NCBI GenBank assembly: GCA_015655335.1
Contig: JAATFF010000076.1
Coordinates: forward strand, 1 to 36,157
Length of the DNA: 36,157 nucleotides
From: Lysobacterales bacterium
GTDB lineage: Bacteria > Pseudomonadota > Gammaproteobacteria > Xanthomonadales > Rhodanobacteraceae
Direction of reading: 5' to 3'
The notes beneath the pieces are model-generated. The model ran no database searches and was not told the origin of the DNA. It saw only the letters and a program-made list of their open reading frames with translations. Both the position numbers and the translations under genes were made by a program. Shown here one piece after another: positions 1 to 36,157 of the stretch (the first letter of the stretch is position 1; every line of letters begins with the position of its first letter).

Positions 1-137
1 AGTGGAGCGGTTGTTCCGACGCTTGAAGGGTTTTCGTCGCGTCTTTTCCCGATTCGATAAGCTGGATATCGTGTTTCTTGGCTTCGTCCATTTTGCGCTC
101 ATCGTCGATGGGCTTAGGTGGTAGTGTTAACACGCCC
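1..137 (+). mobile_element. Right end of an IS5-like insertion sequence
   Basis: The window opens inside an insertion sequence. The last codons of a DDE transposase (2-124) are followed by a short end that finishes in CCC at 135-137 and then TA at 138-139, where the receptor gene resumes. Read inward from the junction the end is GGGCGTGTTAACACTACC. GGG-type ends next to a TA target fit some IS5-family groups, but the other end and the target duplication lie outside the window, so the subgroup is an inference. Confidence 0.75.
2..124 (+). CDS. IS5-family transposase, C-terminal fragment (partial at the window edge)
   Basis: An open frame from base 2 to the TAG at 122-124 encodes 40 residues beginning VERLFRRLKGFRRVFSRFDK and ending in a hydrophobic stretch. 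It contains the E-(6)-K spacing of DDE transposases of the IS4/IS5 group: the catalytic Glu is the second visible residue and the Lys the ninth. The following FSRFDKLD and FVHFALIVD segments are typical of the C-terminus of these enzymes. The rest lies upstream of the window. It would catalyse cut-and-paste transposition of the element that broke the neighbouring receptor gene. The protein has no start here because the window cuts it. Confidence 0.8.
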   Translation: MERLFRRLKGFRRVFSRFDKLDIVFLGFVHFALIVDGLRW

Positions 138-1371
138 TAGTGAACTTACCGATATAGATGTCCGAACCTGTTTTGGTCCAGAGGTCGTGGCCAATCAGCG
201 CGCCTTGCTTGCCCGTTGCATAGTCGTACGCGTATTCGTTGCTAGTGTAAGAGTTTTTATTCGAAATATTAGTGAACTCGAGAATGTTGCTGTCGTTGAT
301 ATTCCAGTCGAGCTTAACGTAATGCTTGGGTGTGTTATAGGTGTAGTTGTTGTTGTAGGTCGAAGCAACGTTAGACGGTGAAGTTGATTTGCTATCTTGC
401 TTTTGCGCCTCAGCTGCGACGAAAAGAAACAGTTTGTCTTTAATCAGCGGGCCGCCGATATAGGCATCGTAAGTGGTTGTTGTGCCCTTGTTGTCGTTAC
501 GGGATCGGTAGAGGGTGCCTGGGAGACTGGTGTCTTGGTAATGATAGGTTTCAGGCAGCCGACCGTTCGGGTAGTACGTACTCCTGGGGTCGGAAGCGAG
601 AAAGCTGGGTGCCCACTGCACCTGAAAACCAAAATGCCACTCGTTGGTACCGCGCTTGCCAATCTGGTTAATCACGCCGCCCGTTGAGCGACCATATTTG
701 GCGCTGTAACCTCCGGTGAAAATCTCCTGTTGGTCAATCGCTCCATAAGGCAGACCAATACCACCAAGGCCGCTGAGCGGGTCGGTCGTGTTGTAGCCAT
801 TGATGTAATAAGCATTTTCAGAGACTGACGAGCCGCCAAACGAAACCAACGCATTCTTTGTGGGGCCCTGAAAATAGCTGCTGCCGCCGACAACGCCGGG
901 CGCAAGCATGGCAATGGCTTCCGCAGTGCGACCAATTGGAAGCCGATCAAGATCTTTGGCGGTGATCACCGTACGCGAATCAACCGTCGTGACGTCGATC
1001 GGCGGAATTGCAGTAGCACTAACTGAGACGGTTCCCAATGACTTGGCATTCGCTTCAGAAGCGAAAGAAACATCTGCGCTGGAGTTCACCACCACTTGTA
1101 CGTTACTGCGCGTGCCGACCGTAGCCCCGTCGCGTTGAAGCGTAACGGTGTAGTTGCCTACAGGTAGGCTAGTGATGTTGTAGTGACCGGAATTGTCAAC
1201 GATGGCCTTACGGGCTACGCCGGTGTTACTGATGACAGTTACGGTTGTGCCGGCCTGTGCTTGGCCAGCGATATTGCCGGTTGTGGACTGAGCAAACACG
1301 CTCGTGCTCGCCAGCGCGGCCGCACATGCCAACGCCAGCAACGAGTAGTTAAAAGTATTTCCTGCTTTCAA
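127..1371 (-). pseudogene. TonB-dependent receptor (Oar-like), truncated by IS insertion
   Basis: This is the N-terminal 411 residues of an outer-membrane TonB-dependent receptor with an N-terminal carboxypeptidase-regulatory-like domain. There is a signal peptide (cleavage near SVFA-QS, about residue 27), a beta-sandwich domain at about 30-110, a TonB-box-like segment and then a plug domain (about 120-235), followed by the first barrel strands. Relatives are about 900-1000 residues, so more than half is missing. The genuine frame ends at GKFT; the last residues RAC and the stop come from the insertion-sequence end. The start is TTG at 1371-1369, with a GGGAG-type ribosome binding site just upstream. 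Base composition is more AT-rich than the neighbours, so the gene may be acquired. The truncated product cannot form a full barrel and is probably not functional. Confidence 0.88.
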
Positions 1372-1514
1372 AACGCTCTCTCCCTGGAGTCGCCATTCAC
1401 TGTTTAGCGGTACAACGAACGGCGAATGACAAAGGCGAAAGTCACCTCAAGCCATGACGTATGGCCGATCAAGTGACCGTCGCGGATTTACGGCTCGCCC
1501 CCAAAAGGAAATTT

Positions 1515-1529
1515 GTTACGAACCGTAAC
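1515..1529. promoter_or_regulatory. Possible operator palindrome upstream of the receptor gene
   Basis: GTTACGAACCGTAAC is a perfect 6-bp inverted repeat with a 3-bp spacer, 144 bp upstream of the receptor start. A further half-site, CGTAAC, lies at 1554-1559. The spacing suits a dimeric regulator, but I cannot name the protein. Confidence 0.3.
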
Positions 1530-1730
1530 GATCAAATAAGCGACCGACGTTTTCGTAACAATCGGACGGTGCCTAATTTGATGAGCAAGTAACTGCCAGG
1601 AAATTTGAAAGAGGCAAAAGCGCCCGCTACTGCGCGGTGCAGTACGGATGAGTACGAGATGCGCTGTGTTTGATGAGGGGCGAGTTGCCCGGCGCGCCCG
1701 CAGCGGGCGCGCGGCATTACGAGATGCTAT

Positions 1731-1753
1731 GCAGGGCGAATGGCTCGCCCTGC
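1731..1753 (-). terminator. Terminator-like hairpin after the DUF1993 gene
   Basis: GCAGGGCGA and TCGCCCTGC form a perfect 9-bp stem with a 5-base loop, 14 bases past the stop of the DUF1993 gene. A second GC-rich hairpin (GCGCGCCC/GGGCGCGC, 1692-1712) follows. There is no clear T tract, so intrinsic termination is likely but not certain. Confidence 0.5.
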
Positions 1754-1767
1754 ACGCGGAGGAGAAA

Positions 1768-2274
1768 TTACGGCTTGCCGATGAAGTCCGTCTTGCCGAT
1801 ATTGGTGCCGGCCGCGCGCAAAATCGCGTAGGCAGTGGTGCAATGGAAGAACAGGTTCGGCATCACGAAGTGAAGCAGGTAAGCCTGGCCTTCGAAGTTT
1901 ACTTCGCCGGTGCGCATCTTCAGTTGGATGGTACGCGTTTCGCTACCGTCGATCTGTTCCGGCTTGAAGCTCTTGATATAATCGATCGCACGTTCGATGC
2001 GGGCATGCAGTTCGTCGAACGATGTTTCGTTGTCTTCGAACTTCAGCGGTTCCACGCCGGCGAGGCGTGCGGCGGCGTTTTTTGCCATGTCGGTGGCGAT
2101 CTGTACCTGCTTCACCAGCGGCAGCATGTCGGGGATCAGGCGCGTCTGCAGTAACACCGATCCGTCCACACTCTTTTCTTTGGCATGCGCTTCGCCCAAC
2201 TTCAGCACGTGCTGCAGGTTGGTCAGTGCGCGCACGAATACGGGAACGGCGACTTGGTACATGGAAATGCTCAT
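1768..2274 (-). CDS. DUF1993 domain-containing protein
   Basis: This 168-residue protein, beginning MSISMYQVAVPVFVRAL, matches the DUF1993 family in length and organisation. It is a soluble helical protein resembling the DinB/YfiT four-helix fold, with the family-typical NFEGQAYLLHFVMPNLFFH segment near residues 125-143. No enzymatic role is established for the family. Its ATG overlaps the TGA of the upstream MFS transporter gene (shared ATGA at 2274-2271), so the two are probably translated together. A strong hairpin follows the stop. The family call is confident; the function is unknown. Confidence 0.88.
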   Translation of the reverse strand: MSISMYQVAVPVFVRALTNLQHVLKLGEAHAKEKSVDGSVLLQTRLIPDMLPLVKQVQIATDMAKNAAARLAGVEPLKFEDNETSFDELHARIERAIDYIKSFKPEQIDGSETRTIQLKMRTGEVNFEGQAYLLHFVMPNLFFHCTTAYAILRAAGTNIGKTDFIGKP

Positions 2275-3626
2275 CGGGATGACTCCGGTGGATCGGTGGG
2301 AAGAGGTTCGCTGGCAACGGTGCCGGCCAGGGGCGAAAGCTCGCCGGCTAGTGCCGCTGTGGTGTGGTCGAAAAATGGTCTTGGCTGCACGGCGTGGACA
2401 TGCTGTATGGCGTAGCTGGCGATAATCGCGGCGCCCACCAGTAGCAACGCGGCCAGCACGAATGAGATGCCCGGCAAATGCATGGGCGCATGGTCGCTAA
2501 TGAATAGCGCGAAGAGATTCGCGAACACCAGCGGCCCGAAAATGCCGGCGAGACTGGCAAGGCTGGTGAGGGCGCCTTGCAGGCGGCCTTGCTCGTGCGG
2601 ATCCACCTGCTGAGTCATCAACGCCTGTGCGGGCGGCCCGGCGAGTCCACCCAGGCATAGGAATGGAATGCCCACCAGGAACAGCCATGCCACCGAGGAA
2701 AGGCCAAAGAATAAGTAGCCCACCACGCACAACAGCAGGCCGATCATGATCAGCTTGCGCTCGCCGAGTTTCGGCATCAGTTGACGTACCAGCACCGCTT
2801 GCACCAGGCCGCTGCACAAGCCGACAAAGGCCAGCGTGTAACCCACTGCCTGTGGGCCCCAGCCGTAGCGGTAATCGGTGTACAGCACGTAGGTGGAGTT
2901 GAGCGAGAACTGCGCCAGGTTGATCAAAAAGAACACCGTCGCCAACGCGAACACTTGCGGATAGCGGCGCAACAGCACCAACGCGCCGAACGGGTTGGCG
3001 TGTCTCCAGTCGAAACGCTTGGTACGGCGTTCCGGCGGCAGCGATTCGGGCAACACGAAGAAGCCATAGCAGAAATTGATCAGCGACAGCACCGCCGCCA
3101 CCCAAAATGGCAGGCGAACACTGAAATGACCCAGGAGGCCGCCCAACGCCGGTCCCACGATAAAGCCGATGCCGAATGCCGCTCCCATCGCGCCGAATGC
3201 CGCCGCGCGTTTTTCCTTCGGTACGATGTCGGCGATGTAGGCGTTAGCGGTGGAAAAGCTGGCCGCGCACATGCCCGACACGCCGCGTCCGATCAGCAGC
3301 AGCCACAGCACCGGCGTTATCGCCATCACGATAAAATCAACGCCCAGCCCGAGACTGGAAATCAGGATCACCGTGCGCCTGCCGAAACGGTCCGACAGGG
3401 CACCTTGCACCGGCGAAAACACGAACTGCATCAGCATGTACAGCGTGGCGAAGCCACTCGTCCACACTGCTGCCTGCGCGATGCTGCCGCCGATCAGTTG
3501 CACGACCAGGTGCGGCAGCACGGGAATAATGATGCCGAAGGCCAGCATGTCCAGCATCACTGTCACGAAGATGAAGGCGAATGCGGCTTTAGTGCGGGAA
3601 GTGGCGGGAATCGGTGCAGAGTCCAT
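2271..3626 (-). CDS. MFS transporter, tetracycline-efflux (TetA-like) family
   Basis: A 451-residue inner-membrane protein with twelve predicted membrane segments. The first is AFIFVTVMLDMLAFGIIIPV, and the loop between segments 2 and 3 carries the MFS motif-A sequence GALSDRFGRR. Overall it resembles the TCR/Tet drug:H+ antiporters. I placed the start at the Met before DSAPIPATS (3626); the frame is open for 80 more codons upstream, but that extension is Arg/Pro-rich, has no domain, and overlaps the neighbouring gene. No clear ribosome binding site is visible. The gene is translationally coupled to the DUF1993 gene. The substrate is not predictable; resistance function is not implied. Confidence 0.85.
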   Translation of the reverse strand: MDSAPIPATSRTKAAFAFIFVTVMLDMLAFGIIIPVLPHLVVQLIGGSIAQAAVWTSGFATLYMLMQFVFSPVQGALSDRFGRRTVILISSLGLGVDFIVMAITPVLWLLLIGRGVSGMCAASFSTANAYIADIVPKEKRAAAFGAMGAAFGIGFIVGPALGGLLGHFSVRLPFWVAAVLSLINFCYGFFVLPESLPPERRTKRFDWRHANPFGALVLLRRYPQVFALATVFFLINLAQFSLNSTYVLYTDYRYGWGPQAVGYTLAFVGLCSGLVQAVLVRQLMPKLGERKLIMIGLLLCVVGYLFFGLSSVAWLFLVGIPFLCLGGLAGPPAQALMTQQVDPHEQGRLQGALTSLASLAGIFGPLVFANLFALFISDHAPMHLPGISFVLAALLLVGAAIIASYAIQHVHAVQPRPFFDHTTAALAGELSPLAGTVASEPLPTDPPESSR

Positions 3627-3764
3627 GCGAAGGGCGCAGAAGGGCCGCGGAAAGGAATCAAAGCGCCAACGATAGCTGAAGGCGCGTGGCTTGGCATGGG
3701 CTGAAGGTGTGCATAACGTCGCCCAGACGCGAAGACCACTCCTTTTCTCCCGCTCCGGAAGGAG

Positions 3765-3782
3765 GCCGCGCGCTAGCGCGGC
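3765..3782 (-). terminator. Hairpin over the stop codon of the EF-hand gene
   Basis: GCCGCGC and GCGCGGC form a 7-bp stem with loop GCTA, and the stop codon (3773-3775) falls in the loop and stem edge. It may end the folE/EF-hand transcript. There is no T tract. Confidence 0.35.
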
Positions 3783-4099
3783 GGCTGCGCCAGTTCTTGC
3801 GGGCTCAGGTAACCGTTGTGGTTGCGGTCGAGTTTGTGGAATTCCCGGCGCAGGTTGTCCTGCCATTCTTTCAGCGTGACGGGCTTGCCGCGGCCGCCGG
3901 GGAGTTCGTCTTGCTCAAGGATGCCGTCGTGATTGCGATCCAGGCGGTAGAACCCCTGGCTCATGTAGGCCACGTATTCCGGCTCGCTGATTCGGCCGTC
4001 GCCGTTGGCATCCATGGCCCGGAACAGGTCGGATGTCGCGCCTTGCGCAAGCACGGCGACAGGCAACCACAGCAACAATGCAGCGAGCGACGCGCGCAT
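3773..4099 (-). CDS. Exported EF-hand calcium-binding protein
   Basis: A 108-residue protein with a signal peptide (hydrophobic residues 4-18, cleavage after VLAQG) and three EF-hand loops: DANGDGRISEPE at 30-41, DRNHDGILEQDE at 54-65 and DRNHNGYLSPQE at 91-102. Each has the Asp/Asn ligands at positions 1, 3 and 5, the Gly at 6, and the final Glu at 12, so calcium binding in the periplasm is expected. I chose the Met at 4099 because it begins the signal peptide; the open frame continues 45 codons upstream inside folE. Its ATG shares one base with the folE stop (TGATG), so it is probably translated by coupling with folE. Why a GTP cyclohydrolase gene is paired with a calcium-binding protein is unclear. 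Confidence 0.85.
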   Translation of the reverse strand: MRASLAALLLWLPVAVLAQGATSDLFRAMDANGDGRISEPEYVAYMSQGFYRLDRNHDGILEQDELPGGRGKPVTLKEWQDNLRREFHKLDRNHNGYLSPQELAQPPR

Positions 4100-4698
4100 C
4101 AACGGCCGCCGCGACTGATGCCGATGAAATCCAGGAACTCGGCGCGGGTGCGCGCATCGTCGCGGAAACTGCCCAGCATCTGGCTGGTGATCATCGACAC
4201 GCCGCGTTTGTGCACACCGCGTGTGGTCATGCATTCATGGCTGGCATCGACCACCACGGCCACGCCCACCGGGTGCAGGTTATCCTGGATGCAGCGCGCG
4301 ATTTCGGCGGTCATCTTTTCCTGCACCTGGAAGCGGCGCGCGTAGGCGTCCACCACGCGGGCGAGCTTGCTGATACCCACCACGCGATTGGTCGGCAGGT
4401 AGCCGACATGGGCGCGGCCGATGATGGGCGCCATGTGATGTTCGCAATGGCTTTCGAATTCGATATCGCGCAGCACGACCATTTCGTCGTAGCCGGCCAC
4501 TTCTTTGAAGGTGCGGCGCAGGTATTCGCCCGGATCGATCTGGTAGCCGCTGAACCAATCGCGATAGGCCTTGACCACGCGGCGCGGTGTATCGAGCAGG
4601 CCTTCGCGCTGCGGATCTTCGCCGGCCCAGCGCAGCAAGGTGCGCACCGCCTCTTCGGCTTGTTCCTGGGTGACGTCGGTGGGCTTGTGCTCGCTCAT
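4099..4698 (-). CDS. folE: GTP cyclohydrolase I (type IA)
   Basis: A cytosolic enzyme converting GTP to 7,8-dihydroneopterin triphosphate, the first step of tetrahydrofolate and pterin synthesis. The 199-residue protein has the family's zinc ligands: Cys85 and His88 in SHCEHHM and Cys156 in SHECMTTRG, plus the GRAHVGYLP and [10 protein letters not shown] segments. The start is the Met of SEHKPTDV at 4698, preceded by AAGGAA six bases upstream; the longer open frame adds residues without family similarity. It is divergent from the shikimate-dehydrogenase-like gene and overlaps the EF-hand gene by one base. Confidence 0.97.
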
Positions 4699-4883
4699 GC
4701 GGCTTCCTTGATACTTGCTCAGGCTGTTAATTGTAGCGCCGACGTCAAGCGTTACGGGCGATGCCGGATAGACGGGTTCTTGCGACAAGTTGGCTATGCT
4801 TTGGCGTGCGAGCCGAAAACGGGCGTCTTCCACGCGGCGTCTTTTACTAGGCTGCCCCTTCTCCATCCCTGCAGAGCCTTGAA
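4699..4883. promoter_or_regulatory. Divergent promoter region of folE and the AroE-like gene
   Basis: These 185 bases separate two divergent genes and must contain both promoters. A folE ribosome binding site (AAGGAA) is visible near 4705-4710. I could not identify convincing -35/-10 pairs for either direction. Confidence 0.5.
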
Positions 4884-5702
4884 ATGTCTCGATCCATCAA
4901 CCGCGATACCCAGCTTTGCATGTCCCTGTCCGCTCGTCCGGGCAACTTCGGCACGCGCTTCCAGAATTTTTTGTATGAGGCGCTGGAGCTCAATTACGTC
5001 TACAAGGCTTTTACCACCCGCGATCTGCCAGCGGCGATCGGCGGTATTCGTGCGCTGGGCATCCGCGGCTGCGCGGTGTCCATGCCGTTCAAGGAGGCTT
5101 GTATTCCGTTGGTGGATGCCATCGATGCGTCGGCTGAAGCGATCGCGTCGATCAATACCATCGTCAATGCCGGTGGTTTTTTGCGTGCTTACAACACGGA
5201 TTACATCGCGGTGCGCAAGTTGATCGAACGGCACGGGATAACGGCGGATACGCGACTGGTTTTGCGCGGTAGCGGCGGCATGGCGAAGGCAGTGGCGTGT
5301 GCGTTTCGCGATGCGGGTTTCAGGCATGGTCATATCGTGGCGCGCAATGAAGCGACGGGGCGAAAATTGGCTGAGTCCAGTGGGTTTTCTTGGGCACCGG
5401 ATACGGTGGGGTTGGCGGGAGAGTTGTTGGTGAACGTCACGCCCATCGGCATGGAGGGTGGGGTGGAGGTCGATCAGTTGGCGTTTGATCGTGCGGATGT
5501 GGAGCGCGCGCGCGGGGTGTTCGATGTGGTGGCTTCGCCGCCGGAGACGCCTTTGATTCGGTTGGGGCGGGAGCTTGGGAAAGTAGTAGTTACGGGGGCG
5601 GAGGTGATTGTGTTGCAGGCGGTGGAGCAGTTTGTGCTCTATACGGGAGTGCGGCCTGATGATGTGTTGATTGCTCGTGCTGCTGAGCATGCGTTGAGTT
5701 GA
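4884..5702 (+). CDS. Shikimate dehydrogenase-like (AroE/YdiB family) protein
   Basis: This 272-residue protein has the shikimate dehydrogenase fold. The N-terminal substrate domain carries SLSARPGN (residues 14-21) in place of the usual SxS shikimate loop, the catalytic Lys in SMPFKE (about residue 70), and the Asp in YNTDY (about residue 113). A Rossmann domain follows with [10 protein letters not shown] (about 129-138). It is therefore likely an NAD(P)-dependent oxidoreductase on shikimate, quinate or a related compound. The N-terminal loop differs from canonical AroE, so it may be a paralogue and not the essential enzyme. An alternative start is Met13 (4920). A GC-rich hairpin lies 11 bases after the stop. 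Confidence 0.82.
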
Positions 5703-5712
5703 TTCGTTCGTC

Positions 5713-5732
5713 GCCCCGGCGAACGCCGGGGC
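5713..5732 (+). terminator. Terminator-like hairpin after the AroE-like gene
   Basis: GCCCCGGCG and CGCCGGGGC are a perfect inverted repeat separated by AA, starting 11 bases after the stop codon at 5702. It can fold with a six-base loop. There is no T run after it, so it may be a bidirectional or rho-assisted terminator. Confidence 0.5.
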
Positions 5733-5818
5733 CCAGTGACTTGGCTTTTCTCATGATGATGAGTTGTCGCGAGGTTGCTCGCCTGCGGCGGCCTTTCGAC
5801 CCCTGTCGGGGCCGAGTC

Positions 5819-6047
5819 ACTTTTCTTTGCTTGCCCAAAGAAAAGTAACCCAAAGAAAGGGCACCCCCAGGGCGCGCTTTTCGGGCGTCCTGCCCGCAAA
5901 GTGCGCGGAGGGATTACGGGGTTTTTCGACAGGGCTTCCTGCCCTGACGAAAAACTGGCCGGCGTCCTGCCGGCCACTCTTCGAGCTTTCCTCCATCCCT
6001 CCGCCGCGCCCTAGGGGCCCGGTAGAGCGGCGCGCATCCATGCGCGC
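5819..6047. repeat. Structured intergenic repeat with multibranch fold (candidate non-coding RNA)
   Basis: Several perfect complementary segments nest here. ACTTTTCTTTG (5819-5829) pairs with 5836-5846. CCCCAGGGCGCG (5865-5876) pairs with 6005-6017 with one bulged base. CTTT-T-CGGGC (5877-5886) pairs with 5892-5901 with one mismatch. GCGGAGGGAT (5905-5914) pairs with 5995-6004, and inside it lie two hairpins: 5922-5954 (one internal mismatch) and TGGCCGGC 5956-5963 with 5969-5976. A last hairpin spans 6030-6047. The four hairpin loops are GTCCT, TTCCT, GTCCT and ATCCAT, so every loop shows GGA on the minus strand, which is the sense strand of rmuC read-through. Similar sequence recurs between genes in Xanthomonadales as far as I recall; the fold and role are my inference. 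Confidence 0.6.
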
Positions 6048-6101
6048 ACTTTTCTCAAGAGCTCAAGAGCGAAGGCGCTGTATCTCGTTGTGTCGTGCAG
6101 C

Positions 6102-7460
6102 TCAGTCGTCTACTGGGTCTTCTTCACTTAGCAGTGAATCGCCCAGCAGTGGCTGTGTCTGTTCGCCTGGCAGGGATTCGACATCCCGCAGTTTGCGTTC
6201 GATCGCGCGTGTGCGCTTGCTCGTGGTGTCGAGATGTTTGCCCGCTTCGTCCAGCTTTTTGCGGACCATGGTCAGCACGTCGCCGAATTTGCCGAATTCG
6301 TTTTTCACCGCGGAAAGCGTTTGCCAAACTTCGCTGCTACGTTGTTGGATCGCTAGCGTGCGGAAGCCCATCTGCAAGCTGTTGAGCAGTGCAGAAAGGG
6401 TGGTGGGGCCGGCGATGGTGACGCGTTGTTCGCGCTGCAGGCTTTCGAACAGGCCGGGGCGGCGGATGATTTCGGCGTAGAGGCCTTCGGTGGGCAGGAA
6501 CAAGATGGCGAAGTCCGTCGTGGCCGGAGGCGCGATGTATTTGGCGCGAATGGTTTTGGCTTCGTCGCGGATGCGCCGTTCCAGTGCTGTCGCCGCGCGT
6601 TCGACACCTTCCACGTCGGCGAGTTGTTGTGCGTCGAGCAGGCGTTCGTAGTCTTCGCGCGGGAATTTGGCGTCGATGGGTAGCCACACCTGACTGTCGC
6701 GGTCGCTGCCGGGCAGGCGGATGGCAAATTCCACGCGGTCGTCGGAGCCGGGAACGGTGGCGACGTTGGAGGCGTATTGTTCGGGGGTTAGCATTTGATC
6801 CAGCAGCGCGCCGAGTTGCATTTCGCCGAGAATGCCGCGGGTTTTTACGTTGCTCAGTACGCGCTTGAGATCGCCGACGCCGTTGGCCAGCGATTGCATT
6901 TCGCCAAGGCCGCGCTGTACCGCTTCCAGACGTTCGGAGACGAGCTTGAAGGACTGGCCGAGTCGCGTTTCCAGCGTGGCCTGCAATTTCTCGTCGACGG
7001 TGGCGCGCATTTGCTCCAGTTTCGTCGCGTTGTCTTGCTGGATCGCGCCGAGTTTGGTTTCCAGCGTGGTGCGTACTTCGTTGAGGCGTTTTTCGTTGTC
7101 GGCAGTGAGTGCTGCGAGTTGCTGCTTTTGCTGTCCGCCAAGCTGATTGAGGTTGGCGGTGAGTTCTTCGCGACCGCGACGCGCATCTTCGACCAGGCGC
7201 TGCGAGAGCGTCTGCATGCTGGTGTTGGTGCTTTCATTGAGTGAATCCAGACGTTGCCCGAATTGCGCCAAGGCCTGGCTCAACTCGCTGCGGCCGGCGC
7301 GCTGTTCCTGGGCAAGCGCCTCTCGCAAATGGCGGTTGTCGTCTTTCAGGGCATCCAGGCGTGCATGGATGCCGGTGTCGCCGCGTCCGCGCAGCAAGGT
7401 GAGTACCTGCAAAATCAGCAGGATGACGAGCAGAATCAGCAGGATGTCGATCAGGGGCAT
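6102..7460 (-). CDS. rmuC: DNA recombination protein RmuC
   Basis: A 452-residue protein with one N-terminal membrane segment (residues 3-23), a long coiled coil (about 30-200, rich in Gln, Glu and Leu) and the C-terminal RmuC domain (about 190-420) including LPIDAKFPREDYERLL and FLPTEGLYAEI. RmuC family proteins have a PD-(D/E)XK nuclease-like core; in E. coli rmuC mutants show increased inversion between short repeats. It is convergent with the AroE-like gene, and the structured repeat lies in its 3' flank. It is divergent from the Pr6Pr gene with about 110 bases between. Confidence 0.96.
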   Translation of the reverse strand: MPLIDILLILLVILLILQVLTLLRGRGDTGIHARLDALKDDNRHLREALAQEQRAGRSELSQALAQFGQRLDSLNESTNTSMQTLSQRLVEDARRGREELTANLNQLGGQQKQQLAALTADNEKRLNEVRTTLETKLGAIQQDNATKLEQMRATVDEKLQATLETRLGQSFKLVSERLEAVQRGLGEMQSLANGVGDLKRVLSNVKTRGILGEMQLGALLDQMLTPEQYASNVATVPGSDDRVEFAIRLPGSDRDSQVWLPIDAKFPREDYERLLDAQQLADVEGVERAATALERRIRDEAKTIRAKYIAPPATTDFAILFLPTEGLYAEIIRRPGLFESLQREQRVTIAGPTTLSALLNSLQMGFRTLAIQQRSSEVWQTLSAVKNEFGKFGDVLTMVRKKLDEAGKHLDTTSKRTRAIERKLRDVESLPGEQTQPLLGDSLLSEEDPVDD

Positions 7461-7569
7461 GGGCGGTTCCGGGAGTCTCTGCGTACAGTTTACGCGTTGG
7501 CGTATCAGCCCCTGAGATCATCGATGGCCTCGGCTACTATCGGGCCATCCAACTCGGACGGGAGCCGCT

Positions 7570-8238
7570 ATGAACACGGCTAGGGTAAAGGGCAACGCGC
7601 TGGCTGCTTTGATCGCAATGGTCGCCTGGGTTGCCGTTCTGCTGCAGCTTTACCTGTCGCTGCGTTATGCCGCAGCCAGCGGCAAGAGCGTGAGTGAAGG
7701 CCTGGTCAATTATTTCAGTTTTTTCACCGTGCTGACTAATCTGCTGGTTTGCTTCGCCACGACCTTACCGTTGGTAGCGCCTGCCTCGGCGCTCGGTCGA
7801 TTCTTTGCACGACCTGTCGCGATCGGCTGGGTCGCTGCGAGCATTGCCTTTGTTGGCATCGCTTATTACTTGTTGTTACGCCATGTATGGGCACCGCAAG
7901 GTCTGCAACTGGTGTGTGACGCGCTGTTGCACTATGTCGTGCCAATTGCGTTTGTGATCTACAGCTTGGTCACACTGCGCGGTGTGGCGCTGCGCTGGAC
8001 GGCGCCGTTCTGGTGGTGTCTTTATCTGGCTGCGTATTTCGCTTATGTGTTGGGGCGCGGCGCGATTATCGGCACGTATCCTTACGGATTCATCGATGCG
8101 TCCAAGCTTGGCTATGCCATCACGTTGCGTAATGGCTGCTTTCTACTCGTGGCGTTTCTGGTGCTTGCGTATTTGCTGCTGCTGGTTTGGCGGGTGGGCG
8201 CGGCCAGCGTCAATCCACGCGACAAAACACGGCTTTGA
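7570..8238 (+). CDS. Pr6Pr family membrane protein
   Basis: A 222-residue integral inner-membrane protein with six hydrophobic segments, at about 10-32, 45-68, 82-103, 113-136, 146-165 and 187-207. The charged or aromatic motifs NYFSFFTVLTN, LRHVWAPQG and YPYGFID are typical of the Pr6Pr (FAR-17a/AIG1-like) family. A GGGAG ribosome binding site precedes the ATG by a few bases. Its biochemical role is not established. Its 3' end overlaps the convergent rRNA methyltransferase gene by 29 bases (8210-8238), so both C-termini are encoded by the same DNA on opposite strands. Confidence 0.85.
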   Translation: MNTARVKGNALAALIAMVAWVAVLLQLYLSLRYAAASGKSVSEGLVNYFSFFTVLTNLLVCFATTLPLVAPASALGRFFARPVAIGWVAASIAFVGIAYYLLLRHVWAPQGLQLVCDALLHYVVPIAFVIYSLVTLRGVALRWTAPFWWCLYLAAYFAYVLGRGAIIGTYPYGFIDASKLGYAITLRNGCFLLVAFLVLAYLLLLVWRVGAASVNPRDKTRL

Positions 8239-9382
8239 GGTAACGGCTTTCGGGTACGTCGGAGCGCACGGGATGGTCTGCACCTGCGCCGCGCACTTCC
8301 AGTACCTGAATCTCGCGTCCGGCGTTGAGCGACACGCGACGCAGCATTTCCAGGAAATCCGTTTCGCTTACCAACCCGGTGCATGAGCAGGTGAGCAGCA
8401 GGCCGCCGGGTGGAATCGCGTCCAGCGCCAGCCGGTTCATGGCGAAATATTTCTTCAGCGCATCGAGCACTTTGGTGCGGTCGCGGGTGAGTTTGGCCGG
8501 ATCGAGGATGACCGCGTCGTAGCGTTCGCCGTTGGCGACGGCCTGGCGTAGCCAATCGAAGATATCGGCTTGTTCGAAACGTGCCGCGACGTTGTTGGCG
8601 GCAGCGTTGGCGCGCGCGATCTCAAGGATTCCCGCATCCATGTCAACGCCGACGGCTTCGCGTGCGCCTGCAGCCATCGCATGCACCGCGAAACCACCGG
8701 CGTTGCAGCAAAGATCGAGTACGCGTCGGCCACGTGCGAGTTCGGCAAAGCGGCGGCGATTTTCGCGTTGGTCGGCGAAAAAGCCGGTCTTGTGACCGTA
8801 ACCCGGCGCGGCGTGAAAGCGCAGGCCGTGTTCGTGCACTTCCACCGGTGTGGGCGCATCCATCGCGCGGCAATCGAACGATTCCTGCTTCTGAACATGG
8901 CTTTCAGCGAACCAGTACAAGCGTGCGCCGGGGAATTGCCGCAGCAACGCGGCGTGAATCGCTTCGCGGAATTTCCACATGCCGGCGGCGAAATACTCGA
9001 TCACCAGGATGTCGGCGTAGCGATCGACGATCAGGCCGGAGAGCCCATCGCCTTCGCTATTGATCACGCGCCACGCGTCGGTGACGCTGTCGAGCTTCAG
9101 CAACTCGCGCCGCAGCGCGACGGCGCGGTCGATGCGCGCGCCAATCCATGCGGCGTCGATGGATTCGGTAGCGTCGGTGGTAAGCACGCGCAAAGCGATA
9201 CGCGCATGACCGTTCCAGAAGCCGCGCCCCACGAAACGGTATTTTGCATCCATCACATCCACCACGCTGCCCGGGGGAAGGCGTGTTTCGGGCTTATGGA
9301 CCTGCGCCGACCAAACCCACGGGTGGCCGGGGCTGCGATCGGATTTCAGGCGGATGACGGGTAGTTCGGCGGGCGTATTCAT
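8210..9382 (-). CDS. rlmI: Class I SAM-dependent rRNA methyltransferase, RlmI-like
   Basis: A 390-residue protein with an N-terminal PUA domain (about 1-75), a linking domain with GDGLSGLIVDRY, and a Rossmann methyltransferase domain. The SAM motif DLCCNAGGFAVHA begins at Asp223, the motif VILDPAK corresponds to DPPK in E. coli RlmI, and TCSCTG holds the expected catalytic Cys at 334. It should methylate C5 of a cytosine in 23S rRNA (C1962 in E. coli), although the exact target is inferred. I placed the start at the Met of NTPAELPV (9382). The frame is open another 69 codons upstream, but those encode the CCCTCTCC repeat and not protein of this family. Confidence 0.82.
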   Translation of the reverse strand: MNTPAELPVIRLKSDRSPGHPWVWSAQVHKPETRLPPGSVVDVMDAKYRFVGRGFWNGHARIALRVLTTDATESIDAAWIGARIDRAVALRRELLKLDSVTDAWRVINSEGDGLSGLIVDRYADILVIEYFAAGMWKFREAIHAALLRQFPGARLYWFAESHVQKQESFDCRAMDAPTPVEVHEHGLRFHAAPGYGHKTGFFADQRENRRRFAELARGRRVLDLCCNAGGFAVHAMAAGAREAVGVDMDAGILEIARANAAANNVAARFEQADIFDWLRQAVANGERYDAVILDPAKLTRDRTKVLDALKKYFAMNRLALDAIPPGGLLLTCSCTGLVSETDFLEMLRRVSLNAGREIQVLEVRGAGADHPVRSDVPESRYLKAVFCRVD

Positions 9383-9426
9383 CCGCCTATGATAACCGGG
9401 CATGAGCACGGCTCTTTGCATTCGCC

Positions 9427-9606
9427 TCCTCTCCCCTGCGGGGAGAGGATTGAGGCGAGGGGCAATCTCGCCACGGCCTGCATCGAAGCGACGCTGCGGG
9501 TCCTCATTTTTGCGAGGATGGCCCTCACCCCGGCCCTCTCCTCGCTCCTCGGAGCCGAGCACATCCATGTGCTCTCCCCGCGTCCCCAAAGGGAGAGGGA
9601 GTAAAA
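9427..9606. repeat. CCCTCTCC-type interspersed repeat, copy A
   Basis: About 180 bp between the 145-aa membrane protein and the methyltransferase gene. It has outer stems of the type CCTCTCCCC/GGGGAGAGG, a variable centre, then a right half almost identical to the copy inside uvrD: CCTCACCCC, CCTCTCCTCGCTCCTC, the 18-bp palindrome GAGCACATCCATGTGCTC (9557-9574), CTCTCCCCGCGT and GGAGTAAAAG. The methyltransferase frame stays open through it. The two copies differ mainly in the middle 60-80 bases. Confidence 0.85.
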
Positions 9607-9615
9607 GCCTGAATT

Positions 9616-10053
9616 TCAGCGCAATTTGAGGACCAGCCAGGACAGCAGGGCCAACAGATTCAAGCCCAGGCGCGAGACGGCCGGGCCGGCGAAGGCCAGC
9701 ACGAACCGTTCGCTGCCCAATTGCCAGCTCAATTCCGGCCGAGTGGGCAGATGCACCGCGGCGAACAGGTCGATGCAGGCGCCACAGTGCAAGGCGTAGC
9801 TGAAGATCGGCGTGGCAATCAACGGCAACTGCAGCAGCTGCGCGATGCTGGAAAAGCGAATGCCGCGCTCGCTGTTTTCCAGCAACAGCACGCCGGCGAC
9901 CAGCACGAAGGCATACAGCGCCAATTCAATCAGCCCGATCGCTGCCGTGCGCAACGGTCCGAATGCGAGCAGGCGCGGCAACACGATGGCCATGCCATAG
10001 AAGCCGCCGGCGACTTCCAGGATACCGATCAGGCGAAACAGGATTTGACGCAT
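9616..10053 (-). CDS. Small hypothetical membrane protein
   Basis: A 145-residue protein with about four hydrophobic segments (about 5-28, 34-58, 70-85 and 118-142). It has no motif I recognise. Residues HCGAC (near 89-93) contain two Cys in a predicted loop. A GGGGTG element lies just upstream of the ATG at 10053. It follows srkA on the same strand with a 25-base gap, so they may be co-transcribed. Function unknown. Confidence 0.7.
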   Translation of the reverse strand: MRQILFRLIGILEVAGGFYGMAIVLPRLLAFGPLRTAAIGLIELALYAFVLVAGVLLLENSERGIRFSSIAQLLQLPLIATPIFSYALHCGACIDLFAAVHLPTRPELSWQLGSERFVLAFAGPAVSRLGLNLLALLSWLVLKLR

Positions 10054-10078
10054 TCAACACCCCACAAAAAAAGAAAAA

Positions 10079-11026
10079 TCATTCGAGTTCGTCGGCCTGT
10101 TCATGCAGGTCCGTGATGTGCTGGTCCCACCAGCGCGCTTCGGCGGCGAACGGGAACGCAGCTGGGAAGGCCGGATCTTGCCAGCGCGCTGCGATCCAAC
10201 CCGCATAATGCACTTGTCGCATGGCGCGTAGCGCGGGGACGAGCGCAAGTTCTGCGTGATCGAAGTCACGCATCGAGCCATAGCCTTCCAGCAATGCCTC
10301 CATGGCGCGTTCGTCGTGGGCCAGCATCCACAGATCTTGCACCGCCGGACCGGTGCGCGCGTCATCGAGATCGACGAAATGCGGGCCTGCATCGGTCCAC
10401 AACACATTGCCCGGATGGCAATCGCCATGCAGGCGCAATGTTCGCACCGGACCGACGGCTTCGAAACGCGCTGTCACGGCGCGATCCACACGTTCGACCG
10501 CAGCACGATAGCGATCGGTAAGCGAGTTGGGAAACAGATCCGAGGCAAGCACCGCGCGCATCGGTTTGACGATCAGTGTCTCGCGATCCAGCTTTTCGCG
10601 ATGCGCGAATGTAGAGCGCGCGCCGACGCTATGTATGCGTGCGATCAGACGGCCCAGCCACTCCAGCTTATCGGTGGATTCGAGCGATGGCGCACGGCCG
10701 CCGTGCCGTGGCGACAGCGCGTAGCGGTATCCGTCGTGATGCAGCAGCGTGCGTCCACTGAACGCAAGCGGTGCGACGACGGGAAGCTCCGCATCGGCCA
10801 GTTCCTGCGCAAAAGCGTGTTCTTCCAGAATCGCCGCATCGCTCCATCGACCCGGCCGATAGAACTTGGCGATCACCGGCGCAGCATCTTCAAGGCCCAC
10901 CTGCCAGACGCGGTTTTCATAGCTGTTGAGCGCAAGCAGGCGACCGTCAGGCCACAGGCCGCAGGCGGTGATGGCATCCAGCACGAGGTCGGGCGTGAGC
11001 CGTGCGTAAGGCGTTTCGTTAGACAT
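10079..11026 (-). CDS. srkA: Stress response serine/threonine kinase SrkA (YihE)
   Basis: A 315-residue cytosolic kinase of the aminoglycoside/choline-kinase fold, similar in length to E. coli SrkA (328). The N-terminal lobe has NSYENRVWQVGLED and the ATP-binding lysine in IAKFYRPGRW. The catalytic loop is RLHGDCHPGNVLW and the metal-binding motif is FVDLDDA, with both Asp present. In E. coli it counteracts stress-induced death, linked to the Cpx response; that role is carried over from the family. It lies 33 bases downstream of the thioesterase gene on the same strand, suggesting an operon. Confidence 0.88.
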   Translation of the reverse strand: MSNETPYARLTPDLVLDAITACGLWPDGRLLALNSYENRVWQVGLEDAAPVIAKFYRPGRWSDAAILEEHAFAQELADAELPVVAPLAFSGRTLLHHDGYRYALSPRHGGRAPSLESTDKLEWLGRLIARIHSVGARSTFAHREKLDRETLIVKPMRAVLASDLFPNSLTDRYRAAVERVDRAVTARFEAVGPVRTLRLHGDCHPGNVLWTDAGPHFVDLDDARTGPAVQDLWMLAHDERAMEALLEGYGSMRDFDHAELALVPALRAMRQVHYAGWIAARWQDPAFPAAFPFAAEARWWDQHITDLHEQADELE

Positions 11027-11059
11027 CGAGACGCGGCACGCACGCCGTGGTCAGGGGCA

Positions 11060-11500
11060 TCAGCGCGCACCTACCGCGGTCGCCGGCACCACGGCCATCG
11101 TCAGGCGCGAGATGCATACCAGTTTGCCGGCTTCATCTTCGATGCGAATTTCCCATACCTGCGTCGAGCGGCCGATATGCAGCGGGCGTGCGGTACCAGT
11201 TACCGTGCCGCTGAGCACGCCGCGCACGTGGTTGGCGTTGATATCCAACCCCACCGCGCGTTCCTTGCTTGCATCGAGCGTCAGCATGGCCGCGCTGCTG
11301 CCAAGCGTTTCGGCCAGCGCCACCGATGCGCCACCATGCAAAAGGCCATACGGCTGGTGTGTGCGTCGATCCACCGGCATCGTGCCCTGCAGCCAGTCGT
11401 CGCCGATGGCGGTCATGCGGATGCCGAGGGCTTCCATCAGCGTGTTGGCGCTCCAACTGTTGAGGCGGGCGAGGTCGGTGTCCTGTTTCCAGATCGGCAT
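11060..11500 (-). CDS. Hotdog-fold thioesterase (YdiI/MenI-like)
   Basis: A 146-residue acyl-CoA thioesterase. It aligns along its length with E. coli YdiI: MPIWKQ at the start, MPVDRRTHQPYGLLHGGASV, the catalytic Glu in LAET, VGLDINANHVR and the WEIRIEDEAGKLVC strand. E. coli YdiI hydrolyses 1,4-dihydroxy-2-naphthoyl-CoA; since no menaquinone genes are nearby, the natural substrate is open. I chose the Met at 11500 because its MPIWK matches the family N-terminus; a second in-frame Met lies six codons upstream (11518). It is divergent from the ferredoxin-reductase gene. Confidence 0.88.
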   Translation of the reverse strand: MPIWKQDTDLARLNSWSANTLMEALGIRMTAIGDDWLQGTMPVDRRTHQPYGLLHGGASVALAETLGSSAAMLTLDASKERAVGLDINANHVRGVLSGTVTGTARPLHIGRSTQVWEIRIEDEAGKLVCISRLTMAVVPATAVGAR

Positions 11501-11556
11501 GTGTTGATACTCGTGCAATAAGCCCGCATTGTCCGCCTACTACCCTAGCGGCGACA

Positions 11557-12624
11557 ATGCGCCCTGTGTTTACCGTCACTCTCCATAGCTCCGGCCGCCG
11601 TTTCGACGTCTTGCCTGGCGAAACCGTGCTGGAAGCGGCGCAGCGCGCCGGCATTGCGCTGCCCTATTCGTGCCGCGCGGGTGTGTGCGGGAGCTGCAAG
11701 GCCATCTTGATCGAAGGCCGCTGCGACTATCCACGCAATCCGCCCACCGCGCTGGATGTGCATGATCGTGCGCATCACGCCGTACTGCTGTGCCAGGCCG
11801 TGCCGGCTAGCGATCTGGTCGTGGGAGCGCGCGAAGTGACGTCGGTCGAGGATGTGGCGCGTCGACAGCTCGACGCGCAGGTGAGCCGCAAGTGGCAGCT
11901 CGCGCCAGACGTGATCGGGCTGCATTTGCAACCTGCGCTGGGCGAGCTGCGCTTGAACTGGCTGCCCGGGCAATACCTCGACGTGCTGCCGGACGAAAAT
12001 CGCCGCCGTCCGTTTTCCATTGCGAACGGGCCGCAAGCCGATGGTGTGATCGAGTTGCACGTTCGCCATGTCGCCGGCGGTGGTTTCACCTCATGGGTGA
12101 GCGACGTGCTGAAAGAGGGCGATACGTTGCGCATCGAGGGCCCGCTTGGCACGTTCGTGCCGCGCGAAGATTCGGAGCGGCCGATGGTGTTCATGGCGGG
12201 CGGCACCGGTTTTGCGCCGGTGAAGGCGATCCTCGAACACTTCCTGGCGTTGGGAACGCGCCGCCCCATCGACGTCTATTGGGGCGCGCGCAATGCAGCG
12301 GATCTTTATCTGCGTCCCCTTGCCGAACAATGGGCCGCCGCGGCGCCAAACCTGCATTTTCACGCGGTGCTGTCCGATCCAGAGCAGGCGCGCATCGCCG
12401 GGATGCGCGCGGGGCTGGTGCATGAAGCGGTGCTGGAAGACCACCCGGATCTTTCCGGCCACGACGTCTACATGAGCGGACCACCGGCGATGATCGACGC
12501 CGGGCACAAGCTATTCCTCGACGCGGGCTTGCCGGAAGATCGGCTTTATTACGACTCGTTCGATTACGCGCCGGATGTATTGGCGCAGATTCTTGCTGCC
12601 CGCGCCGGCATCAACGAAGCCTGA
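11557..12624 (+). CDS. 2Fe-2S ferredoxin/FAD/NAD(P) oxidoreductase (AscD/CDP-6-deoxyglucoseen reductase-like)
   Basis: A 355-residue one-component electron transferase. Residues 1-95 form a plant-type ferredoxin with cluster ligands Cys39, Cys44, Cys47 and Cys79. Residues about 105-205 form the FAD domain with RRPFSIAN. Residues about 210-345 form the NAD(P) domain with MAGGTGFAPVKAI, and VYMSGPPAMID near the end. Such proteins reduce a partner oxygenase or dehydratase; annotation as CDP-6-deoxy-delta-3,4-glucoseen reductase is common but rarely tested, and no partner is adjacent. Its stop codon abuts that of the convergent rhodanese gene, making a TGATCA palindrome at 12622-12627. Confidence 0.85.
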   Translation: MRPVFTVTLHSSGRRFDVLPGETVLEAAQRAGIALPYSCRAGVCGSCKAILIEGRCDYPRNPPTALDVHDRAHHAVLLCQAVPASDLVVGAREVTSVEDVARRQLDAQVSRKWQLAPDVIGLHLQPALGELRLNWLPGQYLDVLPDENRRRPFSIANGPQADGVIELHVRHVAGGGFTSWVSDVLKEGDTLRIEGPLGTFVPREDSERPMVFMAGGTGFAPVKAILEHFLALGTRRPIDVYWGARNAADLYLRPLAEQWAAAAPNLHFHAVLSDPEQARIAGMRAGLVHEAVLEDHPDLSGHDVYMSGPPAMIDAGHKLFLDAGLPEDRLYYDSFDYAPDVLAQILAARAGINEA

Positions 12625-13068
12625 TCAGTTCTTGCCTTTGGCGACAGGCAGCTGCGCCTGCTGCCACGCCAGCACGCCGCCGCCCAAGGTGTAGACGCGG
12701 GTGAAGCCGGCTTTGATCAGTCGCTGGGCGGCGCCGTCAGAAGTGCGGCCGTCCTTGTCCATCACCACCACCGGCAGTTCGCGCGCCTTGGCGAGGTCTT
12801 TGTTTTCCGGGTCGAACTGGCTCGTCACCACGTTCTTGGCGCCTGGCACATGCATCTTTTCGAAATCGGCGATCGCGGACAGGTCGATCAACAGCGGCGT
12901 ATCGCGATTGATCAGCTGGGTCAGGCCGGCTGGCGTCAGTTCGGTGTACTTGCGCAGCAACACCATCAGCTGCGTGACGATCAGCGCGATCACCAGAGCC
13001 ACGAACAGCAAGGACAGCGCGAGATGGTTGCCCACGAACTGGGGCAGCTTGTGCAGAAAATCGTTCAT
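12625..13068 (-). CDS. Membrane-anchored rhodanese-like protein (YibN-like), no catalytic Cys
   Basis: A 147-residue protein with one N-terminal membrane segment (about 14-37) and a rhodanese domain (about 48-140). The active-site loop, normally CxxGxRS, reads DKDGRTS at 104-110, so the persulfide-forming Cys is Asp. Thiosulfate sulfurtransferase activity is therefore unlikely, as in E. coli YibN, whose loop also lacks Cys at this site. A structural or scaffold role at the inner membrane is more likely. It is convergent with the ferredoxin-reductase gene with no gap. Confidence 0.85.
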   Translation of the reverse strand: MNDFLHKLPQFVGNHLALSLLFVALVIALIVTQLMVLLRKYTELTPAGLTQLINRDTPLLIDLSAIADFEKMHVPGAKNVVTSQFDPENKDLAKARELPVVVMDKDGRTSDGAAQRLIKAGFTRVYTLGGGVLAWQQAQLPVAKGKN

Positions 13069-13155
13069 GGCTATCCACGGGCGCGGGCGGACCGCGCGGT
13101 TGCAGGTAAACGACGGATTATAGCCCTAGGGCTGCATCGGAAGCGGATCCGGCGC

Positions 13156-13575
13156 CTAGTTGGTTCCCTGGGTGATATCCGGCAACCCGCTTTCCAGCCA
13201 CCAGTGGTTCTTCTCGGCGTCGTAATGCCACAGCTGGTGGTCGACGATGGTGCGCGCCGTCTGGGTATGGACGTTGGTCAGGGTGATCTGGACGATCTGG
13301 CGAACCTCGTTTTCGCCAGCGGGGATCGCACCGTTGCCGTCGTCATAGCCGCTGACTTGGACTTGCTTGAAGCGCTCGCGTTCCAGATCGGTCGGCGGAT
13401 GCGTATCGCGCACTTTGGGATCGACGAACTGCTGGGCGGCCTCGAAACCATCCCAACGTACTGCGTTAGCGTACTCGAGCAGGGTGTGGCTGAGCGCGTC
13501 GCTGCGCTTGTCGGTGGCACAGCCAGATAGCAGCAGCGCGGTCGAAAGCAGAATCGGGCCAACGATACGACGCAT
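13156..13575 (-). CDS. Putative lipoprotein
   Basis: A 139-residue lipoprotein. The signal peptide ends in the lipobox LLSGC, so it should be lipidated at Cys19. The mature part has a charged, mostly beta C-terminal domain with VRQIVQITLTN and a LWHYDAEKNHWWLESGLP ending. I chose the ATG at 13575 because GGAGG lies eight bases upstream of it. An in-frame TTG at 13581 is only two bases from that site, too close. No family assignment is possible from reading alone. Confidence 0.8.
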   Translation of the reverse strand: MRRIVGPILLSTALLLSGCATDKRSDALSHTLLEYANAVRWDGFEAAQQFVDPKVRDTHPPTDLERERFKQVQVSGYDDGNGAIPAGENEVRQIVQITLTNVHTQTARTIVDHQLWHYDAEKNHWWLESGLPDITQGTN

Positions 13576-13604
13576 GGGCAATGCCTCCCCTTAATAAAGA
13601 CGGT

Positions 13605-14087
13605 CTATTCTGCCGGAGTGCCGCGGCGCTTCGCCACGAACTGTGCCGCAAGTGTAGCGGCAGGTTTGCCCTCCTCACCGGGTACCTGGCAAGTCACGGC
13701 GATGCGTGCACGGCCGCGAGCGGCCAGCGTGGCGAAAAACGTGGCCCAGTCCGCCTCCGCAGCCCGCTGCGCTTCGGCCGCGAAATCGTTCCAGACGGGG
13801 CTGAGGTAGCGAACCGTGGATTCGCCCACATAGACGTCGCAATCCTCGCCACGTTGACGCAGCGCCAGTTCGACCAAACCCCAGCCGGTCAACGTCATCA
13901 GGCTTACCAGGCTGCCGCCGAAGGCACAGCCTTTATCGTTGACGTTGGGTGCCAGCGGGCTGGTCAGGCGAAGCCGTTCGCCGTCGTAATCGCCCAGTTC
14001 GAGCGCCATCGCGCGCGCCAGTGGAATGCCTTCATGGATAAAGGCTACCAATGCCTGGGCAGCGACCTGCGGATCCTGCTTGTTCAT
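13605..14087 (-). CDS. YiiD C-terminal-type hotdog thioesterase
   Basis: A 160-residue protein matching the YiiD C-terminal (thioesterase-like) domain: EGIPLARAMAL near the start, LAPNVNDKGCAFGGSLVSLM as the central helix region, and the beta strands VYVGESTVRYLSPV and RARIAVTCQV. The family is related to acyl-CoA/acyl-ACP thioesterases of the hotdog fold. The substrate is unknown. It is divergent from hemD, and a perfect AGTGTAG-N3-CTACACT palindrome lies between them. Confidence 0.82.
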   Translation of the reverse strand: MNKQDPQVAAQALVAFIHEGIPLARAMALELGDYDGERLRLTSPLAPNVNDKGCAFGGSLVSLMTLTGWGLVELALRQRGEDCDVYVGESTVRYLSPVWNDFAAEAQRAAEADWATFFATLAARGRARIAVTCQVPGEEGKPAATLAAQFVAKRRGTPAE

Positions 14088-14117
14088 CGAACGTCGTCAT
14101 AGGGGAATGGGGGCGAC

Positions 14118-14134
14118 AGTGTAGACGCTACACT
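14118..14134. promoter_or_regulatory. Palindromic operator candidate between the thioesterase gene and hemD
   Basis: AGTGTAGACGCTACACT is a 7-bp perfect inverted repeat with a 3-bp spacer, located 31 bp before the thioesterase start and 18 bp before the proposed hemD start. Its position in a 64-bp divergent gap suggests a repressor site for both genes. The regulator is unknown. Confidence 0.4.
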
Positions 14135-14151
14135 CGGCGCTTCACTCAGTC

Positions 14152-14976
14152 TTGGTGGAATCAGGCGTGAGCGGGCAGTTTCCACAACAAGATCGTCCCC
14201 TGGCCGGCTGCACGATCGTGATCACTCGCCCAGCGGGCACGGGCGCAACACTGGCGCGCCACGTCAGGGCGTGCGGCGGCATACCGCTGTTGCTGCCGGG
14301 GTTGTCCTTGCGCGCGGTGTCCGATTCGAAGGCAGCGCGTGAGCAATGGCAGGAAGCACAGCGCGGCGACGTGCTGATCTTCACCAGTCCAGTCGCCGTG
14401 CGTTATGCGGCAGCGCTGTCGCCGCCCGCAACGCGGGCAATGATTATCGCCGTCGGACAAGGGACGGCACGCGCGCTGCGTCGCCTCGGGATCGACGATG
14501 TCCAGGTTCCGTCGCTACGGCAAGACAGCGAAGGTCTGCTGGATTTGCCGTCGCTGCAACAACCGCAGGGTCGACGCGTCGCCCTGATCACCGCGCTGGA
14601 CGGACGCGGGTTGTTGCAGGAACAACTCATCGCGCGTGGTGCTTTGCTGCGCGAGGTCCATGTCTATCGCCGGGTTGCGCCGCGACTCGGCGCGCATCAC
14701 ATCGACGCCGTACAACATATGTCGAACACAGCCTGCGTGCTTCTTTCGAGTGCCGAAGCCATGCACCATCTGCTGGCATTGTTGCCGCCTGCGGCGCGAC
14801 AGCGGCTATGCGACGCCCGCGTGGTCGCAAGCAGCGACCGGATCGCCGGACAGGCCCGGGAAAGCGGTTTTTCGCGGGTTTACGTTGCCCAATCGGCGGC
14901 TCCGGCCGACCTCGTGGCCCGTGCGTGCGACGTCTGTTCACACCCACGCCACGAAGCGGGGCGCCCAGGCTGTTAG
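14152..14976 (+). CDS. hemD: Uroporphyrinogen-III synthase
   Basis: A 274-residue cytosolic enzyme that closes hydroxymethylbilane into uroporphyrinogen III in haem synthesis. It shows the two-domain HemD pattern: VITRPAGTG at the N-terminus, DVLIFTSPVAVRYA, and IIAVGQGTARAL of domain one; VALITALDGRGLL and VLLSSAEAMHHLL of domain two; then VVASSDRIAGQAR near the C-terminus. The frame begins at TTG 14152; GTG at 14155 or 14167 are equally plausible starts because no ribosome binding site is visible. hemC, often just upstream, is absent; hemX and hemY follow. Confidence 0.88.
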   Translation: MVESGVSGQFPQQDRPLAGCTIVITRPAGTGATLARHVRACGGIPLLLPGLSLRAVSDSKAAREQWQEAQRGDVLIFTSPVAVRYAAALSPPATRAMIIAVGQGTARALRRLGIDDVQVPSLRQDSEGLLDLPSLQQPQGRRVALITALDGRGLLQEQLIARGALLREVHVYRRVAPRLGAHHIDAVQHMSNTACVLLSSAEAMHHLLALLPPAARQRLCDARVVASSDRIAGQARESGFSRVYVAQSAAPADLVARACDVCSHPRHEAGRPGC

Positions 14977-14985
14977 CATGCGCGC

Positions 14986-16089
14986 ATGAGCCAGGACGAC
15001 TTCACCCCCGATCGTGCCGCGCCTTCGAGCGTGCCCTCCGACGCCACGCGTGCCAGCCGGCCGCCGACACCGCCGCGATCCGCTGGCGGCACGCTCGCGC
15101 TAGCCCTGTTACTGGCCTTGATCGCCATCGTGGGGGTCGGCTACGTGGCCTGGCGGGAATGGAAACTCACGCACCTCAATGCCGTCGCTTTACGCACCAC
15201 GGCGGGCCTGGAGGATCGGGTCAATACCATGGAGCACGCCCTGAGCGGCGCCACCAGCCAGGACGCGGTGTTGATGCAGCGTCTGAACGATGCCGATCAG
15301 GTCAATCGCTCGCTGCGCGAGGAACTGCTCTCGCAGGATCAGCGCGTACGTGACGTGGAAGAAGCGGTCGGTCGGCTGTCCGAAAAGACGCTTTCCGGTC
15401 AAGACGCCATGCACCTGGACGAGACCGAATCCCTGCTGCGCATGGGTGTCGAGCGTTACACCCTTTTCCACGATGCCCAAACGGCCGCGCAGGCTTATGC
15501 GCTGGCTGGGCAATCACTGGCGGGAGTGAGCGACAACGCCTTCAACGGCGTGCGCCAAAGCATCGATGCCGAGCGCGAGGCGCTACTGAAAAGCCAGCCG
15601 GCGGATCGCGAGCAACTGCTCGATGCCGTCGTGCAATTGCGTAACGATCTGCCCGATTTGCCACTGAAACCCCTGGACGAACCGACGACGAACCAGGACA
15701 ACGGTGTCTGGGCGCGCATCCGCCGTGCCTTGTACAGCGTGATCCAGATTCACCGCGACAACGGTGCGCCGGTCGATATCGCCGATGCACGCATTGCGCG
15801 CGAAATGGTGGCGCTCGATCTTGCCCAGGCGCAGGCTGCCCTGATCGCGTGGGACGATGAGGCTTGCGCCGCCGCGCTCAAGCGCGTGGATGCCGGCTTG
15901 GCCGCGCAATTCGATGCGCCATCGCCAGCCGTGCAGCAAGCGCGTGAACGCATCGCTACGTTAGGCGGCCAGCTCAAGCCGTCCATGCCGGTGAAACTCG
16001 GCGGGGCCTTGGGCGAACTGCGCAACTTGCGCGCCGTGCACGCGCTCAAGCCCGAATCCGGCACAGCGTCGAACGGGAACAAGCCATGA
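14986..16089 (+). CDS. hemX: HemX, membrane protein of the hem cluster
   Basis: A 367-residue protein with a Pro/Ser-rich cytoplasmic N-terminus, one membrane segment (about 36-55), and a helical periplasmic domain with coiled coil at about 70-130. It belongs to the HemX family, often labelled uroporphyrinogen-III C-methyltransferase by association. It has none of the SAM-binding motifs of a real CysG/CobA-type methyltransferase, so that label should not be taken literally. It starts nine bases after hemD and its stop overlaps the hemY start (ATGA). Confidence 0.87.
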   Translation: MSQDDFTPDRAAPSSVPSDATRASRPPTPPRSAGGTLALALLLALIAIVGVGYVAWREWKLTHLNAVALRTTAGLEDRVNTMEHALSGATSQDAVLMQRLNDADQVNRSLREELLSQDQRVRDVEEAVGRLSEKTLSGQDAMHLDETESLLRMGVERYTLFHDAQTAAQAYALAGQSLAGVSDNAFNGVRQSIDAEREALLKSQPADREQLLDAVVQLRNDLPDLPLKPLDEPTTNQDNGVWARIRRALYSVIQIHRDNGAPVDIADARIAREMVALDLAQAQAALIAWDDEACAAALKRVDAGLAAQFDAPSPAVQQARERIATLGGQLKPSMPVKLGGALGELRNLRAVHALKPESGTASNGNKP

Positions 16090-17345
16090 AGGTATGGCGA
16101 TGGATCCTGCTGCTGGTGATCATCGCTGCGATCGCGGCCTTCGGCTGGCATTGGGTTGCCGCCGATCCGGGCTATGTGCTGGTGCGTTTTCGCGGTACTA
16201 CCGCGCAGACCAGTTTGCTGGCGGCGGTTGTATTGCTGCTGCTTGCATGGGCGGCCATCACGGTGCTCTGGCGGCTGGCGCGCTGGCCCTTCGGCGCGTT
16301 TTCGCGACGTCATCGTCGTCTGAGCCAACAACGTCTCGCCGAAGGTCTGGTGGCTTTAATGGAAGGCCGTCACGGCGATGCCGAGCGCGATCTCAATCGC
16401 GCTTCGCGTCTGGACACCCTGCGTGGTCCCGCGCTGCTGGCGGCGGCCGAAGCCTCCTCGCGCCGAGGAGAGCATGGCCGCGCGCTGGAATCATTGGATG
16501 AGGCCGCGCAAGTCGCGCCGCGTGCAGCGCGTGTATTGCGCGCTCGTGTATTGCGCCGCGACGGCAGGCCTGCCGAAGCATTGACCTTGCTGACGCCCGA
16601 AGCGGACAGCAGCAATCTGAGCCCGGGTGGGTGGCGTGAATACGCGCTTGCGGCATTGGCCAGTGGCGACACGCGTCGCGCACGTCTTGCGCTCGAACCT
16701 TTGCAGAAAAGCGGTGTGCTTGGCGCGCGCGGCTACAACGCATTGGAAACACAGGTGCTCGTTGCCAGCCTCCAGGCGGCGACCGATGGTGCCGTGCTCA
16801 ACGCGTTGTGGTCGCAGCTGCCCAAATCGCAGCGTCGTGCACCTGCGGTCGTCGATGCCTACGCGCGCAAGGCGGCCGGTTTCGGTCTTGCTCTTCCGGC
16901 GATGGACGAAGTGGAATCCGCCTTGCGCCGCGAGTGGTCACCACAATTAGTCGAAACCTACGGCATGCTTGCCGGCGACGATCTCGACGCGCGCCTGCGT
17001 CGCGCCGAAGGCTGGCTGGACGGCCATCCCAACGATCCCAGCTTGTTGCTGGCGCTGGGCCGCATGTGTGTACGGCTGAGCCTGTGGGGCAAGGCGCGTC
17101 AATACCTGGAGCGTTCGCTGGCCCTTGTATCCAGTGCGAGCGCGTGGGAAGCGCTGGGCGACAGCTACACCGGCCAGGGCGATGCCACCCTTGCGCAGCG
17201 TTGTTATCGCAACGCGATTGCGATGGCGCGTGGGGACAACGCCGAGCCGTTACCCGTTACCAATGTCATCGGCGGTCGTCTCGATACGCGTCCCATCGCC
17301 ATCGAAGAACGCGACGCGCACGGTGTGCCGCGCTTGCGCGAATAG
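16086..17345 (+). CDS. hemY: HemY, haem biosynthesis TPR protein
   Basis: A 419-residue inner-membrane protein of the proteobacterial HemY family, which is unrelated to Bacillus HemY oxidase. Two membrane segments (about 5-22 and 40-62) flank GYVLVRFRG, the family hallmark, followed by an array of TPR-like helices (about 95-395). The role is associated with late haem synthesis in gammaproteobacteria, but the reaction is not defined. It overlaps hemX by four bases and is the last gene of the hemD-hemX-hemY operon. Confidence 0.9.
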   Translation: MKVWRWILLLVIIAAIAAFGWHWVAADPGYVLVRFRGTTAQTSLLAAVVLLLLAWAAITVLWRLARWPFGAFSRRHRRLSQQRLAEGLVALMEGRHGDAERDLNRASRLDTLRGPALLAAAEASSRRGEHGRALESLDEAAQVAPRAARVLRARVLRRDGRPAEALTLLTPEADSSNLSPGGWREYALAALASGDTRRARLALEPLQKSGVLGARGYNALETQVLVASLQAATDGAVLNALWSQLPKSQRRAPAVVDAYARKAAGFGLALPAMDEVESALRREWSPQLVETYGMLAGDDLDARLRRAEGWLDGHPNDPSLLLALGRMCVRLSLWGKARQYLERSLALVSSASAWEALGDSYTGQGDATLAQRCYRNAIAMARGDNAEPLPVTNVIGGRLDTRPIAIEERDAHGVPRLRE

Positions 17346-17442
17346 CGGTGCTTATCCTCTGCGCGCGACGAAAGCCTGCTTCACGCGATCACTTTGTTGC
17401 TCGCAGACCACAGCCTTTAAAAAGGATTTTCGCAACTCACGC

Positions 17443-17469
17443 CTCCAGCAACCTCAGTGGCTGCTGGAG
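17443..17469. terminator. Hairpin between hemY and the convergent membrane protein gene
   Basis: CTCCAGCA (17443-17450) pairs with TGCTGGAG (17462-17469), with CC/GG continuing the stem after one mismatch and TCAGT as loop. It lies between two convergent genes (17345 and 17516) and could end transcription from both sides. Confidence 0.5.
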
Positions 17470-17515
17470 ACGCGAAAGCATGTCCATGCGTATTTTGCTT
17501 CGCTAGCGGCGAAGA

Positions 17516-17950
17516 TCAGACATCAACCTGCATGTCGGCGGCATTCGCGCTGATCAAGCGGTGGTAGGCGAAATTGCCACGAACGCCGTTGATGAAGAGG
17601 AACAGCAGCACAATGGACAGAAGCACGCTGAAGCCCAACGTGGACAACGGTTGCGTGGTGTACTGGAATATTTTCTCAAGTACGAACAGTGCGAGTCCGA
17701 TAATCGCGAACGCTTTCGATCGCCGCCTGATTCGCCAGGCTACGAGTGCAAACAACACGGCGTCGACATACGACGATGCGGTTATGCCGACTATGCCCAC
17801 ATGAGCGAAGATACTGATCGTCGCAAACAATGCGGTGACCGTTGCGCAGAATACCGCGGCCCAGAAAGCCCCATTGGAGGCCTGAACGGCATCGGCAACA
17901 TTGCCAAACGTTGGCCAATACCATTTGTACGATTCGCTTCGCGTTGCCAT
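17516..17950 (-). CDS. Hypothetical four-helix membrane protein
   Basis: A 144-residue protein with four hydrophobic segments (about 28-50, 52-72, 80-96, 102-125) and a WYWPTFGNVADAVQASNGAFWAA N-terminal stretch. An excellent ribosome binding site, AAGGAG six bases before the ATG, supports the start. Composition is less GC-rich than neighbours. No family or function is recognised. It is encoded downstream of kdpE on the same strand, 145 bases away and past a hairpin, so it is probably a separate unit. Confidence 0.72.
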   Translation of the reverse strand: MATRSESYKWYWPTFGNVADAVQASNGAFWAAVFCATVTALFATISIFAHVGIVGITASSYVDAVLFALVAWRIRRRSKAFAIIGLALFVLEKIFQYTTQPLSTLGFSVLLSIVLLFLFINGVRGNFAYHRLISANAADMQVDV

Positions 17951-18071
17951 GCCTAACTCCTTGGTTGACGTGCACTGATAAACGATCTGCAGGCCTTTGC
18001 AGGTGCTGCGAGGTGAGTGCGAAAACGGATATATCCCCGGCGCGCAGGCTACGACACCTTCGGGCTATCTG

Positions 18072-18089
18072 GCAAAGGCAGACCTTTGC
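18072..18089 (-). terminator. Terminator-like hairpin after kdpE
   Basis: GCAAAGG and CCTTTGC form a 7-bp stem with loop CAGA (plus-strand reading), seven bases after the kdpE stop. It probably ends the kdp transcript. There is no T tract beyond it on the minus strand. Confidence 0.5.
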
Positions 18090-18095
18090 GAGGGG

Positions 18096-18794
18096 TTAGC
18101 TACCGCCTGGCAAGAACCGATAGCCCACCCCTGGCTCGGTCTTCAGCCAGCGCGGCGTGGTGGGATCGTCGTCGAGCTTCTGCCGCAGTTTGCCGAGCAC
18201 GATGCGCAAATAGTGCGTGTCCTGCACATGCGTGCCGCCCCATATCTCGCGCAGCAACTGTTGCTGGCTGACCACGCGCCCGGCGTGGCGCACCAGCATG
18301 GCGAGCACTGCGTATTCCTTGCGGGTCAGTGAGAGCGGGTTGCCATCGAGAAACACCTCGCGCAATCCCAGGTCGATGTGGAGATGTCCGTCGTCATAGC
18401 GTGGTGGTGCCTCGGTGCCGACGACGCGATTGCGCAACAGCGCACGCAAGCGGGCCATCAGCTCCTGGATGCCGAACGGCTTGGTCATGTAATCGTTGGC
18501 GCCGGCGTCGAGTGCTTTGACCTTTTCCTGTTCGCTGTCGCGCACGGAAAGCATCAGCACGGGTACCTGGGTCCATTGGCGCAGTTCGGCCAGCACGTCG
18601 TGGCCTTCGCGATCGGGCAGGCCGATGTCCAGAATCACCACGTCGGGATCGCGTGTCGCGGCGAGCGCCAAACCATCCGCGGCATTGGCGGCAAGCAGCA
18701 CGTCGTAGCCCTCGGCACGCAGGCCGATGTCGAGGAATTTGCGGATCTGCGTCTCGTCGTCGATGACCAAAGCGCAGGGATTGGCAGCAGTCAT
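18096..18794 (-). CDS. kdpE: Two-component response regulator KdpE
   Basis: A 232-residue OmpR-family regulator that activates kdp transcription under K+ limitation. The receiver domain has the acidic pair DD12-13, phosphoacceptor Asp56 in VVILDIGLPD, and Lys105 in MTKPFG. The DNA-binding winged helix (about 135-230) has LTRKEYAVLAMLVRHAGRVV and the ending TEPGVGYRF. The bases just upstream of its ATG are the terminal inverted repeat of the inserted element, and no good ribosome binding site is visible there, so translation may differ from the usual kdpD-coupled arrangement. Confidence 0.96.
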   Translation of the reverse strand: MTAANPCALVIDDETQIRKFLDIGLRAEGYDVLLAANAADGLALAATRDPDVVILDIGLPDREGHDVLAELRQWTQVPVLMLSVRDSEQEKVKALDAGANDYMTKPFGIQELMARLRALLRNRVVGTEAPPRYDDGHLHIDLGLREVFLDGNPLSLTRKEYAVLAMLVRHAGRVVSQQQLLREIWGGTHVQDTHYLRIVLGKLRQKLDDDPTTPRWLKTEPGVGYRFLPGGS

Positions 18795-18795
18795 G

Positions 18796-19087
18796 TAGGG
18801 ATGCTCTGGTTAATTCTGCGTAGGTGTCAGCGATCCTGTCTGTTCGCGGGCCGCAGGGCCGTCGGCGAAGGCAGCCTAGCTGGCTGTCGAGCCGGCGGCC
18901 CTGCGGCCCGCGAACAGACAGGATCGGCCCCAGCGTATTGAATTGGATAATGGGGTGATGTCCAGAAGGCTCGCAGGCTGCGCCGCACGGCTTGGCAAGA
19001 CGGCCAGTCTTCCCTGCGCCGCGCAACACAGCCTGCAAGCCTTCTGGACATCATGCCACCTACGCAGAATTAACCAGAGCATCCCTA
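18796..19087. mobile_element. MITE-like element separating kdpD from kdpE
   Basis: A 292-bp element ends in a perfect 31-bp inverted repeat (18796-18826 with 19057-19087). Both ends read TA then GGGATGCTCTGG inward, so TA may be a duplicated target. Inside are a second perfect 31-bp inverted repeat (18831-18861 with 18896-18926) and a 24-bp one with a single mismatch (18957-18980 with 19029-19052), giving a three-way-junction fold. The mismatch becomes a G-U pair in minus-strand RNA. There is no transposase; the short frames inside look random. The outer repeat covers the kdpD stop codon and the bases before the kdpE ATG. I know no named family for it. Confidence 0.8.
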
Positions 19088-21736
19088 GGGTGGCGTAGGC
19101 AGCGGGAGGCTGATGCGAATGGTGGTCCCAACGCCTTCGCCGGGCAAGGCTTCGACGCTACCGCCGTGCGCGCCGATCATGCCGCGGCAGATCGCCAGCC
19201 CCAGCCCCGTACCCTGCGGCGCGCGGTCGCCGCGTGCGACGGAATAGAACATGTCGAAGATGCGCGCGCGCTCCTCTTCGGGAATACCTGGGCCACGGTC
19301 GATCACGTCGATGAACAGGCGATCGCCCGCAACGCGTACCAGCACCCGCACCGCGTCGCCCGGCGGCGAGAAACGCGCGGCATTCTCCAGGATGTTGAAC
19401 AGCGCTTGTTCAATCAGCGCGGGATGCACGAACAGCAGCACGGTTTCGCTGGGCAGGATCGAGTCCACGCGCAATTCCGGAAATAGTTTTCGCAGACGCG
19501 TGATGGCGGAGGCGACAATCTCGGCCGCATCGGTCCAGTCGCGATTGAGCTTGAGCGTGCCGTGGCCAAGCCGCGTCATATCCAACAGGTTTTGGATGTA
19601 GCGGTCCAGGCGCTGCCCTTCGCCGAGAATCGCGCCGAGCAGTTCCTGGCGCTCGTCCACGGGCAACTGTTCCCAGTAACTGGATAGTGTGCCGGCTGCA
19701 CCGATCATGGATGCCAGCGGCGAACGTAAATCGTGCGACACGGAAGAGAGCAGGGCGTTGCGCAAGCGCTCGGTCTCGCCTTGCACACGCGCACCTTCCA
19801 GCTCTGACGCGAGGCGCGCTCGCTCGAGTGCTTGACCGATATCCTGCGCCATCGCCAACGCCAGACTGCGTCGTTCGATATCCGGTGCGTTCCCATTCTC
19901 GAAACGTAGCGCGACCACGCCCAGGCGATGATCGTCGCTGCCGAGCGGAAGCATCCAGCAGCGCGCTGCATTGAGCGTGTCGGTGAAACGCCCGGCGGGT
20001 TCGGTGTGTTGCTCGCACCATTCGGCGGCGGCGAGGTCCTGCGCCGTCATCGTCAGGGTTCGCGAGCTGTTCGCGGAAATCTGCAGGTGATGCTCTACAT
20101 CGCGTGCGAGTATCGCCGCTTCGCAATGCAGACCATGCGCAAGCGCTGCGGCACCCACGTCACGAACGCCGTCCGCATCGGTGCTGGCGGCCAGTCGCTG
20201 GCCAAGGGTCAGCAGCGCATGCGAATAGTCGTGCGCGGCGCGCAGGGATTCCACCTGACTGGCAAGGCGTGTCGCCAGTCGGCTGCAAATCAAGGCGACC
20301 AACAAAAACAACGTGACGGCGAGAACGTCGTCCGAGTTGGCGATCGCTAACGTATAACGCGGCGGCGCGAAGAAAAAGTTGTAGCCGATGAAACACAGGA
20401 TGGCTGTATACACCGCCACCGTCATGCGAGTGCGCACGGCCACGGTTATCACAGCAGTAAGGAAGATCAACGCGAGATTTGCTACCGACAAATAACGATC
20501 GGCAATGAAAGAAAGTCCAATCGCGATGGCCGTAGCAATCGTCGCGAAGATGTATTCGTCGCGCCGCCCGTGCACAGGCATAAGACGAAGCCGCCGACGT
20601 GCGCGCACACGCTCCGTAGGCGTAGCGATGATGGTTAGCTCAAGGTGCGCCCCGCGGCGTAGCAGTTGCTGCGTTAGCGAGCGGCCCACGATGCGTGCCA
20701 AAAGACGCTCGCGTGTACGGCCAAGAATGATCTGGCCGACGCCTTCGCGGTCGGCGTGCACCAGCAATTCATCCGCAATCGCATGGCCGCGCAGCACCAT
20801 CGCATCGCCACCGAGTCGGCGCGCCAGGCGCATCGCGGTATCGACGCGCTCGCGCCGTGCGTTATCCAAGGTGGCACCGGTGTCGACGAATACCACGCTC
20901 CACGGCGCACCGCGTCGTTCCGCAATGCGGCGTGCTATGCGTACCAGATACTCGCTTTGCGCATGACCGTCGATGGCCGCCATCACGCGTCGACGAACAG
21001 GCATCGCGCCGCCGCGTGCCAGCATGTGTTCGCGCAGGTCGCTGTCGACATGCCCGGCGACGGTATCCACCGCCAGTTCGCGCAGGGCGCCAAGATTGGT
21101 CGGCGAGAAAAACGATTCGAGTGCGGCGGCAGCGGTTTCCGGTACGTAAACCTTGCCTTGTCGCAAGCGGCCAATCAGTTCGCGCGGCGGCAGGTCGACC
21201 AGCACAATATCGCGCGCACGGTCGAGAAACGCATCAGGCACCGTTTCGCGCACAGTAACGCCAGTGATGCGTCGCACCTGGTCGTTGAGGCTTTCCAGAT
21301 GCTGCACGTTGAGTGCGGTGTAGACCTCGATGCCGGCGTCGAGTATTTCCGCGATGTCTTGCCAACGGCGTTCGTGGCGACTGCCCGGAACATTGCGATG
21401 CGCAAGTTCATCCACCAGCAGAATGGCGGGGCGTCGTGCCAGTGCGCCGTCGACATCGAACTCGGTGAACCCGCGCCCTTGATAACTCAACGTGAGTCGC
21501 GGCAGCACCTCAAGCCCTTCGAGCAGGGCTGCGGTTTCGGCGCGTTCGTGTGTTTCCACCAATCCCACCACCACATCCACACCCTGGCGTTTCAGTTCGC
21601 GCGCGGCGGAAAGCATGGCGTAGGTCTTGCCGACGCCGGGTGCGGCACCCAGAAAGATCTTCAGGCGACGATGGATGTCTTCCTGCACGACATCAAGCAG
21701 GGCATCGGCGCGTGCATCACGGGAAGCTTCGGTCAT
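19085..21736 (-). CDS. kdpD: Sensor histidine kinase KdpD
   Basis: An 883-residue membrane kinase sensing K+ need. The N-terminal KdpD domain has the Walker A motif GAAPGVGKT at 30-38 and LVDELAHRNVPG. A universal-stress-like domain (about 245-370) follows, then four membrane segments (about 395-490), a GAF-type region, and the kinase core with the phosphorylated His668 in SVSHDLRSPL, NILENAARFSPP, and DRGPGIPEEE/GTGLGLAICRG ATP-binding motifs. It is full length compared with E. coli (894). Its TAG stop is made by the TA and first G of the inserted element. Confidence 0.97.
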   Translation of the reverse strand: MTEASRDARADALLDVVQEDIHRRLKIFLGAAPGVGKTYAMLSAARELKRQGVDVVVGLVETHERAETAALLEGLEVLPRLTLSYQGRGFTEFDVDGALARRPAILLVDELAHRNVPGSRHERRWQDIAEILDAGIEVYTALNVQHLESLNDQVRRITGVTVRETVPDAFLDRARDIVLVDLPPRELIGRLRQGKVYVPETAAAALESFFSPTNLGALRELAVDTVAGHVDSDLREHMLARGGAMPVRRRVMAAIDGHAQSEYLVRIARRIAERRGAPWSVVFVDTGATLDNARRERVDTAMRLARRLGGDAMVLRGHAIADELLVHADREGVGQIILGRTRERLLARIVGRSLTQQLLRRGAHLELTIIATPTERVRARRRLRLMPVHGRRDEYIFATIATAIAIGLSFIADRYLSVANLALIFLTAVITVAVRTRMTVAVYTAILCFIGYNFFFAPPRYTLAIANSDDVLAVTLFLLVALICSRLATRLASQVESLRAAHDYSHALLTLGQRLAASTDADGVRDVGAAALAHGLHCEAAILARDVEHHLQISANSSRTLTMTAQDLAAAEWCEQHTEPAGRFTDTLNAARCWMLPLGSDDHRLGVVALRFENGNAPDIERRSLALAMAQDIGQALERARLASELEGARVQGETERLRNALLSSVSHDLRSPLASMIGAAGTLSSYWEQLPVDERQELLGAILGEGQRLDRYIQNLLDMTRLGHGTLKLNRDWTDAAEIVASAITRLRKLFPELRVDSILPSETVLLFVHPALIEQALFNILENAARFSPPGDAVRVLVRVAGDRLFIDVIDRGPGIPEEERARIFDMFYSVARGDRAPQGTGLGLAICRGMIGAHGGSVEALPGEGVGTTIRISLPLPTPP

Positions 21737-21773
21737 AGGGAGCCATGCGGGAACCGATTCGGCACATCTTAGT

Positions 21774-21800
21774 CTTCCTCTCCCCGAAAGGGAGAGGAAG
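21774..21800 (-). repeat. Strong hairpin between kdpC and kdpD
   Basis: CTTCCTCTCCC (21774-21784) and GGGAGAGGAAG (21790-21800) form a perfect 11-bp stem with a five-base loop, in the 75-base gap between kdpC and kdpD. Its CCTCTCCC core resembles the outer arms of the larger interspersed repeat, so it may be a minimal member of that family. It may lower kdpDE expression relative to kdpABC, or act as an RNA-stability element; no T tract follows. Confidence 0.6.
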
Positions 21801-21811
21801 TGCTCGCATGA

Positions 21812-22390
21812 TCAGCGAGTCTGCAGCCCGTCCAGCGCGAGGTTCAACTGCAAGACGTTCACGCGCGGCTCGCCAAGCAAGCCCAGCTGCCGGCCCTGCG
21901 TGGCCTGTGCCACCAGCGTTTGCACTTGTTCTGTGCTGAGCTTGCGTACACGCGCCACGCGTGCGACCTGATACTGAGCCGCCGCTGGGCTGATGTCAGG
22001 ATCGAGGCCGCTGCCCGACGCGGTCACCAGATCCGCCGGCACCGTTGCGATATTGCCCGGATCGGCCGCATGCAATGCATCGATGCGTTGTTGTACGGCA
22101 TCGTGCAGGGCCGGGTTGGTCGGTCCAAGGTTGGAGCCGTTCGATGCCGTGCCGTTGTTAGGCTGCGGTGTGGTGGCCGACGGACGACCCCAGAAATACC
22201 TGGGGTCGGTGAACGATTGGCCGATCAGCTCAGAACCGATCGGCTTGCCGTCGCGTTCCACCAGGCTGCCATTGGCCTGATGTGGAAACAGCAGCTGCGC
22301 CACGCCGGTGGCGGCCAGCGGATAAATCAGGCCGACGATGACGGTCATCACCAGCAACATTGTTAGTGCATTGCGTATCAACCGGCTCAT
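21812..22390 (-). CDS. kdpC: Potassium-transporting ATPase subunit C
   Basis: A 192-residue subunit of the KdpFABC K+ pump, anchored by one membrane segment (about 8-30), with the periplasmic motifs IGSELIGQSFTDPRYFWGRPSA (about 50-71) and SGSGLDPDISPAAA near the C-terminus. It is thought to stabilise the KdpA-KdpB complex. The start is the Met of SRLIRNAL at 22390, preceded by GAGG eight bases upstream; the open frame continues 29 codons into the porin gene. It begins 10 bases after the porin stop. Confidence 0.96.
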   Translation of the reverse strand: MSRLIRNALTMLLVMTVIVGLIYPLAATGVAQLLFPHQANGSLVERDGKPIGSELIGQSFTDPRYFWGRPSATTPQPNNGTASNGSNLGPTNPALHDAVQQRIDALHAADPGNIATVPADLVTASGSGLDPDISPAAAQYQVARVARVRKLSTEQVQTLVAQATQGRQLGLLGEPRVNVLQLNLALDGLQTR

Positions 22391-22400
22391 GGCGGTTACC

Positions 22401-23876
22401 TCAGTAATGGATGATCGCGTCGAGCAGGGCGACGGCCTGATAGTCCTTCCTGCCGCCGTTGTAAGCATTCTCGTCATACGAATGCTCGTAACGTATCTCC
22501 GGCTGGATCTCCAGGTCCTGCGTCACCCAGTGCGTGATGCCGATGGTGTGACTGCTGTAGCGCGTGGCGTAACCGGTGCGCTGACCTTTTTCGTCGTTAT
22601 AGAACTCGTTGCGGATCGACAACATGTTGCTGCTGTCGAGCTCGAAGTTCAGATAATTCACGACGCCGAATTCGCCCGCTTCGCCAGCAAACGGCGAAGA
22701 TCCTGCCACGTCGGGCGTGCCACCGGGGCCATAGCCTGGAATGCCGCGGCCAAACATCTTGTAGGCTTCGGTCAGCATATGCACGCGTTTGCTGAAGCGA
22801 TGGCCCCAAGTTGTCACGTACATCTGTACGTTGTTGTAGTTGTAGTTATTGCCGTTCAAGTTATTGATACAGGGGTAAAGCATGTCGTTATTGTCAGCCG
22901 ACACCCAGCGTACGCAGGTTTGCAGCGACGGGCGTGCTGACGCATTCCATGGCGCCGTATCGTTGCTTGCGTTGATGCCAATCTGGAATGTCCACTGACT
23001 GCTGAGCTTGGTCGTGGTCATGATGCCGGTCTGGGTATACGGATCGACGGTGTACAGAATCGAGTGAGTCATCAGGTAGTTCTGCGGTGAGAACTGCGCC
23101 TCGATATCCGGCAACGACAGCCAGCGACCGACGCGGATCACCATGCCCTGGGCGACCCACGGAATGTAGAGGTCGCCGTAGAACAGCATGGGGTCATCGC
23201 CGTAAATCTTGCCATTGAGCGGCTGGTTCGGCGCGGGGTTATTGAGCAACTGATTGCTGAAGACACCCTTGGTGACCGTGTAGTGATAGTCATAACCATA
23301 GAGATTGGAGATGTCGAAACCCCAATCGATATGATCGGTCTGGACGGTATCTTCCACGCGCGTGATCGTCGTGATGAACTGATCCAACTCGACGCGATTC
23401 GGGCGCGTGTTGTAGGAAAGCGGGAAATTCGTGTGGTCCGACGTACTCAGGTTCGCCGCCGGTGTCACCCAGCCGTACACTTCGATGCGGTTGCGCTGCA
23501 TCCACCCGCCGAGCTTGGTGCAGCCCAGCGCCTTCTCCAGCGGATAAGTGGCGTTTTGGTCTGGCACGCCAATGGGTGCGGCGACACCACCGAGCTGCCA
23601 TTCCGCGCTGGGAAACGGCGGCGAATCCAGCGGTGCATCCATCGCACGGCGTGCCGGCGTGGGCGCATTCGGATCGGCGGGCTGCGCATCTTCGCGATAA
23701 GCGGCAGCGAAGCGCGATAAGAACCCCTTGCTGCAATCGCCGCTTTCAGCCGCGACCGGCGCTGCGGGCAAGCTGCCAGCGGGCATGGCGCTGACGTCGG
23801 TCGATTGCGCCAACACTTGCGACACCGGCGCGACGGTCAGCAGGATCGATGTGATAAGAGCCTTCTTGAAGTACAT
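22401..23876 (-). CDS. Outer-membrane beta-barrel porin (BBP2/OmpL-like) inside the kdp operon
   Basis: A 491-residue protein with a signal peptide (cleavage after QVLA, about residue 23), a Pro/Ala-rich N-terminal segment, and then a barrel of alternating strands beginning RNRIEVYGWVTPAANLS. It ends in an aromatic residue (IIHY), as barrel proteins do. It resembles the OmpL-like putative beta-barrel porin-2 family. It sits between kdpB and kdpC on the same strand, 66 bases after a 67-aa gene and 10 bases before kdpC, with an AGAGG ribosome binding site. The arrangement suggests it passes K+ (or a counter-ion) across the outer membrane under K+ limitation; that is inference. Confidence 0.8.
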   Translation of the reverse strand: MYFKKALITSILLTVAPVSQVLAQSTDVSAMPAGSLPAAPVAAESGDCSKGFLSRFAAAYREDAQPADPNAPTPARRAMDAPLDSPPFPSAEWQLGGVAAPIGVPDQNATYPLEKALGCTKLGGWMQRNRIEVYGWVTPAANLSTSDHTNFPLSYNTRPNRVELDQFITTITRVEDTVQTDHIDWGFDISNLYGYDYHYTVTKGVFSNQLLNNPAPNQPLNGKIYGDDPMLFYGDLYIPWVAQGMVIRVGRWLSLPDIEAQFSPQNYLMTHSILYTVDPYTQTGIMTTTKLSSQWTFQIGINASNDTAPWNASARPSLQTCVRWVSADNNDMLYPCINNLNGNNYNYNNVQMYVTTWGHRFSKRVHMLTEAYKMFGRGIPGYGPGGTPDVAGSSPFAGEAGEFGVVNYLNFELDSSNMLSIRNEFYNDEKGQRTGYATRYSSHTIGITHWVTQDLEIQPEIRYEHSYDENAYNGGRKDYQAVALLDAIIHY

Positions 23877-23942
23877 ACCTGCCTCTCAAACGAGTTGTTA
23901 CCGGGCCGGCATCGCCCAGTAGCGACACCGAAATGTTTTCGA

Positions 23943-24146
23943 TCAGATGCCGGCGTAACCGCCGAGCACGTATTCGTCTTCTGCCGTCATCGGCGTATCG
24001 GGTGCCGGATGGGCATTCCCTCTGGACTGGCCGCGTACCGGTAGTTCGATCACTACATCGCAGTCGGAATCATTGGACGAGACACGTAATTCCATTTGCG
24101 GATGATCGGCATCGGGTAGCGATACGGACAGTTTCAGGGTATGCAT
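23943..24146 (-). CDS. Small protein of unknown function in the kdp operon
   Basis: A 67-residue soluble protein beginning MHTLKLSVSLPDADHPQ, with alternating beta-type strands (LKLSVSLP, MELRVSS, CDVVIELPV) and an acidic tail ending EDEYVLGGYAGI. It starts 10 bases after the kdpB stop and a GAGG lies eight bases before the ATG, so it is likely translated. No signal peptide or membrane segment is visible. I do not recognise a family. Its position between kdpB and the porin suggests a link to K+ uptake. Confidence 0.72.
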   Translation of the reverse strand: MHTLKLSVSLPDADHPQMELRVSSNDSDCDVVIELPVRGQSRGNAHPAPDTPMTAEDEYVLGGYAGI

Positions 24147-24156
24147 GGAGGTTTCC

Positions 24157-26229
<2,073 letters not shown>

Positions 26230-26265
26230 GGAATCAGAATCCCTATTAAGAGCAGCGCGAATGAA

Positions 26266-28068
26266 TCAGTGCGCCGACATCAGGTACTCGGCGATAGGGC
26301 CAAGCGCCAAAGCGGGTAAGAAAGTGAGTGCGCCGATGACGATCACCACGCAGGTGAGCAGCGTGACGAATAGCGGCGTATGCGTCGGCAACGTGCCGGC
26401 CGAGGCAGGTACATGCTTCTTCGCGGCTAGCGACCCGGCCATCGCGAGCATCGCGATCGCCAAGGTATAGCGAGCCCAGAACATGCATACGCTCAGCATG
26501 ACGTTCCAGAACGGTATGTTCGCGGAAAGGCCGCCGAACGCGCTGCCGTTGTTGTTGGTCGCCGACGTAACGGTATAGAGGATTTCGCTGAAGCCGTGTG
26601 CGCCGGGATTGCCAACGGTAGCTGTGGCTGTGGAACTCATCACCGCGATAGCCGTGCAGATCACGACCAGCGCGCAGGGAATCAGTACGGCCAGACTGGC
26701 CATCTTCATCTCATACGCCTCGATCTTCTTGCCCAGGTATTCCGGCGTGCGGCCTACCATCAGTCCGGCGATGAACACCGCGACCACGGCGAAGGCAAGC
26801 ATGCCGTAAAGGCCTGAACCCACACCGCCGAAAATCACCTCGCCCAACTGCATCAGCCACATCGGTACCAGGCCGCCCAGCGGGGTCAGCGAGTCGTGCA
26901 TGTTATTCACCGCACCGCAGGATGCAGCCGTGGTGATCGCGGTAAACAAACTGCTGGCCGCGATGCCAAAGCGCGTTTCCTTGCCTTCCATGTTGCCGCC
27001 CGACTGCAGCGCCGAGGCGTGCTGATCGATCGACAGGCTATGCAGGATCGGATTACCCGCTTGCTCCGCCGCCGTGACGCCGATGGTCAACGGAATAAAG
27101 ATCACCAGCATCGTGGCGAGAATCGCCCAGCCCTGGCGGCGGTCACCGACCATTTCGCCGAAGGTGATGCACAAGCCTCCCGGGATCAGGAAGATCGCCA
27201 GCATCTCCAGGAAATTGGAGAACGGCGTGGGATTCTCGTACGGATGAGCCGAGTTCGCGCCGAAGAAGCCGCCGCCATTGGTGCCCAGCATCTTGATCGC
27301 GATCTGCGACGCGGCCGGCCCCATTGGCAAGGTTTGCGTAGTCAGTGGTGCGGTCTTGGTTTGCGCGTTGCCCGCGGCATCCTTCACCGGATTGCCAGCG
27401 GCGTCCGTGACCGGTTGCGCGTACGAGCTGGTCTGCACCACTGGCACATCCACGTACGGCTTCAGGTTCTGAATGACGCCTTGCGATACCAGCAGCATCG
27501 CCAGCACGAACGAGATCGGCATCAGGATATAGAGCGTGGTGCGGGTCATATCGACCCAGAAATTGCCGATGCCCTTGGTCGTTTTACGCGCAAAGCCACG
27601 CACCACGGCGGTCAATACAGCAATGCCGGTTGCTGCCGACAAGAAGTTCTGCACCGCCAACGCCGCCATCTGAGTCAGATAGCTCATCGTCGACTCGCCG
27701 GAATAGGCTTGCCAATTGGTATTGGTGATGAAGCTGATCGCCGTATTGATCGAAAGATCGGGGCTCAGCGCCGGAAAGTGTTGAGGATTCAGCGGCAACC
27801 ATTGCTGCATGCGCTGGAAGGCATAAACCGCCAGCATGCCGCACACATTGAACAGCAGCATGGCGATCGCATAGCGCTTCCAGCCCATGTCCTCGTCGGC
27901 TTTGATGCCGCAAAGGCGGTAAATAAACCGTTCCACGCCGCCGCCGAAGCGGGTGACGCGGTTGGATTCGTCGGCAAACACGTGCGTCATGTAGCTGCCC
28001 ATCGATTTGATGAGTAGCAGCAGAACAACCAGATAGATGCCGATCTGGATGAAGTCGTTGGCAGTCAT
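26266..28068 (-). CDS. kdpA: Potassium-transporting ATPase K+-binding subunit
   Basis: A 600-residue inner-membrane channel-like subunit, related to Trk/Ktr, that binds and passes K+. It has ten predicted membrane segments and the four filter-type regions, including SFITNTNWQAYSGE, GTNGGGFFGANSAHPYENP, TAASCGAVNNMHDSLTPLGG and TSATNNNGSAFGG. The segment KPYVDVPVVQTSSYAQPVTD (about 200-219) starts a periplasmic loop. The start is the Met of TANDFIQIG at 28068, overlapping the kdpF stop (ATGA). It is slightly longer than E. coli KdpA (557). Confidence 0.97.
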   Translation of the reverse strand: MTANDFIQIGIYLVVLLLLIKSMGSYMTHVFADESNRVTRFGGGVERFIYRLCGIKADEDMGWKRYAIAMLLFNVCGMLAVYAFQRMQQWLPLNPQHFPALSPDLSINTAISFITNTNWQAYSGESTMSYLTQMAALAVQNFLSAATGIAVLTAVVRGFARKTTKGIGNFWVDMTRTTLYILMPISFVLAMLLVSQGVIQNLKPYVDVPVVQTSSYAQPVTDAAGNPVKDAAGNAQTKTAPLTTQTLPMGPAASQIAIKMLGTNGGGFFGANSAHPYENPTPFSNFLEMLAIFLIPGGLCITFGEMVGDRRQGWAILATMLVIFIPLTIGVTAAEQAGNPILHSLSIDQHASALQSGGNMEGKETRFGIAASSLFTAITTAASCGAVNNMHDSLTPLGGLVPMWLMQLGEVIFGGVGSGLYGMLAFAVVAVFIAGLMVGRTPEYLGKKIEAYEMKMASLAVLIPCALVVICTAIAVMSSTATATVGNPGAHGFSEILYTVTSATNNNGSAFGGLSANIPFWNVMLSVCMFWARYTLAIAMLAMAGSLAAKKHVPASAGTLPTHTPLFVTLLTCVVIVIGALTFLPALALGPIAEYLMSAH

Positions 28069-28157
28069 TCGAACCACTCCGGTTTCAACAGCGCCACGCA
28101 CAAATAGACCGTCAAAGCCACCGCGATCACGGCGGCCAGTCCGTAGAAGAAGTTCAT
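28065..28157 (-). CDS. kdpF: Potassium-transporting ATPase subunit F
   Basis: A 30-residue single-pass membrane peptide, MNFFYGLAAVIAVALTVYLC followed by VALLKPEWFE. The final KPEWF is the conserved KdpF ending. It stabilises the KdpABC complex in the inner membrane. GGAG lies about eight bases before the ATG, and the TGA overlaps the kdpA start. It is too short for most automatic gene calls. Confidence 0.93.
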   Translation of the reverse strand: MNFFYGLAAVIAVALTVYLCVALLKPEWFE

Positions 28158-28212
28158 GGAATTCGCTCCAATAAAAAGGACGCGTGGAAAGTCGCGGCCG
28201 CGCCGCGCACGG

Positions 28213-28305
28213 TCAGCTGCGTGGCCCGAGGCGGTCGCAAAGCAACAGAAAGCCCAGCGTGGCCGCAGCCAGCACGAAACCGAAAATGAGGTAGATGACG
28301 TCCAT
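28213..28305 (-). CDS. Small membrane peptide upstream of kdpF
   Basis: A 30-codon frame, MDVIYLIFGFVLAAATLGFL followed by LLCDRLGPRS, encodes one membrane helix with a C-terminal Cys-Asp-Arg-Leu motif. From memory, peptides of this kind, with a helix and a C-terminal C(D/E)RL, occur before kdpF in several proteobacteria, so it is probably a real subunit-like peptide. It would be the first cistron of the operon, 55 bases before kdpF. The ribosome binding site is weak. An alternative is a chance frame in the leader. Confidence 0.65.
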   Translation of the reverse strand: MDVIYLIFGFVLAAATLGFLLLCDRLGPRS

Positions 28306-28464
28306 GGAAGTACTCAATGCCGCACAGCTGCGCACTTTAGGCATCGGGGCATAAGAAGCGGGTAGCGAAAACGCCACCCCGCGTATAGAACGCGTAAATT
28401 TTTTCGGATCGCTGGAACTTGTCGGCTCTAGCTCCCCCCCTGCGTGCAGGGGGAGGAGTTACGG
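28306..28464 (-). promoter_or_regulatory. Leader/promoter region of the kdp operon
   Basis: This gap upstream of the first small kdp cistron should hold the KdpE-dependent promoter. An AT-rich tract around 28394-28405 (aaattttttc on the plus strand) stands out in GC-rich surroundings, and TATACG near 28384 (minus strand) could be a -10. I cannot define a KdpE site. A CCCCCTGC/GCAGGGGG hairpin (28436-28453) lies at the far side and probably ends the upstream transcript. Confidence 0.4.
28436..28453 (-). terminator. Terminator-like hairpin after the interrupted membrane protein gene
   Basis: CCCCCTGC and GCAGGGGG are perfectly complementary around GT, 11 bases past the second stop of the interrupted gene and upstream of the kdp leader. 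It is GC-rich without a T tract. Confidence 0.45.
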
Positions 28465-28806
28465 CTAATGCACGGAGACTGCCCAGGCGATGAACGCCGC
28501 ATTCACGGCAGTAAGTGTCAGCGCCGCCAGGAACTACACGTCGGCACGGCGCTCCAACCGATGATTGCGGCCTAGGCTGCGGGTACGCAAAGCCCAGTAC
28601 GACGTCAGGCAAGCGGCGAGGTAGAGCATGGCGTTGATCGCCAGCAGATCGTCGCCGAACACATCCGACCGACGTAGCGAAATGACCACCCGGATGATGC
28701 CGATGACCGTCAGGCATACGCCCACCATCGCTGCCGAGGCGGTGAAGATATGCACGCAGATATCATGATCGAGCAGCTGGCGGCGAGTTTCTGCGTTGTC
28801 AGTCAT
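28465..28806 (-). pseudogene. Small membrane protein gene interrupted by an in-frame amber codon
   Basis: From the ATG at 28806 a frame encodes 90 residues (MTDNAETRRQLLDHDICVHI and onward) with two membrane segments, then a TAG at 28536-28534. The same frame continues without break for 22 more residues, FLAALTLTAVNAAFIAWAVS plus VH, ending in TAG at 28467-28465. That tail is a convincing third membrane helix, so the first TAG looks like a single-base mutation (for example TTG or TGG to TAG) in a 113-codon gene. A sequencing error or a suppressed stop are alternatives. The 90-residue form may still be made. Family not recognised. Confidence 0.65.
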
Positions 28807-28899
28807 GTGTGGATCGGAACCGATGGCGTCGATCAACATGGACCGGCTCGTGCCCCTGGGGTTTCACAGCAAGAGCCTGCGTTTAACTGCGGTACGGGC

Positions 28900-29475
28900 T
28901 CAGGAATCCGCGCCGGGGTCGCCCAGCAGGCGCGCTTCCAGCCAATGCGCGACGCGCGTCACCAGCAGCGCGCTGACGATACCCAGCGTCACTTCGCCCA
29001 GGCGGGTCAGCGCGACGGTCCAGAACGGGCCTGCGTGAGGAACGAGCATCACGATGGCGACGGTGGTGGCGCTGAGCTTGCCGGCGCTGCCGATGTTGAA
29101 GCTCCAGCACAGCACGATCGCCACGGCCATCGTGACGGCATAGACCACGTAATTGTCCTGCGCGAGGTACGCACCGATCAGCGCGACGGCGGCACCGATG
29201 GCCGCACCGATCACTTGGTCGAGTGAGGATTTGCGTGTGTCCACATACGTCTGTTGTGTCACGGCGATCGCGGTGAGTGCACCCCAGAACGCCTGTTCGG
29301 TGTGCAACAGCAATCCGAGTCCGTACCCGAGACTGCCTGCGGCCAACGCTTGCGCCGCCATGGACACGCCGTTCACCAGGCGGTGTCCCCACGGCAGCCG
29401 TTGGTACATCTGTTCCAACTGGCGCTGGATATAGCCCAGTTCGCGCCGGTTATCGCGAATGCGTTGTTCCGCCAT
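28900..29475 (-). CDS. FUSC family inner-membrane protein
   Basis: A 191-residue protein with a charged N-terminal helix followed by a FUSC-type membrane block. Hydrophobic pairs at about 38-58, 80-103 and 108-150 surround FWGALTAIAVTQQTYVDTRK, and the last strand is LTRLGEVTLGIVSALLV. The family includes fusaric-acid-resistance and aromatic-acid efflux components; this short form has only the membrane half, so transport of a specific compound cannot be claimed. AAGGAG lies upstream of the ATG. It starts 13 bases after the uvrD stop and is probably in its operon. Confidence 0.82.
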   Translation of the reverse strand: MAEQRIRDNRRELGYIQRQLEQMYQRLPWGHRLVNGVSMAAQALAAGSLGYGLGLLLHTEQAFWGALTAIAVTQQTYVDTRKSSLDQVIGAAIGAAVALIGAYLAQDNYVVYAVTMAVAIVLCWSFNIGSAGKLSATTVAIVMLVPHAGPFWTVALTRLGEVTLGIVSALLVTRVAHWLEARLLGDPGADS

Positions 29476-29488
29476 CGGCGCACTCTCC

Positions 29489-31822
29489 TTAGAGCGGTGT
29501 GAGGTTCGCGTAGGCAGCGACGAGCCACTTGCTGCCGACGCCTTCGAAATTCACGTGCAGCCGCGTGTGCGCACCGCTTCCTTCAGCGCTCACCACGACA
29601 CCGTCGCCAAAGCTGGGATGACGAACGCGCTGGCCGAGCTTCACGGGCAAATCGTCTTTCAGCGACGGCGGTGGTTCGGCGAAGCGGCCAGCATACAGCG
29701 GGCGACTTACCTGCACGCGCGGTCGCACTTCGTCGATCAGCGAAGGCGGCACTTCACCGAGGAAGCGCGAGGGCCGCGCCAGCATTTCGGTGCCGTGCAT
29801 GCGACGCGATTCGGCATGCGTGATGATCAGGCGTTCGCGCGCACGGGTGATGCCGACGTAGGCGAGGCGACGCTCTTCTTCCAGTCGTCCTTCGTCTTCG
29901 ACGGAGCGCTGGCTCGGAAACAGGCCTTCTTCCAGGCCGACCAGGAACACCAACGGAAACTCCAGGCCTTTGGCCGAATGCAGCGTCATCAGTTGCACGC
30001 AGTCGTCCCAGGACTCGCCCTGGCCTTCGCCGGCTTCCAGTGCCGCATGCGAAAGAAAGGCGGGCAGCTCACTCAAGCCCGCCTCGATGTCGTCGGGCGT
30101 CAGTTCGAAACGGCTGGCGACGTTGACCAGTTCGTCCAGGTTTTCCACGCGCGATTCGGCATTGCCGCGACTGTCTTTCTCGTAGAAGTCGCGCAGGCCC
30201 GTTTGCACGATGGCGTGGTCGATCTGCTCGGCCAACGGCAACGCAGACATGGCCCTCTCCCCTTCGGGGAGAGGGTTGGGTGAGGGGTTGTTCGGAGTGG
30301 AAGTTTCCAGCACGCCTGACCCCTCACCCCAACCCTCTCCTCGCTCCTCAAAGCCGAGCACATCCATGTGCTCTCCCCGCGTGCCCCGAAGGGGAGAAGG
30401 AGTAAAAGTGCGAGCCATCTCGTCGATCATGACGAGGAAACTTTTCACCGCATTCTTCGCGCGTCCCGCCAATTCGCTGCCGCCGCTCAACTCATTCAAG
30501 GTGGCTTCCCACATCGAGGTGTTTTCACCGCGTGCACGCCGGCGCAACACGTCGAGCGTGCGATCGCCGATGCCGCGTGGCGGCGTGTTGACGGCGCGTT
30601 CGAAGGCGGCGTCGTCATGCCGGTTGGCGGTAAGGCGCAGATACGACAACGCGTCCTTGATTTCCGCGCGCTCGAAGAAGCGCTGGCCGCCGTATACGCG
30701 GTAGGGAATGTTGTGCTGGGTCAGTTGTTCTTCGAAATTGCGCGACTGTGCGTTGGAGCGATAGAGAATCGCGCAATCTTTCGCATCGCCATGTTCGGCG
30801 ACGTATTCACGAATGCGCTCGATGACGAAGCGCGCTTCGTCTTGCTCGTTGTAGGCTGCGTATACGGCAATCCGCTCGCCTTCTTCGCCGGCCGTCCACA
30901 GTTCTTTGCCCAGGCGCCCGCCGTTGCGTTCGATCACGCTGTTGGCGGCCTTGAGGATGTTGGAGGTGGAGCGATAGTTCTGCTCCAGCTTGATCGTGCG
31001 TGCGCCCGGGAAATCGCGCAGGAATTGCTGCACGTTTTCCACTTTCGCACCGCGCCAGCCATAGATGGCCTGGTCGTCGTCGCCGACCACGAACACTTGT
31101 CCGGTCTGGCCGGCAAGCACGCGGATCCAGGCATACTGCAACGCATTGGTGTCTTGGAATTCGTCGATCAGCAGATAGCGCCAACGTTGCTGGTAGTGCT
31201 CCAGGATGGCCGGCTGCTTCAGCCACAGCTCGTGCGCGTGCAGCAGCAGTTCGGCGAAATCGACGAGTCCTGCACGACGGCACGCGTCTTCGTAGGCCTG
31301 ATAGATCTGAACCAGGGTGCGCGTGACCGGGTGTTGCCCGTGTTCGATGTTTTCCGCGCGCTTGCCTTCGTCCTTCCAGCTGTTGATCTGCCATGCAGCT
31401 TGGCGCGGCGGAAAACGCGCTTCATCCAGGCCAAGGCCGGCGACCACGCGCTTGACCAGCCGTTGTTGGTCGTCGGAGTCCAGAATCTGGAAGCTTTCCG
31501 GCAATCCCGCTTCGCGCCAATGACGCCGCAACAGGCGATGCGCGATGCCATGGAAAGTGCCCACGGTAAGGCCTTGTGTGCCGCCGGGAATCAGGTTGTC
31601 CAGGCGTGCGCGCATTTCGCCCGCCGCTTTGTTGGTGAAGGTGACCGCGAGAATCGCCCAAGGCGGCACGCGCTCGACCTGGGTGAGCCAGCCGATGCGG
31701 TGGGTCAGCACGCGCGTCTTGCCGGAGCCGGCGCCGGCGAGAATCAGGTAGTGGCCAGGTGGTGCGCAGACGGCTTCGCGTTGCGCATCGTTGAGCGAAT
31801 CGATCAGGTGCGAGACATCCAT
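29489..31822 (-). CDS. uvrD: DNA helicase II UvrD, with an in-frame repeat insertion
   Basis: A 777-residue SF1A 3'-5' helicase of nucleotide-excision and mismatch repair. MDVSHLIDSLNDAQREAV matches the UvrD N-terminus; Walker A is AGAGSGKTR, motif II is LIDEFQDTN, followed by VVGDDDQAIYGWRGA, LEQNYRS, VTLHSAKGLEF-like TLHSAKGLEFPLVFL and YVGITRARERL. The C-terminus ends SKWLVAAYANL. E. coli UvrD has 720 residues; the excess is largely residues 472-523, which translate an interspersed repeat (see that entry). The start at 31822 agrees with the family; the open frame extends 47 codons further without homology. Whether the insert lowers activity is unknown. Confidence 0.93.
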   Translation of the reverse strand: MDVSHLIDSLNDAQREAVCAPPGHYLILAGAGSGKTRVLTHRIGWLTQVERVPPWAILAVTFTNKAAGEMRARLDNLIPGGTQGLTVGTFHGIAHRLLRRHWREAGLPESFQILDSDDQQRLVKRVVAGLGLDEARFPPRQAAWQINSWKDEGKRAENIEHGQHPVTRTLVQIYQAYEDACRRAGLVDFAELLLHAHELWLKQPAILEHYQQRWRYLLIDEFQDTNALQYAWIRVLAGQTGQVFVVGDDDQAIYGWRGAKVENVQQFLRDFPGARTIKLEQNYRSTSNILKAANSVIERNGGRLGKELWTAGEEGERIAVYAAYNEQDEARFVIERIREYVAEHGDAKDCAILYRSNAQSRNFEEQLTQHNIPYRVYGGQRFFERAEIKDALSYLRLTANRHDDAAFERAVNTPPRGIGDRTLDVLRRRARGENTSMWEATLNELSGGSELAGRAKNAVKSFLVMIDEMARTFTPSPLRGTRGEHMDVLGFEERGEGWGEGSGVLETSTPNNPSPNPLPEGERAMSALPLAEQIDHAIVQTGLRDFYEKDSRGNAESRVENLDELVNVASRFELTPDDIEAGLSELPAFLSHAALEAGEGQGESWDDCVQLMTLHSAKGLEFPLVFLVGLEEGLFPSQRSVEDEGRLEEERRLAYVGITRARERLIITHAESRRMHGTEMLARPSRFLGEVPPSLIDEVRPRVQVSRPLYAGRFAEPPPSLKDDLPVKLGQRVRHPSFGDGVVVSAEGSGAHTRLHVNFEGVGSKWLVAAYANLTPL
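30252..30409. repeat. CCCTCTCC-type interspersed repeat, copy B, inside uvrD
   Basis: About 158 bp within the uvrD coding sequence corresponds to the repeat at 9427-9606. It has an outer stem CCCTCTCCCC/GGGGAGAGGG, a variable centre, a CCTCACCCC/AACCCTCTCCTCGCTCCTC run, the 18-bp palindrome GAGCACATCCATGTGCTC (30356-30373), and an end in GGAGTAAAAG. On the uvrD strand it encodes residues 472-523, including GEHMDVLG, GEGWGEG and NPLPEGER, with no stop codon. The flanking protein resumes normal UvrD sequence (MSALPLAEQIDH). Confidence 0.88.
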
Positions 31823-31848
31823 CGCGCCATTGTAACCGGCCCTACGAA

Positions 31849-31870
31849 ATCCGCCGCGAATGCGGCGGAT
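31849..31870 (-). terminator. Terminator hairpin after the DUF3185 gene
   Basis: ATCCGCCGC and GCGGCGGAT form a perfect 9-bp stem with loop GAAT, 23 bases past the DUF3185 stop and before uvrD. On the minus strand a short TTTC follows the stem. Confidence 0.6.
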
Positions 31871-31893
31871 GGTTCGATCGAAAATCGGTGGAC

Positions 31894-32112
31894 TCAGCCC
31901 TTTTTGAGCAGGCCGCCCAAGGCGAGCAGCGCGCCGACCACGATGCCGGCGATGCCCATCCATTGGGGGATGGCTTTATCGTGGGTGGCCGTCAGCTTGG
32001 CGGAACCCAGCTGCACCAGCGTGTCGGTCTGCGTGTAGCTGCCATGGCCGAACACGGCCCACAGGCCGCCCACCAACAACACGATACCGACGACGATCAG
32101 GATGGCTCGCAT
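31894..32112 (-). CDS. DUF3185 family small membrane protein
   Basis: A 72-residue protein with two membrane helices (about 3-21 and 50-68) joined by a polar stretch with FGHGSYTQTDTLVQLGSAKL. The length and the hairpin topology match the DUF3185 family. A GGAG site precedes the ATG by seven bases. No function is known. It is an independent gene, between terminator-like hairpins at 31849 and 32174. Confidence 0.85.
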   Translation of the reverse strand: MRAILIVVGIVLLVGGLWAVFGHGSYTQTDTLVQLGSAKLTATHDKAIPQWMGIAGIVVGALLALGGLLKKG

Positions 32113-32173
32113 GGTTCGCTCCGTGTGAATGACTGCCCGATCATAACGGTAGGGACGTGCCGGGGACGTTAAT

Positions 32174-32197
32174 GCGCCGGCGAATTGTCGCCGGCGC
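32174..32197 (-). terminator. Terminator hairpin after the OprD-type porin gene
   Basis: GCGCCGGCGA and TCGCCGGCGC form a perfect 10-bp stem with loop ATTG, nine bases past the porin stop codon. ATTAACG follows on the minus strand. Confidence 0.6.
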
Positions 32198-32205
32198 GTC
32201 AGCGA

Positions 32206-33540
32206 TCAGAATTTGTAATCGATCATCAGACGGTTGTACACGAACGTGTTGTTGGTCGGATTGAGATTGTCGATACCGCCGTTGGAGAGTTCCCAACGAT
32301 CGCGCAAGGTGAGGCCTCGCAGATAGCCGTCCAGGTGATAGATCACGTCGAAGTAGAGATCGTGGCTTCGGCCGCGAAAATCGGTGATGTACTTCGCGTA
32401 CGCCGCGGTGAGTTCGAGTTTCTTGTCGAACAGGTCGTACGTGAACTTGCCCTTCCAGGCGCGACCGGGGCCTGTTTCGACCAGGCCGCGAATCATCGAG
32501 GTGGTGAACAGCGGATCGGTGCCGTAGTTCATGGTGTAGGGCGAAATCAGCGCGCCGCCGCCGACCGCACCGTCTTCGCGCGCGAGCTTGTTGTAGAAAA
32601 TATCGAAGCGGCCGTTGGGTATCACCACGCCGACATCGCCGCCGATCGCCTGGCTTTTTACGCGGTCGCCTGCGATACCGAACAATGCCGTGTCGGTCTG
32701 CGTGAAGCGATTGTCGGAGCCATCGTTTTGCGTGAGATATTGAGCGCCGACGACTGGATTGAAACCCGTATCGGTGTTGAACACGTAGCTGCCCACGGCG
32801 TAGACGGTGCGGGCGAAGTTCAAGAAGTCGTAATACCTCAGTTGGGCGTTAAGACCACCTTTGACGTACGTGGTGCCGCCTTCCCATGTACCCGGTGCAG
32901 ACCGCGAATCGAGCGGCAGCGAGCCATTGTTGCCGTACATCGAATCGCCGTCGTACTTGGACGGGTAATAGAGGTTGTCCGGATATACGCCGAACGAGGT
33001 GCGGCTCTTCCAGCCGTACTCGCGAACGGCAAAGATGTTCCAGCCCGTCAGCGGCGTGACTTGTACCAGCAGTGCGTTGTACGACGACGGAATGATGCGC
33101 GAATCGTTGTTGCCCATCCACGGATCGTCGGTGAGATATTGATAGCCGCCGCGGAACAGGAACATGTCGTTCTTGTATTGCAGGTACGCCTGGCTGAAGG
33201 TGCCGATGGAATTGGTCGGGCCGGCCAACGTCGTGTCTATTTTTGCGAGCGTATCCGAATGCGTGCCCAGCGAGTTGGCCGTGGCGAATGATCCGCCGAT
33301 GCTGAATCCGCCAAAGAATGTGCCCGTTTGCGCATTGATCAGCGCGGCAACGGAAAACGCACTCGCATTGGGCGTGGTCTTGCTGTCGTAGAGGCGATTG
33401 AAGTTGTAAAGGCGAAGATCACCATCCACATGGCCATTCGTAAAAATGTTATCCAGGCCATAGTCGTCATCCGCATGCGCGGAAGCACCGGCAAGGGCAA
33501 TACCCAAAGCGGTGGCGGCAATCATCCATCTCTTCAACAT
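32206..33540 (-). CDS. OprD-type outer-membrane porin
   Basis: A 444-residue barrel protein with a clear signal peptide (cleavage after ASAHA, about residue 23) and alternating amphipathic strands. It starts HVDGDLRLYNFNRLYDSK and ends FVYNRLMIDYKF with the C-terminal Phe used for outer-membrane insertion. This pattern fits the OprD porin family, whose members take up basic amino acids, small organic acids or peptides; the substrate is not predictable. GGGGAG lies upstream of the ATG. It is a single gene between the sulfite-oxidase-fold gene and DUF3185. Confidence 0.78.
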   Translation of the reverse strand: MLKRWMIAATALGIALAGASAHADDDYGLDNIFTNGHVDGDLRLYNFNRLYDSKTTPNASAFSVAALINAQTGTFFGGFSIGGSFATANSLGTHSDTLAKIDTTLAGPTNSIGTFSQAYLQYKNDMFLFRGGYQYLTDDPWMGNNDSRIIPSSYNALLVQVTPLTGWNIFAVREYGWKSRTSFGVYPDNLYYPSKYDGDSMYGNNGSLPLDSRSAPGTWEGGTTYVKGGLNAQLRYYDFLNFARTVYAVGSYVFNTDTGFNPVVGAQYLTQNDGSDNRFTQTDTALFGIAGDRVKSQAIGGDVGVVIPNGRFDIFYNKLAREDGAVGGGALISPYTMNYGTDPLFTTSMIRGLVETGPGRAWKGKFTYDLFDKKLELTAAYAKYITDFRGRSHDLYFDVIYHLDGYLRGLTLRDRWELSNGGIDNLNPTNNTFVYNRLMIDYKF

Positions 33541-33606
33541 GTCGAACTCTCCCCGTGAATGGACGACCGCGTCGCATTCACCATGAATGTGGCAAGAAAA
33601 TTTACA

Positions 33607-34134
33607 TCAAGGTGCAGCTGTGGTGCTGTTCGTTACTTCGATGGTCGTGACGTTATGAATCCATCGCGCCGGCCGTTTGTCGCCGGGTACTACAAGACGA
33701 AATGGGTCGTCCTTAGTCAACGGATGACCGTCTTGCGTATCGGCCAGGATCACCTGCTCGTTGCCCAGTGCAGGATCCAGTTCGGCGAGACTGAAGACGA
33801 CTTGATAGTGGTCGGATGCGGTGACGCGCACGATGGTCGTCATAGCATGTCCGCGCAGTTGTTCGCCGCTCGGAGCACCGGCGCGGCGCAGCACGTCCTC
33901 AAGCATCACGCCTTGCCACTGGCTGGGCGGTTCGTGGTGCGCCGAAGCCGTAGCGCTGGTGCGAGGCAGTGTTGCCAAAGATGCATGATCCAACGTGATG
34001 GGCGGCTTGCCATCCACCAGCAGGCGGATGCTTTGTTGTGGCGATACATTCGCCTGAGGCGTATCGGCAACCACCGGCAACGCAAGGCAAGCCATCAGCA
34101 AAGTGATCAGCTGACACGTGGCCATAAGGTTCAT
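33607..34134 (-). CDS. Periplasmic molybdopterin-binding (sulfite-oxidase-fold) domain protein
   Basis: A 175-residue exported protein with a signal peptide (hydrophobic residues 8-22) and a single oxidoreductase molybdopterin-binding domain: LLVDGKPPITLDHASLATLP at the start, WQGVMLEDVLRRAG in the middle, and FRLVVPGDKRPARWIHNVTT near the end. The mature part contains no Cys, so the Cys that binds molybdenum in sulfite oxidase is missing; cofactor binding may be weak or lost. I chose the Met at 34134 because the signal peptide follows; Met at 34125 is an alternative. A ModE-like site lies 117 bases upstream. Confidence 0.78.
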   Translation of the reverse strand: MNLMATCQLITLLMACLALPVVADTPQANVSPQQSIRLLVDGKPPITLDHASLATLPRTSATASAHHEPPSQWQGVMLEDVLRRAGAPSGEQLRGHAMTTIVRVTASDHYQVVFSLAELDPALGNEQVILADTQDGHPLTKDDPFRLVVPGDKRPARWIHNVTTIEVTNSTTAAP

Positions 34135-34250
34135 CGGATACGGTGCGGCCCGCTTCCCAGAGCGAAAGCGCACAGCGAGCCATCGCAGGATAGGTATGTA
34201 TCTGCTTCTGAAAAGCATCCGGTAAGCCCGTCCCCGCGCCCGATGAGAGG

Positions 34251-34274
34251 CGTTATAATTTCGAGTATATGACG
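34251..34274. promoter_or_regulatory. ModE-like operator
   Basis: CGTTATA, ten bases, then TATGACG form a 24-bp imperfect palindrome. E. coli ModE sites have this layout (CGTTATA-N10-CATAACG at modA, from memory). It overlaps -10-like sequences on the minus strand and lies upstream of the molybdopterin-domain gene and just downstream of modE, so molybdate-ModE repression of that gene is a good inference. Confidence 0.65.
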
Positions 34275-34348
34275 GTTCGCCGTGAAGAAAAGTGTTCTGG
34301 CGCCGCCAAATCCAAGAAGCGGAATGCCTTGTGGCGGGTAGGCCGGCG

Positions 34349-35143
34349 TTAGCGGCTGGTGCCGAGGATGACGCTCGATGCCTTGACGATGGCCACGACG
34401 GCGGTGCCTTCCTCTAACCCCAGGGATAAGGCACTTTCCGCCGTCACGACCGCGGGCATCACATTGCCGCCCGTCAGGCGGATACGTACTTCGGTATTTA
34501 CCGCGCCCTGGGTGACCTGGATCACCGCGCCGGCAAACTGATTGCGCGCGGACAAGCGCATGCCGGCGTCAGGCAGACCTACCAACACGGAGGACGCCTT
34601 GATCAGCGCGATGGCGTCGACGCCGACCTCCAGTCCCAGGTCTTGCGTGCTCTCGCTGGTAAGCGTGGCGACCACGCGTTCGCCGCCGGGAAGTTCCAGT
34701 TCAACAGTGTCGTTGACGACGCCTTTGTGAATCGCCACGACGCGGCCGGAAAGCTGATTGCGTGCACTGGTCCGGAACATAAGGCTCCTTATCAGCTGGA
34801 TATCGGCCGCCGATGCATCGGCGAGGGTTTCGAATTGTTCGAGGAAGCGCCGCTGAATATCTTCCAGTGCTGCAAACGCTTCAACCAGCCGCTTTCCGCG
34901 CTCAGTGAGATGCGTTCCGCCACCACCCTTGCCGCCGGCGGCGCGAGTGACCAGCGGCTTATCCGCCAGATTGTTCATGGCGTCGATCGCGTCCCATGCG
35001 CCCTTGTAACTCATACCCATGGCGCGTGCGGCGGCGGTAATCGATCCGGTTTCGTCGATCTTGGACAGCAGTGCGATGCGATCCGCGCCGCCCAGAGTCC
35101 GACCGTCGGATAGCAGCGAAAGTGCACCTTTGAGCTTGAACAT
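34349..35143 (-). CDS. modE: Molybdenum-dependent transcriptional regulator ModE
   Basis: A 264-residue regulator, close to E. coli ModE (262). The N-terminal winged helix (about 1-115) has DETGSITAAARAMGMSYKGA and the wing GGKGGGGTHLTERG. Two Mop/TOBE molybdate-binding domains follow, each starting SARNQ: TSARNQLSGRVVAIHKGVVN and LSARNQFAGAVIQVTQGAVN. It represses molybdate transport genes and tunes molybdoenzyme genes when molybdate is bound. The start is the Met of FKLKGALSLL at 35143. No mod transporter genes are in the window. Confidence 0.95.
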   Translation of the reverse strand: MFKLKGALSLLSDGRTLGGADRIALLSKIDETGSITAAARAMGMSYKGAWDAIDAMNNLADKPLVTRAAGGKGGGGTHLTERGKRLVEAFAALEDIQRRFLEQFETLADASAADIQLIRSLMFRTSARNQLSGRVVAIHKGVVNDTVELELPGGERVVATLTSESTQDLGLEVGVDAIALIKASSVLVGLPDAGMRLSARNQFAGAVIQVTQGAVNTEVRIRLTGGNVMPAVVTAESALSLGLEEGTAVVAIVKASSVILGTSR

Positions 35144-35413
35144 GATTGTGCCAGCTCCGGCGTTTTCTATCGGTACAGCATCGAGTCTACTCGCTGTTGA
35201 CGATCCTCGCGGGCACATCTATCGGCGTGAACATAAGGCAGTAGTCGAGATGGCTGTGCCGTTATGAGCCGCGCGAATGGCGTTTCTAAGCAAAGTCCGT
35301 AAGCGATAAATCAATATCGATGTAGGTGTTTTCTTAATTACCGGGATGCATGCGCGCGCGAATGGTATCTCCCGTTATCGTCGAAAACTTTCAAGAATGA
35401 CGTGCGAAAACGT
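35144..35413. promoter_or_regulatory. Divergent promoter region of modE and the TpsB gene
   Basis: These 270 bases separate divergent genes. The half near the TpsB gene (35290-35340) is clearly AT-rich and contains CGATA-N6-TATCG (35304-35319), a possible operator. I found no confident promoter pair. Confidence 0.4.
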
Positions 35414-36157
35414 ATGGGGATCCCCGCTGTCAAGGAAGACGGTTCAGCCGGGTATGGCGACGTGCCATGGCTTCGCTGGTTCGCGTTAGCGAGTTTGGCG
35501 GTATCGCCTGCTGCGATGTCGCAAGCCAATCCCCTGGCACCCCCCACGACGCTCGACGAGCAACTTCAACGTGAACGCACTCAACGCCAGGCCGATGCAC
35601 AGCAGGCCGCCCGCAACGCGCCCGATGTGCGCCTTGCACGACAAACCGTCACCGATTTTCACACCACGGAGCTGCCGGTAGAAACATCGTGCTTTGAACT
35701 AAAGCGTATTCGCTTGCGCGGCGAGCGCAGCGACGCGTTCGGTTTTGTACGGCATTATCTCGACCACTATGCGGGCCGCTGTGTCGGCCGCGAGGGCATC
35801 AGCTTGATCGTGCGCCGTGCCGGTGATCTCATTCTGGATCGAGGTTATGTCACCACGCGCGTTGGCCTGGCGGAACAAGATCTTTCCAAGGGTGTGCTGA
35901 CAGTCACGCTGGTACCGGGCGTGATCCATGCAGTGCGCATGGCCGATGGCTCGCCCGCAGGCGACTGGCACTGGGCGCTGCCGATGCGCCCAGGCGATTT
36001 GCTCAACCTGCGCGATATCGAACAGGGGCTTGAGCAGATGAAGCGCGTGCCGTCACAGGATGTGGCAATCGATATCGCCCCCACGCAAGACACGGGCCAG
36101 TCCGATCTGGTCATCACCGTCAAACACAGCAAACCGTGGCGCATCGTCGCCACGCTG
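35414..36157 (+). CDS. TpsB-family two-partner secretion transporter (ShlB/FhaC/HecB-like), 5' part
   Basis: An open frame runs off the window; 248 codons are visible. The protein has an extended N-terminal leader and signal peptide (WLRWFALASLAVSPAAMSQA, residues 19-38), a Gln/Arg-rich linker (about 45-75), then a POTRA domain from about residue 92 (CFELKRIRLRGERSD, DLILDRGYVTTRV, GVLTVTLVPG) and a second POTRA beginning near LNLRDIEQGLEQMKR. This is the N-terminal half of a TpsB outer-membrane protein that exports a large TpsA exoprotein; both the barrel and the partner would lie beyond the window. The start is ATG 35414; GTG 35402 in the same frame is possible, and neither has a strong ribosome binding site. 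Confidence 0.85.
   Translation, partial: MGIPAVKEDGSAGYGDVPWLRWFALASLAVSPAAMSQANPLAPPTTLDEQLQRERTQRQADAQQAARNAPDVRLARQTVTDFHTTELPVETSCFELKRIRLRGERSDAFGFVRHYLDHYAGRCVGREGISLIVRRAGDLILDRGYVTTRVGLAEQDLSKGVLTVTLVPGVIHAVRMADGSPAGDWHWALPMRPGDLLNLRDIEQGLEQMKRVPSQDVAIDIAPTQDTGQSDLVITVKHSKPWRIVATL

Follow-up and report, generated by a model that had tools for sequence, protein, structure and literature searches.

The kdpD and kdpE genes of the window, the whole 36,157-nucleotide stretch of Lysobacterales DNA analyzed here, are separated by a private insertion of a mobile element, a conclusion that we regard as firm because the site is empty in all 15 congeners compared and copies of the element lie elsewhere. 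For the observations as a whole, the explanation that we consider likely is that this element is an IS5-related MITE with a cloverleaf structure, that it inserted privately at kdpDE, that its arms are maintained by template switching, and that it may influence kdpE. The strength of this combined explanation is held down because the genomes examined yielded no intact helper insertion sequence (IS) with the MITE ends. A non-autonomous, IS5-related MITE of Dyella and some related genera would thus have entered the space between kdpD and kdpE, and its insertion would date from after the split of this lineage from the sampled congeners. No earlier description of the element was found among the open-access papers listed, and we take it to represent a new family of IS5-related MITEs whose cloverleaf structure is uncommon. 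Another structured repeat is bcr1 of Bacillus cereus; the open-access literature returned nothing on bcr1 and nothing on kdpDE coupling.

Structure of the element at the kdpD-kdpE junction

The element and the genes that flank it have the following coordinates in the window.

18796..19087, no strand: whole element including both edge TA dinucleotides, 292 bp, placed from the sequence and from copies elsewhere; end A is the 18796 side, toward kdpE, and end B the 19087 side, toward kdpD
18796..18829, plus strand: P1 arm at end A (terminal inverted repeat), 31 perfect pairs and then a mismatch common to most family copies
19054..19087, minus strand: P1 arm at end B (terminal inverted repeat)
18831..18926, no strand: P2 hairpin (hairpin A), arms near-perfect here, the family's usual internal loop erased
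18928..18955, no strand: P3 small hairpin, long variant, CCCCA / TGGGG with an AT-rich loop; many copies have CCC-GAA-GGG instead
18956..19053, no strand: P4 hairpin (hairpin B), tip like the P2 tip in inverted orientation
19085..21736, minus strand: kdpD, sensor kinase, 883 amino acids
18096..18794, minus strand: kdpE, response regulator, 232 amino acids, its ATG one base beyond the kdpE-side TA
19085..19088, minus strand: CTAG, possible target-site copy on the kdpD side, its TAG being the kdpD stop
18795..18798, minus strand: CTAC, possible target-site copy on the kdpE side, equal to CTAG at 3 of 4 positions

An initial annotation made from the sequence alone had described three inverted repeats with TA at both edges and no transposase. 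The edge TA dinucleotides are there, and the termini (18796-18826 and 19057-19087) do form a perfect 31-bp inverted repeat, counting TA, that extends to 33 of 34 positions. The second repeat (18831-18866 and 18891-18926) likewise has 31 perfect pairs, with 35 of 36 positions paired overall. The third (18951-18991 and 19018-19058), described as 24 bp, exists but is imperfect, since 16 pairs are followed by one mismatch and 8 more pairs, giving 24 of 25 in the core and 83% over 41 positions. Between the TA pairs lie 288 bp, and no open reading frame of at least 100 amino acids falls wholly inside the element. Its DNA folding energy has a z score of -20.5 and its RNA fold on the kdp strand has a predicted energy of -242.9 kcal/mol (z = -25.3); none of 200 shuffles reached this stability for either molecule. 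No Rfam family reached its gathering score anywhere in the window, and over the element only subthreshold scores were obtained, for mir-326 (40.7 bits; gathering score, 66) and isrG (23.9 bits; gathering score, 100). Searches of phage, plasmid, and viral collections gave no match to the element.

Copies of the element in the genome and its relatives

The genome that carries the window is a Dyella-type draft (3.5 Mb, 169 contigs, 86% complete) that holds 7 further near-complete copies and 1 partial copy besides the one at kdpDE. Of 61 genomes searched, 21, this one included, had matches to the element (E <= 1e-6). The others were 14 of 15 congeners and, from other genera of the family, 6 of 21 genomes; none of 24 from other families of the order matched. 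The end sequence was found in D. dinghuensis, D. subtropica, D. flava, D. lipolytica, and D. nitratireducens, and the genus is taken to be Dyella. The element is therefore dispersed and multicopy, and it agrees with the MITE class proposed in the annotation in being short, transposase free, and bounded by terminal inverted repeats, with empty sites in relatives. Two other insertion sites that were compared across 16 genomes were each filled in 2 and empty in 14.

The counts given below were made on 96 fetched loci, which are near-full-coverage copies among the matches listed and not all copies of those genomes. They yielded 93 complete copies (3 had no recognizable ends), of which 89 were distinct after 4 duplicates were removed. 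Arm statistics used 86 of these (3 left out) and target-site counts 85 (4 left out); gene orientation at end A used 88, as 1 copy had no called gene on that side. The structural alignment, A1, comprised 74 copies; 10 members of a second subfamily and 5 copies that contained inserts or were poorly trimmed were left out (15 in all). In 91 of the 93 complete copies, 26 to 30 of the first 30 bases of the terminal inverted repeats were equal; the other two were shifted by indels or trimming.

The second MITE subfamily (loci L048, L049, L085, L110, L111, and L114-L118) occurs in four genomes (G002, G013, G003, and G010), and its P1 reads about TTCCACGTACCCG. In two of these genomes (G003 and G010) there are also pairs of the MITE end sequence 58 to 223 bp apart, which suggests shorter derivatives that have lost one or more hairpins. 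One contig binned as Eremiobacteraeota (L153; CAJCJD010000242.1) carries an element end and is perhaps a misbinned contig of a relative.

Relationship to IS5-family insertion sequences

A scan for the end sequence covered two congeners. In one of them (G003), some ends stood about 0.9 to 1.2 kb apart and flanked copies of an IS5-family insertion sequence. The longest copy (G003:C1:1855710-1856907) has a 304-amino-acid frame from stop to stop, of which 287 amino acids match DDE_Tnp_1 and NF033581, and the transposase fragment scored 309 bits against NF033581 (cut-off, 140). Both ends of this IS begin with GGGATGCTCTGA, as the MITE does, and are flanked by TA; one end goes on with TTTATTCC, similar in sequence to the second MITE subfamily. 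Unlike the MITE, the IS has a transposase frame, its two ends repeat each other imperfectly, and it showed no cloverleaf. Because its ends match those of this IS of a congener, the element is best read as an IS5-related MITE, and its movement probably depended on an IS5-family transposase that acted on the shared ends.

The best IS copy in that congener has an in-frame TAG within the family match and so may be dead, and an IS with similar ends in a second congener (G005, contig C11) is split over frames. In the genome carrying the window, whose assembly is 86% complete, there were 0 matches to the IS transposase at E <= 1e-60, and five of six weaker IS5-like matches were inspected, all five without the MITE ends. 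An intact helper IS with MITE ends was found in none of the genomes examined. More distant relatives of the IS in another genome (G039) are mostly open over the entire matched part and, judged by eye, have 4-bp target copies that fit YTAR or CTTA (CTTA/CTTA, CTAA/CTAA, and TTAG/TTAG). Of 89 copies, 87 had G/G or A/A as the first base pair of the MITE, and G/A was absent among the matches listed, which places this base within the inverted repeat. Since several IS copies carry a 4-bp target copy where the MITE has a base of its repeat, the insertion mode of the MITE may differ from that of the IS. TA stood on both sides of 27 of 85 copies, compared to 18 expected if the sides were independent; the window copy has CTAG on one side and CTAC on the other. 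The same contig of the first congener (G003:C1) has 24 places with nearly the same weak match to an IS5-family model, probably another abundant IS.

Orientation of copies toward neighboring genes

Neighboring genes were called with a custom program based on codon usage. At end A the adjacent gene pointed away from the element in 69 of 88 copies and faced it in 19, and at end B the adjacent gene pointed away in 44 of 89 and faced it in 45. Among copies lying between co-directional genes, 41 were read from B to A and 15 from A to B (P = 0.0007), or 39 and 15 when one member per shared site was left out (P = 0.0015); a further 28 lay between divergent and 4 between convergent genes. Called starts fell within -3 to 10 nt of the element at 21 of 69 A ends and 3 of 44 B ends (P = 0.004). 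The same bias was seen without the caller: an outward ATG occurred in the first 12 nt at 41 of 89 A ends and 13 of 89 B ends (P = 8e-6), or at 37 and 12 once the ATGs of neighboring element-like ends were subtracted, and the next four 12-nt intervals, with 12 to 16 outward ATGs at A and 13 to 23 at B, had no bias. The terminal repeats are nearly the same at the two ends, so the cause of the orientation bias must lie inside the element.

A promoter-like pair of hexamers in the family reads out of end A. In the window copy its positions are as follows.

18837..18842, minus strand: -35-like CAGACA (4 of 6 positions), reading out of end A toward kdpE; family motif
18813..18818, minus strand: -10-like CAGAAT (4 of 6 positions), 18 bp past the -35-like hexamer; family motif

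In a generic scan, 54 of 89 copies had an outward sigma-70-like pair with at least 8 of 12 positions matched at end A, and 5 of 89 had one at end B, compared to 6 to 7% of mononucleotide shuffles; at 9 of 12 the counts were 12 and 1. The commonest end-A pair, CAGACA-N18-CAGAAT, is the one present in the window copy, where a stricter scan that required 9 of 12 positions gave no hit. A putative weak outward promoter at end A is suggested by these matches as a lead, not as proof, since the motif is weak, the stricter scan of the window copy is empty, and the copies are related by descent. A location of this promoter in the AT-rich P3 loop was dropped, for short-variant copies lack the loop and the bias is present in short (15 to 2) and long (26 to 13) copies.

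The alternative that the orientation has its source in where the element prefers to insert or in common ancestry, with no expression signal at end A involved, has in our judgment a nearly even chance of being right. The copies do share ancestry, the gene caller was home-made, and the promoter-like motif is weak and missing from the stricter scan. In addition, the frame that began at a near-end ATG stayed open across the flank retrieved in 29 of 41 cases at end A and 8 of 13 at end B (37 of 54 pooled), no better than for ATGs slightly further out (29 of 44), so the near-end ATGs are not all true starts. What speaks against preference or descent is that the caller-free ATG bias is confined to the element ends and that, with near-equal terminal repeats, it must come from inside the element. 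If end A does act as a promoter, insertion of the element would be a ready means of rewiring operons, used repeatedly within one genus and here at a well-known two-component system.

Cloverleaf architecture and maintenance of the arms

Between the two large hairpins, the spacer forms a further, small hairpin that reads CCC-GAA-GGG in the short variant and CCCC-AT-rich-GGGG in the long variant, which makes the element a four-way junction, P1-P2-P3-P4. It would fold with P1 formed from the ends, P2 and P4 as hairpins, and P3 as the small one. The P2 tip and the P4 tip resemble each other when one of them is inverted, reading GACTGGCCGTC and GACGGCCAGTC. Position 15 of P1 illustrates how the arms vary together, with A, C, T, and G in 32, 31, 17, and 6 of 86 copies and 0 arm mismatches. 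Over the 74 aligned copies, 97.9% of 7,290 cells were paired, and two-sided changes had occurred at 73 of 99 pairs. Two-sided cells numbered 620, compared to 133 in shuffles, with 0 of 500 shuffles as high, and they dropped to 74 or 84 when the partner was slid by one base. Two-sided Watson-Crick cells outnumbered one-sided cells in each helix (269 versus 65 in P1, 218 versus 129 in P2, and 127 versus 77 in P4). Forty-seven two-sided pair types each occurred in 1 of the 74 copies from the matches listed, which speaks against copying from other sampled copies.

The 5' and 3' arms of P2 have 7 usual mismatches in the family. None of these is paired in 37 of 74 copies, one is paired in 25, and five are paired in one copy (L033). 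The window copy pairs 7 of 7, the highest of the 74 among the matches listed, and its 3' arm carries the bases of the 5' arm at 6 of these 7 positions. Its near-perfect second repeat is thus private to it among the 74 copies from the matches listed. Across the 74 copies, one-sided changes at the 7 usual mismatches were toward pairing in 53 of 99 cases, with one third expected. In one other copy (L089), the P2 core matched the reference at 0.94 when inverted and 0.60 when direct, the sole such case in the 74 among the matches listed. The homogenized tract of the window copy and the inverted core of L089 look like products of polymerase template switching; between inverted repeats, such switching is described as yielding arm homogenization and spacer inversion in the excerpt available of PMC8604942 (see also the part seen of PMC8794818). 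We judge template switching by DNA polymerase, with one arm serving as the template for the other, to be the better of several readings of how the arms are mainly kept complementary, on the grounds of the excess of two-sided changes, the homogenized tract, and the inverted core. Two observations were counted against it because arm copying would be expected to remove mismatches. The one at P1 position 30 is still there in most copies, and 62 of 74 copies keep the P2 internal loop whole or almost whole.

A second reading, which we hold to be somewhat unlikely, is that copies are born with perfect arms because movement itself copies one arm from the other, so that differences among copies reflect different source elements. 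The compared insertions are indeed private or nearly so, the nearest neighbor of a copy lies in another genome for 52 of 89 copies, and flank-matched copies gave no series showing change in place. Two flank-matched pairs, L031/L079 and L034/L056, had been considered as an orthologous series for correction in place and were given up because they look independent: the other 14 of 16 genomes are empty at these sites and the carriers are not sisters in the tree (in which some nodes have low support, 0.13 and 0.32), which makes separate insertion events the simpler account. A third pair, L039/L080, matches poorly on one side (22 of 60). Against birth with perfect arms, TA lies on both sides of only 27 of 85 copies, which suggests that there are old copies if TA is always duplicated, and their arm mismatches are still few. 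The homogenized tract and the inverted core, each found in 1 of the 74 copies among the matches listed, also weigh against it. The near-identical gene junctions of L031/L079 and L034/L056, in non-sister species, may be preferred targets near start codons.

Natural selection on a functional RNA or DNA fold, acting through ordinary compensatory mutation, is a reading that we find unlikely; the selected fold would be a mobile regulatory RNA or a folded substrate of transposition. The very strong covariation is compatible with it, as are the retention of the P1 position 30 mismatch in 79 of 89 copies and the orientation of copies relative to genes. Paired columns also diverge less than nearby unpaired ones in P2 (0.118 versus 0.162) and P4 (0.073 versus 0.136), and because of this some selection on P2 and P4 pairing is possible. 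In P1, however, the paired sites diverge nearly like unpaired columns (0.133 per side versus 0.147), yet their changes are mostly two sided. Wobble pairs had no clear overall strand preference (115 versus 95 cells; P = 0.19), with P2 (68 to 22) and P4 (17 to 43) leaning in opposite directions; selection on the RNA of one strand, as read from these pairs, was dropped for lack of an overall bias. Neither the insertion sites, since the three compared are not common to most congeners, nor the Rfam search, which gave no family at gathering score, favors a selected fold.

Template switching of the arms could be joined to the end-A motif in a more far-reaching and rather improbable reading, in which the element is a self-correcting mobile promoter whose template-switched arms keep the fold undecayed despite drift and whose one end carries an outward promoter. 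If this were true, an insertion flush with a start codon would free a gene from control by its operon, here kdpE from kdpD. With its many copies per genome, the family could serve as a natural system in bacteria for asking whether long hairpins stay perfect by arm copying or by selection, a question also raised for RNA genes in the portion seen of PMC8794818.

Similarity to other dispersed repeats

The Correia (NEMIS) elements, a Neisseria MITE, resemble the family in being short, transposase free, and dispersed and in having inverted ends with TA; they also have putative promoters and duplexes cut by RNase III (accessible parts of PMC2229807 and PMC10969869). As given in those parts, they are shorter, at 105 to 155 bp versus about 270 to 290 bp here. 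The MITE described here adds two long hairpins and a small one, and its ends match a Dyella IS5-family element. The CIR repeats of Caulobacter have two long inverted repeats that form two arms joined by a linker, and the text available of PMC2229807 contrasts them with repeats closed by end-to-end pairing; the present MITE combines both, with a 31-bp end-to-end helix around the two arms. ERIC elements of enterobacteria are MITE-like, with an orientation-dependent effect on neighboring transcripts (text available of PMC2229807); the effect described is at gene 3' ends and on upstream transcripts, whereas the MITE copies here favor the region before gene starts. Homogenization of arms and inversion of spacers by template switching have been described for yeast genes and RNA genes, involving short repeats in coding genes or RNA-gene stems in the passages seen of PMC8604942 and PMC8794818. 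Here, unlike in those cases, the repeats belong to a dispersed bacterial mobile element and the arms are about 30 to 40 bp.

Probable consequences for the kdpD-kdpE junction

The kdpD stop codon is a TAG at 19087-19085 on the minus strand, and, as had been annotated, its T and A come from the edge TA and its G from the element. The frame arithmetic of the annotation is also correct: with 290 bp taken out, kdpD and kdpE share one frame (CCC TAC ATG ACT). The suggestion drawn from it, that the element split a former KdpD-KdpE fusion protein, is not borne out by the relatives and is very improbable. The single open frame across the junction is the point in its favor; against it, kdpD and kdpE are separate in 15 of 15 congeners, with no fusion, and the kdpD TGA overlaps the kdpE ATG (ATGA) in 14 of them, the exception (G006) having TAA and a 9-nt gap. 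The comparison of the junction with relatives that had been proposed also found the site empty in all 15. The shared frame could have an ordinary origin, either because the target was CTAG and the kdpE-side copy (CTAC) mutated afterwards, or through a single-base change next to the element. A CTAG target would itself have supplied the kdpD stop, with no fusion at any time; with a CTAC target, or after the gain of an adjacent base, the in-frame match would be accidental. Nothing in the 15 congeners favors a fusion, and CTAG and CTAC origins are equally compatible with the data.

The pattern named in advance as evidence for a resident regulatory RNA, the same 292 bp at this junction in all relatives and nowhere else, is the reverse of the multicopy element and empty sites that we found, and a nonmobile RNA of the kdp operon can be dismissed as next to impossible: its predicted fold is extreme, but it is missing from kdpDE in 15 of 15 congeners and found at many other loci.

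The ATGA overlap in 14 of 15 congeners suggests that kdpE was formerly, in all probability, translated by coupling to kdpD. The start of kdpE now lies behind about 290 nt of very stable predicted structure, and an uncoupling of kinase and regulator by the element, as the annotation had proposed, is a plausible, putative effect. The insertion would have ended a tight, probably overlapping stop-start junction and would likely have weakened the translational coupling of kdpE. RNase III might cut the 31- to 36-bp duplex in the kdp transcript, as is reported for such duplexes of Correia elements in the part available of PMC10969869, and a weak new promoter could perhaps read out of end A into kdpE. 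Shine-Dalgarno matches at starts flush with element ends were of only 3 to 5 bases in 41 cases and were uninformative. The order on the minus strand is kdpA, kdpB, a porin-like gene, kdpC, kdpD, the element, and kdpE; the porin-like gene encodes a beta-barrel protein (Pfam BBP2), occupies positions 22401-23876 of the window on the minus strand between kdpB and kdpC, and overlaps kdpC.
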